From an uncultured Oscillospiraceae bacterium (GTDB lineage Bacteria; Bacillota; Clostridia; Oscillospirales; Oscillospiraceae), in contig CATMVA010000014.1 in NCBI GenBank assembly GCA_950075865.1, positions 1-61,262 on the forward strand: a stretch of 61,262 bases of DNA. The letters are read 5' to 3'. The notes beneath the pieces were generated by a model that saw only the letters and a list, made by a program, of their open reading frames with translations, was not told where the DNA came from and ran no database searches. Made by a program: the position numbers and the translations under genes. This document shows positions 1 to 61,262 of this stretch, in pieces (within the stretch, counting starts at the first letter, position 1; every line of letters starts with the position of its first letter).

Positions 1-301
1 GGGCTTTCATATACGCCCTGTCTGCTGCTGAAACCAGCCCTTTGTTTCCGGCTTCCCAGCCCCAAACAAAGCCCTGTTTTCCTGCCGCTTCAAATGCCCT
101 TGCCCTCCCCGGCGGCAACGGCATTTTCACGGCAACGCCGACAGAGCGTATAACACACTACACTTTGCTTCGCAAAGTCGTGTGCCAAATGGGGCGCTGC
201 CCCCTTTGGATACCCCCACAACAAACAGGCGCTATGCCCCTTGCCGGGAGCATAGCGCCGTTTGTTGTCAGCAGCCCGTTTCACGGTCTGCGTGTAGTTC
301 C
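1..301. other. Non-coding flank with two strong hairpins
   Basis: No convincing gene is seen here. Two stable inverted repeats stand out. One is a compact stem at 162-178 (ACTTTGC-ttc-GCAAAGT) extended by CACAC/GTGTG. The other is a 19-bp stem with one bulged base, with arms at 218-237 and 250-268. The second lies just beyond the stop of the minus-strand gene that ends at 302 and may stabilise that transcript, but no T-run follows it on either strand. The region may be the edge of an accessory element; that is inference. Confidence 0.5.
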
Positions 302-1786
302 TTATAAACTGTACTTTGGTTCCATATAAATATACTTATTTGGTCCATACGCGCCTGTATCAGAAGCAGGGCCACCCGGCCACCCATAGTAATCTCCCGG
401 GGGTGTATTTCCAAGATATTCGGTATAGTGGGCTCCACTAGCTGATTGACCCAAGGCTGCGCACGCGTAGACTTGCTTGCCATATGTATCAAGCATTATC
501 AAAGTACCTTTGTGATTACTATCTAACGGAAGTTTAATAGACCAGCGTCCTATAATATAATCCGGAGCCGCCCCCGTTCGTTCTGCAATTAATGTGGAGC
601 CTTTATAAATTTTCACTGTCGTCCAAATATCTCCTGGCTCACTAAACGCCATCTCCAAATTTGCAGTAGCGGCACCACTGGAATTAGTCGTTACCCTTAC
701 AACTCCCTTTTTCCATATATCAGTTTCTCCATCATGGCGTACCCATACTTCCACAGAGTACTGTGTATTAGCAGAGAGAGAGTTTAAAGATACCGTGCAA
801 GTCACGGTTTGCCAAACGCAAATTTTTTCAGGTGTATATAATATTGTTTTAATAGAAGAAGGATTCAATGTATTTTGCAAAGAAATTTCTCTTGGAGGAT
901 ATGAAAAACTCAAACTTGCCTCATCGATTTGCAAGGCTTTTTCCAACACAATTTTGGGGGATACTTTGACTTCACCTAGTTTATCAAGCATTATTAATCC
1001 ATTAACGTCAAGTGCCTCTTTTGATAAGGGTTGACCTACCGTGCCACCCGCAAATTTGCTGACAGTGGCCGGGTAATCAAGTTGCATATAAGCGAGTTGC
1101 GCCAGAATAAGATTTTGCGCATCTGGAGATAATTCTGAAATTGTTTGTGCAAACAGATTTGAATCCAACAGATAAAGGTGATAAATATAGTTACAATATT
1201 CGCCATCAAAAGGATAACTATTTTCCCACAATTTGACTGCCTTTATTAACTGATCAGAATCAAACAAGCCGTCAGGTATAGGGGAATTTATCCAATCATT
1301 ATAGAACTCCTCCCACTCCAACTCACTAGCCTCATATTCCTCAGCATAATTCAAAATCTCCTGCGCCATCAAAAAACTAACCTCATCATCAACGGTTGCC
1401 AACGTATTTTTAAATTGTTCGAAATCCAATTCACGGTGATAAGTTGCAGTAACCAGTAAGGTCTTAATAGTGTTTCTTGTTTCTCCATTCAATCTAGAAA
1501 GCTCAACAAGAAACTTATTTGGATTCTCAGAAAAAAATTCAAGAATCATATCTTCCAACGCGTAGGAATTTGCGCCATCCGAATGTGAACAGAGATAAAT
1601 AAAATCTGAATCAAAAAATGGTTGCTCAAAATTTGTTGGATTGTTCCCTAATTCGTTTGCGGATTTAGTAAGCTGTGTAGAATCCTTGTCTACTAGAGAA
1701 AATGCCGCCTGAGAATTTCCTGGAACTACATAGCATAAAAGAAAACAGCTTAAAACAGTTGCAATTATACGTCTACTTGTTTTCAT
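302..1786 (-). CDS. Secreted protein with YkuD-like C-terminal region (tentative)
   Basis: 494 residues. The N-terminus (MKTSRRIIATVLSCFLLCY, then an alanine-rich cleavage region near residue 27) is a Sec signal peptide without a clear lipobox, so the protein is probably exported. Residues about 30-290 are mostly helical and not recognised. Residues about 300-410 look like a beta-sandwich. The last 85 residues contain GNTPPGDYYG and YGPNKYIYM, which resemble the TPxGxY and YGP signatures of YkuD-like L,D-transpeptidase folds, although I cannot see the catalytic HxxxCxxR-type motif. Base composition is much more AT-rich than the genes after 2.6 kb, suggesting accessory origin. The start is the ATG after CACTGGT/GAGG. 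Function unknown. Confidence 0.7.
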   Translation of the reverse strand: MKTSRRIIATVLSCFLLCYVVPGNSQAAFSLVDKDSTQLTKSANELGNNPTNFEQPFFDSDFIYLCSHSDGANSYALEDMILEFFSENPNKFLVELSRLNGETRNTIKTLLVTATYHRELDFEQFKNTLATVDDEVSFLMAQEILNYAEEYEASELEWEEFYNDWINSPIPDGLFDSDQLIKAVKLWENSYPFDGEYCNYIYHLYLLDSNLFAQTISELSPDAQNLILAQLAYMQLDYPATVSKFAGGTVGQPLSKEALDVNGLIMLDKLGEVKVSPKIVLEKALQIDEASLSFSYPPREISLQNTLNPSSIKTILYTPEKICVWQTVTCTVSLNSLSANTQYSVEVWVRHDGETDIWKKGVVRVTTNSSGAATANLEMAFSEPGDIWTTVKIYKGSTLIAERTGAAPDYIIGRWSIKLPLDSNHKGTLIMLDTYGKQVYACAALGQSASGAHYTEYLGNTPPGDYYGWPGGPASDTGAYGPNKYIYMEPKYSL

Positions 1787-2044
1787 ACCAGTGCCTCCTC
1801 AAATTTTTCTAATGTGTTGGATGCTATTTTCAGACTGCGCTTTAATTATATCTCAGTCTCGGTTAAAATGCAATATATTTTTTGCGTTGTATTGGCTCTT
1901 TTTGTGCATTTTGCCTTCTTTTTGGGGCGGTATAACATTCGTTTTGTCAAAGTACAGGAGAAAAGGAATTGCCTCACCTTCATTTTCATGATATACTATA
2001 AATAAATTTACATAGGTTACATAGGCAGTTAAGGAGGTCATAGT

Positions 2045-2620
2045 ATGAAAAAGCTACTTGCCGCCGTTCTTTTTTTTCTCTTATTGGCCGCCTGCGGCCA
2101 GCAAGTGGAGACCCCCACGTTACAGGCAAAGGAAACATCTGCCCCTCTTCCCACCCTGGAAGCCACGGCGTGGCAAGCCCTCAGCACTGACGGGAACGCC
2201 TTTGGCCTTACAGGCGGTTTCACGAATCCCAATTTTGAATATGTCTTTCAGCATACGGATTCTGTGCCGCTGGACCAACTGGTCGCCTTCCTGCTGATAA
2301 GTGATGCGGCAAGCGAGGGTGCAATGGATGAGCTTCGCAGCCGTTTTTTGGAGGCACCAAACACCGTTTTGATTTACCTGCTTCTTCTAAAAGAGCAGAC
2401 TATCGAGCTCTCTGGTTGGGAACCCGCCCCCACGGCAGAGGTGCTCTGCGACTTCATCGCCAGAGCGGATGCCGCCTGGTACGGCGATTCCGGAGAGTTT
2501 GCCACAGTTGTGGCGGACTGCCGGGCAAGCTGGCCGGAAGGACCCATCGCTGAACTTCTGAATATTTTGGAGGCAAAGCGCACTCAGGCTGTGGAGCGGA
2601 ACCGTCCCGCTCTGCCTTGA
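2045..2620 (+). CDS. Small putative lipoprotein, unknown function
   Basis: 191 residues. MKKLLAAVLFFLLLAAC is a textbook lipoprotein signal with lipobox LAAC, so the mature protein should be acylated at Cys17 and sit on the outer face of the membrane. A Thr/Pro-rich linker (about residues 20-45) leads to a helical domain. The ribosome site AAGGAGG lies 7 bases before the ATG. The segment after the linker (F-Y-x-Q-H-x-D followed by helices) has the same general look as residues 55-150 of the divergent secreted protein to its left, so the two may be distant relatives; I am not certain. No catalytic motif is seen. Confidence 0.75.
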   Translation: MKKLLAAVLFFLLLAACGQQVETPTLQAKETSAPLPTLEATAWQALSTDGNAFGLTGGFTNPNFEYVFQHTDSVPLDQLVAFLLISDAASEGAMDELRSRFLEAPNTVLIYLLLLKEQTIELSGWEPAPTAEVLCDFIARADAAWYGDSGEFATVVADCRASWPEGPIAELLNILEAKRTQAVERNRPALP

Positions 2621-2661
2621 CCTAAATCAACCCGCCCAAAAAGTTCCCAATACAGAAAAAT

Positions 2662-2689
2662 AGGCCCGTTTCCTTCCGGAAACGGGCCT
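2662..2689. terminator. Bidirectional terminator
   Basis: A 12-bp perfect stem (AGGCCCGTTTCC, loop TTCC) lies between two convergent genes. On the minus strand it is followed by ATTTTTCTG, which best serves the M3 peptidase gene. On the plus strand GCTTTG follows. Confidence 0.8.
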
Positions 2690-2713
2690 GCTTTGTTATC
2701 TCGATTTTTCCCT

Positions 2714-4420
2714 TTACGCAATGCCGGTCAGGTCGAAGCTGTCCAGACGCTTGTCAGCGGCGGCGCAGACCCCCTGAAGGGTGCTCTCCTCAAAGGGGCT
2801 CTCCAACCCGGCGTTCTTCAGCAGCTCGGTGAACACCCGGCTTCCCCCCTGCCTGGTGTAGGCCATGTAGTGGTCCCAGGCATCCTTCCTGTCCTTCTGG
2901 ATCAGGGCCCAGAACTGGAGGGAAACGGTCTGGGCCAGGCAGTAGTCGATATAGTAGAAGGGGCTGCCGTAGATGTGGCTCTGCCGCTGCCACGCCTCGC
3001 CGTCGGCGTAGAAGGGGATGTCCCCGTCCAGCTTGATCCAGGGCATATACACCCCCTGGAGCCTCTTCCACACCCCGTGGCGCTCCTTGGGGGTCATTTC
3101 AGGATGGGCATAGACCTCATGCTGGAAGTGATCCACCAGGGTGCCGTAGGGGATGAAGGTGATGGCCCCCGCCAGGTGGCTGTACAGGAACTTTTGGGCG
3201 TCGGGGCCGAAGAAGCCCTCGGCGTGGCTCTCCCCGAAGAACTCCATAGACATAGAGTGGACCTCGCAGGCCTCCATGCTGGGCCAGACATAGGCGGCGG
3301 GCACCCGGTCCCGGTTCATCCACTCGGCGAAGGCGTGGCCCGCCTCGTGGGTGACCACTTCCACATCCCCCTGAGTGCCGTTGAAGTTGGCGAAGATAAA
3401 GGGCACGTTGTAGTCAGGGATAGAGGTGCAGTAGCCGCCCGACTGCTTGCCCTCGGTAGAGAGCACGTCCATCAGCTCCCCCTCCAGCATCATGCGGAAG
3501 AACTCGGAGGTCTCGGGGGAAAGTTCGTCGTAGAAGGCCTTGCCAGCGGCCAGGATGTCGTCCGCCGTCCCCTGGGGCTTGGGATTGCCCGAACGGAATT
3601 CCAGGGCGGCATCGGCATAGCTCAGGGGGTAAGACACCCCCAGGCGTTTGGCCTGGGCCCGGTAGATCTTGTTGGCCACGGGCACCAGATATTTCTGAAC
3701 GGCGGAGCGGAACTTCTCCACGTCGTTCTTGTCATAGCAGTTGCGGCCCATGCGGTAGTAGCCCAGGGTGGTGTAGCCCTCGTACCCCAGCTTTTTGCCC
3801 ATGACGTCCCGGAGCTTGGTCAGCTCGTCGTAGATGCGGTCCAGCTCGGCCTGGTGCTCCTTGAACCACGTCCCCACCGCCTTCCATGCGGCCAGCCGCC
3901 GGGCGTCATCCGGGTCGTGCTGAAAAGGCCCCATCTGGCTCAGGGTGTAAGTCTTGCCCTCAAAGGGGACCTGGGCGGAGGCAATGAGCTTGCTGTACTC
4001 GGTGGTCAGCTCATTCTCCTTCTGGAGGTCGGGGATGATCTCGGGGGAGAAGGTCTTGAGGGCGATCTCAGCGTTGAGGAACATCAGGCCGCCGTACTCA
4101 GCCTCAAAGTCCTTGCGAAAGGGGGACTCCAGCATAGCCAGCGTCCACTGCTGGACGTACTCCTCCAGCTCGGGAACGGCCTTATCCCAGAACTTCTCCT
4201 CCCCGTCGTAGAACTGGTCCCGGGTGTCGATAGAGTGGCGCACGCTGGCCAGGGTGGCCAGGGTGTTCACATGCTTTTCATGGGCCTCCTTCTCCAAAAA
4301 GACGGCCTTGGCCTCGGCGTAGCTCCCGGCCTCCTTCAGACGCCGGATCAGGCCGGCCATCTGGGTCTTGAGATCCTCCAGGTCGGGGCGCTCATACTGC
4401 ATGTCCTTGAATTTGACCAT
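2714..4420 (-). CDS. M3 family oligoendopeptidase
   Basis: 568 residues, usual length for the M3B/PepF-related peptidases. The zinc-binding motif HEAGHAF lies near residue 357, preceded by VVT, and the downstream third-ligand region contains EACEVHSMSMEFF. These cytoplasmic metallopeptidases cut short oligopeptides after uptake. There is no signal peptide. The start ATG has AGGAGGA upstream. It lies 50 bases after the histidine kinase gene on the same strand and may be read from the same transcript. A second, clearly different M3 peptidase (PepF-like) is encoded at 34.9-36.7 kb, and a peptide importer lies between them, so the cell seems geared to peptide use. Confidence 0.93.
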   Translation of the reverse strand: MVKFKDMQYERPDLEDLKTQMAGLIRRLKEAGSYAEAKAVFLEKEAHEKHVNTLATLASVRHSIDTRDQFYDGEEKFWDKAVPELEEYVQQWTLAMLESPFRKDFEAEYGGLMFLNAEIALKTFSPEIIPDLQKENELTTEYSKLIASAQVPFEGKTYTLSQMGPFQHDPDDARRLAAWKAVGTWFKEHQAELDRIYDELTKLRDVMGKKLGYEGYTTLGYYRMGRNCYDKNDVEKFRSAVQKYLVPVANKIYRAQAKRLGVSYPLSYADAALEFRSGNPKPQGTADDILAAGKAFYDELSPETSEFFRMMLEGELMDVLSTEGKQSGGYCTSIPDYNVPFIFANFNGTQGDVEVVTHEAGHAFAEWMNRDRVPAAYVWPSMEACEVHSMSMEFFGESHAEGFFGPDAQKFLYSHLAGAITFIPYGTLVDHFQHEVYAHPEMTPKERHGVWKRLQGVYMPWIKLDGDIPFYADGEAWQRQSHIYGSPFYYIDYCLAQTVSLQFWALIQKDRKDAWDHYMAYTRQGGSRVFTELLKNAGLESPFEESTLQGVCAAADKRLDSFDLTGIA

Positions 4421-4470
4421 ATGACATTCCTCCTATGGATGATTGGACCGGCTCTGCCGGTCTTTGGAAA

Positions 4471-7230
4471 TTACGGAAGGAGCTCGTCCAAGGTGTCCAG
4501 CAGAAGCCGCACGTCGATGGGCTTGGCGATGTGGCCGTTCATGCCGTGGCGCAGGGCCTCCCGCTTATCCTCCTCAAAGGCGTTGGCCGTCATGGCGATG
4601 ATGGGGATGGAGGCGAGGGCCTTGTCCTCCAGGGCACGGATGGCCTCGGCAGCCTGGTAGCCGTTCATTACGGGCATTTGGATGTCCATAAGCACCACCC
4701 GGTAGTAGTCTGGGCCGCGCTCCACGAGCCGGTCCACCGCCACCTGACCGTTTTCGGCTACCTCCACAGTAAAACCGGCCTCCTCCAGAATGGCTACGGC
4801 GATCTCCTGATTGAGTTCATTGTCCTCGGTCAGCAGGATACGGCCAGTGTGGCTCCGTTCTGCCCGGGGGGCCTTACCCTGGTGCGTGGGGAAAACCTCC
4901 CCCTCCTCCCAGCCGGTATAGAACCGGAGGGGCAGACAAACCGTAACGGCGGTACCCTCCCCCTGTTTACTTTCTACCTGGATCGTCCCCTTCATCATGT
5001 CCACGATGTTCTTGGTGATGGCCATGCCCAGGCCAGTGCCCTGAATACCGCTGATGGTGGAGTTGCGCTCCCGCTCGAAGGGCTCGAAAATGCGGGAGAC
5101 AAAGGCCTCGCTCATGCCGATACCGTTGTCCTCCACCCGAAGCCGGTACAGGCCGCTGCCGGCGCTGCCGGCGGGTCCCTCCTTCAGGCTTACACGGATC
5201 CGGCCACCGGGAGTGGTGTACTTGATGGCATTGCCCACCAGGTTGAGCAGGATCTGGTTGACCCTCAGCTTGTCGCAGTAGACCTCCCTGTGCTCCAGCC
5301 CGTCCAGCTCCAGGTCCAGGTCCAGACGCTTGGTCTGAACCTCCACCTGCACGATGCTGCGCAGACCGTTCAGGAGCTCAGTCAGGTCGCAGGGCTTTTC
5401 ATCCAGGTGGATCTTACCGCTTTCGATACGGCTCATGTCCAGAATGTCGTTGATGAGCCCCAGCATGTGGTTACCTGAGGTCATGATCTTTTTCAGGTAG
5501 GCCTCCACCTGCTCCCGGTCGTTGATATGGCTGGTGGCCAGGGTGGTGAAGCCGATGATGGCGTTCATGGGGGTTCGGATGTCGTGGGACATGTTGGAGA
5601 GGAAGGTAGTCTTGGCCTGGTTGGCCCGGTTGGCCTGCTGCAGGGCCTCCTCCAGAAGACTCTTCTTCTCCATTTCCTGGCGGGTCTCCTCATCCACGCT
5701 GCGCAGACCCAGCACGATGCCCCGGTTCACGTTCCATTCCCCTGCCCGGACCACCTTCATCTGAAAATAACGCATTCCACCGCCGCAGAAAGTTCGGTAA
5801 TTGGCATAGCAGGCACCTTTCTCTTCCAGCTCCCGCACCAGATTCTCCCGGGTGATGGCCTGGCGCATGGCCTCCTTGTCCTCCTCATAGACACAGGTGT
5901 CGATGTACCGCCCCATGCTCTCGGACAGCATGGGCCGGGCAAAGATCTCGTCCAGCACTCCATATTCGCAGTTGTTGATCCGCAGGGCGGTGCCCACCTC
6001 GGTATCCAGGTCGAAATAGCTCACCAGGTTGTAGTCGATGCTCAGGGCATGGACCAGCTCCATGTGGTAGCGCTCCTGCTCCTCCCGCTCGGCGTTCTCC
6101 TGGCGCTTCTGCTCGGTGATGTCCAGCAGGAATCGTTGGTAGAGGGGGATCCCGTTCTCCTCCACCAGCTTGACGCTCCCCATCACATGGATGAGCTTGC
6201 CGTCGTCGTGGAGGACCCGGTAGGCTACGCTGACGCTGTCCCCCTCCTTTTTGAGGCTCTGGATGGCCTGGCGCAACCGCTCCCTGTCCTCCTCCACCAC
6301 CGACCGGGCCACTGTGTCGAACCCGTCGGCAAGCATCTCCTCCTGGGAGGCATACCCCAGGATCCGCAGGGCCGCCTGATTGATACTATATATCCGGGTC
6401 CCGTCCAGGCTGTGGCGCATCACGCCGCAGTCCAGGGTCGTAAAAATGGTCTCCAGTGTCTGGTTTTTCTGAATGATCTCCCGTTCATAGGCCCGCTCCT
6501 GGGTGATGTCGATGGCCACCCCTACGGTGCCCATGACGCTGCCGTCCAGGTCATACAAGGGAGATTTATAGGTCGTAAGCAGCTTGGTCCCCTCCCCGGA
6601 CATGACGGTCTCCTCGGAGACGCAGGTGGACCGGCTCTCCATAACGATCCGCTCGGACTCGATACAGGCCGGGTCGTCCTGCTCCACGTCCCAGATGTAG
6701 GCGTGGCCCCGACCCTGGACCTGCTGTTTGGTCTTGTTCACCGTGTGGCAGAAGCTGTCGTTCACCTTCTCGTGGATGCCGTCCTTGGTCTTGAACCAGA
6801 TCAAGTTTGGACTGTGGTCGATGGCGGCCTCCAGGAACTGGCCGATCTCCCAGGCGTCCTGAGTCTGCTTCCAGGCCTCCTGCCAACGCATAAAGCGGAA
6901 GCGCAGTTCGATTTCGGTCATGGGGAGAAACCAAAGGTCAGATACCCCGGTCAGGTCATCGGGAAGGTCCTCCAGCTGGGATCTCTTCAACAGCAGAATC
7001 AGCCGGGCCTGGGGCTCCTTGTCCGCCAGGAGGACGGAGAGGGTCCGGACGGGGTCCTTACCCCGCAGGTCGGCCAGAATCAGGTGAGCGGTCCGCAGCA
7101 GCTCTGCCTGGGGCTCCACGCTCTCCTGAAAGGCGTGGGTAAACCGCTCCAGCGAAGGCATCGTTTTGAAGATGCCAAACTCGCCGGGCTGTGCGCTGAT
7201 AAGATAAATACGGGTATGACAGTGGTACAT
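4471..7230 (-). CDS. Hybrid sensor histidine kinase with PAS domains and receiver
   Basis: 919 residues, no transmembrane segments seen, so probably cytoplasmic. After a roughly 125-residue N-terminal region come PAS-like domains at about 135-250, 262-375 and 385-500. The dimerisation/phosphoacceptor helix has the H-box SHDIRTPMN (His near 547). The ATPase domain has NLVGNAIKYT, DNGIGMS and GTGLGM. A C-terminal receiver has TEDNELNQ and the phosphoacceptor Asp in LMDIQMP (near 847), ending with the usual KPID. There is no output domain and no response regulator next door, so it is an orphan that must pass phosphate on or control a partner elsewhere. A near-consensus sigma-A promoter and a repeat array lie upstream. 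Confidence 0.93.
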   Translation of the reverse strand: MYHCHTRIYLISAQPGEFGIFKTMPSLERFTHAFQESVEPQAELLRTAHLILADLRGKDPVRTLSVLLADKEPQARLILLLKRSQLEDLPDDLTGVSDLWFLPMTEIELRFRFMRWQEAWKQTQDAWEIGQFLEAAIDHSPNLIWFKTKDGIHEKVNDSFCHTVNKTKQQVQGRGHAYIWDVEQDDPACIESERIVMESRSTCVSEETVMSGEGTKLLTTYKSPLYDLDGSVMGTVGVAIDITQERAYEREIIQKNQTLETIFTTLDCGVMRHSLDGTRIYSINQAALRILGYASQEEMLADGFDTVARSVVEEDRERLRQAIQSLKKEGDSVSVAYRVLHDDGKLIHVMGSVKLVEENGIPLYQRFLLDITEQKRQENAEREEQERYHMELVHALSIDYNLVSYFDLDTEVGTALRINNCEYGVLDEIFARPMLSESMGRYIDTCVYEEDKEAMRQAITRENLVRELEEKGACYANYRTFCGGGMRYFQMKVVRAGEWNVNRGIVLGLRSVDEETRQEMEKKSLLEEALQQANRANQAKTTFLSNMSHDIRTPMNAIIGFTTLATSHINDREQVEAYLKKIMTSGNHMLGLINDILDMSRIESGKIHLDEKPCDLTELLNGLRSIVQVEVQTKRLDLDLELDGLEHREVYCDKLRVNQILLNLVGNAIKYTTPGGRIRVSLKEGPAGSAGSGLYRLRVEDNGIGMSEAFVSRIFEPFERERNSTISGIQGTGLGMAITKNIVDMMKGTIQVESKQGEGTAVTVCLPLRFYTGWEEGEVFPTHQGKAPRAERSHTGRILLTEDNELNQEIAVAILEEAGFTVEVAENGQVAVDRLVERGPDYYRVVLMDIQMPVMNGYQAAEAIRALEDKALASIPIIAMTANAFEEDKREALRHGMNGHIAKPIDVRLLLDTLDELLP

Positions 7231-7271
7231 ACTCCCGCCTCCTGATCCGATACTTTGGGCCGTACAGAGCT

Positions 7272-7300
7272 ATTGTATAATATTGTTTTCCTTATGTCAA
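7272..7300 (-). promoter_or_regulatory. Sigma-A promoter of the histidine kinase gene
   Basis: On the minus strand the -35 is TTGACA (7300-7295) and the -10 is TACAAT (7277-7272), with exactly 17 bases between. The start codon at 7230 is about 35 bases downstream of the expected start of transcription. Confidence 0.8.
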
Positions 7301-7321
7301 ATTCATTTGGGCTTTTTTCCG

Positions 7322-7365
7322 GAAAAGTTCCGCAAAAGTTCGGCAAAAGTTCGGCAAAAGTTCGG
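7322..7365. repeat. Four tandem 11-bp repeats upstream of the kinase promoter
   Basis: Three identical units CAAAAGTTCGG and one variant GAAAAGTTCCG follow head to tail with an 11-bp period. On the minus strand each unit reads CCGAACTTTTG. They end about 22 bp upstream of the -35 box of the kinase promoter, in helical phase with each other, which is the geometry of an activator array such as OmpR/PhoB-type sites. A 12-bp palindrome TTTTCCGGAAAA (7315-7326) overlaps the first unit. Confidence 0.85.
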
Positions 7366-7374
7366 CAAATGACC

Positions 7375-7402
7375 AAAAGCCCGGAGACCGAAGTCTCCGG
7401 GC
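7375..7402 (-). terminator. Terminator of the DUF2089 operon
   Basis: On the minus strand a 10-bp stem GCCCGGAGAC with a TTCG tetraloop is followed by TTTT. It lies 10 bases after the stop of the last gene of the three-gene operon. Confidence 0.8.
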
Positions 7403-7411
7403 ATAGCGTTC

Positions 7412-7720
7412 TTACAGGCAGATGGAGACCCGGTCGCCGTCGGCGCTCTCCACATGGACGACCTCCAGCCCCCGGAACTCCCGGGCCACATCGCCCACCG
7501 CATCCAGAATGTCCAGGATCATCCGCTTGTCCAGGGACAGTCCGGACATGGCCTTCTGGGCCTCCTCCCGGTCCTCCTCGGGGATCTTGTTCCCAGCGTT
7601 CTCCATCATGTTGTCGAAGACCCGCTGGGGGATCAGAGCCACCACGAACCGGGCCAGACCAATGGGGCAGGGGACAGTGATACCCCGGCCGGTCTCCCCG
7701 TCTCTCACACGGACCACCAT
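7412..7720 (-). CDS. Small protein, third gene of the DUF2089 operon
   Basis: 102 residues, soluble. The last part, VHVESADGDRVSI, repeats the motif ESADGDHVRFF seen at the end of the preceding gene's product, and the N-terminus (a VPCPIGLARF stretch) resembles that protein's VQFPVGAVKK segment, so the two look like fragments or duplicates of one small beta-rich domain related to the YvlB/LiaX group. It starts 3 bases after the upstream gene's stop and is certainly co-transcribed. Function unknown; an accessory of the regulator encoded first in the operon is likely by position. Confidence 0.75.
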   Translation of the reverse strand: MVVRVRDGETGRGITVPCPIGLARFVVALIPQRVFDNMMENAGNKIPEEDREEAQKAMSGLSLDKRMILDILDAVGDVAREFRGLEVVHVESADGDRVSICL

Positions 7721-7723
7721 GGC

Positions 7724-8113
7724 TTACTCCACGAAAAACCGGACGTGGTCGCCATCGGCGCTCTCCACGGTGACGAAATCGCCGATGACCCGGCTGTCCA
7801 GACATTCCGCCACCGCGTCCATCATCTCGCTCATATCCATCCCCTCCATGCCGTCCACCTTGATGGGCAGCTTGCCGGTGGCCTGGATGATCTTCTTGAC
7901 GGCACCCACGGGGAACTGGACGTTCACCTTGTCTCCGTCGGCGCTGTTGATCTGGATGCGGAACATTTTTCTGTCATAATCACTGGCCGGAACAGCCGGG
8001 CTCTGGGGAGCCACATCAGCCCCCAGGGCGTCCAGGAGCTGCTCGGCCTGCTCGGGGGTGACGGTACCCTCGGCCACCATTTTCAAAATACGGGATTTCT
8101 CGTCCATGATCAA
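7724..8113 (-). CDS. SHOCT-like / YvlB N-terminal domain protein
   Basis: 129 residues. The N-terminus MDEKSRILKMVAEGTVTPE followed by QAEQLLDALG is the short helical hairpin found at the start of YvlB/LiaX-like proteins, often linked to cell-envelope stress regulation. Two related beta segments follow, each with S-A-D-G-D (near residues 55 and 118). A similar I-L-K-x-L-x-x-G-x-I-T-P-x-Q-A motif ends the DUF2089 regulator encoded just upstream, which suggests that the proteins interact through this motif. The gap to the upstream gene is 11 bases. Its own start could be either of two closely spaced ATGs. Confidence 0.8.
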   Translation of the reverse strand: MIMDEKSRILKMVAEGTVTPEQAEQLLDALGADVAPQSPAVPASDYDRKMFRIQINSADGDKVNVQFPVGAVKKIIQATGKLPIKVDGMEGMDMSEMMDAVAECLDSRVIGDFVTVESADGDHVRFFVE

Positions 8114-8124
8114 GTTCCTCCTTC

Positions 8125-8490
8125 TTATTTCAACTGTTCAATGGCCTGGTCGGGGGTGATCTCTCCCGATTCCAGGGCTTTCAGGATCTCCTCCCGGCGT
8201 ACTGTACGCTCCTGAACCTCCCTCTCGTCGAACAGGCCCAAGTGCCCCAGGGCGGCGTCCAGCTTGGAGCGCACGGTGGGGTAAGAGATCCCCAGGGCCC
8301 GCTCCACCTCCTTGATGTTGCCGCGGCAGCGCAGGAAGGTCTCCACAAACTTCAGTTCCTCGTCGCTGAGGTAGTCAAACCGGGTGAGGCGGAAGCTGTT
8401 CTCGATGACCGTGTCGCAGCTTTCGCACTTCAGGCGCACGGCAATGAGCTCCTTGCCGCACACCGGGCACCTGCTGACCACTTTCTTCAT
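8125..8490 (-). CDS. DUF2089 family DNA-binding regulator
   Basis: 121 residues. An N-terminal zinc ribbon (CPVCGKEL...CESCD) is followed by a helix-turn-helix of the DUF2089 type (GNIKEVERALGISYPTVRSK) and by a C-terminal hairpin EEILKALESGEITPDQA that matches the start of the next protein in the operon. The start was placed at the internal ATG because GAGGG lies 9 bases before it; a longer reading frame upstream has no ribosome site and would run through the leader. It is first in a three-gene operon and its promoter carries a large palindrome, so it is probably autoregulated. Confidence 0.85.
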   Translation of the reverse strand: MKKVVSRCPVCGKELIAVRLKCESCDTVIENSFRLTRFDYLSDEELKFVETFLRCRGNIKEVERALGISYPTVRSKLDAALGHLGLFDEREVQERTVRREEILKALESGEITPDQAIEQLK

Positions 8491-8582
8491 AGGCTTACCC
8501 TCTTTTCTGATGTTTTCGCAAAAAGTGCCGCCGGGCCGGCGCCGACCCGGAGTTACCCGGACGGATCCTTCCGGGCAAGGAT

Positions 8583-8644
8583 AATATAACACCATCATTT
8601 TCTTTTGTCAATATAGAACTTAAAATATTTAAGTTCTATATTGA
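8583..8644 (-). promoter_or_regulatory. Promoter with perfect 15-bp inverted repeat overlapping the -35
   Basis: On the minus strand -35 TTGACA (8611-8606) and -10 TATATT (8588-8583) are 17 bases apart. A perfect inverted repeat with arms of 15 bp (8608-8622 TCAATATAGAACTTA and 8630-8644) and a 7-base centre runs into the -35 box. This is a likely operator at which a bound dimer would block the polymerase. The encoded DUF2089 protein is the obvious candidate. Confidence 0.8.
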
Positions 8645-8677
8645 TGTTTTTAATATCTATTTTGAATCAGGCAAGGA

Positions 8678-8706
8678 AAACGCCGGAGCATGTTACTCCG
8701 GCGTTT
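8678..8706 (-). terminator. Terminator of the tRNA-Arg gene
   Basis: An 11-bp stem AAACGCCGGAG with a 7-base loop starts 2 bases after the tRNA 3' end on the minus strand, followed by TTCCTT. Confidence 0.75.
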
Positions 8707-8707
8707 C

Positions 8708-8784
8708 TGGCACCCATGAGACGATTCGAACGTCCGACCTGCCGCTTAGGAGGCGGCTGCTCTATCCTGCTGAGCTACATGGGC
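8708..8784 (-). tRNA. tRNA-Arg (anticodon CCU)
   Basis: 77 bases including an encoded CCA. On the minus strand the acceptor stem GCCCATG pairs with CATGGGT, the D arm carries AGCTCAGCAGGATAGAG, the anticodon arm is GCCGC-CTCCTAA-GCGGC with anticodon CCT, and the T arm contains GGTTCGAA-type sequence (CGTTCGAATC). It reads AGG codons. Confidence 0.95.
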
Positions 8785-8797
8785 AGATAGCTTTTCT

Positions 8798-8848
8798 ATT
8801 TTACTCAAAATCTCACCTCTTGTCAACGGGGGAAAAAGGCTATATAAT
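8798..8848. promoter_or_regulatory. Divergent promoters sharing one -35 box
   Basis: Plus strand: TTGTCA (8820-8825), 17 bases, TATAAT (8843-8848) drives the HAD phosphatase. Minus strand: TTGACA (8826-8821), 17 bases, TAAAAT (8803-8798) drives tRNA-Arg. The seven bases TTGTCAA serve as -35 for both, so two polymerases could not occupy the site together. Confidence 0.8.
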
Positions 8849-8877
8849 AACCTTCGACAGACTTTGGGAGGGAAAAC

Positions 8878-9522
8878 ATGATGTTTGACGGGATCCTATT
8901 CGATCTGGACGGCACCCTCTGGGACGCCTGTCCCCAACTCACCGTGAGCTGGAATCAGGCGCTGGAGCTCCACCGGGTCCCCCGGGCGCCCCTGACCACG
9001 CAGGAGATCCGGGACTGCATGGGACTGCTCCTGCGGGATATTGCGGAAAAGCTGCTGCCCATGCTCCCAGTGCCCCAGCAGGACGCCGTGATCGCTGACT
9101 GTGTCAGACTGGAGCTGGAATACCTGGCCCGGCACGGCAGCACCCTTTTCCCTCGGGAGGAGGAGACCCTGGCTGCCCTAAAGGAGGGCTGCCCCCTCTT
9201 TATCGTCAGCAACTGCGAGGACGGCTACATCCAGGCCTTCTTCGCTGGTTGTGGCACGGGAAAATACTTTACGGACTTTGAAAGTGCTGGGAAAACCCGC
9301 CTCCCCAAGAGTGAAAATATCAGGCTGGTGGTGGAGCGCAACGAGCTGCGCAACCCGGTCTATGTGGGGGACACCGCTCTGGACGCCTCCTCGGCCAAAG
9401 AGGCCGGGGTGCCCTTCCTCCACGCCGCCTATGGCTTCGGCAAAGTGGAGGGGGTGCCCGCCGTCCCGGATTTTGCCTCCCTGCCCGGAGCCCTGGAAAA
9501 GCTGAGTTTACAACTGGGCTGA
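8878..9522 (+). CDS. HAD family hydrolase (phosphoglycolate phosphatase-like)
   Basis: 214 residues. The catalytic motif FDLDGTLW near residues 8-15 is HAD motif I, IVSNC near 108 is motif II, a Lys follows in LPKSEN, and YVGDTALD near 161 is motif IV. An alpha-helical cap of the Gph type lies between motifs I and II. The enzyme probably removes phosphate from a small metabolite in the cytoplasm; the substrate cannot be read from the sequence. GGGAGGG lies 6 bases before the first of two consecutive ATGs. Confidence 0.88.
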   Translation: MMFDGILFDLDGTLWDACPQLTVSWNQALELHRVPRAPLTTQEIRDCMGLLLRDIAEKLLPMLPVPQQDAVIADCVRLELEYLARHGSTLFPREEETLAALKEGCPLFIVSNCEDGYIQAFFAGCGTGKYFTDFESAGKTRLPKSENIRLVVERNELRNPVYVGDTALDASSAKEAGVPFLHAAYGFGKVEGVPAVPDFASLPGALEKLSLQLG

Positions 9523-9625
9523 ATTTCGGTATACTACAGGATAGATTCTATGGTAAAAGGGGTATCCTCAATGTAATATTTATCGGCAATTCAACTTATC
9601 GTATCATGATTTGGAGGAATCACCC

Positions 9626-11224
9626 TTGTCAAAATATGAAAACGAGATCACCCGGCGCCGAACCTTTGCCATCATCTCCCACCCGGACGCCGGCAAGACC
9701 ACCCTCACCGAGAAATTCCTGCTCTACGGCGGAGCCATCGCCCAGGCGGGCCAGGTGAAGGGCAAGAAAAACACCCGGGCGGCCACCTCGGACTGGATGG
9801 AGATCGAAAAGCAGAGGGGCATCTCGGTGACCTCCTCGGTCATGCAGTTCCAGTACGAGGGCTACTGCGTCAACATCCTGGACACCCCGGGACACCAGGA
9901 CTTCTCGGAGGACACCTACCGCACCCTCATGGCGGCCGACAGCGCCGTCATGGTCATCGATGCCGCCAAGGGCGTGGAGGCCCAGACCCGGAAGCTCTTT
10001 AAGGTCTGCGCCATGCGGGACATTCCCATCTTCACCTTTGTGAACAAGCTGGACCGGGAGGCCCGGGACCCCTTCGAGCTGTGTCAGGAGCTGGAGAACG
10101 AGCTGGGCATCGAGACCTGCCCCATGAACTGGCCCATCGGCTGCGGCAAGGAGTTCCAGGGGGTCTATGACCGGGAGAAGAAGCAGATCATCCACTTCAC
10201 CAGCAACGGAGGGGCCAAGGCGGCCACGGCCACCCAGGTCTCCCTGGGGGATCCGGGGCTGGACGGACTCATCGGGGAAAAACTCCACCGGCAGCTCACC
10301 GATGATGTGGAGCTGCTGGACGGGGCGGCCGCCGAATTCGACCTGGAGAAGGTCCGCCACGGCAAACTCTCCCCGGTGTTCTTCGGTTCGGCTCTGACCA
10401 ACTTCGGCGTGGAGCCCTTTCTGGAGGGCTTCCTCCGCATGACCACCCCGCCCCTTTCCCGGATGGCCGGGGAGACCGTGATAGATTCCTACGATGACGA
10501 CTTCTCCGCCTTCGTCTTTAAGATCCAGGCCAACATGAACAAGGCCCACCGGGACCGGATCGCCTTTATGCGGGTGGTGTCGGGACGGTTTGACGCTGAC
10601 AGGGAGGTCTACCACGTCCAGGGAGGCAAGAAGCTCCGCCTCTCCCGGCCCCAACAGCTCATGGCCGCCGAACGGGAGATCATCGAGGAGGCCTATGCCG
10701 GAGACATTATCGGTGTGTTTGACCCCGGCATCTTCTCCATCGGGGACACTCTGTGCGCCCCAGGAAAAAAGTTTCAGTTTGACCCCATCCCCACCTTCGC
10801 CCCCGAGCACTTCCGCCGGGTGCGGCCCCTGGACACCATGAAGCGCAAGCAGTTCCTCAAAGGGGCCGAGCAGATCGCCCAGGAGGGCGCCATCCAGATC
10901 TTCAAGACCCCCTACACCGGCATGGAGGAACTCATTGTGGGCGTGGTGGGCACCCTCCAGTTCGACGTGCTGGAGTACCGGCTGAAAAACGAGTACGGGG
11001 TGGACCTCTACATGGAGGGCCTGCCCTACGAGTACCTCCGCTGGATCACCACCGCCGACGGCGAGCCCGCCAAAGAGGAGGACCTGGTGCTGGGCACCGA
11101 CACCAAGCTGGTGGAGGACTTCAAGGGCCGCCAGCTCCTCCTGTTCGGCTCCCAGTGGGCGGTGAACTGGACCGGGGAGCGCAACCCCGACCTGACCCTG
11201 ACCCAGTTCGGCCAGGGGGAGTAA
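9626..11224 (+). CDS. prfC: Peptide chain release factor 3
   Basis: 532 residues, very close to the E. coli RF3 length. It is a GTPase that recycles RF1/RF2 from the ribosome. G1 is SHPDAGKTT (residues 18-26), G3 is DTPGHQDF (near 86), G4 is NKLDRE (near 140), followed by the RF3-type domains II and III. I start it at a TTG because GGAGGA lies 7 bases upstream; an earlier in-frame TTG at 9611 overlaps that ribosome site. The gene stands alone and ends in its own terminator. Confidence 0.95.
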   Translation: MSKYENEITRRRTFAIISHPDAGKTTLTEKFLLYGGAIAQAGQVKGKKNTRAATSDWMEIEKQRGISVTSSVMQFQYEGYCVNILDTPGHQDFSEDTYRTLMAADSAVMVIDAAKGVEAQTRKLFKVCAMRDIPIFTFVNKLDREARDPFELCQELENELGIETCPMNWPIGCGKEFQGVYDREKKQIIHFTSNGGAKAATATQVSLGDPGLDGLIGEKLHRQLTDDVELLDGAAAEFDLEKVRHGKLSPVFFGSALTNFGVEPFLEGFLRMTTPPLSRMAGETVIDSYDDDFSAFVFKIQANMNKAHRDRIAFMRVVSGRFDADREVYHVQGGKKLRLSRPQQLMAAEREIIEEAYAGDIIGVFDPGIFSIGDTLCAPGKKFQFDPIPTFAPEHFRRVRPLDTMKRKQFLKGAEQIAQEGAIQIFKTPYTGMEELIVGVVGTLQFDVLEYRLKNEYGVDLYMEGLPYEYLRWITTADGEPAKEEDLVLGTDTKLVEDFKGRQLLLFGSQWAVNWTGERNPDLTLTQFGQGE

Positions 11225-11233
11225 AAATGGTAA

Positions 11234-11266
11234 GGACCGATGCCCCTCGGAGCATCGGTCCTTTTT
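11234..11266 (+). terminator. Terminator of prfC
   Basis: A 10-bp stem GGACCGATGC with an 8-base loop is followed by TTTTT, ten bases after the prfC stop. Confidence 0.9.
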
Positions 11267-11288
11267 CCGTCAAGTTGTGAAGTTTTAC

Positions 11289-11319
11289 TTGACTTTGGAG
11301 CGCACCAATCTTTTATGAT
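11289..11319 (+). promoter_or_regulatory. MerR-type promoter with 19-bp spacer
   Basis: TTGACT (11289-11294) and TATGAT (11314-11319) are separated by 19 bp, the over-long spacing typical of promoters that MerR family proteins untwist. The spacer contains the imperfect palindrome TTGGAGCGCACCAA (11295-11308), the expected position for a MerR dimer. The regulator encoded 20 bp downstream is the likely ligand. Confidence 0.7.
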
Positions 11320-11338
11320 AATATAAGGAGGCTTTTTC

Positions 11339-12193
11339 ATGGATGGACCATATTTTAAGATCGGGGAATTTGCTCAGCTGATGGGGGTGTCTCCCGATGC
11401 GCTCCGGTATTTTGAAGACAGGGGGATCCTGGTGCCCCATCGGGACCCGGCAAACGGCTACCGTTACTACAGCATTGATTGCTCTCCCCTCATGACACGT
11501 TTTCGTTTGCTCCGCGCCTGCGGTCTCTCCTACGAACAGACGCTGGAACCCTCCAGCTCTATCGCATCCTCCGAATTTGCTCCGCTTTTGGATATACACA
11601 TCGGGGAAATAGACCGTTTTATTGCCCGGTTACAGTGCGAGCGCACAGTGCTCAACGAGTACAAGGAGCTTTCCAAGCGGATCCTTTCGGCGCCGGATTT
11701 CCTCTCCATTGAAACTGCGGACAAAACCTTTTATTTTTATTCCCAGTTCTATAACGAGCAGGCCATCAATGACAAGGAGCGGCAACCAGTGATCCGCGCC
11801 CTTACTTCCGCATTGCCGCTGGCCTTTTTTGTCGTCCTTCCCGATGGCCAGTCCGCCTTTTTGGATCACGCAGAGGAACAGGACCTTTACGGGGTTATGA
11901 TCGATGAGCAATATATTCCTTTGCTGGATGATCCCGGCCTTTTTGCCCACCCTGACCGAAAGATCCATTTTGATACGGTCTGCCGGTTTGTCAGTGTCAT
12001 AGAGCATGATAAACCCTGGCCAAGCCGTCTCCGGCAGGTGCGGGACCAACTCCTGGAACAGGGCTATGAGTTGATTGGCGACCCTGTTATCCGCATCCTT
12101 CCTGAGTCCGTCCAGGTTGCAAGATCGCATATGGAAGTTCTGTTTCCCATCCGGAAAAACCCTCATAAGCAGGAAAAAGGAGAATCAAAATGA
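11339..12193 (+). CDS. MerR family transcriptional regulator
   Basis: 284 residues. The N-terminal winged helix has the MerR signature (KIGEFAQLMGVSPDALRYFE followed by DRGILVP and GYRYY). A coiled-coil dimer helix spans about 80-120. The C-terminal 150 residues resemble a GyrI-like effector-binding domain, so a small ligand is likely. AAGGAGG precedes the ATG. Its stop overlaps the start of the flavin reductase gene (ATGA), so the two are translationally coupled, and the promoter in front carries MerR geometry. The pair is therefore probably a self-contained sensor/enzyme unit. Confidence 0.9.
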   Translation: MDGPYFKIGEFAQLMGVSPDALRYFEDRGILVPHRDPANGYRYYSIDCSPLMTRFRLLRACGLSYEQTLEPSSSIASSEFAPLLDIHIGEIDRFIARLQCERTVLNEYKELSKRILSAPDFLSIETADKTFYFYSQFYNEQAINDKERQPVIRALTSALPLAFFVVLPDGQSAFLDHAEEQDLYGVMIDEQYIPLLDDPGLFAHPDRKIHFDTVCRFVSVIEHDKPWPSRLRQVRDQLLEQGYELIGDPVIRILPESVQVARSHMEVLFPIRKNPHKQEKGESK

Positions 12194-14487
12194 AAAAGTA
12201 TCTGGCCCTTATCCTCGCTTTGGCGCTGACCTTCAGCATTGCAGGCTGTCAGCCAAAGGAGCCCGCCCAGCCTGACGCATCGGATCCATCGGAGTCGGTG
12301 CAGCCGTCGGAGGCCCTGTCTTACTCCGCCACCACCCAAGGCTTTGGCGGTAGTGTTACCGTTACCATCGAGACCCGGGACGGAAAGCTGCTCTCTGCCT
12401 CCGCCGTCGGTGAGCAGGAAACCGCCCACCTGGGAGGCGCCGCCATCGAGAGCTTTAACGCCGAAACTTTCCCCGGCTTTGCGGGGCGGGAGCTGTCCAC
12501 CCTCTCCGGAGATATGGTGGACAGCGTTACCGGTGCGTCGGTTACCTCAAAAGCAGTGAGGGACGCATTCTCTTCTGCTCTGGCCCAGGCCATGGGTACA
12601 GTTCAGGGGGGGACACTTGCGGACGGCGTGTACTCCCGGACCGTTTATGGAAATAACTACATCATGCCCTTCGTGGTGGATGTCACCCTTCAGGGCGGAG
12701 CCATCCAGGCTATCGAAGTCACCGACCGGGGCGGTGAGTACTCCGAGTATGATGACGCCATCCTCCAGTCCGCTATTGACAATCTGATCCCCCGTATCAT
12801 TGATGCTCAGAGCCTGGCAGTGGATTCCATCACCGGCGCTACCCTTTCCTCCAACGGTATTAAAACTGCTGTGGCGGAGGCTATTGAAGCCGCCGGCGGT
12901 GATTTGACCGATTGGTATGCCCCTGTAGAGAAAAAGACCAACACGGTCACCTTGGATGGCTACGATGTGATCGTAGTCGGCCTTGGTGCCTCCGGCCTGG
13001 CCGCATATCTCTCCGCGGCCGAGAGCGGTGCCGCTGTCTTTGGACTGGATTCCGCCGCTAAGGTGGGCGGGACCTCGGTTCTGACCAGCGGCCCGATGGA
13101 CGTGAATCCCACCTTCCCCGCCGCAATGGGGGAAGAGGTTATTCCTGTGGATGAAAGCAGCTTTGTTGATCTGTGGATGTCCGAGACCGATAATGGGGCC
13201 AAGCGTTCCTGCGTGGAACTGATCGTAGGTCAGTCCGGTAACGCCGTGGATTGGCTGGTGGAGAATTACGGCTTTACATTCTCCGCGCCCTTCCCCTTTA
13301 TGTATCCGGATCTGCCTGTCTGGTCGGTCTATCTGCCCATTGAGCGCACACCCTTGCAGATGTATCAGCAGGCACTGGAAAAGGCCGGCACGCTTCATGA
13401 GAAGAACCAGTATATGCTGGAGCTGAAAGGCACCGACATTTTGAAGGATGCCTCGGGCACGGTTTCCGGGGTCCGGGCCCAGAGCTATGACGGTACGGTG
13501 TACGAGATCCATGCCCCCGCCGTTATCCTCTGCACCGGCGGCTTCGGCGGCAATGCCAAGCTGTGTGAGGAAATGTTCGGCTATCCCATCAAGCTTCATG
13601 GTATGTACCAGAATGACGGCGTCATGCTCCTCTCCGCCATCCATGACCTGGGCGCCGGGACCTACAGCATGGACAGCGCCGGTATGGCCCACACCGGGCG
13701 TACTGCGGCCACCCTGCGTCTGGACAATGTTGTGCCGTCTCACAATAAGGTCCTGTCCTCTATGGCCAACAGCGCCGATCTGCTCTGTGTGAACGAGGAC
13801 GGAAAACGCTTTACCAACGAGGGAAGCGGCTTCACGCCTGCCGAAACCTACTGGAAAGCCGGCAGCCAATACTACTACACCATTGTTGACCAGGAATACA
13901 TGGACCATGTGAAAAACGAAGGACTGGATTCAGTCTACTTCATGATGAATTCTCAGGACTTCACCGATCCCGAAGTCTATCCCAACACCGATACCTCCTA
14001 TGTGCTTGCCGCAGGCGAACCCATCTCCGATCTGGATGTGTTGATCGAAGGGGCCATTGAATTGGGCACTCTCTTCCGGGCCGACAGCATTGACGCCTTG
14101 GGGCAAATGCTGGGAATGAGCTCTTTGGCCGACACCTGCAAGACCTACAATGCGGCCTGCGCTGCCGGAGAGGACAAGGAGTTCGGAAAGGATCCCAGCC
14201 TGCTCCTCCCCCTGCACGAGGACAGCGCCCACTACTACGCCATCAAAGTCGCCGCACACTGCTATTCTACCAACGGTGCTCTGGATGTAAACGACAAGAT
14301 CCAGGTCCTGGATACCAACGGCAACGTGATCCCCGGTCTGTATGCCTGCGGTACCAACTCCATGGGCGTCCTGTTCACCAAGGAGACCGGCTATATTGAT
14401 TACGGCGGTGTGGCCCATTCCTGGAGCTTTGTCTCCGGCAAGACCGCCGGACAGGATGCCGCGCAATATGCCCAGAGCGTAAAATAA
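12190..14487 (+). CDS. Lipid-anchored flavin reductase: two FMN domains plus fumarate-reductase-like FAD domain
   Basis: 765 residues. A lipoprotein signal ends in IAGC (Cys near 20). Two FMN-binding domains follow, with the flavinylation motifs TGAS (residues 114-117) and TGAT (215-218), where ApbE attaches FMN to a Thr or Ser. From about 257 comes an FAD_binding_2 reductase domain with VGLGASGLAA, CTGGFGGN and C-terminal YACGTNSMG, as in fumarate, urocanate and related extracellular reductases. Known Gram-positive flavinylated reductases take electrons outside the membrane and reduce an organic acceptor; the acceptor here is unknown. It is coupled to the MerR gene and has its own terminator. 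No ApbE gene is in the window. Confidence 0.9.
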   Translation: MKKYLALILALALTFSIAGCQPKEPAQPDASDPSESVQPSEALSYSATTQGFGGSVTVTIETRDGKLLSASAVGEQETAHLGGAAIESFNAETFPGFAGRELSTLSGDMVDSVTGASVTSKAVRDAFSSALAQAMGTVQGGTLADGVYSRTVYGNNYIMPFVVDVTLQGGAIQAIEVTDRGGEYSEYDDAILQSAIDNLIPRIIDAQSLAVDSITGATLSSNGIKTAVAEAIEAAGGDLTDWYAPVEKKTNTVTLDGYDVIVVGLGASGLAAYLSAAESGAAVFGLDSAAKVGGTSVLTSGPMDVNPTFPAAMGEEVIPVDESSFVDLWMSETDNGAKRSCVELIVGQSGNAVDWLVENYGFTFSAPFPFMYPDLPVWSVYLPIERTPLQMYQQALEKAGTLHEKNQYMLELKGTDILKDASGTVSGVRAQSYDGTVYEIHAPAVILCTGGFGGNAKLCEEMFGYPIKLHGMYQNDGVMLLSAIHDLGAGTYSMDSAGMAHTGRTAATLRLDNVVPSHNKVLSSMANSADLLCVNEDGKRFTNEGSGFTPAETYWKAGSQYYYTIVDQEYMDHVKNEGLDSVYFMMNSQDFTDPEVYPNTDTSYVLAAGEPISDLDVLIEGAIELGTLFRADSIDALGQMLGMSSLADTCKTYNAACAAGEDKEFGKDPSLLLPLHEDSAHYYAIKVAAHCYSTNGALDVNDKIQVLDTNGNVIPGLYACGTNSMGVLFTKETGYIDYGGVAHSWSFVSGKTAGQDAAQYAQSVK

Positions 14488-14520
14488 CCCCCTTCGGCCA
14501 GGGGGACTGAAAAACAACCA

Positions 14521-14556
14521 AGCAGGGCGGACCGCCAGGTCCGCCCTGCTTTTCTT
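14521..14556 (+). terminator. Terminator of the MerR-reductase operon
   Basis: A 13-bp perfect stem AGCAGGGCGGACC with loop GCCA is followed by TTTCTT. Confidence 0.88.
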
Positions 14557-14615
14557 CAACCCATTGCGCCCCAGGGACTTTCCTGACAGTCGAGGGGTAA
14601 AATGAGCGTAAAGTC

Positions 14616-14644
14616 TTGACGGGGCCGGTCCAGGGGGATAGGAT
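14616..14644 (+). promoter_or_regulatory. Promoter of the XRE-membrane regulator gene
   Basis: TTGACG (14616-14621), 17 bases, TAGGAT (14639-14644). The ATG lies 31 bases after the -10. Confidence 0.6.
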
Positions 14645-14674
14645 GGGCTCATCTCATTCCGAGGAGGAAAGACA

Positions 14675-15703
14675 ATGAACGAAAAAACGACCTTCGGGGC
14701 CTATCTGCTGAAAAAACGGCAGGATCTGGGCCTGACCCAGAAGGAGCTGGCCCAAAGGCTCTATGTGGCCGAATCCACCATCAGCAAATGGGAACGTGGA
14801 TTATCCTACCCGGACATCTCTATGGTGGCCCCCATCTGCGGCGCCCTGGGCATCTCCGAGCACGAGTTTTTTACCGCCTGTGACGATGACCAGGCTCAGC
14901 TCCAGGCACGCCAGGCCCAGGCCTGGCGGCGGACCACCCGGGGACTGTGGTGGCTTCTGGCGGTGGGATACGCCGTGGCCCTGCTCGCCTGCTTTATCTG
15001 CAACCTGGCCATTTTCCGCACCCTGAGCTGGTTCTGGATCGTACTCTTTTCCATCTCTCTGGCTTTCTCCCTCACCAATCTGCCACTGATGCTGCGTCGG
15101 AACCGGGTCCCTGTCTGCCTGGGGGCAGCCTCGGGAAGTCTGCTCCTGTTGATTTTGGCCTGCTGGATCTATGCCGGGGGCTGGTGGGTCCTGGGGGGTG
15201 CCGCCATCACTCTGGTCTGTTTGATCCTCCCCTGGAGCTGGTGGGCTCTCTGGCAGTTTTACGGCAAGCATCTGCCCGAGCTGTTTACGGCGGTATTCTC
15301 CCTGTGGCTCTTTCTCCTGCTGGCCGTGATCCGGGCTTTCACCGGTGGAAGCTGGCTGTTTTCCCTGGCCTATCCCATTGCAGCCTTTTGCGTGGCCTTC
15401 CTGTGGCTCTTTTTCGCCGTGGTCCGCTGGCTCCCCGCCGGACCCTGGCTGAAGGCGGGGCTTTGTTCCCTGACCGCTACGTTCCTCATCCCCCTGAGCA
15501 ACTGCCTTGTGACTGCCCTGACCCCGGAACAAATGGCTCCTGTCCTGTCGGACTATTTTGCCTGGGGCCGTATTCTGGCCAGGGAAGACATCAACGAATT
15601 TTCCTGGGTCAACGTGCTGGTGTTCGCCGTGATACTGGTAGTGTCGGCTATTTTGCTTGTCATTGGACTGATCAGGGAAGTAAATCGAAGAAGGGATCAA
15701 TAA
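14675..15703 (+). CDS. XRE helix-turn-helix protein with multi-pass membrane domain
   Basis: 342 residues. Residues 1-65 form a Cro/C1-type helix-turn-helix (LTQKELAQRLYVAESTISKW, then ERGLSYPDISM). From about residue 88 there are seven or eight hydrophobic segments, with a short charged tail (REVNRRRDQ). This build, a DNA-binding domain tied to the membrane, is known from Firmicutes regulators that sense an envelope or membrane signal. GAGGAGG precedes the ATG and a strong terminator follows, so it is a single-gene unit. Targets are unknown. Confidence 0.88.
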   Translation: MNEKTTFGAYLLKKRQDLGLTQKELAQRLYVAESTISKWERGLSYPDISMVAPICGALGISEHEFFTACDDDQAQLQARQAQAWRRTTRGLWWLLAVGYAVALLACFICNLAIFRTLSWFWIVLFSISLAFSLTNLPLMLRRNRVPVCLGAASGSLLLLILACWIYAGGWWVLGGAAITLVCLILPWSWWALWQFYGKHLPELFTAVFSLWLFLLLAVIRAFTGGSWLFSLAYPIAAFCVAFLWLFFAVVRWLPAGPWLKAGLCSLTATFLIPLSNCLVTALTPEQMAPVLSDYFAWGRILAREDINEFSWVNVLVFAVILVVSAILLVIGLIREVNRRRDQ

Positions 15704-15719
15704 AAGATATCAAAAGCCA

Positions 15720-15751
15720 GGGCCGGGAGCATGATGCTCCCGGCCCTTTCC
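15720..15751 (+). terminator. Terminator of the XRE-membrane gene
   Basis: A 12-bp stem GGGCCGGGAGCA with loop TGA, then TTTCC. It lies between convergent genes, and the minus-strand side has few T residues. Confidence 0.8.
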
Positions 15752-15774
15752 TGATTTATGACGTTGATTTTACT

Positions 15775-16164
15775 TCAAACCCCGGCGAGTTCGTAGACGA
15801 CCAGGGCCAGCACGGACAGGAGAAAGTAGACCAGGCCGGCCAGGAGCATGCCTTTGGAGGATCTGCGCTCCTGGGCCTTGCGCTCCCGGTACTGCTCCAT
15901 GGTCTCCTTCTCATCCCGGCGCAGGGAGGGGATGACCACGTCCACCGTGGAACGCAGGCCAAAGCCGACGGTGTCGAAGGTCCCCTGGTTCCGGGCGGCC
16001 TTGATGCCGCCGATACCCAAAAGAAACACGGAGGCCACAAAGGGGCCGTCACACAGGCAGCGCAGCACATCGTAGCCCCGGTTCATGTTCATGGTGAAAA
16101 CCGCTACGGCGATCACCGTGCCGGTGACCAGGTTGATGAGAAAATCCCTTGATTTTTCGCTCAT
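15775..16164 (-). CDS. Small membrane protein at end of opp operon (DUF3899-like, tentative)
   Basis: 129 residues with three hydrophobic segments: about 10-25, 40-53 (FVASVFLLGIGGI) and 107-126 (LLAGLVYFLLSVLALVVYEL). A charged, Arg/Glu-rich cytoplasmic stretch (RRDEKETMEQYRERKAQERR) precedes the last one. It resembles the small DUF3899 membrane proteins of Firmicutes, but I am not certain. Its ATG overlaps the stop of the ATP-binding gene oppF (ATGA), so it is the last gene of the peptide transporter operon and may help assemble or regulate it. Confidence 0.7.
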   Translation of the reverse strand: MSEKSRDFLINLVTGTVIAVAVFTMNMNRGYDVLRCLCDGPFVASVFLLGIGGIKAARNQGTFDTVGFGLRSTVDVVIPSLRRDEKETMEQYRERKAQERRSSKGMLLAGLVYFLLSVLALVVYELAGV

Positions 16165-17225
16165 TTCCCGTTCAACTGCTCCATGATCTTCTGATACTCG
16201 GCCTCATTGCACTGGACGAAGTGGCCCGGGCGGACCTCGCGGAAGCTGGGCTTATCCACAGTATAGTCGTGCTCGGCCAGGGGGTTGTAAGTGATACGCT
16301 TACGCTGCCGCTCGTAGATGGGGTCGGGCAGGGGGATGGCCGAGAGAAGGCTCCGGGTATAGGGGTGAAGAGGATGGGCGAAAAGCTCGTCCGAGTTGGC
16401 CAGCTCCACCATCTTGCCGAAGTACATGACGCCGATCCGGTCGGAGAAATACTTGACCACGCTGAGATCGTGGGCAATGAACAGCAGAGTCAGACCGAAG
16501 CGCTCCCGCAGCTCGTTGAGCAGGTTGATGACCTGAGCCTGGACCGACACGTCCAGGGCCGACACCGGCTCGTCGGCGATGATGAGTTCGGGGTTCATGA
16601 TGATGGACCGGGCCACGCCGATCCGCTGACGCTGGCCGCCCGAGAACTCATGGGGATAGCGGGAGGCGTGCTCGGGCACCAGGCCCACCAGCTCCAGCAT
16701 CTCATAGACCTTCTGGTCGATGACCTCCTTGTTCTTCTCCCCCTGGATGACCAGGCCCTCGGAGATGATCTCGCGGACGGTCATACGGGGGTCGAGGGAG
16801 GCGATGGGGTCCTGGAAGATCATCTGGATCTGGGTGACCAGCTTCTTGTCCACGTGCTTCTGGTCATACTGGGCCGACTTGATCTCTTCCCTCTGGGCCT
16901 TGATGAAATCCTCCAGCTCGGCCTTCCGGGCCGGATCGGCGGTCTTCATCTCTTCCTTGGCGGCCTTGATGGCGTCTTTGTAGGACTGGGTGCCGGCAGC
17001 GATGCGCTGGCCCTTGAAAATGACATTGCCCGAGGTGATGTTGTACAGCTTGATGATGGACCGGCCGGTGGTGGTCTTGCCGCAGCCCGACTCACCCACC
17101 AGGCCGAAGACCTCGCCCTTCTTGATGTCAAAGCTGACGTCGTCCACAGCCTTGGTCACAAAGTCACCGGCCTTGAAGTACTGGCAGAGGTGCTCAACCC
17201 TCAGCAGAGGTTCCTGGTTGCTCAT
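16161..17225 (-). CDS. oppF: Oligopeptide ABC transporter ATP-binding protein OppF
   Basis: 354 residues. Walker A GESGCGKT (44-51), Q-loop Gln138 in MIFQDP, signature SGGQRQ (195-200), Walker B LIIADEP (214-220) and the C-terminal OppD/F peptide-transporter extension with PLHPYTRSLL. About 50 extra residues, rich in Lys/Glu/Ala and probably helical (76-128), are inserted between Walker A and the Q-loop, where most OppF proteins have a short turn. Its reading frame overlaps the end of oppD by 32 bases. It powers peptide import together with OppD. Confidence 0.95.
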   Translation of the reverse strand: MSNQEPLLRVEHLCQYFKAGDFVTKAVDDVSFDIKKGEVFGLVGESGCGKTTTGRSIIKLYNITSGNVIFKGQRIAAGTQSYKDAIKAAKEEMKTADPARKAELEDFIKAQREEIKSAQYDQKHVDKKLVTQIQMIFQDPIASLDPRMTVREIISEGLVIQGEKNKEVIDQKVYEMLELVGLVPEHASRYPHEFSGGQRQRIGVARSIIMNPELIIADEPVSALDVSVQAQVINLLNELRERFGLTLLFIAHDLSVVKYFSDRIGVMYFGKMVELANSDELFAHPLHPYTRSLLSAIPLPDPIYERQRKRITYNPLAEHDYTVDKPSFREVRPGHFVQCNEAEYQKIMEQLNGK

Positions 17226-19365
17226 CCTTCTTCTCCCCCCTTCTCTGATTCATTCTGGCAATGCGGTCCACGACGGCCTTGGGCGGATCCACCTTGGGGG
17301 CGTCTGGATGCAGCAGCCAGGTGGCCGCATAGTGGGTGTCGCTGATCTTAAACATGGGCGGCTGTTCCTCGAAATCGATCTTCATGGCGTACTGGTTCCG
17401 GGCCGCGAAGGCGTCGCCCTTGGGGGGATAGATCATGTTGGGCGGCGTGCCGGGGATGGCGGACAGCTTCTCGTTGGTATCCAGGTCGGGCATGGAACTC
17501 ATCAGCGCCCAGGTGTAAGGGTGGGCGGCGTGATAGAAGATGTCCTCGGCGGTGCCGTACTCCACGATCTTACCGGCGTACATGACGGCCACACGGTCGG
17601 CCATGTTGGCCACCACGCCCAAGTCGTGGGTGATGAAGATGACCGACAGCTGACGCTCGGCCTGAAGCTTGTTGATGAGCTCCAGGATCTGAGACTGGAT
17701 GGTCACGTCCAAAGCGGTGGTGGGCTCATCGCAAATCAGGATGTCCGGGTTGGCGGCCAGAGCGATGGCGATGACGATGCGCTGGCGCATACCGCCCGAG
17801 AACTCGAAGGGATACTGGCGGTAACGCTTGTGGGGCTCGGCGATACCCACCTCCTCCATCAGCTTGATGGCCCGCTGCTTGGCGATCTGGGGGGTGACCT
17901 TGGCCACTACACCCGAGGCGTTGGCCTTCAGATAGTCGATGACGGCGATGGTCTCGGCCCGGTAATCCCGGCTGTCAGCGGCGGCCAGGATCTGGTCATA
18001 GTGGGCCACCAGCCGGTCAATGAGATGGGCGATGTTGGCCTTGACCAGCTCCAGGTCGGTGACGGCGGCGGCCGCCAGCTCCCAGCTGGGGTTCTTGCCC
18101 TTGGCCACCATGGCGTCATACTTCCGCTTTTCCTTGTCGTACTTCCGCAGGACCTTGACGTTCTCGGTCACGCCGTGGAAGTAGCTGTCCAGCTCCCCCT
18201 TCAGGCCGGGGGCGAAGGTGTAGACCACGCTGTCCTTGGCGATGGCCAAGGGGTCGATGGTCTTGCCCACAGCCCGGTCCAGGGCCTTGAGGGTGGCGTC
18301 GCACTCCTTCTTGTCCAGGTTCTCTCTGGCGAAGACCGGGCGGGCCTTCGCCAGCTCCTCCTTGGCGGTCCGGATATTGCCGTAGGTCATGCCGGCCGAA
18401 TACTCCAGGGCCCCCTCGGCGTCCTGGAGAAACTTCAGCATGAAGTTGTCGTCCAGATACTTGAGGAGATACGCATTGAGCTCGTCCATGGGCATATCGG
18501 GCAGCTCCTGGCCGCTGAAGGTCACATAGTAGCCCATGCGGAAGAAATTGGGAGCCTCCAGGCCCACACAGGGGCTGATGATCTCCTTGAGGCGATAGAG
18601 GCTCTTGAGCAGAGCGGCGTAGTCCTTGCTCTTGAACTGCCCGCCCAGACCACCAGCCAGAGTGTCCACCTCGGCCTTGTTGGCCTCGGGCACCACATAC
18701 CGGTGGATGGAGGCCTTGGCGCAGCGTTCGATGTCCTTCAGGCGGTCCACGGCGCCCTTGCCGGGGGAATTCTTCTCCAGCTCAAAGGCGATGACGTCGA
18801 TGTCGGAGAGGACTTCCTTCGCGGACTCAAGGGCCAGGTTATAGGCGGCCTCCAGCTTGGTGTGCTCGATCTCGAACTTGTCGAACTTCTTGCAGTCCTC
18901 AGCGGTGCGGGCGGCCGAAGCCGGGTCAGCGGCGGCCATCTGCTCGCTCAGGCGCTTGAGGTAGCCGTTGAAGTTGTCGCGGCTCTCCTTCTGGCGGATC
19001 TTGCCCTTGAGGATCATGGCCTCGGTGAGCTGCTTGCCGATGCGGACAATGGGGTTCAGGGAGGACATAGGGTCCTGGAAAATCATGGCAATTTTGTCGC
19101 CCCGGATCTTGTGGAAGTCCTCCTCCGAGATCTTCAGCAGGTCCTGGCCGTCATAGATGATCTCGCCCGACTCCACGATGGCGTTGCCGGCCAGAATGCC
19201 CAGAATAGCCTTGGACGTGACGCTCTTGCCAGAGCCCGACTCGCCCACGATGGCCAGGGTCTCGCCCTTGCTGAGGTCGAAGTCGATACCCCGGACAGCC
19301 TGGACCTTACCGTTGCTGGTGTGGAAAGAGATCCGCAGATCCTGTACATGCAGTTTGTTTTCCAT
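17194..19365 (-). CDS. oppD: Oligopeptide ABC transporter ATP-binding protein OppD with very large insertion
   Basis: 723 residues, about twice the usual 330-360. Walker A GESGSGKS (41-48) and Q-loop Gln97 (MIFQDPMSS) are in place; signature SGGMRQ (523-528), Walker B ILICDEP (542-548), His580 and the C-terminal peptide-transporter extension follow. Between about 125 and 490 lies an extra domain of roughly 365 residues inside the helical subdomain. It is mostly helical, Lys/Glu/Ala-rich, with predicted coiled-coil stretches, and I do not recognise it. The reading frame is open throughout with normal codon use, so this is not an assembly fault. All catalytic residues are kept, so it should be active. 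Confidence 0.93.
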
Positions 19366-20903
19366 CAGTCATCCACCCCTCTCGTCGTCGGGTTGAAGGC
19401 ATCCCGCAGACCGTTGCCGAACAGGTTAAAGGAGATCATCAGCAGTCCCAGGAAGATGCTGGGCCACAGGATGGCGTGGGGAGCCGAGGTGGCTGCCGCA
19501 CGGCCGTCGCTGAGCAGGGTGCCGATGGTGGTTCCGGCAAAGGCACGCAGATTCACGATGCCCAGGTAGGTCATCTGGGTCTCCGTGCTGATGGTGCTGG
19601 GGATGACCAGGGCGCAGGAGGTGATGATGGTACCGATGGCGTTGGGGAAAATGTGCTTGAACATCAGCCGCCAGTCGCTGGCGCCTAGGGTCCGGGCCGC
19701 CATAACAAACTCCTGGCCTTTGAAGCGGTAAAATTGCTTTCGGGTCAGGGCGGCCATACTGATCCATCCCGTCAGAACGAAGGCAAAGAGGAAAGCCCCC
19801 AGCGCCCCCACCTTGGCCGCCAGATGGAGCTGGAAGAGGGTGGTGACCACCACGAAGGGCACCCCCGAGAGCACGTCGCAGATCCGGTCCAGGATCATGT
19901 CCACAGCGCCGCCGTAGTAGCCCTGAATGGCGCCATAGACAGCGCCGATGGTCAGGTTGATGACCGAGACCAGGATGGCGAAGATCAAGGAGAACCGGGC
20001 GCCGGCGCCGATGGCACAGAACAGGTCCAGACCCATCAGGTTAGTGCCCAAAATATAGCTTGGCTCATGGCCGTTGACATACTGATAATAGTTGTAGTAC
20101 AGCACACGGCACTGGACGGCGCCCGCCTTGGCGGAAGCGTAGGCATAGCTGCCGTCGTCCCCGTCGATCCGGATGGAGTCATATGCCACGCCGGTGCCAG
20201 AGGTGTTGGTGGAGTAAACCGGGATGAAGTTCCCGTCCTTGTCCAGCACAGGAACTCCCGAACCGTCCACCTGATACCACACGTTGGGTGTATCAGTCTG
20301 GCCGTTGATGTCGGCAGGATCCACATAGGGGTAAATGACCTGGATGCCGGTCTCGTTCTGCCAGGCCTGAAGGGCCTTATACTCGTCATAGGAGAAAGTC
20401 TTGTAGATCATGCCGGTGGCGAAGTAATAGTTGACCTCGATGTCGTAGGTGGTACGGGTGACCATCTGGCCCCGGTACTTCACCTCGGTCTCGTGGGTGT
20501 TCAGCACCCGGAGCACCGGGTCCATGCCGGTCTCCTCAGCGATGGCCCGCCACTTGAGCATGGCCGTGTCGTTCTGGGAGTCAAAGGTCTTGGCGCCGTC
20601 CATGATACCGATGTTCATGGCAGCCACCCCGGGCACATAGGCGGGGAAGTTGACATAGAGCTTATCCGTGTCGTAGACGCTGTACCGGGAGATGATGGGG
20701 GAGAAGATGGCAAAAAGGACCAGGAACAGCAGGATCCAGGCGGCGATGACCGAGGACTTGTTCTTGCTGAAGCGTAGCATGGCGTCGGCAAAGAAGCCCC
20801 GGGACTTGGTCTGGAGGTCCTGGTCGTGGAGCTTTTCATTCTCCTGCACAAAGGCAAACCGCTCGGCAGGGATGTGATCATAATTGGTTGTATTATTCAT
20901 CAT
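19365..20903 (-). CDS. oppC: Oligopeptide ABC transporter permease OppC with large extracellular domain
   Basis: 512 residues against about 300 for ordinary OppC. TM1 is at about 52-72 (VIAAWILLFLVLFAIF). Residues about 75-290 form a soluble domain of about 215 residues, Tyr/Asp/Thr-rich, facing outside. Then come the conserved LGTNLMGLDLFCAIGAGAR and the remaining membrane segments, with the EAA loop AARTLGASDWRLMFKHIFPNA. The canonical GTDxxGRD motif is altered to GTNLMGLD. The start overlaps the oppB stop (ATGATGA) and the stop touches the oppD start (TGATG). The outer domain could contact the unusually large binding protein. Confidence 0.93.
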   Translation of the reverse strand: MMNNTTNYDHIPAERFAFVQENEKLHDQDLQTKSRGFFADAMLRFSKNKSSVIAAWILLFLVLFAIFSPIISRYSVYDTDKLYVNFPAYVPGVAAMNIGIMDGAKTFDSQNDTAMLKWRAIAEETGMDPVLRVLNTHETEVKYRGQMVTRTTYDIEVNYYFATGMIYKTFSYDEYKALQAWQNETGIQVIYPYVDPADINGQTDTPNVWYQVDGSGVPVLDKDGNFIPVYSTNTSGTGVAYDSIRIDGDDGSYAYASAKAGAVQCRVLYYNYYQYVNGHEPSYILGTNLMGLDLFCAIGAGARFSLIFAILVSVINLTIGAVYGAIQGYYGGAVDMILDRICDVLSGVPFVVVTTLFQLHLAAKVGALGAFLFAFVLTGWISMAALTRKQFYRFKGQEFVMAARTLGASDWRLMFKHIFPNAIGTIITSCALVIPSTISTETQMTYLGIVNLRAFAGTTIGTLLSDGRAAATSAPHAILWPSIFLGLLMISFNLFGNGLRDAFNPTTRGVDD

Positions 20904-21853
20904 TTCTTCGACCCCATTCTGATCCGCGGATCAATAAATCCGTAGCTGATATCCACTACAAGGCCGGCCGCCAGGCCGATGGCAGTGTAGAAGCAGGTGG
21001 TGAGGATAAAGATGTTGTAATCCAAGCCGTTGATGGCGTTGAGGGTCAGGCCACCCACGCCGGGGATACCGAAGATGCCCTCGATGATGAGGGAGCCGCC
21101 CAGAATGCCGATAAACTGGCCGAAGATGGCCGGAACAATGACCACGAAACAGTTCCGCAGGGCGTGGCGCACCGTGGCCTGGGTCTTGGTCAGGCCCTTG
21201 GTCCGGGCCAGGAGCATGAACTCGCTGGTCAGCACCTCGGTCAGCTCGGCCCGGGTGGTCCGGGCGAAGCCGGCGATGGTTCCGAAGGAGAGGGACAGGA
21301 TGGCCGGTACCATGGAGACGAACATGGGCCAGCTGAACCAGTCCGTTCCGCCCTTCATGAGGAATGGGAACCATTGGAGCTTGTAGCAGAGCAGATACTG
21401 GATCAAAAAGGCGTAGACAAAGGCAGGCACCGAAATGACCACCATGGTCAGGGTGGAGATGGCGTAATCCACCCAGGTGTTCTTCTTCAATGCGGCAAAG
21501 ATGCCCAAGGCGATGCCCACCGGGATGGTCCAGATGATGGAGTATAGGTTGACCACCATGGAAGCGGGCAGCTTCTGCACAAAGATGCTCCACACGTCCT
21601 GGCCGTAGTACAGCTTCTCGCTCAGGCCCCAGTCCCACCGGGTGAGCACGTTTCTCAAGAAGATTCCGAACTGCTCCAGATAGGGCTTATTATAACCCAA
21701 CGCCTCACGCCGCATCATGACGATCTTGGTATGAACGTCCTCGGGCGGCAGCACCGGCAGTGGCAGCATACGAATGAGAACGAAGCACATGAAGGTGATG
21801 AGCAAAAACACCAGGATCATGTACAGGGTTCTTTTCAGGACATATTTGACCAT
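20900..21853 (-). CDS. oppB: Oligopeptide ABC transporter permease OppB
   Basis: 317 residues, the normal length. TM1 lies at about 9-28, and the OppB hallmarks are present: MRREALGYNKPYLEQFGIF, the membrane-domain EAA loop (ARTKGLTKTQATVRHALRN) and the C-terminal GGLTLNAINGLDYNIF. It pairs with OppC to form the membrane pore. It starts 165 bases after the oppA stop, beyond two hairpins that probably lower its expression relative to oppA. Confidence 0.95.
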   Translation of the reverse strand: MVKYVLKRTLYMILVFLLITFMCFVLIRMLPLPVLPPEDVHTKIVMMRREALGYNKPYLEQFGIFLRNVLTRWDWGLSEKLYYGQDVWSIFVQKLPASMVVNLYSIIWTIPVGIALGIFAALKKNTWVDYAISTLTMVVISVPAFVYAFLIQYLLCYKLQWFPFLMKGGTDWFSWPMFVSMVPAILSLSFGTIAGFARTTRAELTEVLTSEFMLLARTKGLTKTQATVRHALRNCFVVIVPAIFGQFIGILGGSLIIEGIFGIPGVGGLTLNAINGLDYNIFILTTCFYTAIGLAAGLVVDISYGFIDPRIRMGSKK

Positions 21854-21880
21854 TCAGAGATCCCTCCGTTTCTTTTCATT

Positions 21881-21929
21881 GGCTCTCATATATGCCCCGC
21901 AGAGCCCCTGCGGGGCATATATGGGAGCC
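21881..21929. repeat. 20-bp near-perfect hairpin between oppA and oppB
   Basis: Arms at 21881-21900 and 21910-21929 (GGCTCTCATATATGCCCCGC and its complement with one G:T pair), loop 9 bases. No T-run follows, so it may be a processing or mRNA-stabilising stem rather than a terminator. Confidence 0.75.
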
Positions 21930-21939
21930 AGGCCGGGAA

Positions 21940-21976
21940 TAAAAGCAATCAGGGGGGGCGAATTTCGCCCCCCCTG
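21940..21976 (-). terminator. Partial terminator after oppA
   Basis: On the minus strand a 12-bp stem CAGGGGGGGCGA with a 3-base loop (21950-21976) is followed by GATTGCTTTTATT, a weak T-run. It lies about 40 bases after the oppA stop and would let a fraction of transcripts continue into oppBCDF. Confidence 0.65.
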
Positions 21977-22017
21977 CTGCCTTGGTTTATTGCTTAAGGG
22001 GAGTCAGTGCCCGGGCA

Positions 22018-24546
22018 TTAGTACTGGAGAGTACCGCCCTGGGAGGAGACGTAGCTGTCCCACTCGGTATCGCTGTAGTTATACTTCATGTAACCGATAC
22101 CGCCGCGGATCATGACGGGGCTGAACTCCTCCACCACGTAGTAGACCTGCTGGCTCAGCAGGGCCATGGAGCCGTCGGCCAGCATGGGCAGGGTCACGTA
22201 AGCGCCCATGACGGTCTCCTCGCACTTGGCCAGGATGTCCAGACGGGTCTCCACATCCGCCTGACCGTAACCGAAGTTGTACTCCTTGCCGTCCACGGTC
22301 TTCATGTTGCCCTGAAGGCACTCGGCCCAGTCGCGCAGGGTCATGGTGAGCTCCTCGCCCTTGATGTTCATGGTCACGTTCACAGACTTGGCGTCGAACC
22401 AGTTGGTCCAGTAGCAGCGGTCACCGGTCCAGGTATCGGCGAAGCCGAAGGGATCCATGGTGGCGCCAGACCAGCCGGCCAGGACGGTATCAGCGGTACC
22501 GTTCTGGATGGCGTCGGACCACTTGTTGCCCAGAACAGCGGAGAAGATGAACTTGATCTTACCCTCGAAGGGAGTGCCCTTGGCGGCATTGCCGATGGAC
22601 TCGTTCAGGTAGGCCAGAGTCTTCTCCATGAAGGCGGAAGCCTCAGCGGACAGGGCGTACTGGATGGTCACGGTCTGGTCGGACTTGCCGTCGCCGTCGG
22701 TATCGGTGATGTAGCCCTTCTCAATACCCTCGGTAAAGGCCTCGTTGAAGAAGCCGGCGGCAGCCACGGGGTCAAAGCCGGTGATGGCGGCAACTGCCTT
22801 GTCCAGGTCTCCGCCGTAGTCGGCGGGATCCACGGAGTAGAAGTTGCACAGGGCCTGCTTGGCCTGGTCAGTGTCGCGGTAGAGAGCACCGGTCTCGGGG
22901 TCGTAGACGTACCGGGTACCAATCAGGCCGAAGCCGGCGGACCGGGCGGGAGACACGCTGGCGCACATGTCGTCACGGTCGACAGAGACGGCCAGAGCCT
23001 TCGTGAAGGACTCCACGCTCATCATCTCCAGGTCGGTGGTGGCCTTGTCGAAGTCAGCGGCATTCTCCCGCTCCTGAAGGACCTTCATGTAGCCGTTCAG
23101 GATCAGGCCAAAGACCGTCTGGCCGGGAGTGGCGTAGCAGAACTCGGAGTTGCGGTACTGGTCAAAGTCCTCAGCCTGCAGGCCGTAGGTCATGAGCTGG
23201 CCGGCCAGGAACATGGTCTTGCTGGTGGCAGCCTCCTTGACGCACTGGATGTCAATGTCGGTGGTCTGGTACATGTCGTACTGCTTGCCGTCAGAGGGAT
23301 CCACGTAGGTGTAGATGCCGCTGTTCCAGCCGTACCAGTTGTCGTTCTTCACAAGGTGCATAGACTTATCCATCTGGAAGTCGCTGATCTTGTAAGGACC
23401 GTAGGAAGCGGAGGTCTCCATGTTGGAGTTGTAGGTGGAAGTCCACACGCCCTCCTTCTCGGACAGGCAGGCGTCGTACAGGTCGATCTTGACCAGAGGA
23501 ACGTTCATGCCGTAGCTCAGCAGGTAGAAGCCCTCCAGAGCATTGCGGAAAACGAAGGTCAACTCGTTGTCTCCGCTGACGAACAGGCCCACGTTCTCAA
23601 AACCGTAGCCCTCCTCGTAGGGGTAGGAGATGGTGCCGGTGTACTCCAGGTCGTAGCCGCTGCCGGCGTAACCGCCGTCGGGCCCAAGGTAGTTGTCCCA
23701 CAGGTACTTGGCGGAGACGTAATCCTCGTCCTCACCCTCAGCCACGGCGGGGTCACGGACCATGGTGTCGTCGGTGATGTAGCCCCAGCTGCGGAAGCCG
23801 TCGGGACCGGTCACGCCCCAGAAGCCGTTCATGTCCACGGCCACCTCAGCGTCGGTGCCGCCGCCGGCGATGAAGTCGGCGTAGGTGATGCCCTGCTTAG
23901 CAAAGGTGGTGAACACGGGCTCGCCGGCCAGAGAGTATCTGTCGGCGTTGACCACCACGTAGGAGCCGTCATAGTAGTCGGCAGCGCGGTAGTTCAACAG
24001 CTCGCCCCGGAGCACCCGCTCCAGAGAGTCCACGAAGTCCTGAGCGGTAATGGGGGTGCCGTCGTCCCACTTCAGGTCGTCGCGGAGCTTCACGCTCCAA
24101 GCGTAGCCGGAGGTGGCCGACTCAGGAATGTTGAACTCGGGGTGAGCCGCCTTCACCTCGGCGGTCACGTCGGTGGGGAAGTCGGCCGCCATGGCAGGGA
24201 CCATCTTGTAGCCCTTGTAGGCGTCCATGCCCTCCACAGGGTGCAGCTCGTCATTGTAGAGCGAGGCGAACAGGCCGTCCGTGATGTAGTCCAGAGGCAC
24301 GCTGTCATCCTGGGTCTGGTAGGTGTGGGGGTTCCAGTTGGCGGGGACAATAGAGACACCCATTTTATAGGTGTACTTCTGCCCGTCAAACTTCACCTGC
24401 TCATAGGTAGCCGTCTGACTGGGAGAGGGAGTGGCATCCGCACCCTGGCTGGGGGTGGGACCAGGATCCTTGGGACCGCAGCCGGCCAGCAGACCGAGGC
24501 TCATCACGGAAGCAAGGAACAGAGCAACAAGCTTCTTTCCTTTCAT
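22018..24546 (-). CDS. oppA: Oligopeptide ABC transporter substrate-binding lipoprotein OppA (enlarged)
   Basis: 842 residues; common OppA-type proteins have 530-600. The lipoprotein signal ends in LGLLAGC (Cys near 23), followed by a Pro/Thr/Ser-rich linker. The SBP_bac_5 fold is recognisable from NWNPHTYQTQDDSVPLDYI (about 58) and SVKLRDDLKWDDGTPITAQDF (about 150). The extra length is spread through the middle and includes Asp/Tyr-rich segments and a DTDGDGKSDQTV calcium-loop-like stretch near residue 610. AGGAGG lies 9 bases before the ATG. It delivers peptides to OppBCDF. Confidence 0.95.
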   Translation of the reverse strand: MKGKKLVALFLASVMSLGLLAGCGPKDPGPTPSQGADATPSPSQTATYEQVKFDGQKYTYKMGVSIVPANWNPHTYQTQDDSVPLDYITDGLFASLYNDELHPVEGMDAYKGYKMVPAMAADFPTDVTAEVKAAHPEFNIPESATSGYAWSVKLRDDLKWDDGTPITAQDFVDSLERVLRGELLNYRAADYYDGSYVVVNADRYSLAGEPVFTTFAKQGITYADFIAGGGTDAEVAVDMNGFWGVTGPDGFRSWGYITDDTMVRDPAVAEGEDEDYVSAKYLWDNYLGPDGGYAGSGYDLEYTGTISYPYEEGYGFENVGLFVSGDNELTFVFRNALEGFYLLSYGMNVPLVKIDLYDACLSEKEGVWTSTYNSNMETSASYGPYKISDFQMDKSMHLVKNDNWYGWNSGIYTYVDPSDGKQYDMYQTTDIDIQCVKEAATSKTMFLAGQLMTYGLQAEDFDQYRNSEFCYATPGQTVFGLILNGYMKVLQERENAADFDKATTDLEMMSVESFTKALAVSVDRDDMCASVSPARSAGFGLIGTRYVYDPETGALYRDTDQAKQALCNFYSVDPADYGGDLDKAVAAITGFDPVAAAGFFNEAFTEGIEKGYITDTDGDGKSDQTVTIQYALSAEASAFMEKTLAYLNESIGNAAKGTPFEGKIKFIFSAVLGNKWSDAIQNGTADTVLAGWSGATMDPFGFADTWTGDRCYWTNWFDAKSVNVTMNIKGEELTMTLRDWAECLQGNMKTVDGKEYNFGYGQADVETRLDILAKCEETVMGAYVTLPMLADGSMALLSQQVYYVVEEFSPVMIRGGIGYMKYNYSDTEWDSYVSSQGGTLQY

Positions 24547-24914
24547 TCTTGTTTCCTCCTAACATATTTTTGAAGCAGAGGGCAGTTTCCTCTCTCTTCA
24601 CAAGGGTAATTGTGGGCCTTCCGCCCAGTGTGGAAACGATTTGCAAGTTGTTTTATTTTATCTTGCAAGTTTGAAATTGTATAGACTATTATAACTCCTG
24701 AAACCACAAACAATCAAGCCCAAATTAGCCTCAAACCTCGCAAAATTTCCTCGATAATTCAAGTGCAATTTGTTGTATTTGCACAACCCGTCCCTCTTTC
24801 TCTCATCTGAACGTGCAACTAAGCCTGTCTATCTGTTGCATAATCCGAAAATTATTTACAAAATGTTGCAAATCCATTCCGGTGTCCATGCCCGCCACCT
24901 TAATATATATTCTG
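24547..24914. promoter_or_regulatory. oppA upstream region: promoter, paired repeats, many TTGCA motifs
   Basis: On the minus strand TTGATT (24717-24712), 18 bases, TATAAT (24693-24688) is the likely oppA promoter, leaving a leader of about 135 bases. In the leader two direct repeats ACTTGCAA (24670-24663 and 24648-24641) are 22 bp apart, two helical turns. Further upstream are at least five more TGCAA or TTGCA words, including a small palindrome GTTGT-N6-ACAAC (24772-24787). The stretch is far more AT-rich than its surroundings and has no gene. Confidence 0.6.
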
Positions 24915-25772
24915 TCATTTCCCCCGTTTTTCTATCCTGTGGCGGTACCACACACCGTTGAAGCAGCTTCCCAGAATGAGGATATTTCCCAGAATGTATA
25001 GCCACACCAGCAAAATGACCACCGAGGCCAAGGACCCGTACACCAGGGAGTACCGGGAAGACAGGCCGATGAAGTAGGAGAAGATGACCGAGGCTGCCAC
25101 CAGCGCCGCCGAGGCCAGGAACGCCCCCAAAAGCACTGGCGGCCGGGGCTTTTCCCTGGGCGCGGTGGCCCGGTAAAGGAGCATGACGAAGACCATTACC
25201 AGGCAGAAGAGGATCAGGAAGCGCATCCACTGCCACTCCCAGGGCAGGGTCACGTGGGAGAGCCGGGGGAAGCGGTGGATGAAGTCCTCCAGCAGATGGA
25301 AAAACCAGTTGCCCGTCAGCACCACCACCAGGGACAGGTAGATGGTCAGCAGGAAGAGCACCGAAAAGACCACGCTTGCCACGATCTGCCACAGCCCAGC
25401 GTAGCTTTTCCGGCCGTAGATCTCGTCCATGATGTTCATCAGCGCCCGGATGGCCGCCGAGGCGGGGAACAATGTCATGATCACGCCGCCGACGAGCAGG
25501 GTGGCGGACTGGTTTCCCGTGATGTAGCGCACATACTCGGTGAGTACGTTAAGGGCAGCCTCCGGAATGATGATGGAGGCATTCTCCAGAAGAGCGGCCA
25601 CATCCAGGTGGAGAGTGCCGATGATGGCGTTGAGACAGATCAGGACGGGAAAAAAGGTGAGGATCAAGAAATAAGCCAGCTCGGCGGCCGCCCGGGCCAC
25701 GTTCTTCTGAAAATAGATTTCCACCACGTCCAAAGCAAACCGGACCGGTCTGCTTTTCAGCAGTTGTTTCAT
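24915..25772 (-). CDS. YihY/BrkB family inner membrane protein
   Basis: 285 residues. The family pattern is clear: an N-terminal amphipathic region, then AAAELAYFLILTFFPVLICL (about 32), a hydrophobic segment near GNQSATLLVGGVIMTLFPAS (about 92), and three more membrane segments at about 140-165, 180-205 and 215-265, ending in a short basic tail. Members were once called ribonuclease BN but are now regarded as membrane proteins of uncertain, perhaps transport-related, role. It lies alone downstream of rpsT on the same strand. Confidence 0.9.
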   Translation of the reverse strand: MKQLLKSRPVRFALDVVEIYFQKNVARAAAELAYFLILTFFPVLICLNAIIGTLHLDVAALLENASIIIPEAALNVLTEYVRYITGNQSATLLVGGVIMTLFPASAAIRALMNIMDEIYGRKSYAGLWQIVASVVFSVLFLLTIYLSLVVVLTGNWFFHLLEDFIHRFPRLSHVTLPWEWQWMRFLILFCLVMVFVMLLYRATAPREKPRPPVLLGAFLASAALVAASVIFSYFIGLSSRYSLVYGSLASVVILLVWLYILGNILILGSCFNGVWYRHRIEKRGK

Positions 25773-25800
25773 GGGACCGCCTCCCTTGCCCCGTTCTTTT

Positions 25801-25835
25801 TATAAAACAAAACCTCCTGCGTGGGCAGGAGGTTT
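25801..25835 (-). terminator. Terminator of rpsT
   Basis: An 11-bp stem AAACCTCCTGC with loop of 4 (25810-25835), followed on the minus strand by a TGTTTTATA tail, 22 bases after the rpsT stop. Confidence 0.85.
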
Positions 25836-25856
25836 ATTTTCGTCCCGGTCAGGACA

Positions 25857-26129
25857 TCAGGCCAGCTTGTTCAGCTTCAGGGTCATGCTGCTCTTCTTGT
25901 GAGCGGCATTGTTCCGATGCAGGATCCCGCCGGTCACGGCCTTGTCCACGGCCTTGACGGCGACCTTGTAAGCGCCCTCGGCCTCGTTGCGGTTGCCTTC
26001 TGCCACCGCGGCCTCGAACTTCTTAATGTCGGTCTTCAAAGCAGACCGTGCGGCCTTGTTCTGCAAAGCCTTGGCCTTGTTCACCAGAACACGCTTCTTG
26101 GCAGACTTAATGTTCGGCAAACCAAACAC
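25857..26129 (-). CDS. rpsT: 30S ribosomal protein S20
   Basis: 90 residues, very basic, with the S20 pattern NIKSAKKRVLVNKAKALQNK near the N-terminus and the conserved end GGILHRNNAAHKKSSMTLKLN. It binds 16S rRNA in the small subunit. GGAGGAGG precedes the start. Its promoter is divergent from gpr, the common clostridial order rpsT-gpr-spoIIP. Confidence 0.97.
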   Translation of the reverse strand: MFGLPNIKSAKKRVLVNKAKALQNKAARSALKTDIKKFEAAVAEGNRNEAEGAYKVAVKAVDKAVTGGILHRNNAAHKKSSMTLKLNKLA

Positions 26130-26194
26130 CTCCTCCGAATGACATCGGGCCTTCGCCCGTGGTTTTTAGGCGCGCCGCGCCTGTGCAGATATGT

Positions 26195-26223
26195 ATTGTA
26201 CCAGACAAGGCCCAAAATTGCAA
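26195..26223 (-). promoter_or_regulatory. Promoter of rpsT
   Basis: TTGCAA (26223-26218), 17 bases, TACAAT (26200-26195) on the minus strand. The leader of about 60 bases contains two GC-rich stems (AGGCGCGGCGCGCCT and CGGGCGAAGGCCCG), which could serve S20 feedback; that is inference. Confidence 0.78.
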
Positions 26224-26335
26224 GGATTATTTTTGAATTTTTCCCGGTTTTTCGCATAGAAATCACATTTTCGCTAAAAATAGGGCTAAAGATGGTCAAA
26301 GCCACTATATCTTGGGTTAAAATGGAGGTTATCAC

Positions 26336-27208
26336 ATGAGACAGCGGCGCACCGATCTGGCCCTGGAGGCCCGCGACCTGTTCGGCGGGGAGGCCCTCCC
26401 CCAGGTGGAAAGCGCGGAGACCACCGCGGCGGGCTTTCCCCTCACCACGGTGAGGGTCACCGGCCCCGAGGGGGCCAAGGCCCTGGACAAGCCCCAGGGC
26501 ACCTACCACACCCTGGACCTGACGGCGGTGAGCCGCCGGGAGGAGAACGCCTTTCCCCGGGCGGTGGAGGCCCTCTCGGGGCTCATTTCCCCCCTGCTCC
26601 CCCGGGAGGGGGAGGTGCTGGTGGTGGGCCTGGGCAACCGGGCCATCACCCCGGACGCCATCGGCCCCCGCTCGGCCGAGCGCACACTGGTGACCCGACA
26701 CCTGGTTGCCATGGCCCCCAGCCATTTTGGCTCCTTCCGGAAGGTATCCGCCCTGTGCGCCGGGGTGCTGGGCACCACGGGTATCGAGAGCGGGGAGATC
26801 GTCCGGGCGGTGTGTGACAGGACCCGGCCGGCCGCCGTCATCGCCGTGGACGCCCTCTGTGCCCGGAAGGTGGAGCGGTTGTGTGCCGCCGTTCAGGTCT
26901 GCGACACGGGGATCTCCCCCGGCTCCGGGGTGGGCAATCACCGGTTCTCCCTGGATCAGGAGAGCCTGGGGGTACCCGTCGTCGCCGTGGGGGTCCCTAC
27001 CGTGGTGGAGGGGGCCACCCTCTGCGCCGACCTGCTGGACCGGGACGACCCGGAAGCCCTCTCCGGCCTCCCCGGCGCCACCCTGATGGTCACCCCTAAG
27101 GACATTGACCAGCGGGTGGAGGACCTGGCCAAGGTCATCGGCTACGCCCTGAGCCTGGCCCTCCAGAAGGACCTGACCCTTTCCGACCTCCAGGCCCTGG
27201 TGGAGTGA
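26336..27208 (+). CDS. gpr: Germination protease GPR
   Basis: 290 residues. The start has RTDLALEARDLF, the propeptide/cleavage region of peptidase family A25, followed by the conserved LVVGLGNRAITPDAIGPR (about 100) and VCAGVLGTTGIESGEI-like and DALCARKVERL segments. GPR is made as a zymogen in the forespore and, on germination, degrades small acid-soluble proteins that protect spore DNA. GGAGG lies 7 bases before the ATG. I looked for a sigma-G type promoter in the 130 bases upstream and saw none that was convincing. Confidence 0.95.
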   Translation: MRQRRTDLALEARDLFGGEALPQVESAETTAAGFPLTTVRVTGPEGAKALDKPQGTYHTLDLTAVSRREENAFPRAVEALSGLISPLLPREGEVLVVGLGNRAITPDAIGPRSAERTLVTRHLVAMAPSHFGSFRKVSALCAGVLGTTGIESGEIVRAVCDRTRPAAVIAVDALCARKVERLCAAVQVCDTGISPGSGVGNHRFSLDQESLGVPVVAVGVPTVVEGATLCADLLDRDDPEALSGLPGATLMVTPKDIDQRVEDLAKVIGYALSLALQKDLTLSDLQALVE

Positions 27209-27274
27209 GGGAATATCCCGGCCGTCCCCCGCATAGATTGTCCCAAGACCAAAGAACATTGGGAGGGACAAGTT

Positions 27275-28444
27275 ATGAGAAGGATCCATTGGGGGCGGCT
27301 GTTCCGCCGGGCCCTGGCGGTCTGTATGGCCGCGCTGGCCGTGTGGTTTTTGTGTCTGGGCGGGGCCGCGGGGGCCTTCGCCGGGGCGGTTCGGGCCCTG
27401 GGGAGCAGCGAGGCCTTTGTCACCGCTGCCCTCCGCACCGAACTGGGGTATGTGGAGGATGACCTGCCCTTTCTCCTCCGTCTGGCCGCGAGGGAGTCAC
27501 CCCTTCTGTCCGCCAACCTGAGCCGGGAGGAGACCACACCCCCGGCGGAAACCCCCTCCCCGTCCCAGGAGCCACTTCCCGACGCCCAGCCCGCCCCCGA
27601 CGGGGACGACATGACCGCTGAGCCGCCCCAGGCCGTGGCGCCCGAGAACATCGTGGAGCGCACCCTGGTGCCCAGCGAAAGCGAGGGGTACGTCACGGGC
27701 GCCGGGCTTTACTTATATAACCGCACCGACTATGCCGTGGATCTGCCCCAGACTCTGGCCGCCGCGCTGCCCTTCACACTCTCCCCCGCCGCGGACGGGC
27801 CCCAGATCCTCATCATCCACACCCACGCCACCGAGGCCTACACCCCCGATGGGGAGGACACCTACGTTCCCTCGGACAACAGCCGCACAGTGGACCAGAC
27901 CCAGAACATGCTCCGGGTGGGGGACGAGATGGAGGCTGTCTTTACCTCCATGGGCCTGTCGGTCCTCCATGACCGGGGTCTTTACGACTACCCCAAATAT
28001 AACGGCGCCTACGGCCGCTCGGGAGCGGCGGTGGCCGAGTATCTGGCTCAGTACCCCACCATCAAGATCGTGCTGGACGTCCACCGGGACGCTCTGGTGG
28101 GGAGCGACGGCACGGTCTACAAGGCGGTCACCACGGTGGACGGGATCAAGACTGCCCAGGTCCTGGTGGTGGTGGGCAGTGAGACAAATGAGCTCGCCCA
28201 CCCGGACTGGCGGGACAACCTGGCTCTGGGGCTCAAGGTCCAGAAGAGCCTGGACACCCTGTTTCCAACCTTGGCCCGGCCCATCACCCTGCGTGCCGCG
28301 GTCTACAACCAAAATCTGGCCCCCGGCTCTTTCCTGGTGGAGGTGGGCACCCATGGCAACACCCTCCAGGAGGCCCTGGCCGCCGCCCGGAACTTTGCCC
28401 GGAGCGCCGGAGCGGTGTTTTTGGGCCTGGTGGCGGAAAGCTGA
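27275..28444 (+). CDS. spoIIP: Stage II sporulation protein P
   Basis: 389 residues. A membrane anchor at about 15-35 is followed by a Pro/Glu-rich linker (about 85-125) and the SpoIIP amidase/endopeptidase domain from about 165. Metal-site motifs are visible: IIHTHATEAY (His near 182), LDVHRDA (near 267) and VEVGTHGNT (near 355). It cuts septal peptidoglycan with SpoIID and SpoIIM so that the mother-cell membrane can engulf the forespore. It follows gpr by 66 bases, as in many Firmicutes. A weak hairpin plus CTTTTTAT follows the stop. Confidence 0.95.
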   Translation: MRRIHWGRLFRRALAVCMAALAVWFLCLGGAAGAFAGAVRALGSSEAFVTAALRTELGYVEDDLPFLLRLAARESPLLSANLSREETTPPAETPSPSQEPLPDAQPAPDGDDMTAEPPQAVAPENIVERTLVPSESEGYVTGAGLYLYNRTDYAVDLPQTLAAALPFTLSPAADGPQILIIHTHATEAYTPDGEDTYVPSDNSRTVDQTQNMLRVGDEMEAVFTSMGLSVLHDRGLYDYPKYNGAYGRSGAAVAEYLAQYPTIKIVLDVHRDALVGSDGTVYKAVTTVDGIKTAQVLVVVGSETNELAHPDWRDNLALGLKVQKSLDTLFPTLARPITLRAAVYNQNLAPGSFLVEVGTHGNTLQEALAAARNFARSAGAVFLGLVAES

Positions 28445-28506
28445 GGAAACTTTCCTTCCTGTGGAGAAAAATCCACCTTTTTATCGTGAAAAATTCCCCA
28501 AGACGG

Positions 28507-28535
28507 TTTACAAACCCGAATGCAAATGTTAAAAT
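28507..28535 (+). promoter_or_regulatory. Promoter of the PFOR gene
   Basis: TTTACA (28507-28512), 17 bases, TAAAAT (28530-28535). The leader is about 55 bases and ends in AAGGAGG before the ATG. Confidence 0.75.
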
Positions 28536-28595
28536 GGAGCATGATGCAAAATGTCTTTTATTTCAGCGAAATATGAATAAGGAGGAATCGTTCCC

Positions 28596-32144
<3,549 letters not shown>

Positions 32145-32165
32145 GAAACAGCCCCAAGCACGCCA

Positions 32166-32199
32166 AGAGCCCCGGACATTTGTCCGGGGCTCTTTTTTT
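32166..32199 (+). terminator. Terminator of the PFOR gene
   Basis: A 12-13 bp stem AGAGCCCCGGAC(A) with a very short loop is followed by TTTTTTT. Confidence 0.93.
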
Positions 32200-32310
32200 G
32201 CTTTCATATCGTAGCGTGCCCTTGTAGAGGCCGGTGTCTCCACTGGCCTCTTTGTCCTTGGCCTTGTGCGGACGGCGGGCGGCTGAGGACATCCCCCCTA
32301 CGTGATCTTC

Positions 32311-33990
32311 TCAGTTCAGAATACTGTGCCCCACGTTAAGGAAGTGGTCGGCCACCCGCTCGGCGTTGGTGGCCAGAGAGAGATACTGGGCGCCGGCAGT
32401 GGGCGTGCAGGCGTTCTCTTTCATCCGTTCGATGTGATTCTGAGCCATGGCGGCGGTGATGTCATCGATCTGATCCTCCACCTCCTCGGCCCGGTCCAGG
32501 GCCCGCCGGTCCTGATTCACATAGGCCGCCATCACATACTGGAACAGGATACTGATCTTGCCCCGCAGCTCCTCGATCTCGGCCACAGCCGGAGCAGAGA
32601 AGGCCTCGCCTCCGGCCTTCAGGCTCTCGGCGTACTCCACGATATTCTCGGCGTAGTCTCCCACCCGCTCCAGGTCGGAGGTCGTGTGAAAAGCGGTGGA
32701 GAGATAGGTGTTGTCTTTCTCATTCAGGCGCTCGTTGGACAGGTGGACCATAATGACCATCAGGGTCTTATTCAGATAATTCAACTCCCTCTCATTGGCC
32801 CTGAATGTCTCCACCTGAGAGAAATCCAGGGTACAGATGATGTGGAGGGAGAGGAAAAAGTTCCGCAGAGCGATATCCGCCATGTTGACGATCTCGTTTT
32901 TCAACTGCGCTACGGCGATGGCGGGGGTGGAGAGCATGTTCTCATCCAGATAGTAAAGCCTGGGCCCCTCCTCGGCCTGGGCGAGGCTCTTCTCCCGGTC
33001 GGGCACCAACCTGGAGACCAGAGTGATCAGCGGGTTGGTCAGGGGAAGGATCAGGAAGACCGTGATCACGTTAAATACGGTGTGGAACATGGCCAGTTGG
33101 GTCTGGGGCACGCTGGGTATGAACTGCTGGAACAGGCTCCCCATGGAGATCCTCCCCCCCGTGACAACGCCCAGGAGCATACTCAGCAGCAGGAAGACGG
33201 CCACGCCGCTGACATTGAAGATCAGGTGGATCAGAGCGGTCCGCTTGGCGTTCTTGCCGCTGGTCATACCGGCCACGATGGCCACCACACAGGAGCCGAT
33301 GTTGGAGCCCATGGTGAGAAAAATACCCTGGTCCAGGGTAATAAGCCCGGTCACCACCATGACGATGGCCACCGAGGTCATCACCGAGGAGGACTGGACA
33401 ATGGCGGTGAGGACAGCCCCCACCAGCACCAGCAGCAGGGGATTGCTGATCCCAGCCAGGAAGCTCTTCACCGCCTCCAGCTCGGCGAAGCTCTCCATGG
33501 AACCGCTCATCATGGAAAGGCCCACAAATAGCATACCGAAGCCGGCCAGAACGCCGCCCACGGTCTTGCCCTTGTCGCTCTTGGAGAAGGTGGAGAGGAA
33601 GGCCCCCACGCCGGCGCAGGCCGAAAATATCACGGTGGCCGACACCCCCCCTCCGGCGATGCCGCTGAGAGCCACGATCTGACCGGTGATGGTGGTACCG
33701 ATGTTGGCGCCGTAAATCACAGTGGCCGCTTGGGTCAGGGACATGATGCCAGCGTTGACAAAACCGATGACCATGACCGTGGTGGCGCCCGAGGACTGGA
33801 TGGCGGCGGTGCCCAGAGCACCGATGCCAACCCCCAGCATACGGCTGCCCGAAACCTTGGCGAAGAGAGCCCGGAGCTTTTCACTGCCGGCCGCCTCCAG
33901 GTTGGAGCTCATCATGTGGCAGGCGATAAGGAACACGCCGATGCCGGCCAGCAGGGTGAGAAGGGCAGTCATGATCTCAGTTGTTCCCAT
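32311..33990 (-). CDS. Na/phosphate symporter with C-terminal PhoU-like domain
   Basis: 559 residues. Two inverted Na_Pi_cotrans repeats form the membrane part (QSSGATTVMVIGFVN near 65 and the second QSSSVMTSVAIV near 200). From about 340 a soluble helical PhoU-like domain follows (contacts of the type STAFHTTSDLERVGDYAENI). This NptA/YjbB-like build moves phosphate with sodium, and its direction can be export. AAGGAGA lies 8 bases before the ATG. Upstream is a structured RNA ending in a terminator, so expression may be controlled by attenuation. Confidence 0.92.
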   Translation of the reverse strand: MGTTEIMTALLTLLAGIGVFLIACHMMSSNLEAAGSEKLRALFAKVSGSRMLGVGIGALGTAAIQSSGATTVMVIGFVNAGIMSLTQAATVIYGANIGTTITGQIVALSGIAGGGVSATVIFSACAGVGAFLSTFSKSDKGKTVGGVLAGFGMLFVGLSMMSGSMESFAELEAVKSFLAGISNPLLLVLVGAVLTAIVQSSSVMTSVAIVMVVTGLITLDQGIFLTMGSNIGSCVVAIVAGMTSGKNAKRTALIHLIFNVSGVAVFLLLSMLLGVVTGGRISMGSLFQQFIPSVPQTQLAMFHTVFNVITVFLILPLTNPLITLVSRLVPDREKSLAQAEEGPRLYYLDENMLSTPAIAVAQLKNEIVNMADIALRNFFLSLHIICTLDFSQVETFRANERELNYLNKTLMVIMVHLSNERLNEKDNTYLSTAFHTTSDLERVGDYAENIVEYAESLKAGGEAFSAPAVAEIEELRGKISILFQYVMAAYVNQDRRALDRAEEVEDQIDDITAAMAQNHIERMKENACTPTAGAQYLSLATNAERVADHFLNVGHSILN

Positions 33991-34074
33991 AACAGTTCTC
34001 CTTGTCCCGGGTCATTCCCCGTTAGTTTGCATATATTGGCCAAAAATAGTCCTCGGGATAGTGAGATTCGCCTT

Positions 34075-34192
34075 AAAAAAGCGAGACTCCACCGTTGCAG
34101 GTAAAGTCTCGCCACTTCCTTCTCAAAACCGGAGCCATGCTCTTGTTGACGATTTTGAAAACGCGACACACCGCGCCGGCTGCTTTCTTTCC
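34075..34192 (-). ncRNA. Structured leader RNA or small RNA upstream of the Na/Pi symporter
   Basis: About 118 bases on the minus strand between a good sigma-A promoter and a strong terminator: stem GCGAGACT/AGTCTCGC (34112-34105 with 34088-34081) with a 16-base loop, then TTTTTT (34080-34075). Before it a second fold can be drawn: TTTTCAAAA pairs with TTTTGAGAA and encloses GAGC-ATG-GCTC. It ends 84 bases before the symporter start, so it can be a terminating leader of that gene or an independent small RNA. I do not recognise its class. A 49-codon frame overlaps it, but the promoter -10 lies inside that frame. Confidence 0.5.
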
Positions 34193-34198
34193 GCTACC

Positions 34199-34227
34199 AG
34201 AATAACATATTTTCCCTTGCATGACAA
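34199..34227 (-). promoter_or_regulatory. Promoter of the leader RNA / Na/Pi symporter
   Basis: Minus strand TTGTCA (34227-34222), 17 bases, TATTCT (34204-34199). It is the only good promoter seen upstream of the symporter. Confidence 0.65.
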
Positions 34228-34249
34228 TGCTTTTTACCCCCCGGAGCAG

Positions 34250-34290
34250 GAAAAGGCGGCACTTTTGTACTTTCATACAAAAGTGCCGCC
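34250..34290 (-). terminator. Strong hairpin after the ABC exporter remnant
   Basis: A perfect 15-bp stem GGCGGCACTTTTGTA with a 6-base loop (34255-34290), followed on the minus strand by TTTTCC. It probably terminated the once-active ABC gene. Confidence 0.75.
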
Positions 34291-34292
34291 TC

Positions 34293-34787
34293 CTTGATCT
34301 CACTTTGTTGCCGGGTTGCCGATACGCAAAATCGAATCGGGAGAGGTAGCTCTCATCCCAGCTATGTGTGATGACGATCCGCGTCACATCCTTGCACGCA
34401 AAGATGAACCGGTCGATGAGGGCCACATTCTCCGGGTCCAGGCCGGTGGTGGGCTCGTCGAAGATCTGGATGGCCGGGTGGGACCGAAAGGCTCTTGCAA
34501 TGTTGATCCGCTGGGGCTCTCCCCCACAACGGCATTGTACCCGCCGGAGGCAAAGGAGCAGGACAGGCTCTCGAAAGCTTCCGCTCCCCGAAGCCGAAGG
34601 ATACCCCCTCGTAGGCCACCGTGGCCGGACGGTGGAGGATGCTGTGGAGCATGGCGTCCCGGAGGGAGACGGTCTCGGCGGCAAACATCCGGTTCCGTAG
34701 CCACAACTCCAACATCTTTTGGCCGGAGAGGGCGGCCACAGCAAAAACGATCAGAATGGAAATGCGGCTCGTTTTGGATGATTTCAT
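34293..34787 (-). pseudogene. Decayed ABC exporter (internal deletions and frameshift)
   Basis: Reading the minus strand from ATG at 34787, a basic start and one hydrophobic segment (ISILIVFAVAALSG) run straight into the beginning of an ATPase domain (TVAYEGVSFGFGERKL), so most of the membrane domain is missing. The Walker A region is absent. After a change of frame the signature region (GGEPQRINIARA), Walker B (IQIFDEPTTGLDPEN) and switch His (ITHSWD) appear. Two deletions and a frameshift mean that no working protein can be made. It lies between the Na/Pi leader and pepF. Confidence 0.85.
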
Positions 34788-34891
34788 TGCGTTTACTCTT
34801 TGGGGTTCTTTCTCGTGGGGGCAAAAATGCCCCACGGCTTATCTCCCTCGCCGCGAAAGGACAGGGCCCGCGAGCCCTGACCCGCGGCGTG

Positions 34892-36694
34892 TTACGCCAT
34901 CAGCCCCTCCATCTCATCCAGCAGCTCCCCGAAGAGGTCCAGGGCGGACTGGATGGGCCCGGCGGTGGACATATCCACCCCGGCCCCCTTCAAAAGGTCG
35001 ATGGGGTCCTTGGAACGGCCGCCCGACAGGAAGGTCACGTAGTCCTTCACGGCGGCGGGGCCCTCCTTCAAGATCTTGCGGGAGAGGGCGATGGCCGCCG
35101 AGTAGCCGGTGGCATACTGATAGACGTAGTAATTCATGAAGAAATGGGGGATCCGGGCCCACTCCAGGGCGATGTAATCGTCGGTGACGATATCAGGGCC
35201 GTAGTACTTGGCGTTGAGGGCCTTGTACTCCCGGCACAGCCGGTCGGCGGTGAGGGCCTCCCCGGCGGCGTCCAGCTCACCCATGAGCAACTCAAACTCG
35301 GCGAACATGGTCTGGCGGTAGAGAGTGCCCTTGAACTGCTCTAAGAAGTGATTGATGAGCACCGCCCGTTCCTTCTTGTCGGTGGTCCTGCCCAGCAGGT
35401 ACTCCATCAACAAGGCCTCGTTGCAGGTGGAGGCCACCTCGGCCACAAAGATGGGGTAATTCCGGTATACCTGGGGCTGGTGCTTGTTGGAGAGGTAGGA
35501 GTGGGCGGCGTGGCCCATCTCGTGGGCCAGAGTGAACATGCTGTCCAGGTTGTCCTTGTGGTTGAGCAGCACATAGGGATGGCAAAGGGCCCCGGCGGAG
35601 TAGGCCCCCGAACGCTTGCCCACGTTCTCATAGACGTCGATCCAGCGGTTCTCAAAGCCCTCTTTGATAATGGCCCGGTAATCCTCCCCCATGGGCTCCA
35701 GGGCGGCATACACCGTGTCCTTAGCCTCCTGGAAGGAGATCTCCTTCTCAGCGCCGGGAATCATGGGGACATAGATGTCGTACATGTGGAGCTCCTCCAC
35801 CCCCAGCAGCTTTTTCCGCAGGGCGATATACCGGTGGAACTTGTCCAGATTGGCGTTCACTGTCTCGATGAGGGTGTGGTAGACCGCCTCGGGCACCCGG
35901 TTGCCGCTGACGGCGGCGGTCAGGGCGGAGGGGTACTTCCGGGCCGTGGCCACAAAACGGCGGCGCTTCATCTCCCCGGCGAGCAGGGCGGCCGCCGTGT
36001 TTTTGACCGAGCCGTAGACCCCGTAATAGGCCTCATAGGCGTTCTTCCGCAGCACCCGGTCCTCGCTCATCTCACAGGGGACGAAGGCTCCGTTGGAGAG
36101 GGGCACCTTCCGCCCCCGACCGTCCTCTGCCTCCGGGAAGGTCAGGTCGGCGTTGGTCAGCTTGCCGAAGGCGTCAGAAGGCACTCCGGTGGCCTCCCCG
36201 GCGGCGGCCAGCAGCTTCTCCTCGGCGTCGGACAGGATGTGCTCCCGCCGGGCCCGCAGCACATCAAAATGGCGGCGGTAGAGCTCCAGGCCGGGGACCT
36301 CGGCATAGAACTGCTCCATCTTCCCGTCGGGGATATCCATCAGCTCGGGGGTCACGAAGGCACTGAGCCGGTTCAGCTCGGACCTGACGGCGGAAAACTT
36401 GCCGTGTACAGCTTGATACTTGGGATCGCGGGTATCCTGGTCACTTTTCCGCATGGCATAGTTGGCCAGGGCAGACAGGCGTACATTCAGGGCGTCGTTG
36501 GCCTCCAGAAAAGCCAGCAGCTTCCCGCCGCTCTCTCCCAGATGTCCGGCGTAAGCCGAGATCTTCTTTCCCTCGGCCCGGACGGCCTCCAGTTCAGTCT
36601 CCCAGGCCTCGTCCGTCGGAAACAGGTCAGCGGTGTTCCAGGTGTACTCTTCAGGTACTTCCTCCCGCAGGGGGATTTTTTTAACTTCTGCCAC
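34892..36694 (-). CDS. pepF: Oligoendopeptidase F
   Basis: 600 residues, the usual PepF length. The zinc motif HEMGHAAH lies near residue 388, followed by the family's YRNYPIFVAEVASTCNEALL stretch, with the C-terminal GRSKDPIDLLKGAGVDM also typical. It cuts peptides of about 6-18 residues in the cytoplasm. I start it at GTG 36694 because AAGGAGG lies 7 bases upstream; longer reading frames extend into the promoter. Together with the M3 enzyme at 2.7 kb and the opp operon it forms the peptide-use equipment of the window. Confidence 0.95.
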   Translation of the reverse strand: MAEVKKIPLREEVPEEYTWNTADLFPTDEAWETELEAVRAEGKKISAYAGHLGESGGKLLAFLEANDALNVRLSALANYAMRKSDQDTRDPKYQAVHGKFSAVRSELNRLSAFVTPELMDIPDGKMEQFYAEVPGLELYRRHFDVLRARREHILSDAEEKLLAAAGEATGVPSDAFGKLTNADLTFPEAEDGRGRKVPLSNGAFVPCEMSEDRVLRKNAYEAYYGVYGSVKNTAAALLAGEMKRRRFVATARKYPSALTAAVSGNRVPEAVYHTLIETVNANLDKFHRYIALRKKLLGVEELHMYDIYVPMIPGAEKEISFQEAKDTVYAALEPMGEDYRAIIKEGFENRWIDVYENVGKRSGAYSAGALCHPYVLLNHKDNLDSMFTLAHEMGHAAHSYLSNKHQPQVYRNYPIFVAEVASTCNEALLMEYLLGRTTDKKERAVLINHFLEQFKGTLYRQTMFAEFELLMGELDAAGEALTADRLCREYKALNAKYYGPDIVTDDYIALEWARIPHFFMNYYVYQYATGYSAAIALSRKILKEGPAAVKDYVTFLSGGRSKDPIDLLKGAGVDMSTAGPIQSALDLFGELLDEMEGLMA

Positions 36695-36728
36695 AGGTAA
36701 TTCCTCCTTATTGCTCGGTATTGGCTCC

Positions 36729-36756
36729 ATTGTACCACACTGAAATGATTTTGCAA
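36729..36756 (-). promoter_or_regulatory. Promoter of pepF
   Basis: Minus strand TTGCAA (36756-36751), 16 bases, TACAAT (36734-36729), about 35 bases before the GTG start. Confidence 0.65.
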
Positions 36757-36825
36757 GCGCGTATATTCCCCGGCATATTTGTCCACACTTTCCATACAAT
36801 GGATTCAGAAAGGATGGTGGCTCGC

Positions 36826-37110
36826 ATGCGAGTACGAAAACAATCCCACGGGGAGGCTTCAGCCCGGAAACAGCTCGAGGACAACCTCCAGGATCTCCGG
36901 CTCCTGCTCTCCCAGGCCTACGCCGGCTTCAACGCCGCCGTGGACAGCGAGCTGGTGGAGTCCTATATCTATGAGATCCAGTCCCTCCAGGCCCGGTATT
37001 CCTATGTGCTCCGCCAGCGCAAGGCCCTGGACAGCGCCCCTGAGACCACTGCCGCCAAGGGTCAGGCCCATTCCCGGCGGGGCATCCAGGACCCCCTCCC
37101 GGTGGCATGA
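36826..37110 (+). CDS. YaaL / DUF2508 family protein
   Basis: 94 residues. The helical core matches the DUF2508 pattern (LEDNLQDLRLLLSQAYAGFN, then SELVESYIYEIQSLQARY). The function of this family is unknown, but in many Firmicutes yaaL sits directly before bofA, as here. The start was placed at the ATG that follows GGATGGTGG; longer frames begin upstream in the pepF promoter. Its end overlaps bofA by 4 bases. Confidence 0.82.
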   Translation: MRVRKQSHGEASARKQLEDNLQDLRLLLSQAYAGFNAAVDSELVESYIYEIQSLQARYSYVLRQRKALDSAPETTAAKGQAHSRRGIQDPLPVA

Positions 37111-37379
37111 TGGGCGGGGCCTGGACGAGCACGCTGCCGTTGTTGGCGGGCACCCTGGGGGTGGCCCTCCTCCTGGTCCTGTTCCGGCGGCCCCTTCGTG
37201 GACTGCTCCGGCTCATGGCCCGGACGGGTACCGGTCTGGCCTTTCTGGCCGTCTTCTCCCCCATCGGCCAGTTTCTGGGCAGCGCCCTGGGGGTCAACCT
37301 CTTCAACGCCCTGGTCCTGGGAGTCCTGGGGGCCCCGGGCTTCGGGCTGTTACTTATGCTGAAGTGGGTTTTGCGATAA
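37107..37379 (+). CDS. bofA: BofA family pro-sigma-K processing inhibitor
   Basis: 90 residues, almost all hydrophobic, with segments at about 8-24, 38-56 and 60-85. The C-terminal pattern GVNLFNALVLGVLGAPGFG is diagnostic for BofA. In Bacillus BofA holds SpoIVFB inactive in the forespore membrane until the sigma-G signal arrives; many Clostridia keep bofA even when sigma-K control differs, so the exact role here is open. It is translationally coupled to the yaaL-like gene. Confidence 0.88.
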   Translation: MMGGAWTSTLPLLAGTLGVALLLVLFRRPLRGLLRLMARTGTGLAFLAVFSPIGQFLGSALGVNLFNALVLGVLGAPGFGLLLMLKWVLR

Positions 37380-37410
37380 AAAAGAGCCTTCCTACGGAAG
37401 GCTCTTTTTT
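37378..37410. terminator. Terminator of yaaL-bofA, bidirectional
   Basis: AAAAAAGAGCCTTCC, loop TACG, then the complement ending in six T residues. It overlaps the last bases of bofA and can serve both strands. Confidence 0.92.
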
Positions 37411-37562
37411 ATCGCAGGACCGGTCACGCTACGTTATAAAGTTTCCGGAACAGATTGACAAGAAAAGTAGCAGGACAAAACAGAACAGGATGGCCATCTG
37501 TCATCAAGGTCCCTTCCCGGTCCAAATAATACCGTCCCTCAAAACATGGTTTCGCAATGGTG

Positions 37563-39791
37563 TCACCCCGCGGCCCGCTTGACCTGGGTCACGCTGGGGA
37601 TCTGGCTGAGCTTGTTGACCACATTGGTCAGCTCGCCCCGGTCCCTGACTTCCACCATGATGGTGACCACGGCGAAGCCGTCGGGCATAGCCCTGGCCGA
37701 CAGGGAGGTCACCTTCACCTGGGCCGCCGAGAGGGCCATGGCCACGTCCAGGGTCAGACCGTCCCGGTCCTTGGCCGACAGCTCCAGAGCGGTGGAGTAG
37801 CCCGAAAGCTCCCCTTCCACCCAGTCCACCTTGATCCAGCGGCCGGCCTCCTCGGGCTTCTGCTGGGCGGCCACGGCGTTGGGGCAGTCGGCACGGTGGA
37901 CCGACACCCCAAAGCCCCGCGTGATAAAGCCCACCACCGGGTCCCCGGGCACGGGGGTGCAGCACTTGGCGAACTTGACCAGGCAGTTGTCCAGCCCCTC
38001 CACAATAATGCCCGACTGGGATTTTCTTGGCTTGCGGGAGACCGTGTTCCCCGCCGAGGATGGCATGATGAGCTCGGTCTCAGTGGAGGCCAGGCGCTCC
38101 AGGGCGGCCTTCTCGGCCACCGCCCTGTCCATGCGGATGAGCTCCTCCTTCATGCGGGCCACCGACTTGACCGAGGAGGTCCCTCCGTAGCCGATGGCGT
38201 TATAAAGCTCGTCCAGGGAGCCGAAGCGCACCTTTTTCAGCAGGTTGGGAAGGATCTCCTCCCCCGTGATGTCGGCCAGGGTCAGGCCCTGGTGCTTGAG
38301 CTCGGCCTCGAAGGAGGAGCGGCCGGTGGCGATGTTCTCGTTGCGGCGCTCCTTCTTGAACCACTGGCGGATCTTGTTCCGGGCCTCGTTGGATTTGCAC
38401 AGGCTCAGCCAGTCACGGCTGGGGCCCTTGGCCGCCTTGGAGGTAATGATCTCCACGATGTCGCCGTTCTGGAGCTCGGTCTCAAAGGGGACGATGCGGC
38501 CGTTGACCTTGGCCCCCGTCATCCGGTTGCCCACCGCCGAGTGGATGGAGTAGGCAAAGTCCACCGGGGTGGCCCCGGCGGGGAGGCTCTTCACATCCCC
38601 CTGGGGGGTGAAAACAAAGATCTGGTCGGCGAAGAGGTCCACCTTCATGGTGGAGAGGAACTCGTCGGGGTCAGCGTCCTGCTGACTTTCCAGCAGCTTG
38701 CGGACCCACTCGAAGGTCTCCTCGCTGCCCAGTCGCTCGTTGCCCAGGCCCTGCTTGTACTTCCAGTGGGCGGCGATGCCGTACTCGGCGGTGTTGTGCA
38801 TCTCGGCGGTGCGGATCTGAACCTCGAAGGGGATACCGTCCCGACCAATGACCGTGGTGTGGAGGGACTGGTAGCCGTTGGGCTTGGGGGTGGAGATATA
38901 GTCCTTGAACCGGCCCAACACCGGGTTGAACATGTCGTGGATGCACCCCAGCACGTTGTAGCAGGTGGGAATGTCGGATACGATGACCCGGAAGGCATAG
39001 AGGTCAAAGATCTCGTCCAGTGTCTTGTTCTGGAGATACATCTTGCGGTAGATGGAGTAGACATGCTTCACCCGGCCGTAGACGGTGCACTCCACCTTCT
39101 CCTCGGAAAGCCGCTCGGTGACCATCTTCTGGATGTTCTCCATAAAGGCCTCGTGGGTGGCCGAGCGGCGGTTCAGCTCATCGTCGATCTCCTTGTAGCC
39201 CACAGGGTCCAGGTACCGCAGGGAGGTGTCCTCCAACTCCCACTTGATGCGCTGCATGCCCAGGCGGTGGGCGATGGGGGCGTAGATCTCCATGGTCTCC
39301 CGGGATTTCTCCCGCTGCTTCTGAGGGGACTGGTACTCCATGGTCCGCATGTTGTGGAGCCGGTCGCAGATCTTGATGAGGATCACCCGGATGTCACGGC
39401 TCATGGCCATGAGCATCTTCCGCAGGTTCTCCATCTGCTCCTCTTCCTTGGTGACGTACTGCATCCGGGTCAGCTTGGTGACCCCCTCCACCAGCAGGGC
39501 CACGCTCTCCCCGAACTGCCGGGCGATCTCCTCGTGGGTGGCCGGGGTGTCCTCCAGGGTGTCATGGAGGATGGCGGCCACGATAGAATCCAGGTCCAGC
39601 CCCAGCTCGGCCACGATCTCGGCCACGGCGATGGGGTGGATGATATAGGGCTCCCCACTCTTGCGCGTCTGCCCCTCATGGTGCTGGTTGGCGAAATCGA
39701 AGGCAGCCCGGAGCCTCCCCACATCCAGATTGGGGTTATAGGCCAGACTTTTCTTTTCCAGCGCCTCGTATTGTTCTTCAATGGGTGCCAT
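37563..39791 (-). CDS. relA: Bifunctional (p)ppGpp synthetase/hydrolase
   Basis: 742 residues, the Rel length. HD hydrolase domain (HPIAVAEIV near 52, ILHDTLEDT near 73), synthetase domain (about 230-340, with GYQSLHTTVIG and IRTAEMHNTAEYGIAAHW), TGS domain (about 390-455, VFTPQGDVKSLPAGATPVDFA) and a C-terminal ACT domain (about 665-735). Because the HD motif is intact it should both make and destroy the alarmone in response to uncharged tRNA on the ribosome. It follows recJ by 40 bases on the same strand, the usual clostridial pair. Confidence 0.96.
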   Translation of the reverse strand: MAPIEEQYEALEKKSLAYNPNLDVGRLRAAFDFANQHHEGQTRKSGEPYIIHPIAVAEIVAELGLDLDSIVAAILHDTLEDTPATHEEIARQFGESVALLVEGVTKLTRMQYVTKEEEQMENLRKMLMAMSRDIRVILIKICDRLHNMRTMEYQSPQKQREKSRETMEIYAPIAHRLGMQRIKWELEDTSLRYLDPVGYKEIDDELNRRSATHEAFMENIQKMVTERLSEEKVECTVYGRVKHVYSIYRKMYLQNKTLDEIFDLYAFRVIVSDIPTCYNVLGCIHDMFNPVLGRFKDYISTPKPNGYQSLHTTVIGRDGIPFEVQIRTAEMHNTAEYGIAAHWKYKQGLGNERLGSEETFEWVRKLLESQQDADPDEFLSTMKVDLFADQIFVFTPQGDVKSLPAGATPVDFAYSIHSAVGNRMTGAKVNGRIVPFETELQNGDIVEIITSKAAKGPSRDWLSLCKSNEARNKIRQWFKKERRNENIATGRSSFEAELKHQGLTLADITGEEILPNLLKKVRFGSLDELYNAIGYGGTSSVKSVARMKEELIRMDRAVAEKAALERLASTETELIMPSSAGNTVSRKPRKSQSGIIVEGLDNCLVKFAKCCTPVPGDPVVGFITRGFGVSVHRADCPNAVAAQQKPEEAGRWIKVDWVEGELSGYSTALELSAKDRDGLTLDVAMALSAAQVKVTSLSARAMPDGFAVVTIMVEVRDRGELTNVVNKLSQIPSVTQVKRAAG

Positions 39792-39831
39792 ACTTTCTCC
39801 CCCTTCCGCGGGTCATGCCTCCCGCCGCGGC

Positions 39832-41901
39832 CTACATACCCGCCAGAACCCGGAGCCGCCGCATCAGCTCGGCCTGCTCCAGGTCCACCTTGCCCTGGGT
39901 CTCCAGCACCCGGAGCCGCAGGTGGTCGGCAGTCTCCTCCACCTGGATCAGCCCCAGGTCACGGAAGACCGACAGACACACCTGGGTCTTCATAAATTCC
40001 TCCCGGCAGCCGTTGAGCCTGGCTACGTTTCGGGCCAGCCGCTGGGCAGTCTCCTCGATATACCCCTCCCCCCGGCGTGAAGAGAGATATTTCCAAAGCT
40101 GCTTGAATTCCTTCTCCCGGGTGGGCAGCAGAGCCTGGGCCTCGTCACGGGTCAGCTCCTCCCCCGCCATCAGCCGGCGGAAGAGCTCCTCCTCGGCCTG
40201 GGCCCTGGTCCGGGCCGGCCGCAGGTCGCAGACCTGGAGCTGGATGGTCCGCCAGCCCTTGTACTCGTTGATCTGGGGATAGAAACACACATCCACCCGC
40301 TCGGCCTGAGAAATGCCTGCCTCCTCGGCGGTGTGGGAGAAGTAGATGGCGTCCAGATTCCGTCCCCCCACGTTCAGGCGCAGCTTCATATGCTTTCCGC
40401 TCCCCACCTGGGTCATCCCGGCCAGGGCGCACCGGTCCAGACGGAACACCGGCTTGGGATTCCCCGGCCCGTAGGGCTCCAGCAGGGCCAGAGCCTCCAC
40501 CTCCTCCTGACAGAGCAGGGAGGCGTCTGGCAGCACACAGTCGGCGGTGAGGGACAGGTCGGGGGGATTCTTCTCCCGGACCTCCCTGGCCAGCGCATTG
40601 ACCCTGTCCTGAAAGGCGGGGATGTTCTCCTCCCGGATGGTGAACCCGGCGGCCAGCTCGTGGCCCCCGTAGGATTCCAGCAGCCCGGCGCACCCCTCCA
40701 GCAGGGCGAACAGGTTGACCCCGCCGTAGGACCGGCAGGAGCCCTTCCCCCGCCCATCCTGCAAACAGATCATGAAGGTGGGGGCGCCGTACCGCTCGGT
40801 AAGGCGGGAGGCCACGATACCCACCACTCCCTGATGCCAGGTCTCTCCGGAAAGCACCAGGGCCTCCCGCCGGTCGGCGGGCAGACCGTCCACCAGCAGG
40901 TCACACTGGGCAAAGATCTGGGCCTCCAGCTCCTGCCGCTGGCGGTTGAGGGCGCATAGCTCCCGGGCCAGCTCCTCGGCCCGGACCGGATCTTGGGTCA
41001 GCAGCAGCTCCAAAGCCACCTGGGAGCAGCCCATCCGCCCCGCGGCGTTGAGCCGGGGGGCCAGAGTGTATCCCAGCAATACCGAGGACATGGCCTTCCC
41101 CTCGGCTCCCGACTCCCGCAGCAGGGCCCTCAACCCCGGACGGGCGGTGCGGGGCAGCAGGTCAAGCCCCCGGCGCACGATGGTCCGGTTCTCGTCCACC
41201 AACGCCATCACGTCGGCCACCGTGCCCAGAGCGGTCAGGTCGGCGTATTTTTCCAGCAGCTCTTCGGTCCGTTCCGGCCCGGCCAAGGCCATGCAGGTCT
41301 TGAGGGCAACCCCCACCCCGGCCAGGTTCTTGAAGTCATAGGCGTCGTCTTCCCGGTGGGGATCCACCACCGCCGCAGCCCGGGGCAGGGTCTCCTTGCA
41401 CTCATGGTGGTCGGTGATGATCACGTCCAGCCCCAGAGCCTTGGCGTGATCGGTCTCCTCCACAGCAGTGATGCCGCAGTCCACCGTGACGATGACCGCA
41501 GCCTCCTGCTCCTTCAGCTTCTCCACCGCCCCCCGATTCAGGCCGTAACCCTCTTCCAGCCGGTTGGGAATATAGGGGATGACCGTGACCCCCTCCCCCC
41601 GGAGAAAGTCGGTCATCAGGCAGGTAGCCGTGATGCCGTCCACATCGTAGTCCCCGTAGACCGCGATGGTCTCCCCCGCCTCCATAGCCTTTTTCAGCCG
41701 CTCTACTGCCTTGTCCATGTCCGCCATGTCCATGGGGTCCCGGAGGGGGATCTCCTCGTACAAAAACCTCCGGGCCTCGTCGGGATCGGTCATCCCCCGG
41801 GCAGCCAGCACCTTGGCGCAGAGGGCCGGGATCCCCCCGGCAACCAGCGCCGCCTCCCCCTCACGGCAGGAACACGGCTCATTCCATTGTCTGTATCTCA
41901 T
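39832..41901 (-). CDS. recJ: Single-stranded-DNA-specific exonuclease RecJ
   Basis: 689 residues. The DHH phosphoesterase motifs are present: GDYDVDGITA (near 84), VDCGI (near 140), ITDHHE (near 162) and VVDPHRED (near 180). The DHHA1 domain carries SYGGHELAAGF (near 410), and an OB-fold region follows, with a C-terminal helical extension. It degrades single-stranded DNA 5' to 3' in repair. A sigma-A promoter and GGGAGAGG lie upstream; relA follows in the same unit. Confidence 0.96.
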   Translation of the reverse strand: MRYRQWNEPCSCREGEAALVAGGIPALCAKVLAARGMTDPDEARRFLYEEIPLRDPMDMADMDKAVERLKKAMEAGETIAVYGDYDVDGITATCLMTDFLRGEGVTVIPYIPNRLEEGYGLNRGAVEKLKEQEAAVIVTVDCGITAVEETDHAKALGLDVIITDHHECKETLPRAAAVVDPHREDDAYDFKNLAGVGVALKTCMALAGPERTEELLEKYADLTALGTVADVMALVDENRTIVRRGLDLLPRTARPGLRALLRESGAEGKAMSSVLLGYTLAPRLNAAGRMGCSQVALELLLTQDPVRAEELARELCALNRQRQELEAQIFAQCDLLVDGLPADRREALVLSGETWHQGVVGIVASRLTERYGAPTFMICLQDGRGKGSCRSYGGVNLFALLEGCAGLLESYGGHELAAGFTIREENIPAFQDRVNALAREVREKNPPDLSLTADCVLPDASLLCQEEVEALALLEPYGPGNPKPVFRLDRCALAGMTQVGSGKHMKLRLNVGGRNLDAIYFSHTAEEAGISQAERVDVCFYPQINEYKGWRTIQLQVCDLRPARTRAQAEEELFRRLMAGEELTRDEAQALLPTREKEFKQLWKYLSSRRGEGYIEETAQRLARNVARLNGCREEFMKTQVCLSVFRDLGLIQVEETADHLRLRVLETQGKVDLEQAELMRRLRVLAGM

Positions 41902-41939
41902 ACCTCTCCCGCTCTCTGAATCAACACAATTTAACTTAT

Positions 41940-41968
41940 ATTATACCAAAAAGGGAAAAAAGACACAA
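41940..41968 (-). promoter_or_regulatory. Promoter of recJ-relA
   Basis: Minus strand TTGTGT (41968-41963), 17 bases, TATAAT (41945-41940), about 33 bases before the recJ start. Confidence 0.65.
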
Positions 41969-42012
41969 TCCCCTTTTCTCAGCTCTTTTTCAAAGGCCGG
42001 AAAAGGGGCAAG

Positions 42013-42050
42013 AAATAAAGGAAGGGCGGGGAAAGATCCCCCGCCCTTCC
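42013..42050 (-). terminator. Terminator of the sigma/anti-sigma operon
   Basis: A 12-bp stem GGAAGGGCGGGG with a 7-base loop (42020-42050), followed on the minus strand by TTTATTT. Confidence 0.82.
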
Positions 42051-42063
42051 GGCTTTTGTCTCC

Positions 42064-43638
42064 TTAATGATGACCCCTGCCGTGGTGTCCGCCGCCTCCA
42101 CAGTTGTGGAGGCCGTTGTGGCAGGACTCCCACTCATGCTGGAGCACCGCGCCGGTATAGCAGTCCACCTCGTACTCATACCGGTTGCCGTTCCAGCAGA
42201 ACTCCAGCTCATAGCAATGGGGCGCATCGTCCTCATAGTCCAGCTCGCACTTGGAGTAGCTGATGTCCCCCAGACCGCATCCCGCGTGGCCGCAGACGGC
42301 GCTCCAAGCGGCGTTCTCCCCGATAAGGGGCCCGGTCACGGGGGCAGCGGCGGTATGGTGGCCATGGCGCTCCTCGTCACAAACCTCCCACTCATGCTTC
42401 AGCATATTGCCGGTGTAGCAGTCCACCTCGCACTCATACTGGTTGCCATTCCAGCAGAACTCCAGCTCGTACTTTTCGGGCACTCCGTCCTCATAATCCA
42501 GTTCGCACTTGGTAAACTGGGTATCCCCGAAAGCACATCCGGCATATTTGCAGGCGGCGGCCCAAGCGGCATCCTCCCCAATGAGGGCGGGGGTCGCCGT
42601 AGGCGCCGGAGTCGTGTCTGGGGCCGGTGTGGTGTCCGGGCGTGGAGCGGGCTGGGAGATCTTCAGCACGTCGGCCTGTCCGGAGAGCACCTCCCCCGTA
42701 AAGGCGTCCACCCTGTACTCGTACTTCTGCCCGTTCACCATCAGCTCCACCTCGTAGCAGGCGGGCCGCTTGTCCAGCTCCGGGTCCACATCCCCCACCA
42801 CATTGGAGCTGAGGACCAGAGTCCCGGCGTACTCCTCAGCCGCCCAGCAGGCGGCCGTCTTTCCAATGGGAATCCGGGTCTCCCCGGTCTCCAGCAGGTC
42901 GCTGAGCTCCTCCACCGTGAGAACAGAGAGCTTGTCAAAATCAGTCGCGTCGGTGGAACCGCTGAGGGCCAGGATCTGGCTCACCAGGGCCGCCTTGCCG
43001 CTGGAAATGCTGTGATGGCTCTCGTCATGATGGCCGTATGTGTCATACACGGTGCCCTGGGGCAAAGTCTGGCTGAGAACGGTGGTATTGGGAGCCTGGG
43101 CCTCCAGAATACTTCCAATGGAGGAGCGAAGCTCTTCCTCCAGCTGGGCAGCCCGGGTCTGGTCCTTGTCCTCCACCGAAACCAGGATGGCGTTGGAAAG
43201 GCCGTCCAGATACCCGTGGCGCACCAAGGCCCCCACAATGGCGTTCACCGCCACGGTGAGCTTGGCTCCCTCCAGATCCTTGCCCCCGTTCATCTCGGTC
43301 AGGACCTCTTTGGCATCCTCGTTGATGGGGGTGCAGGAAATCACCTTCTCGTCCCTGTTGACCCGCAGCTCGATGCTGGGATTCACGTCGATAGAGACCA
43401 CGCTTGCCACGGCGTTGGCGTTCTGATAGAACACCCCCGCCCCTCCGCCTGCCAGCGCCAGCGCCAAGCAGGCGGCGATCAGCGCCCGCCGGAGGCCCTT
43501 CGGGGCAGTTTTTGTCTTTGTCATGGGAACCACCTTTCCGTTCTGTTCTCCGCAGTGGGAGAGGATCCCCTCCAGATCCTTGGGGGCAGCACGGTCCACC
43601 GTGCGAGCCAAGCGGGCTTCCAGCTCCTGATCGGTCAT
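42064..43638 (-). CDS. RsgI-like anti-sigma factor with Cys/His-rich PepSY-type repeats
   Basis: 524 residues. Residues 1-49 are the cytoplasmic part that would bind sigma, with one membrane segment at about 50-71. The RsgI middle-domain hallmark SIDVNPSIELRVN follows (82-94). Outside come a PepSY-like unit (about 245-320), an Ala/Pro/Thr linker, and two tandem PepSY-like repeats of about 65 residues that are nearly identical in pattern (CELDYED..YELEFCWNGN.YE.EVDCYTG). The tail is GGGGHHGRGHH. Each late repeat holds several Cys residues, unusual for a PepSY domain, so metal or redox sensing is possible. Its start overlaps the sigma gene (ATGA). Confidence 0.88.
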   Translation of the reverse strand: MTDQELEARLARTVDRAAPKDLEGILSHCGEQNGKVVPMTKTKTAPKGLRRALIAACLALALAGGGAGVFYQNANAVASVVSIDVNPSIELRVNRDEKVISCTPINEDAKEVLTEMNGGKDLEGAKLTVAVNAIVGALVRHGYLDGLSNAILVSVEDKDQTRAAQLEEELRSSIGSILEAQAPNTTVLSQTLPQGTVYDTYGHHDESHHSISSGKAALVSQILALSGSTDATDFDKLSVLTVEELSDLLETGETRIPIGKTAACWAAEEYAGTLVLSSNVVGDVDPELDKRPACYEVELMVNGQKYEYRVDAFTGEVLSGQADVLKISQPAPRPDTTPAPDTTPAPTATPALIGEDAAWAAACKYAGCAFGDTQFTKCELDYEDGVPEKYELEFCWNGNQYECEVDCYTGNMLKHEWEVCDEERHGHHTAAAPVTGPLIGENAAWSAVCGHAGCGLGDISYSKCELDYEDDAPHCYELEFCWNGNRYEYEVDCYTGAVLQHEWESCHNGLHNCGGGGHHGRGHH

Positions 43639-44210
43639 GCTTCTTCCTCTCCTTCCAGTTGTTTTTTCATCTTTTTTAACCCTCTGTTGTATTTTGACAG
43701 GACCGTGGAGAGGGGCCTATCCATCAAGGCGGCGATCTCCCGGTGCTTCAGCCCGGACACCGCGTGGAGCAGAATGACCTGCCGTTCGGTCTCGTCCAGA
43801 GCTCCCATGGCCGCCTTCAGGACCAGCCGGTCCTCGGCCTCCTCTGGGCCTTCTCCGCCCGGGATGGCCTCCCATGCCTCGGGGGAGAGGCCCTCAGTCC
43901 TCCCCTCCTGTCGGAGGGCGGTCAGGGCCAGATTCCGGGTGACGGTGAGGATCCACGCCATGGGGGATCCTTGGCTCCGGTAGCTTGGGGCGGCCTCCCA
44001 TAAGCGCACAAAGGCGTCCTGTGTCACGTCTTGGGCGGCGTGGTGGTTGCCCAGCACACCTAGGGCGGCGGCATAGACCGCCCCCCGGGTGCACCCGTAG
44101 ACCTGCCCCAGAGCCTCCCGGTCCCCGGTGCCTACCGCCAGCAAAAGCCGGTCCAGCTCCCGGCGGTCTATCTTCCCTGTCTGTTCAGTTGTGACGGATA
44201 TCTCGGACAT
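43635..44210 (-). CDS. ECF-type RNA polymerase sigma factor
   Basis: 191 residues from the chosen start. Sigma region 2 has AAQDVTQDAFVRLWEA (about 60) and region 4 has DETERQVILLHAVSGLKHRE followed by IAALMDRPLSTVLSKYNRG. The partner anti-sigma gene overlaps by 4 bases. I prefer the ATG at 44210 because AAGGAG lies 8 bases upstream, whereas the ATG two codons earlier sits only 2 bases from it. I looked upstream for the GGAAC-N16-CGTC element found at 56.7 and 57.9 kb and did not see it, so this sigma need not be the one that reads those promoters. Confidence 0.9.
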   Translation of the reverse strand: MSEISVTTEQTGKIDRRELDRLLLAVGTGDREALGQVYGCTRGAVYAAALGVLGNHHAAQDVTQDAFVRLWEAAPSYRSQGSPMAWILTVTRNLALTALRQEGRTEGLSPEAWEAIPGGEGPEEAEDRLVLKAAMGALDETERQVILLHAVSGLKHREIAALMDRPLSTVLSKYNRGLKKMKKQLEGEEEA

Positions 44211-44340
44211 GGCCATGTCTCCTTAACTCCTGTCAGTAAAGAAATGCACCAGGAGAGTATTTTATCGCGGCGGAAACCAAAAATTTTTCTTTCTCTCATT
44301 TTACCACAAAAAAAGGCCTCCCGCAACCGCCCCCATGCCC

Positions 44341-44369
44341 TTGACAGACCGGGAAAACCGTGATAGAAT
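44341..44369 (+). promoter_or_regulatory. Promoter of the glycine T-box / glyS
   Basis: TTGACA (44341-44346), 17 bases, TAGAAT (44364-44369). Confidence 0.85.
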
Positions 44370-44375
44370 GACCCT

Positions 44376-44737
44376 CACAAAGGCGATGACCGGGAAGAGT
44401 ACGGTCTTTCCCCAGTAAAAGAGAGGAGCCGGGCGGTGCGAGGCTCCCTGGGCGGACCGGAAGGCCCCCGTGAGCCGCCCTCTGGAAATGGAGGGCCGGA
44501 AGTCCCCGTTACGGACACAGAGTGCGGGATTTTCCCGAAATCAGGTGGAACCGCGGACTAAAGGAAGTGCGGAGAAGCGGACAGCGAGCGACACTGGACC
44601 GAAGCGAGGGCGAGCGGAGGGCCGCAAGGCGGCCTGCAGACCAGCCCGAGTCGGAGGGAAGTGAAACGAGCGTTCTGGCCGCTTCGCAGCATGACAGCCT
44701 TGTTCGCCCTGAGCCAATATTGGCTCAGGGCGTTTTT
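44376..44737 (+). promoter_or_regulatory. Glycine T-box riboswitch with 143-nt antiterminator insert
   Basis: Stem I starts with GGCGATGACC and the AG-bulge motif GGAAGAGTACGG; a likely specifier GGC (Gly) is at 44463-44465. The T-box sequence is AGGTGGAACCGCGG (44542-44555). Its bulge TGGA complements the UCCA 3' end expected for tRNA-Gly. The antiterminator pairs TCAGG (44541-44545) with CCTGA (44708-44712) and GCGGAC (44553-44558) with GTTCGC (44702-44707). The competing terminator is CGCCCTGAGCCA-ATAT-TGGCTCAGGGCG plus TTTTT (44705-44737). The apical loop, normally short, is 143 bases. Uncharged tRNA-Gly should allow read-through into glyS. Confidence 0.93.
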
Positions 44738-44775
44738 CGTTGTGAGCCGAAAATCAAGAAAAGGAGTGCATCACT

Positions 44776-46191
44776 ATGAATCACCGCGACAAAACCATGG
44801 ACCAGATCATCAACCTCTGTAAGGGCCGGGGCTTCATCTTCCCCGGCAGCGAGATCTACGGCGGCCTGGCCAACTCTTGGGACTACGGCCCTCTGGGGGT
44901 GGAGTTCAAGAACAATGTAAAGAAGGCTTGGCTCAAGAAGTTCGTCCAAGAGTCCCCCTACAACGTGGGTCTGGACGCCGCCATCATCATGAACCCCCAG
45001 ACCTGGATCACCACCGGCCATGTGGCCGGCTTCTCGGATCCCCTGCTGGACTGCAAGGCCTGTAAGGCCCGGCACCGCGCCGACAAGCTCATCGGGGATG
45101 TCCACCCCGAGGTGAACGTGGACGCCATGAACTTCGACGAGATGGACGCCTTCATCGCCGAGCACGCCGAGGTCATCTGCCCGGTGTGCGGCAAGCACGA
45201 CTTCACCCCCATCCGCAAGTTCAACCTGATGTTCAAGACCCAGATCGGCGTCACCGAGGACAGCAGCTCCACCGTCTACCTCCGGCCCGAGACCGCCCAG
45301 GGCATCTTTCTCAACTTCCCCGCCATCCAGCGCACCACCCGGCGGAAGCTGCCCTTCGGCGTGTGCCAGGTGGGCAAGGCCTTCCGGAACGAGATCACCC
45401 CGGGTAACTTCACCTTCCGCACCCGGGAGTTCGAGCAGATGGAGTGTGAGTTCTTCTGCCAGCCGGGCACCGACCTGGAGTGGTTCGCCTATTGGAAGGA
45501 CTACTGCAAGAACTGGCTGCTCTCTCTGGGCATCAAAGAGGACCACCTGCGGCTCCGGGACCACGAGCCCGCCGAGCTGGCCTTCTACTCCCGGGCCACC
45601 ACCGACATTGAGTACGCCTTCCCCTTCACCGACTGGGGCGAGCTGTGGGGCATCGCCGACCGGACCGACTACGACCTGAGCCGCCATCAGGAGGCTTCCG
45701 GCAAGGACCTCTCCTACTTCGACCAGGAGAAGAACGAGCACTATGTCCCCTACGTCATCGAGCCCTCCCTGGGCTGCGACCGGGTGGCTCTGGCCTTCCT
45801 GTGCGACGCCTACGACGAGGAGGTGGTGGACGCCGAGAAGAACGACGTCCGTACCGTCCTCCGCCTCCACCCCTTCCTGGCCCCCTTCAAGTGCGCCGTG
45901 CTTCCCCTGTCCAAGAAGCTGGGGGACAAGGCCCGGGAGATCCAGCAGGAGCTTTCCCGCGACTTTATGGTGGACTTCGACGACGCCGGCTCCATCGGCA
46001 AGCGCTACCGCCGGGAGGACGAGATCGGCACTCCCTACTGCATCACGGTGGACTTCCAGACCGTGGGCGACGAAGAGAAGGGTGAGCCGGCCGACAACTG
46101 CGTCACCGTCCGTGACCGGGACACCATGGAGCAGATCCGTATGCCCATCAGCCAGCTGCGCGCCTGGCTGGCTGAGAAGGTGGCCTTCTGA
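44776..46191 (+). CDS. glyS: Glycyl-tRNA synthetase (single-chain, dimeric type)
   Basis: 471 residues, the bacterial/eukaryal-type alpha2 enzyme rather than the GlyQ+GlyS pair. A class II fold is shown by [18 protein letters not shown] near 18, motif 2 [20 protein letters not shown] near 195, motif 3 region [14 protein letters not shown] near 327 and a C-terminal anticodon-binding domain. Cys pairs (CKACKARH near 93 and CPVCGKHDF near 136) could hold zinc. AAGGAG precedes the ATG. It is controlled by the T-box in front. Confidence 0.97.
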
Positions 46192-46207
46192 GCCAAGTGA
46201 AAACCAA

Positions 46208-46243
46208 AAACCGGGAAACGCCGCGGCGTTTCCCGGTTTTTTT
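46208..46243 (+). terminator. Terminator of glyS
   Basis: A 16-bp fully self-complementary stem (AAACCGGGAAACGCCG with its complement, no unpaired loop base) is followed by TTTT. Confidence 0.9.
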
Positions 46244-46271
46244 GCTGTCCTGCCAAATTTGAACTTTTTAT

Positions 46272-46346
46272 AAACTACTCCAGTAGTGTGTTGACAGCCT
46301 CACACTATTGTGGTAGTGTATGTATCGTAAACTATTGCAATAGTTT
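46272..46346 (+). promoter_or_regulatory. BlaI-type promoter with three palindromic operators
   Basis: TTGACA (46291-46296), 17 bases, TAGTGT (46314-46319). Three 18-bp palindromes with outer halves ACTA/TAGT lie at 46272-46289, 46302-46319 and 46329-46346; the third, AAACTATTGCAATAGTTT, is perfect. Their centres are 30 and 27 bp apart. The second covers the spacer and -10, the first abuts the -35 and the third lies in the leader. This suits autorepression by the BlaI-type protein encoded next. Confidence 0.85.
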
Positions 46347-46363
46347 GAAAGGAAGTGATAGAA

Positions 46364-46741
46364 ATGACCGTTAAGCTCTTTGATTCCGAGCTGAAAGTCA
46401 TGGACGTACTGTGGAAAGAAGGGGATATGCCGGCAAAACAGCTTTCGGACAAGCTGAAAGAAACCGTGGGCTGGAACATGAACACCACCTATACGGTCAT
46501 CAAGAAATGTATCGCCAAGGGGGCCATCGAACGCCGGGAGCCAAACTTTCTCTGCCATGCCCTGATCGCCCGGGAGGCCGTTCAGGCCGCCGAGACCGAG
46601 GAGCTGCTCCACAAATTCTTTGACAGCTCCCCCGACCTACTCTTTGCCTCCCTGCTGGGCCATCAGAAGCTGTCAAAAGCCCAGATCGACAACCTGCGCC
46701 GCATGGTCTCCGGGCTGCAGGCTCAGGAGGAGGACCCATGA
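46364..46741 (+). CDS. BlaI/MecI/CopY family repressor
   Basis: 125 residues from the chosen ATG. The winged helix of the Penicillinase_R family is clear: LFDSELKVMDVLWKEGDMPA, then NMNTTYTVIKKCIAKGAIER. A C-terminal dimer helix region (about 75-120) follows, where the partner protease normally cuts. AAAGGAAG lies 8 bases before the ATG; a GTG nine bases earlier is less well placed. It overlaps the membrane protease gene by 4 bases, and three operators lie in front. Confidence 0.92.
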   Translation: MTVKLFDSELKVMDVLWKEGDMPAKQLSDKLKETVGWNMNTTYTVIKKCIAKGAIERREPNFLCHALIAREAVQAAETEELLHKFFDSSPDLLFASLLGHQKLSKAQIDNLRRMVSGLQAQEEDP

Positions 46742-48372
46742 GCCTCCTTCAAATGACCCTCTCGGGCGGAGCCTTCATCCTGCTGATCACGGCAGTCCGG
46801 GCCCTGGCCCTCCACCGCCTGCCCAAGGGGACCTTTCTGGCCCTCTGGGAGCTGGCCGCCCTGCGGCTCCTTCTGCCCTTTTCCATCCCCCTGCCCGTCC
46901 GTTTGTTCGCGCCCCCGGAGCGTCTGCCGGCGGTGGACGACTATCTGACGGCGGGCGGGCCCCTCTCCCCAGGGACCTTGTCGGCGGAGGTGCCCGCCGC
47001 CCCGGTGGCCCCGTCCATCTCCCTCCTGCCCATGGTCTGGCTGACGGCGGCGGTCTTGCTGGCGGCCTCCTTCGCGGTCTCCTATGCCCGCGCCCGGCGG
47101 CGGTTTTCCCTCTCTCTGCCGGACGATACCCCCGCCGTCCGCCGGTGGCTGGCCGACCAGACCCTGTTCCGCACCATAGAGGTCCGGCGGTCCCCCCTGG
47201 TGGCCTCCCCCCTGACCTACGGCGTCCTGCGCCCGGTCATCCTCCTCCCGGAGGAGATGGACCGGACGGACGACAACGCCCTGCGGCGTGTCCTCACCCA
47301 TGAGCTCATCCACATCCTGCGCTTCGACGCCGTAGCCAAGCTCCTTTTCGCCGCCGTGCTGTGCGTCCACTGGTTCAATCCCCTGGTCTGGGCCATGTAC
47401 GCCCTGGCCAACCGGGACCTGGAGCTCTCCTGCGACGAACAAGTGCTGGACGCCCTGGGGGACGAGGACCGGGCGGCCTACGCCCTGACCCTGCTCGACA
47501 TGGAGGAGGCCCGGATCCGGGGCTTCTCCCCCCATAACCATTTCAGCAAACTTGCGATAGAAGAAAGGATCAAAGCCATTATGAAATACAAAAAAGCGTC
47601 CCTTCCGGCGGCAATTCTGGCCGCCGCCCTGGTGCTGGGCGCCACCACCGCCTTCGCGGTCTCCCCCCAGGCCGACCAGCCCGCCCCCCTCGCGGGCAGC
47701 CTCACCGGGGACAGCGCCCTCATGTCCTACGTCAACCCCAACGACGGAAAAACCTATTACAGCTGGGACGGCGGCAAGACCTTCGAGCCCCTGACCGACG
47801 AGGAATTCGCCCAGCGCTTCCCCCAGCCCCATGTGGAGTGGTGGACCTACGAGGAATACGCCGCCTGGCTGGAGAACGAGAAGGTGGAGCTCCAGTCCAT
47901 GCTGGGCGAGAAGGGCTGGACCGGCACACGCGGCGAATTCACCTGGACCCAGGAGGTCATTGACGAGACCATCGCTATGTACGAGAAGATCCTTCAGGAG
48001 ATCAAAGAGGGCAAGCTGTACTCCAAATCGGTGGACGGCGATCCCGACAGCCTGCTGATCTCGGGCGGCAGCCTGGGGATCTTCACCGCGGAGGACGGCA
48101 AGCTATCCCCCATCAACCCCCGCCAGGTCCGGGCCGCCACCTATGTCAGCGACAGCTTCGACGGTCTCACCTTCGTCCTGGATAAGACCGACGCCGCTCT
48201 GGACGACTGGGACGTGGCCCAGGCGCCCCAGTACACCGAGGAGGAGTGGCGGCAGATCATCGCCGACATCGAAAGCGGCAAGATCCCGCCCCTTGAGATC
48301 CCCGACGACCCCAACATAACCGTCCGCTTCGTGAACTATCCTGGCTGCACTTCCCCGGCAAAAGAAACCTGA
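46738..48372 (+). CDS. M56 family (BlaR1-like) membrane metalloprotease with novel outside domain
   Basis: 544 residues. Four membrane segments lie in the first 295 residues, with the zinc motif HELIH (from residue 188) and the downstream NRDLELSCDEQVL typical of BlaR1/MecR1 family M56. After the last segment (about 287-305) an outside domain of about 240 residues begins with SYVNPNDGKTYYSWDGGKTF. It has no penicillin-binding SxxK/KTG set, so it should not sense beta-lactams in the known way; its ligand is unknown. On a signal the protease would inactivate the BlaI-type repressor. A terminator follows. Confidence 0.9.
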   Translation: MSLLQMTLSGGAFILLITAVRALALHRLPKGTFLALWELAALRLLLPFSIPLPVRLFAPPERLPAVDDYLTAGGPLSPGTLSAEVPAAPVAPSISLLPMVWLTAAVLLAASFAVSYARARRRFSLSLPDDTPAVRRWLADQTLFRTIEVRRSPLVASPLTYGVLRPVILLPEEMDRTDDNALRRVLTHELIHILRFDAVAKLLFAAVLCVHWFNPLVWAMYALANRDLELSCDEQVLDALGDEDRAAYALTLLDMEEARIRGFSPHNHFSKLAIEERIKAIMKYKKASLPAAILAAALVLGATTAFAVSPQADQPAPLAGSLTGDSALMSYVNPNDGKTYYSWDGGKTFEPLTDEEFAQRFPQPHVEWWTYEEYAAWLENEKVELQSMLGEKGWTGTRGEFTWTQEVIDETIAMYEKILQEIKEGKLYSKSVDGDPDSLLISGGSLGIFTAEDGKLSPINPRQVRAATYVSDSFDGLTFVLDKTDAALDDWDVAQAPQYTEEEWRQIIADIESGKIPPLEIPDDPNITVRFVNYPGCTSPAKET

Positions 48373-48410
48373 ACCATCAGCCCGCCGCTGTTCTCTTAAA
48401 AAACAGAAAG

Positions 48411-48440
48411 CCGCCTTGCCGAAAACGGCAGGGCGGTATT
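48411..48440 (+). terminator. Terminator of the BlaI-M56 operon
   Basis: Stem CCGCCTTGCCG, loop AAAA, CGGCAGGGCGG (one mismatch), then TATTTC. Confidence 0.8.
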
Positions 48441-48697
48441 TCTATTCTGAAACAGCACTGTCTTCCTCACATTCATAAACTTCAAAAAAGTATATATTTC
48501 ACTCCAATTGTCACCAAATATATAATAAAGAGGGGGAGTCCAGAGAGGGAGAGAATCAAAACTACAGCGTTAAGAAAACCTGCCGGGGGCAGGTTTTTAG
48601 CGTAGGCCCCGGGCAGCTTATTGCCCGGGGCCTCCCTAATTGAGAGCACTTTGGCCCCAAAGAAGTCCCCCACAAAAACAGCCTTGCCCTCGGGCAG
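48441..48697. other. Intergenic stretch with hairpins, possible small RNA
   Basis: No gene is supported. An AT-rich start contains TATAAT (about 48520, plus strand) without a good -35. A terminator-like stem AAACCTGCC/GGCAGGTTT with TTTTTAGC lies at 48576-48598. An 11-bp stem GGCCCCGGGCA/TGCCCGGGGCC lies at 48605-48632. A smaller TGCCC/GGGCA stem runs into the A-run of the pta terminator. A plus-strand RNA of about 70 bases ending at 48598 is possible. Confidence 0.4.
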
Positions 48698-48732
48698 AAA
48701 AAAGGCCCCCGTTCCCGCAGGAACGAGGGGCC
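48698..48732 (-). terminator. Terminator of pta
   Basis: On the minus strand stem GGCCCCTCGTTCC with loop TGCG region pairs with GGAACGGGGGCC and is followed by TTTTTT, 15 bases after the pta stop. Confidence 0.88.
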
Positions 48733-48746
48733 TTTATAACTTCTTC

Positions 48747-49769
48747 TCAGATCAGCGCCGCCGTAATAATGCTCATCTTGTAGACCTCCTCGGCGTTGCA
48801 GCCCCGGGACAGGTCGTTGATGGGGGCGTTCAGCCCCTGAAGAATGGGGCCGTAGGCCTCATAGCCGCCCAACCGCTGGGCGATCTTGTAGCCGATGTTG
48901 CCCGCCTCGATGAGGGGGAAGATAAAGGTGTTGGCGTAGCCGGCCACCTTGCTGCCGGGGAACTTGAGCTGTCCCACGGTGGGGGAGACGGCGGCGTCGA
49001 ACTGCATCTCGCCGTCGATGGCCAGCTCGGGAGCCATCTCCTGGGCCAGCTTGGTGGCCTCGGCCGAGAGGGCCACGGTGCCTCCCTTGCCGCTTCCCTT
49101 GGTGGAGAAGCTCAGCAGGGCCACCTTGGGATCCATGCCGAAGATCTGGGCGGTCTTGGCGGTCTCCACCGCCGCCTCGGCCAGCTTCTGGGCGCCGCTG
49201 AGGGTCACGTTACCCTCCTTGTCCACGCTGTCCTCATAGGAGAGGTTGATGGCACAGTCCCCCATGCAGATGGTCCGCAGGGCCTCGTCCCCGGTGTCCC
49301 GAGTGAGGATAAAGCTGGAGGACACCAGATGGGCCCCCGGCTTGGTCTTGATGAGCTGGAGGGCGGGCCGGACCGTATCGGCGGTGGAGTAGGTGGCACC
49401 CCCCAGCAGGCAGTCGGCCTTGCCCATCTTCACCAGCATGGTTCCAAAATAGTTGCTCTTGGAGAGGGCGGCGCGGCACTCCTCCTCGCTCATCTTGCCC
49501 TTCCGGAGCTCCACCATCTTGGCCACCATCTCCTCCATGCCCTCATAGTGGGCCGGGTCGATGACCGTGGCGCCCGTCAGGTCAAAGCCGTTCTTCCCGG
49601 CGGCGGCCTGCACCTCGTCCGGTGAACCCACCAGGATGACCTTCAGCAGGCCCTCCTTCAGCAGCCGGGAGGCCGCCTCCTGGATCCGTGCGTCGGTGCC
49701 CTCGGTAAAGACGATGGTCCTGGGCTCCGTCTTCAGTTTTGCCTTCATAGGTTCAAAAGAAAATGCCAT
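48747..49769 (-). CDS. pta: Phosphate acetyltransferase
   Basis: 340 residues, the short clostridial Pta. PTA_PTB family hallmarks: VFTEGTDARIQEAA near 20, LGGATYSTADTVRPALQ near 122, GSGKGGTVALSAEATK near 210 and the C-terminal GLNAPINDLSRGCN. It converts acetyl-CoA and phosphate into acetyl phosphate, for ATP formation by acetate kinase (not in this window). It stands alone with its own promoter and terminator. Confidence 0.96.
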   Translation of the reverse strand: MAFSFEPMKAKLKTEPRTIVFTEGTDARIQEAASRLLKEGLLKVILVGSPDEVQAAAGKNGFDLTGATVIDPAHYEGMEEMVAKMVELRKGKMSEEECRAALSKSNYFGTMLVKMGKADCLLGGATYSTADTVRPALQLIKTKPGAHLVSSSFILTRDTGDEALRTICMGDCAINLSYEDSVDKEGNVTLSGAQKLAEAAVETAKTAQIFGMDPKVALLSFSTKGSGKGGTVALSAEATKLAQEMAPELAIDGEMQFDAAVSPTVGQLKFPGSKVAGYANTFIFPLIEAGNIGYKIAQRLGGYEAYGPILQGLNAPINDLSRGCNAEEVYKMSIITAALI

Positions 49770-49822
49770 ATGTCATTCCTCCAACATACATCAAATTTCC
49801 CCCGTGGGGGCCGTGTCTTTCA

Positions 49823-49851
49823 ATTATACCTCAAAACCCCGTTTTCCGCAA
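49823..49851 (-). promoter_or_regulatory. Promoter of pta
   Basis: Minus strand TTGCGG (49851-49846), 17 bases, TATAAT (49828-49823). Confidence 0.68.
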
Positions 49852-49893
49852 TCAAAATGCCGTTTTTTTCCTTCAAAATCAAAGAAAAATCTC

Positions 49894-49922
49894 TTTACAA
49901 ATGGTAATGTTTTCAATATAAT
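49894..49922 (+). promoter_or_regulatory. Promoter of the XRE-lepA operon
   Basis: TTTACA (49894-49899), 17 bases, TATAAT (49917-49922), about 45 bases before the first start codon. Confidence 0.8.
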
Positions 49923-49967
49923 ATACCTGTTGTTTTTTAATAGAGAGAAGGAAGCGAGGAACACACC

Positions 49968-50675
49968 ATGGAGATCAACCACGATTTTTCCCGTACTCTG
50001 GCCCTGCTGCGCCGGGAGAAGAAGGTCAGCCAACGCACTGCCGCCCAAGCCCTCGGTGTCAGTCAGGCCCTTCTGAGCCACTACGAAAACGGCGCCCGTG
50101 AGCCCGGCCTTGCCTTCGTCCGCAAGGCCTGCGATTACTATAATGTCTCCGCCGACTTTCTCCTCGGCCGCTCCATGCAGCGTGACGGCACCACGATCAT
50201 TGCGCCGGAAGAGCTCTACGACGCTTCAGCGCAGAAAAGCAATGTCCTCCGGGGCAGCGTGGCCGCCATGCTGAACAAAAAACTCCTGGTCAATTCCATG
50301 GATATGCTCTTCGACCTTCTGGGCAAGGTGGGCAGCAAGGAAGCCATCACCGCCGCCTCGGCCTACCTGGGGGATGCCATTTACAAGATCTTCCGCCATC
50401 TTTACCGGGCCCCCGGCACCCAGAACGAGAACTTCTTCTCCATCCCCGCCAACCACTTTCTGGCCGGCTGCACTGACGCCGACATGATCTTTGCCGAGGC
50501 CGACTACCTGGACGCCCTCAGCGAACAGGTGAAGGAGAAGGGCAAGGAGTCCTTCCCTTCCATGCAGAACGACGCTCTGGCCCAGAACTATCCCGGCGCC
50601 TGCCAGTCCCTTCTCCAGATCGTCCATACCACCGGCGAACGGGTCAACCGGACGGTGGAGAACCGGAAGAAATAA
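49968..50675 (+). CDS. XRE family transcriptional regulator
   Basis: 235 residues. An N-terminal Cro/C1 helix-turn-helix ([20 protein letters not shown], then [10 protein letters not shown]) spans about 8-65. The rest (about 80-225) is a helical domain that I do not recognise, perhaps for ligand or partner binding. A GGAAGCGAGG ribosome region precedes the ATG. LepA starts 13 bases after its stop, so the two are one transcript, an uncommon partner for lepA. Confidence 0.88.
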
Positions 50676-50688
50676 GAGGTATTTCCCT

Positions 50689-52500
50689 ATGACTGACCAA
50701 TCCAAAATTCGCAACTTCTCTATTATTGCCCACATTGACCACGGCAAATCCACCCTCTCCGACCGGCTCATCGAGCTGTGCGGCGCGGTGGAGCAGCGGG
50801 AGATGGAGTCCCAGCTCCTAGACAACATGGACCTGGAGCGGGAACGGGGCATCACCATCAAGGCCCGGGCCGTCCGGCTCTCCTACAAGGCCCTGGACGG
50901 GGAGACCTACCAACTCAACCTCATCGACACGCCGGGCCATGTGGACTTCAACTACGAGGTCTCCCGCTCCCTGGCCGCCTGCGAGGGGGCCGTTCTGGTG
51001 GTGGATGCCGCCCAGGGCATCGAGGCCCAGACCCTGGCCAACACCTACCTGGCACTGGAGCACGACCTGGAGATCCGTCCCGTGGTGAACAAGATCGACC
51101 TGCCTGCCGCCGACCCCCAGCGGGTCAAGAAGGAGATCGAGGACGTCATCGGTCTGGAGGCCGAGAACGCCCCCGAGATCTCGGCCAAAATAGGCATCAA
51201 CATCCAATCGGTGCTGGAGGATGTGGTCCAAAATATCCCCGCCCCCACCGGCGACCCCAAGGCCCCCCTGAAGGCCCTGATCTTTGACAGCCAGTATGAT
51301 GCCTACCGGGGAGTCATTGTCCTTTTCCGGGTCATGGACGGCACAGTCCGTAAGGGCATGAAGGTCCGTATGATGGCCTCGGGCGCCGAATATGACATTC
51401 TGGAGTGCGGCCACCTGCTTCCCCTGGGGCTGGAGCCCTGCCAGGAGCTGATCGCCGGCGAGGTGGGCTACCTCACCGCCTCCATCAAGAACGTGAAGGA
51501 CACCCGGGTGGGCGATACGGTGACTGAGGCCGGACGCCCCGCGGCCGAGGCCCTGCCCGGCTACCGGCCCGCCCAGGCCATGGTCTACTGCGGCATCTAT
51601 ACCGAGGACGGCTCCAAGTTCCCCGACCTGCGGGATGCCTTGGAAAAGCTCCAGCTCAACGACGCCTCCCTGTCCTTCGAGCCGGAATCCTCTGCCGCCC
51701 TGGGCTTCGGCTTCCGGTGCGGCTTCCTGGGCATGCTCCACATGGAGATCATCCAGGAGCGGCTGGAGCGGGAGTTCGACCTGGACCTGATCACCACCCT
51801 GCCCAGTGTCATCTACCGCATCACCAAGACCGACGGCACGGTAGTCATGGTGGACAATCCCCACAACTACCCCGACGTGGGCTCCATCCAGCTTGCCGAG
51901 GAGCCCTACGCCAAGGTGTCCATCATCGCGCCTCCCGACTATGTGGGCAACATCATGCCCCTCTGTCAGGACCGGCGGGGGGAGTTCAAGGACATGCAAT
52001 ACCTGGACACCAATCTGGTAGAGATCCACTACCAGATGCCCTTGGGAGAGATCATCTACGACTTCTTCGACACCCTAAAGGCCCGGACCAAGGGCTACGC
52101 CAGCCTGGACTATGAGCTCTCCGAGTACCGCCCCAGCGACCTTGTGAAGGTGGACCTGCTCCTCAACGGGGACCAGGTGGATGCCCTGAGCCTCATCGCC
52201 CACCGGGACAAAGCCTACCCCCGCGCCCGGCGGCTGTGCGAGAAGCTGAAGGAGAACATCCCCCGCCAGCTCTTCGAGGTGCCCATCCAGGCTGCCATCG
52301 GCGGCAAGGTCATCGCCCGCGAGACCCTGAAGGCCATGCGGAAGGACGTGCTGGCCAAGTGCTACGGCGGTGACATCACTCGGAAGAAGAAGCTGCTGGA
52401 AAAGCAGAAGGAAGGCAAGAAAAAGATGCGCTCCCTTGGCACCGTCCAGATCCCCACCGAAGCTTTTATGGCAGTTTTGAAATTGGATGAGGAGGGTTAA
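50689..52500 (+). CDS. lepA: Elongation factor 4 (LepA)
   Basis: 603 residues, normal length. G1 AHIDHGKST (from about 13), G3 DTPGHVDF (about 80), G4 NKID (about 134), then domains II, III, V and the LepA-specific C-terminal domain. It acts on stalled or mispaired ribosomes. The last 14 codons (from GAAGCTTTTATGGCA, about 52459) are AT-rich and use codons unlike the rest of the gene; the encoded end [14 protein letters not shown] is still a proper LepA end. A second, GC-rich copy of the end lies at 53134-53172 after an inserted gene, so the present terminus appears to be imported. Confidence 0.95.
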
Positions 52501-52502
52501 TT

Positions 52503-53102
52503 ATGAGTGGAGAAATGCGCGTATGGGGCATTCACACCATGGATGACAACTTATTTCTGCATAACAGTGTAATTGCCATTGGTTGGGAGGAAATGGGCAA
52601 CCTTTCTTCTATTCCCAATGACCGTGAAGCCTTTAAATCCAAATATATAGCTGTATATCCTGATGCAAAGAAAGGATCTGTTTCAACCTGCGCAGGTATG
52701 CTGCTTCGGTTTGCATATGAGATGCAGACTGGTGACTATGTGGTTTTTCCGTCCAAAATTGACCGAAAAATCAACATTGGTGTTATTGAAAGCCCGTATT
52801 ATTATAAGGATAACGCACATCATTATAAAAACCAACGTAAGGTAAAATGGCTAAAACATCTTCCACGGAACATTTTCCCTCAAGGAGCCCTTTATGAAGT
52901 CGGTTCTGCGTTGACCTTGTTTACTGTTAAAAACTACCCCGAGGAATTTTTAGGAGCATTGGACAACACTCCTGTCATTCGCGGTATTAGTGGAAGTGAA
53001 CTCGTGGAATTAGTCCTAAAGTATTATGATAACTTGGATGAAAAATATCGTAAAATCATTCCGCTGCAAAGGGTCTATATCCCTGCTCTGAATGTTGAAT
53101 AA
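52503..53102 (+). CDS. Mrr-N-terminal-like (EVE/PUA-type) protein without nuclease domain
   Basis: 199 residues, strongly AT-rich compared with both neighbours. The sequence RVWGIHTMDDNLFLHNS, AIGWEEMG, DYVVFPSKIDRKINIG, QRKVKWLKHLPR and GALYEVGSALTLFTVKNYP matches the N-terminal domain found in some Mrr-type restriction endonucleases, a fold thought to read modified bases. The usual C-terminal PD-(D/E)xK nuclease part is absent; the protein simply ends. Its GGAGGG ribosome site is made of the last codons of lepA. Either it is a stand-alone reader or the remnant of a restriction gene. It is part of the insert between lepA and its old end. Confidence 0.8.
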   Translation: MSGEMRVWGIHTMDDNLFLHNSVIAIGWEEMGNLSSIPNDREAFKSKYIAVYPDAKKGSVSTCAGMLLRFAYEMQTGDYVVFPSKIDRKINIGVIESPYYYKDNAHHYKNQRKVKWLKHLPRNIFPQGALYEVGSALTLFTVKNYPEEFLGALDNTPVIRGISGSELVELVLKYYDNLDEKYRKIIPLQRVYIPALNVE

Positions 53103-53133
53103 ATTGAATTGTATTAGCATTGGTGCGCCTAAC

Positions 53134-53172
53134 ACCTTCATCGCCGTGCTGAAATTGGACGAAGAAACGTGA
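53134..53172 (+). pseudogene. Orphan 3' end of lepA
   Basis: The 12 codons and stop read [12 protein letters not shown], a classical LepA C-terminus, in GC-rich codons like the rest of lepA. They match the current lepA end ([12 protein letters not shown]), with the shared core TGAAATTGGA, and are followed at once by the presumed native terminator. There is no start codon or ribosome site. This is the displaced original end of lepA. Confidence 0.85.
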
Positions 53173-53176
53173 AAAC

Positions 53177-53213
53177 AGCCCCGCCGCCGGGTATAACCCG
53201 GCGGCGGGGCTTT
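53177..53213. terminator. Terminator of lepA and of the yczE-like gene
   Basis: A 16-bp perfect stem AGCCCCGCCGCCGGGT with loop ATA. On the plus strand TTTGAT follows, on the minus strand GTTTTC, so it can end both convergent transcripts. Confidence 0.85.
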
Positions 53214-53230
53214 GATATGTTCTATGCAGT

Positions 53231-53881
53231 TTATTCCTCCAGCCCCATAAGGGGCTCCAGCCGTTTTTGGAACAGCCTGTCAAAGACCTCCATCACCCGG
53301 CCCACGCCCACGACGCCCACCAGAGTACCGATACCCAAGGCACACATGAAATGGCCTGTGACGAGGCCCAGCACGAAGGTCACCGCCATGCAGAAGAGAT
53401 CAAACAGGTTTTTGGTCAGCCCCAGTTCCACCCCAAACCGCCGGGATATGGCCTCCACAATGCCGTCCCCCGCCCCGGGGATAAGCCTTGCGCTGAGGCA
53501 CAGCGCCGCCCCGATGCCGGTGAAAAGGACCGCCCCAAGAAGCAGCAGCACCTTGCCCTTGCCCCACAGCAATTTTGGCTCCATGATGACAGCATCCATC
53601 CAGTTCAGCACCCGGCTGAGGGCAAGGCTCACTGCCACCTGCCCCAGAACAGGCAGCCACTCCCTCCGGGGCTTCAAAAAGAGCTGCGCCGCCGCGCACA
53701 GGGCGTAAAAAACAAACATGCCGTCCCCGAACTCTACCCCCCAAACGAGGGCGGCAAAATAGGGGGTAGTGGACATAGCGGAGGTGCCCAGGGCGCATTT
53801 GTTGTGGAGGGTCAGCCCCAGGGCCAGAATGAGCAGTCCCAGCACATAGAGCCCACCCCGCCAAAGGTATCTTTTCTTCAT
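53231..53881 (-). CDS. YczE/YyaS/YitT family membrane protein
   Basis: 216 residues with five hydrophobic segments (about 8-25, 50-68, 80-98, 112-131, 160-190). Family features are GLTLHNKCALGTSAMSTTPY near 22 and LIPGAGDGIVEAISRRFG near 133. These membrane proteins have no settled function, though some act in export or regulation. Its start overlaps the flavodiiron gene's stop (ATGA), so it is the second gene of that operon. Confidence 0.85.
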   Translation of the reverse strand: MKKRYLWRGGLYVLGLLILALGLTLHNKCALGTSAMSTTPYFAALVWGVEFGDGMFVFYALCAAAQLFLKPRREWLPVLGQVAVSLALSRVLNWMDAVIMEPKLLWGKGKVLLLLGAVLFTGIGAALCLSARLIPGAGDGIVEAISRRFGVELGLTKNLFDLFCMAVTFVLGLVTGHFMCALGIGTLVGVVGVGRVMEVFDRLFQKRLEPLMGLEE

Positions 53882-55083
53882 GTCCCCTTCACCGACACGG
53901 CCACGGCGTCGGCCAGAGCCTCCAGCTCCCCGGCCTGATCGGCCTTGAGTGTAGACTTCATCGTTACTTTCGCTTCCAGCAGCGTGCCCCCCAGCTCCCC
54001 GGTGACGAACTCCCCCATCAGCTTGCCCGAGTTGGGGGCCCAGGTGCCGTTCTCCAGCAGGGCGAAGATCCTCCCTCGGAGCCCCAAGGCCTTCATGTCC
54101 TCCAGATAATCCCGCACAGGCGGGTAAAAGTCCATATTGTAGGTGACGCTGGCCAGAACGATGTGGGAATAGCGGAAGCTCTCGGCGATGAGCCGGGACA
54201 CATGGGTGGAGGACACGTCGTAAAGAGCGGTCTCCACCCCCCGCTCCGTAAGAGCGGCGCAGAGGGCCTCGGCAGCCAGCTCGGTGCCGCCGTACATAGA
54301 TCCGTAGACCACCAGCGCGCCCTTCTCCTCAGGCTCGTAACGGCTCCAGAGGTCGTACTTGCCCATAAACCAGTCCAAATCGCTCCGCCAGACCGGCCCG
54401 TGGAGGGGGCAGAGCATCCGGATATCCAGCCCCCTGGCCTTGGCCAGCAGGGCCTGGACCTGAGGACCATACTTGCCCACGATGTTGGTGTAGTACCGCC
54501 GGGCCCCGGCGAGCCGTGTGTGCTCAAAGTCCGTCTCGTCGTTAAACAGCCTGCCGTTCAGGGCCCCAAAGGTGCCAAAGGCGTCGGCGGTGAAGAGCAC
54601 CTTGTCAGTCTCCTCGTAGGACACCATCACATCGGGCCAGTGGACCATGGGGGCGGCATAGAATGTGACGGCGTGTCTGCCGAAGGACAGCCGCTCTCCC
54701 TCCTTGGCCACGATGCACTCCCCCTTGACCGGCGCAAACCCGAACTGGTCCAGAAAGCGCTGGGCGGCCAGACTGGATACCAGCTTGGCCTCCGGCCACT
54801 TCTGCAGAACGGCCCACAGCCCGGCCCCGTGGTCGGGTTCCAGATGGTGGAGAACAATGTAGTCCAGCCCCCGGCCATTCAGAAGATACTCCACATTCTC
54901 CACCAGCCGGGGGGCGGCCGACCAGTCCACGCAGTCGAAAAGGACGGTCTTCTCATCCAGCAGCAGGTAGGAGTTATAGCTCACTCCCTCCGGAATGGGG
55001 TGGATATTTTCAAACAGGGCGGTGCGCCGGTCGTCGGCCCCCACCCACCACAGGTCATCGGTGACTTTGCGGACACAGTGCAT
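53878..55083 (-). CDS. FprA family A-type flavoprotein (flavodiiron protein)
   Basis: 401 residues. A metallo-beta-lactamase-like domain holds the di-iron ligands HHLEPDHG (near 78) and further His/Asp in PMVHWPDVMV (near 145) and LCPLHGPVW (near 220). The C-terminal flavodoxin domain begins near 253 with YGSMYGGTE, an FMN phosphate loop. Such proteins reduce oxygen to water or nitric oxide to N2O in the cytoplasm and protect anaerobes. I start at the ATG with AAGGAGAG 8 bases upstream, 13 codons inside the longest frame. The yczE-like gene is co-transcribed. Confidence 0.95.
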   Translation of the reverse strand: MHCVRKVTDDLWWVGADDRRTALFENIHPIPEGVSYNSYLLLDEKTVLFDCVDWSAAPRLVENVEYLLNGRGLDYIVLHHLEPDHGAGLWAVLQKWPEAKLVSSLAAQRFLDQFGFAPVKGECIVAKEGERLSFGRHAVTFYAAPMVHWPDVMVSYEETDKVLFTADAFGTFGALNGRLFNDETDFEHTRLAGARRYYTNIVGKYGPQVQALLAKARGLDIRMLCPLHGPVWRSDLDWFMGKYDLWSRYEPEEKGALVVYGSMYGGTELAAEALCAALTERGVETALYDVSSTHVSRLIAESFRYSHIVLASVTYNMDFYPPVRDYLEDMKALGLRGRIFALLENGTWAPNSGKLMGEFVTGELGGTLLEAKVTMKSTLKADQAGELEALADAVAVSVKGT

Positions 55084-55183
55084 GGAATGTCTCTCCTTCG
55101 TTTTGTTTTTCAGCTTTTGCATTTTACCACGGCCCTATCCAAAATGGAAGTCTGTTTCATATCAAAAAAGCCCCGGTCGGCTT

Positions 55184-55387
55184 CTATTTCTGCTTCCGGC
55201 CCAGAAGATAGTCCACCGAGACCTTGTAAAAATCGGCCAAAGTCAGAAGATGATGTACGGGGATCTCCTGGATCCCTTTCTCATACTTGTAATACTGCTG
55301 CTGTGTAGTCCCCAGCAGTTCGCCGATGGCCGCCTGGGTCAGGTCCCGGTCCTCCCGCAGATCCCGCAGTCTGGGATAACAATACAT
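55184..55387 (-). CDS. Small XRE-type helix-turn-helix regulator
   Basis: 67 residues from the ATG chosen by GAGGTGAG spacing; a GTG three codons earlier lies within that ribosome site. The whole protein is one Cro/C1 domain (LRDLREDRDLTQAAIGELLG, TTQQQYYKYEKGIQEIP, FYKVSVDYLLGRKQK). It sits alone upstream of the flavodiiron operon on the same strand, about 100 bases away, and may regulate it. Confidence 0.88.
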   Translation of the reverse strand: MYCYPRLRDLREDRDLTQAAIGELLGTTQQQYYKYEKGIQEIPVHHLLTLADFYKVSVDYLLGRKQK

Positions 55388-55480
55388 AAAACTCACCTCA
55401 GAAAAACCATATCATAAATCCAATCAGATGTATTAATTTTAAATTTGATAAGGTTTAATATGGGGTTAGAGGTAAGTTGA

Positions 55481-55684
55481 ATAACAGAGTATCAAAAGGT
55501 TTACGCCGGGGAAAAGGTATGCTTCACCTGCCGTTATTACATTCAACATTATGGGCGGGACAAAAAGAAGTATTACATTCTGGCCTGCGGCCACTGTATC
55601 TTCCCCCGGATCAAAACCCGAGCCTCCGAACAGACCTGCAAACATTGGAAGGCCATAAAAGAGGAGCCGGTCAGCGAAAGCTGA
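55481..55684 (+). CDS. Cys-rich mini-protein with apparent ATA start (possibly start-lost)
   Basis: 67 residues if read from ATA at 55481. The frame reads ITEYQKVYAGEKVCFTCRYY and continues through YYILACGHCIFPR and EQTCKHWKA. Two CxxC pairs, another Cys and a His suggest a small zinc-ribbon fold. GAGG lies exactly 8 bases before the ATA and no ATG, GTG or TTG exists in frame upstream before a stop, so either ATA is used or the start was mutated from ATG. The C-terminal codons lie inside the terminator stem of the convergent gene. Not recognised by name; similar short Cys-rich proteins occur in Clostridia. Confidence 0.55.
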   Translation: MTEYQKVYAGEKVCFTCRYYIQHYGRDKKKYYILACGHCIFPRIKTRASEQTCKHWKAIKEEPVSES

Positions 55685-55692
55685 CCGGCTCC
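55657..55692 (-). terminator. Terminator of the DUF4358 gene at 55.7-56.6 kb
   Basis: A 13-bp perfect stem GGAGCCGGTCAGC with loop GAAA (55663-55692), followed on the minus strand by TCTTTTATGG. Confidence 0.85.
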
Positions 55693-55709
55693 CGATCCGT
55701 TGATCCGGC

Positions 55710-56645
55710 TTACTTCTCCATGGCTGCCACGGCGGTCCGGAAGTCCTCCACCATCTCCTCGGCATTCTCGGAGATCACGAAGAGGAACCATTCCCCTTCG
55801 GTGACGAACTTGGCGTTCTGCACCTTGGGCAGATTCTGGCTCAGATACCAGGAGAAGGTGCTCTCCTGCTGCTGGCGGTAAGACTCAAAGACTGCCTCCA
55901 ACGCCTCCTCCTGGCCCGGAGCTACCCTACCCACGCCTAAGGTGTCGGGGGTGGTCATCATGCCGGTGTAGACCACGGCCTCGGTGACCAGATCAGCCTT
56001 GAAGCCGTGATTATCGCCCCAGTAGGTCTCCAGCTCCTCGGGTCCCTGCCGCATCCCCCACATACCGGCCGTCTCCAAAAGCTGGTTGGCCAGCTTCATC
56101 AGGCGGGTGCCGTTGGGGGTAGCTATCTCATAGCTCTCCGCCCCGCCAGCCGAGGTCTGGGTGACCGTGAAGCCCTCCAGCTCATTGATCACGGACACGG
56201 GAAGATAGGTGACTCCCCGCACCAGCAGGGGCTCCACCCCCTCCAGCTTCACATCGTCCACTGTCACCGTCATATCGTCAAAATAGGTACAGATGGTAAA
56301 GTCCCACAGCTTGAACCAGCTGTAATTTTCCTCCTCATACCAGTAGACCCAGCCTCCGTCGGCTTGGGTCACCGCCCGCAGGGGCACGTAGCCCGCCGGC
56401 ACGGCGGGCAGGTCGGACAGGTACACCGTGACGGTTTCCTCCGCCCCGGTCTCAGGGTCGGTCACCGGGCCCTCAAAAGACTCCAGCGCCGTACCGTTGA
56501 TGGTGATGGCGGCGCCGTACCCGGCGTTGGGGTTGGGAGCGATGAGCAGACCACTGGTGGGCACGGCTTTCTCTATAGCCAAGGCGGTGGGGGCGGCGGC
56601 CAGGGCCAATGCCAGGGCCAATGCGGGAATACGTTTGCGGTTCAT
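55710..56645 (-). CDS. Exported protein: stalk-like domain plus DUF4358
   Basis: 311 residues. A Sec signal peptide (MNRKRIPALALALALAAAPTA) is cut near residue 23. Residues 25-160 look like a copper-amine-oxidase-N/stalk domain (GLLIAPNPNAGYGAAITING, VPAGYVPLRAV, VRGVTYLPVSVI). The C-terminal 120 residues (about 190-310) are DUF4358-like (VVYTGMMTTPDTLGVGR, YRQQQESTFSWYL). The protein is probably on the cell surface. A paralog lies directly upstream at 56.8-57.8 kb, and both are preceded by the same ECF-type promoter. Confidence 0.85.
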   Translation of the reverse strand: MNRKRIPALALALALAAAPTALAIEKAVPTSGLLIAPNPNAGYGAAITINGTALESFEGPVTDPETGAEETVTVYLSDLPAVPAGYVPLRAVTQADGGWVYWYEEENYSWFKLWDFTICTYFDDMTVTVDDVKLEGVEPLLVRGVTYLPVSVINELEGFTVTQTSAGGAESYEIATPNGTRLMKLANQLLETAGMWGMRQGPEELETYWGDNHGFKADLVTEAVVYTGMMTTPDTLGVGRVAPGQEEALEAVFESYRQQQESTFSWYLSQNLPKVQNAKFVTEGEWFLFVISENAEEMVEDFRTAVAAMEK

Positions 56646-56694
56646 GTTTGTGTTCTCCCCTTTTTTGTAGTCAAACGGCTTTTTTGCCGCTGTA

Positions 56695-56724
56695 TTTTAG
56701 ACGGCATTTTCGCCCAAAAGTTCC
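56695..56724 (-). promoter_or_regulatory. ECF-sigma-type promoter (first copy)
   Basis: Minus strand GGAAC (56724-56720), exactly 16 bases, CGTCTAAAA (56703-56695). The same element with the same spacing lies before the paralog. The leader to the ATG is about 45 bases. Confidence 0.75.
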
Positions 56725-56730
56725 CTGAAA

Positions 56731-56766
56731 AAGAAAAACTCCCCAGACAATTTTTGTCCGGGGAGT
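56731..56766 (-). terminator. Terminator of the DUF4358 gene at 56.8-57.8 kb
   Basis: On the minus strand the stem ACTCCCCGGACA/TGTCTGGGGAGT closes with one G:U pair and is followed by TTTTCTTTTT. On the plus strand the same position would be an A/C mismatch, so it is built for the minus strand. Confidence 0.88.
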
Positions 56767-56792
56767 TTTTTGTGTTACGATATCTGTTTTCC

Positions 56793-57806
56793 TCAGCGGG
56801 GGCGGGCGCCGCTCTGTCCGGCCTCCACCTGGGCGATCCCCTCCTGGAAGAGCTGGATGGCCCGGTCGTTGTCAGCGGACATAATGAGCATGACATATTT
56901 CCCGTCAGCGCTCTCCACGATCTGGCCGTTCTTGGCTATCTCAAGAGGGCCGGCCAGATACTGCTCAAAACTCTGGATCTGGGCGTCCTGGTAAGCCTTC
57001 AGCGCAGCCTTGCCGGCCTCCTTGTCGGCCCCCTCGGCGTACTTTCCGATGATGACGGAATCAGAACGAATGTTCATCATGGGGATCTGGCCGGAAAGCT
57101 CCTCAAAAGCCGAGATGTCGATATCCATAAATCCAAACCACTCGGCGGGTTCACTGCCGGAGGACATCTCCAGTGCATCATGGATCGAGCCGACCAGCTT
57201 CTGGAGCGGGGTCCCGGGGATCTCGATGGTTACATCAAAGTACTCCTTGCCGTCCTCAGCGTAGCTGTTCACCGTGATGCCGTCCAGGGTGGACAGGAAC
57301 TCGGCGGGCAGGTAGGTGATACCCCCGCGCAGGTAGCAGGAATAGCCCTCCTGAAGGACCTCGTTCCGGTCCTCGTCCCGGATGTAGATGGAATTGTCGT
57401 CAAAGTTGGTGTAGATCATGGTCCCATTGAGATAGAACATGGACCGATTCTCTTCCTTGTACCAACTGGCCGAACCCTTTTCAGTAGCCTGACACAGCAG
57501 GCGCATGGGCACATAGCCCGCGGGGGTGCCGGGCAGCTCGTTGATGGCATACACCACGTCGTTGGTCTTCCAAGAGCCTTCGATGGGCTTGGAGTAGGTC
57601 ACCGACTCGATCTCGGTGCCGTTAAGGGTGACCACGCCCCTGTACTTCTCCGTCACAGCGTTGGGGTTGGCGGAGATGAGGAGGGCTCCCCGGGCGCCGT
57701 CGGCGGGGGTCCATCCGTCAGGACGCTCGCTGGCAAAGGCCGGGGCCGTCAGGCTGGCGGTCAGGGCCAGTGCCAGCGCGGCGGCAGAAAATTGTTTCAT
57801 GTGCAT
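56793..57806 (-). CDS. Exported protein: stalk-like domain plus DUF4358 (paralog)
   Basis: 337 residues with the same build as its downstream neighbour: signal peptide MKQFSAAALALALTASLTAP region, ISANPNAVTEKYRGVVTLNG, a VPMRLLCQA turn, LRGGITYLPAEFLSTLDGI, and a C-terminal DUF4358-like domain (IRSDSVIIGKYAEGADKEAG). The pairwise match is clear by pattern but well diverged, so the duplication is old. There is a second possible start two codons in (MKQF...). Its promoter is the second GGAAC-N16-CGTCTAAA element, placed between it and the kinase-like gene. Confidence 0.85.
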   Translation of the reverse strand: MHMKQFSAAALALALTASLTAPAFASERPDGWTPADGARGALLISANPNAVTEKYRGVVTLNGTEIESVTYSKPIEGSWKTNDVVYAINELPGTPAGYVPMRLLCQATEKGSASWYKEENRSMFYLNGTMIYTNFDDNSIYIRDEDRNEVLQEGYSCYLRGGITYLPAEFLSTLDGITVNSYAEDGKEYFDVTIEIPGTPLQKLVGSIHDALEMSSGSEPAEWFGFMDIDISAFEELSGQIPMMNIRSDSVIIGKYAEGADKEAGKAALKAYQDAQIQSFEQYLAGPLEIAKNGQIVESADGKYVMLIMSADNDRAIQLFQEGIAQVEAGQSGARPR

Positions 57807-57860
57807 ATGATCTATTCTCCTTTATCTGTTGGTATGACCGCCCTTCCGGGCACAGCATTT

Positions 57861-57890
57861 CTTTAGACGAAGCTGGCCGCAAAAAGTTCC
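57861..57890 (-). promoter_or_regulatory. ECF-sigma-type promoter (second copy)
   Basis: Minus strand GGAAC (57890-57886), 16 bases, CGTCTAAAG (57869-57861). AAAGGAGAATAG lies just before the ATG of the gene it drives. Confidence 0.75.
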
Positions 57891-57905
57891 GCCAATTTTG
57901 GAAAA

Positions 57906-58517
57906 TTATTTGCATTGGCCCTTCACAAAATGGACGATGGTCTCCACCGCGGCGTCCAGACCCTTGCAGTCGGTGTTGATGCACAGGTCGTAGTTGGCCG
58001 CCTCGCTCCACTTCCGGTCGGTGTGGAAGGAGTAGTAAGCCCCACGGGTCTTATCCATCCTTCGGATCTTATCGGCGGCCTCCTTGGGGGTGACCCCGTC
58101 CCGGTGGACCACCCGGTCGATCCGGCTCTCCTGCCCGGCGCAGATAAACACCCGCACAAGGCCCGGCTTATCCCGGAGGATATAGTCGGCACAGCGGCCC
58201 ACAATGACACAGCTTCCCTTTTCGGCCACGGCCAGAACGGCCTCCCGCTGGGCCTTGGCGGCCATCTGCTCCACCGAGTCCTCCTGCCCGCCCATCAGCA
58301 GGCTCTGCTGGCCCATGACCAGGGAATACAGGAAGCTGTTGGTAGGCTTTTCGTCATAGCTCTCCAAGAACTGGTGGCTCAGCCCGCTCTCCTTGGCCGC
58401 CACGGCCAGAAGCTCCTTGTCGTAATAGGCGATCCCAAGCGCCTCGGCCACCTTATGGCCGATCTCCCGGCCGCCGCTGCCGAATTGCCGTCCGATGGTG
58501 ATGTAAAGCTCTGCCAT
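57906..58517 (-). CDS. Cytidylate kinase-like family protein
   Basis: 203 residues from the ATG that follows AAGGAG. The P-loop variant GRQFGSGGREIG (9-20) and later CVIVGRCADYILRD (near 105) and RIDRVVHRDGVTPKEAADKI (near 130) match the cytidylate-kinase-like family common in Clostridia, distinct from the housekeeping Cmk. It should bind a nucleotide, but its true substrate is unknown. The gene ends 16 bases before the ECF-type promoter of the DUF4358 paralog. Confidence 0.9.
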   Translation of the reverse strand: MAELYITIGRQFGSGGREIGHKVAEALGIAYYDKELLAVAAKESGLSHQFLESYDEKPTNSFLYSLVMGQQSLLMGGQEDSVEQMAAKAQREAVLAVAEKGSCVIVGRCADYILRDKPGLVRVFICAGQESRIDRVVHRDGVTPKEAADKIRRMDKTRGAYYSFHTDRKWSEAANYDLCINTDCKGLDAAVETIVHFVKGQCK

Positions 58518-58639
58518 GCCGATCACACTCCTTTTCTGTTCATAAAGCCGCTGGGCCTTTTCCTGTCAGGCCCGCCTTACGGATTTATTATATCACAAGG
58601 GAAAGAAAAAAGAAAATGTTTTTTCACACCCGGCCCCGA

Positions 58640-58668
58640 TTGACAAGCTCTCCCTTTTATTATACAAT
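58640..58668 (+). promoter_or_regulatory. Promoter of the ABC-2 exporter operon
   Basis: TTGACA (58640-58645), 17 bases, TACAAT (58663-58668), a near-perfect sigma-A promoter. A possible divergent -10 TATAAT for the kinase-like gene lies at 58592-58587 on the minus strand. Confidence 0.85.
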
Positions 58669-58674
58669 AAGCTT

Positions 58675-58857
58675 CCTTTTTGCTCTTCGGAGCCGGAAAG
58701 AGGGCAGTTCTGCCGCGTCCGGGGAAGGCTCGTGACCTCCCGGACGTCTTGCGGGCAGCGCTGTCTCCCGTTGGTGCTTAAGGCCATGACGGAGACCCGA
58801 TCTTCATCCTCTGGTCTGAATCCCGCGGGATCATCTTTCAGAAAAGGGGAATGATCT
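58675..58857 (+). promoter_or_regulatory. Long structured leader of the ABC-2 operon, class unknown
   Basis: About 180 bases without a gene. Stems that can be drawn: GGCA-GTTC-TGCC (58703-58714), GTCCGGG/CCCGGAC (58717-58745, loop 15), AGACC/GGTCT (58793-58817) and the 12-base palindrome ATCCCGCGGGAT (58820-58831) shortly before the ribosome site AAAGGGGA. No T-run follows, so any control would act on translation or by a different mechanism. I could not assign it to a known riboswitch class. Confidence 0.45.
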
Positions 58858-59655
58858 ATGATCGAAATGCAAGGGATCTGCAAGACCTACCGAGTCCGGC
58901 GGCGGGAAGCCGGGCTGGGAAACGCCTTCAAAAGCCTCCTCTCCCGGGAGTACACCGAGATACCCGCCCTCCGGGACATGACTTTCACGGTTCCCGACGG
59001 CCAGATTTTGGGCTACATCGGCCCCAACGGGGCGGGAAAATCCACCACAATCAAGATCCTCAGCGGCATCCTCCGGCCCGACAGCGGAGCGTGCACGGTG
59101 GACGGTCTGGTGCCCTGGGAAAACCGGAAGGCCCACGTGGCCCGGCTGGGAGTGGTCTTCGGCCAGCGCAGCCAGCTCTGGTGGGATGTGCCCGTCATGG
59201 AGTCCTTCGACCTGCTGCGGGACATCTACCGTGTCCCTGCGCCGGTCTACCGGGAGAACCTGAACCGGCTCACGGCCCTGCTGGACCTGGGGGACCTGCT
59301 GAAAACCCCGGCCCGGATGCTCTCCCTGGGCCAGCGGATGCGCTGCGAGATCGCCGCCGCCCTCCTTCATGGCCCCAAGGTGCTCTTCCTGGACGAGCCC
59401 ACCATTGGCCTGGACGCAGTGAGCAAGCTGAAGGTCCGGGAGTTCATTCTGGAGCAGAACCGGCTCTGCGGCACCACGGTGCTCCTGACCACCCACGACA
59501 TGCAGGACATCGACGCCCTCTGCTCCCGTGTGCTCCTCATCGGCAAGGGCCGGCTCCTGCTGGATGGAGACACCGCCCAAATCAGGGCTATGGCCGGGGA
59601 GGACCTGTCCACCGAGGAGGCCGTGGCCGACCTCTACCGCTGCTTCGGCATCTGA
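58858..59655 (+). CDS. ABC-2 type exporter ATP-binding protein
   Basis: 265 residues. Walker A GPNGAGKST (56-64), signature LSLGQRMRCE (near 155), Walker B VLFLDEPTIGLD (near 176) and switch TTHDMQDID (near 211). A long N-terminal stretch before the first strand (VRRREAGLGNAFKSLLSREY) is typical for ATPases that pair with DUF990-type permeases. It energises export of an unknown substrate. The two permease genes follow within 13 and 3 bases. Confidence 0.93.
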   Translation: MIEMQGICKTYRVRRREAGLGNAFKSLLSREYTEIPALRDMTFTVPDGQILGYIGPNGAGKSTTIKILSGILRPDSGACTVDGLVPWENRKAHVARLGVVFGQRSQLWWDVPVMESFDLLRDIYRVPAPVYRENLNRLTALLDLGDLLKTPARMLSLGQRMRCEIAAALLHGPKVLFLDEPTIGLDAVSKLKVREFILEQNRLCGTTVLLTTHDMQDIDALCSRVLLIGKGRLLLDGDTAQIRAMAGEDLSTEEAVADLYRCFGI

Positions 59656-59668
59656 GGGGGCGGTGCGC

Positions 59669-60472
59669 ATGAAAAAATACTGGTCCTTCTTCAAAATGCG
59701 GCTCATGGCGGGCTTGCAGTACCGTGCCGCCGCCATGGCCGGCATGTCCACCCAGTTCGTCTGGGGGGCCATGGAGATCCTCCTGTACCGGGCCTTCTGG
59801 GCAGAGCACCCCGGACAGTTCCCCATGGGCATGGAGGCCCTCTCCTCCTACATCTGGCTCCAGCAGGCTTTTTTGACCCTCTTCGCCATGTGGAACTGGG
59901 AGCACGACATTCTGCGCTCGGTCAAGGAGGGCACGGTGGCCTACGAGCTGCTGCGGCCCACCGATATCTACAGCATGTGGATGGCCCGTTCTGTGGCTAA
60001 CCGGCTGGCCCGTGCCTCTCTGCGGATGGTCCCGGTGCTGGTGGTAGCCTCCTTCATCCCCGCCCCCTACGGGCTGCGGCTCCCCGCCTCCCCGGCGGCC
60101 TTCGCGCTCTTCCTTCTGGCCTCGGTCCTGATGGTGCTGGTGGTGTGTTCTTACCACCTGCTGGTCTACGCTCTCACTTTCTACCTCACCGACCCCAACG
60201 GCCTGATGGTGCTGTCGGTGGCGGCGGCCGACCTGCTGGGAGGCGCCATCGTGCCCCTGCCCTTTCTGCCCGACGGCCTGCGGCAATTTGCCCAGCTCAC
60301 CCCCTTCGGCTCCATGCAGAACGTACCCCTGCGCATTTTCAGCGGGAGCATCTCCCTGGCCCAGGCTCCGTCTGTCATGGGCCTCCAAGTCTTTTGGATC
60401 ATAACCCTGCTCTCGGCCGGATACCTGCTCACCAAAAAGGGTCTTCGCCGGGCCGTGATATTGGGGGGCTGA
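59669..60472 (+). CDS. ABC-2 family permease (DUF990-like), first subunit
   Basis: 267 residues from the ATG after GAGGGGG. Six hydrophobic segments; the family pattern RMRLMAGLQYRAAAMAG-like start (KMRLMAGLQYRAAA), then VKEGTVAYELLRPTD (near 90) is clear. It forms half of the membrane channel with the next protein. Confidence 0.88.
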   Translation: MKKYWSFFKMRLMAGLQYRAAAMAGMSTQFVWGAMEILLYRAFWAEHPGQFPMGMEALSSYIWLQQAFLTLFAMWNWEHDILRSVKEGTVAYELLRPTDIYSMWMARSVANRLARASLRMVPVLVVASFIPAPYGLRLPASPAAFALFLLASVLMVLVVCSYHLLVYALTFYLTDPNGLMVLSVAAADLLGGAIVPLPFLPDGLRQFAQLTPFGSMQNVPLRIFSGSISLAQAPSVMGLQVFWIITLLSAGYLLTKKGLRRAVILGG

Positions 60473-60475
60473 GCC

Positions 60476-61249
60476 ATGAAACTCTATCTGAAATTTCTCT
60501 CCATCCATCTCCGGAGCGCCATGACCTACCGCTCCAGCTTTTTCCTCAGCTGTCTGGGCCAGGTGCTCATCACCACCAACGTGTTTCTCAGCGTGGTGTT
60601 CCTCATGGACCGGTTCCAGTCCATCGGGGGCTACACCCTGCCCCAGCTCAGCCTGTGCTACGCGGTGATATTGGCCGGGACAAGCCTGGCCGAGTGCTTT
60701 GCCCGGGGGCTGGACGCCTTCGGGAGGATCCTCTCCCAGGCCCAGTTCGACCGCATCATGCTCCGCCCCCGGCCCCTTCTGTTCCAGGTCCTCTGCCAGG
60801 ACATGAAGCCCACCATGTTCGCCCGGGTCCTCCAGGCCGCCGTCATGCTCATTTGGGCCCTGGGGGCGGGGGCGGTACGGTGGACCCCCGCCAAGGCCCT
60901 CACCCTGGCCCTTATGATCCTCTGCGGCGCCGGGGTCTTTTTCGGGGTGTTCCTCATCAACGCCTGCGTCACCTTCTTCACCCTGGAGCACATCGAGGCC
61001 CTGAACATCTTCATGGACGGGCCCCGGGAGTACGGCAAGTACCCCTTCGGCGTCTACGGCAAGCCGGTGCTGCTCATCCTGACCTTTTTGGTGCCCCTGG
61101 CCCTGGTCCAGCACTGGCCCCTTCAGTTCCTCTTTGACCGGGGCCCCGCCTGGTATGGCCTGCTCCCCCTGGCCGCCCTCCTGTTCCTCATCCCCTGCGG
61201 CCTTCTCTGGCGGCTGGGAGTGCGGCATTACCGCTCCACCGGGTCGTGA
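60476..61249 (+). CDS. ABC-2 family permease (DUF990-like), second subunit
   Basis: 257 residues with six hydrophobic segments. It begins LKFLSIHLRSAMTYRSSFFL and has the equivalent loop QAQFDRIMLRPRPLLFQVL (near 84), the counterpart of the first subunit's VAYELLRP loop. It starts 3 bases after the first permease, so the pair is tightly coupled. It is complete and ends 13 bases before the end of the window. Confidence 0.88.
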   Translation: MKLYLKFLSIHLRSAMTYRSSFFLSCLGQVLITTNVFLSVVFLMDRFQSIGGYTLPQLSLCYAVILAGTSLAECFARGLDAFGRILSQAQFDRIMLRPRPLLFQVLCQDMKPTMFARVLQAAVMLIWALGAGAVRWTPAKALTLALMILCGAGVFFGVFLINACVTFFTLEHIEALNIFMDGPREYGKYPFGVYGKPVLLILTFLVPLALVQHWPLQFLFDRGPAWYGLLPLAALLFLIPCGLLWRLGVRHYRSTGS

Positions 61250-61262
61250 TTTACAAAAACGC

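Follow-up and report, generated by a model that had tools for sequence, protein, structure and literature searches.

Integration at the 3' ends of genes with restoration of the interrupted codons is a classical pattern. Elements that carry an integrase restore the gene end and leave a native-looking end downstream, and free-standing homing endonucleases place a small gene of a nuclease family beside the end of a conserved gene; both arrangements resemble the one described here, at the 3' end of lepA in an uncultured Oscillospiraceae bacterium. Insertion with long target duplication has been described in Helicobacter, often with restriction-modification genes (Nobusato et al. 2000, Gene 259:99; PMC1643837). 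As in the available part of that description, a restriction-type gene at the lepA locus is flanked by copies of host sequence, here the lepA tail and an orphan lepA tail, which form a 29-nt direct repeat with 76% identity and a start-to-start spacing of 672. Compared with the same part of the description, however, the duplicate at lepA is short (36 nt) and diverged (76%), the gene end appears to have been synonymously replaced, and the cargo has a deleted nuclease domain. The locus has been analysed within a stretch of 61,262 nucleotides (contig CATMVA010000014.1 of assembly GCA_950075865.1), the whole of which is called the window; the genome assembly comprises 37 contigs and is 89% complete.

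The anatomy that the first-pass annotation had read from the letters, an AT-rich lepA end followed 2 bases after its stop by a gene, then by an orphan lepA tail with its own stop and by a terminator, holds in both description and coordinates (Table 1). The annotated contrast in composition is likewise real, with a GC content of ~0.40 across the insert and ~0.62 in its surroundings.

Table 1 Features at the 3' end of lepA and immediately downstream (positions in the window).
Feature	Position	Strand	Remarks
lepA (elongation factor 4)	50689..52500	+	603 aa, intact; last 13 codons AT-rich, putatively replaced
Rebuilt lepA terminus	52459..52500	+	GAA GCT TTT ATG GCA GTT TTG AAA TTG GAT GAG GAG GGT TAA
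Shine-Dalgarno-like GAGGAGG within the final lepA codons	52489..52496	+	Sequence; putative ribosome site
Inserted gene, 199 aa	52503..53102	+	Relative of PDC-S02/Mrr-type restriction enzymes; Mrr_cat deleted in frame, EVE/YTH-like N-domain kept
Spacer, inserted gene to orphan tail	53103..53136	+	34 bases; without visible lepA similarity
Orphan lepA tail, putative displaced native end	53137..53172	+	TTC ATC GCC GTG CTG AAA TTG GAC GAA GAA ACG TGA; from 53134 if ACC (T) is included
Intrinsic-terminator-like hairpin	53177..53211	+	Perfect 16-bp inverted repeat 53177-53192 / 53196-53211, 3-nt loop
DUF6198-like protein	53231-53881	-	Pfam match below cut-off; outside the insert
FprA/flavodiiron-like protein	53878-55122	-	Name by inspection; outside the insert

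The native end of lepA was probably displaced by an AT-rich insert that carried replacement lepA codons together with one gene. Approximately 0.67 kb of AT-rich DNA would have entered the final ~37 bases of lepA and supplied a synonymous replacement of the last 13 codons, with the gene placed just beyond the new stop; LepA would have stayed whole because the insert brought synonymous last codons. The native last codons and the terminator would have been shifted downstream, a direction of events to which the observed anatomy and composition point. The GAGGAGG in the lepA tail would probably serve as ribosome site for the inserted gene, whose transcript would end at the old lepA terminator. The hairpin at 53177-53211 is presumably the native terminator of lepA that now ends both lepA and the inserted gene. 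The DEE codons of the lepA end resemble a ribosome site. The insertion would resemble the insertion with long target duplication of restriction genes, except that the duplicate is short and has diverged. The enzyme responsible would not have been encoded within the insert: 52503-53136 holds no long ORF besides the PDC-S02-like gene, and no integrase is present there, as had been claimed. The locus clearly exemplifies an inserted gene that seemingly brought synonymous codons of a housekeeping gene and left the old end behind, and its cargo is one gene of a defence family without a recombinase.

The composition of the two tails indicates which of them is foreign. Nucleotides 1-1772 of lepA are 85-89% identical to the full-length lepA of other species in the genus. 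The GC content at third codon positions (GC3) drops from 0.88 in the remainder of lepA to 0.38 in the present tail; the orphan tail reaches 0.75, computed on 12 codons starting with ACC at 53134. None of 20,000 tails simulated under lepA's own codon usage is as unlikely as the present 13-codon tail; the 13 codons that precede it are unremarkable (P 0.55). The orphan tail, mildly unusual (P 0.04), fits better than the present tail. In relatives (59 loci examined, 51 usable), the end of lepA is on average a little richer in AT than the remainder of the gene, with a mean GC3 change of -0.05, and the drop in the present tail exceeds that in all 51. On the most economical reading, the AT-rich DNA brought the replacement codons, and the GC-richer orphan with its terminator is the displaced native end. 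The codon test supports the earlier claim that the 3' end of lepA received AT-rich DNA equipped with its own terminal codons, and a native-looking end and terminator do lie downstream.

The orphan is recognizable as a lepA tail from both nucleotides and peptide. A degenerate lepA-tail pattern, with up to two mismatches allowed, matches only two sites in the genome, both of them here, and the backward control of the pattern has no match anywhere in the genome. The orphan peptide aligned to the last 14 residues of LepA scores 44, and the best of 100 shuffles scores 26. The orphan reads T-F-I(-A-V) where 51 relatives read A-F-M(-A-V) or A-F-L(-A-V), and judging from these residues it is either drifted or of other origin. 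It would represent the native lepA end, displaced by ~0.67 kb.

The inserted gene matches PDC-S02 of PADLOC (E 3.4e-73), a group of Mrr-type single-gene candidates to which its N-domain and C-terminal segment are homologous. The candidates contain the Mrr_cat nuclease; by contrast, the window copy lacks it. Alignments to seven full-length homologues (59-68% identity) have a single gap of ~130 residues, which falls where Mrr_cat is located in a full-length homologue (residues 189-297); outside this in-frame gap, the aligned ORF contains no stops and no frameshifts. The relatives are ~330-360 aa long, and the window copy is therefore an internally deleted one. A Pfam search of the window copy returned no family at E up to 1. 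The N-domain has a predicted PUA-like fold of the EVE/YTH modified-base readers, like that of MJECL36, PH1033, YTHDF2 and the N-domain of VcaM4I; binding of a modified base is likewise a prediction. The gene is thus modified-base-reader-like by predicted fold and belongs to a defence-candidate family; the annotated 'Mrr-N-like' gene is, however, the internally deleted copy of a longer gene. The full-length enzyme, of the Mrr/PDC-S02 kind, is probably modification-dependent. The nuclease domain was lost in frame, before or after arrival, and the present protein may be a reader lacking its cutter, either decaying or retained as a binding protein.

The family of the inserted gene is mobile: its relatives are found on plasmids (33 records) and on one viral contig. 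Among 400 genomes of the bacterial family, 16 others contain a relative, and in all 11 of those that could be placed against lepA, with the other five outside the placement, it lies on a different contig from lepA. The tail copying has been looked for at 18 other PDC-S02 loci. Fourteen were testable at the peptide level (L039, L040, L041 and L070 were excluded, and some loci represent one genome in two collections); they score 18-29, compared with the 44 of the window's own copy, which none of 100 shuffles reach. Five near-identical loci have one common weak match inside a downstream gene; its score is 25-29, a level attained by 0-16 of 100 shuffles, and it is taken for chance or paralogy. A nucleotide test found no tail copy at the 18 loci, but the same test missed the window's own copy and is given no weight. 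On the evidence of these loci, the PDC-S02 gene family does not show tail copying as a constant feature. The suggestion of a homing-like unit finds no support here: unlike a free-standing homing endonuclease, the gene has no nuclease domain and therefore cannot act as a homing endonuclease at present, no intact donor is at hand, and no convincing copy of the upstream gene tail exists at the 14 testable loci.

Relatives with an uninterrupted GC-rich lepA end beside the same terminator had been expected. None has been found: among 12 lepA ends from 11 genomes of the genus, no uninterrupted pre-insertion lepA has an orphan-type end beside the same terminator. These ends have a 13-residue ending, or -EEN, -EAT or -DE; they are uninterrupted or carry a short repeat, and none has the inserted gene or shares the downstream sequence of the window.

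In relatives, insertions frequently strike the 3' end of lepA and duplicate it. At least two lepA-tail matches occur in 24 of the 400 family genomes, from which three have been dropped, since the second match lies in another gene (G147), at inverted contig ends (G260), or the matches are at two contig ends (G366). The tail is duplicated in the remaining 21, three with a gene-sized insert and 18 with a short repeat. The spacing of the tails is 174-271 nt in the 18 short cases, 672 in the genome studied here, 1193 in G203, and 1587 in G121. Another member of the same genus, G012, is a nineteenth short-repeat case.

The different cargo found between two lepA tails in G121 and G203 lends partial support to the idea of a defence hot spot. 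The G121 insert contains a 324-aa ORF that matches another PADLOC single-gene candidate, PDC-S14 (E 4.5e-31), and its second lepA copy is the final 282 nt of the gene, with three differences across the 200 nt upstream of the tail. In G203, an opposite-strand ORF that is lipoprotein-like by inspection lies between the lepA copies. The two unrelated defence-type candidates, here and in G121, are the best support for a hot spot; together they suggest that single defence genes can settle as cargo at the 3' end of lepA and may then be carried on the lepA transcript. PDC-S14 as a common lepA cargo has been rejected, as it matches only two of the 400 genomes (G121 and G034). A GIY-YIG domain in the G121 ORF has also been rejected, since it is absent from Pfam matches at E up to 0.1, which include only DUF4357, below cut-off. 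At L159:3589-4563 of G121, the PDC-S14-like gene has a DUF4357-like C-terminus, with hairpin-rich repeats and the 282-nt lepA copy at its bounds.

In the 19 small lepA cases, only a few bases separate the lepA stop from the start of the inserted piece. At most loci it starts with a segment complementary to the G-K-K-K-M-R codons of lepA, shortened in G190 and G191; a repeat body with several hairpins follows, and the second tail starts at the G-K-K-K-M-R codons or a few bases from them. The body has been confirmed at 16 of the 19 by BLAST or a covariance model and at the other three, two of them shortened, by alignment alone. It is a dispersed, strongly structured repeat of ~140 nt. In one genus it matches in 20 of 20 genomes searched, 3-32 times each among up to 40 candidates per genome. 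The covariance model R1 was built on 26 copies and has 29 pairs, 18 of them with changes on both sides. With up to 150 candidates scored per genome, it finds at least 58 copies in G339, at least 52 in G115, at least 37 in G193, and at least 21 in G241, and none in seven of the 20 genomes searched. An Rfam comparison of nine repeat loci and of 52300-55800 of the window gave no family at or above its gathering score. At the level of titles and abstracts, no description of the structured repeat and nothing on lepA as such an insertion site have been found in the literature.

At other genes, the arms of the repeat differ and match the local gene. This has been quantified for 79 copies from 60 regions, taken from the best-scoring listed hits in four genomes and hence not a random sample; a weak hit, L293:628-740, was dropped. 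A direct repeat of 27-207 nt, with its right copy abutting the element, is present in 67 of the 79 copies, as opposed to 0/158 controls with swapped flanks and 1/126 with shifted positions. These 67 copies come from 51 loci, as some copies are tandem. Exact complementarity of at least 8 nt between a segment near the element start and the left duplication boundary occurs in 38 of the 67 copies (33 of the 51 loci), compared with 16/402 at shifted boundaries; the other 29 copies lack 8 nt. The complementary segment sits at or just before the start of the body. A first guide test, with a threshold of at least 9 nt, was positive for 33/79 copies, with controls at 14/395 (swapped) and 10/237 (shifted). 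A frame of at least 100 codons ends at most 160 nt upstream of 53/79 copies versus 276/790 random positions, and the gene stop lies inside the duplication in 33/67. The link of the repeat to gene ends is clear, not universal.

The small-repeat loci in other genomes are L185-L214 and L254-L313, and those at lepA are L071, L074 and L160-L177. A gene end that is rnhA-like by inspection has been hit in G003 (L323:1300-1900), L190 and L212, in two genera and with the same complementary segment GCGTGGCCCTT; an aspS-like gene, also named by inspection, is among the targets of the repeat. G508, from another family of the order, has four tandem lepA tails with spacings of 216, 236 and 236 (L322:1068-1996); the element body lies between the tails, and the later units are partly replaced by other sequence.

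From its arms and duplications, the structured repeat can be read as an element that duplicates its target. It is possible, albeit doubtful, that gene 3' ends are targets of a guided, target-duplicating insertion, in which a ~140-nt element with an 8-16 nt segment complementary to the left boundary duplicates 27-207 nt by RNA- or single-stranded DNA-guided, target-primed copying, and that the defence inserts in the window and in G121 use the same weak spot or machinery. If this were true, the repeat would represent a previously undescribed type of small mobile element in bacteria, one that is testable in culturable gut species. The window insert and the small repeat have in common the lepA end, the tail copy and the lack of a recombinase, and the gene-sized inserts may be linked to the small repeat.

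A related but unlikely explanation of the window is that the orphan is the right-hand copy left by a short tail-duplicating repeat, and that the reader gene, arriving later, took the place of the repeat body and of the beginning of that copy. Two close lepA tails are present in 18 of the 400 family genomes and in G012, and the same genus supplies G007 and G012 among them, as well as G008 with a repeat start at a contig end. Against this, the window contains no repeat body (no covariance matches at E up to 1), and none was found among 150 scored of 861 candidates in its genome. No complementary segment is evident in the 41 nt after the lepA stop, where the longest exact complement to the lepA 3' region is 6 nt, compared with 5-8 nt at 20 other insert places. 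The orphan begins at F, unlike the 19 aligned cases, whose second tails start near the G-K-K-K codons, and the two tails in the window are more diverged. Since the body and the complementary segment are absent and the orphan starts at a different codon, the window insert is not a member of the repeat family.

The relic of a site-specific integrase element, in which the lepA end is attL, the orphan is attR, the crossover lies in the 10-bp core TGAAATTGGA, and the integrase and most of the cargo have been lost, is very unlikely, even though restored codons after gene-end integration are well precedented and the core is identical in both tails. The shared core pointed out in the first-pass annotation is real, but it falls within conserved lepA coding sequence (K-L-D) and makes a poor site for crossover, given that the AT-rich codons start upstream of it. 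A crossover at the core predicts native codons to its left in lepA, where AT-rich ones are observed, and an element-derived left part of the orphan, which is GC-rich instead. Site-specific exchange at the core has therefore been rejected on composition. Furthermore, unlike integrase elements, the window insert contains no integrase, and none of the same-contig, same-orientation tail pairs, 174-1587 apart, bounds a large element (G426, G147 and G366, with tails on separate contigs, were left out). The single viral contig with the lepA-tail pattern carries an ordinary lepA, with one tail match in 8.7 kb, and a prophage or viral origin has been rejected as well. The most improbable explanation is that the lepA tail was duplicated locally by an ordinary event and that an unrelated gene later separated the two copies, both of which drifted. 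Although tail duplications are not rare in the family (21/400), the differences between the tails are almost all synonymous despite the freedom of the orphan to drift, and drift alone does not account for the AT-rich bias of the copy inside lepA.

The genes downstream of the insert vary in position among relatives. The pair of DUF6198-like and FprA genes also occurs in G015, at 85% nucleotide identity, and in G014 FprA also follows lepA. The place of FprA, whether or not the DUF6198-like gene accompanies it, thus shifts: G011 and G012 have it on the side of pta, and G015 on a contig without lepA (L314, L315, L073, L079). DUF6198 as a fixed lepA neighbour has been rejected, because it is not adjacent to lepA in the relatives examined and the G015 contig has no lepA. 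A hairpin in the window at 55655-55700, GAGCCGGTCAGC..GCTGACCGGCTC, resembles one between lepA and a convergent gene in G006 (L008), and in that genome a convergent gene like that at 55710-56645 of the window adjoins lepA. The block 52500-55650 may be newly placed between lepA and the convergent gene. At 55466-55665 a cysteine-rich open frame (FTCRYYIQHYGRDKKKYYILACGHCIFPRIKTR) that has no clear start lies in AT-rich surroundings and gives the impression of perhaps being a mobile-element remnant. The neighbouring genes at 55710-56645 and 56793-57806 are paralogous, their products are, by impression, probably secreted, and in G006, G002 and G014 one locus matches both.
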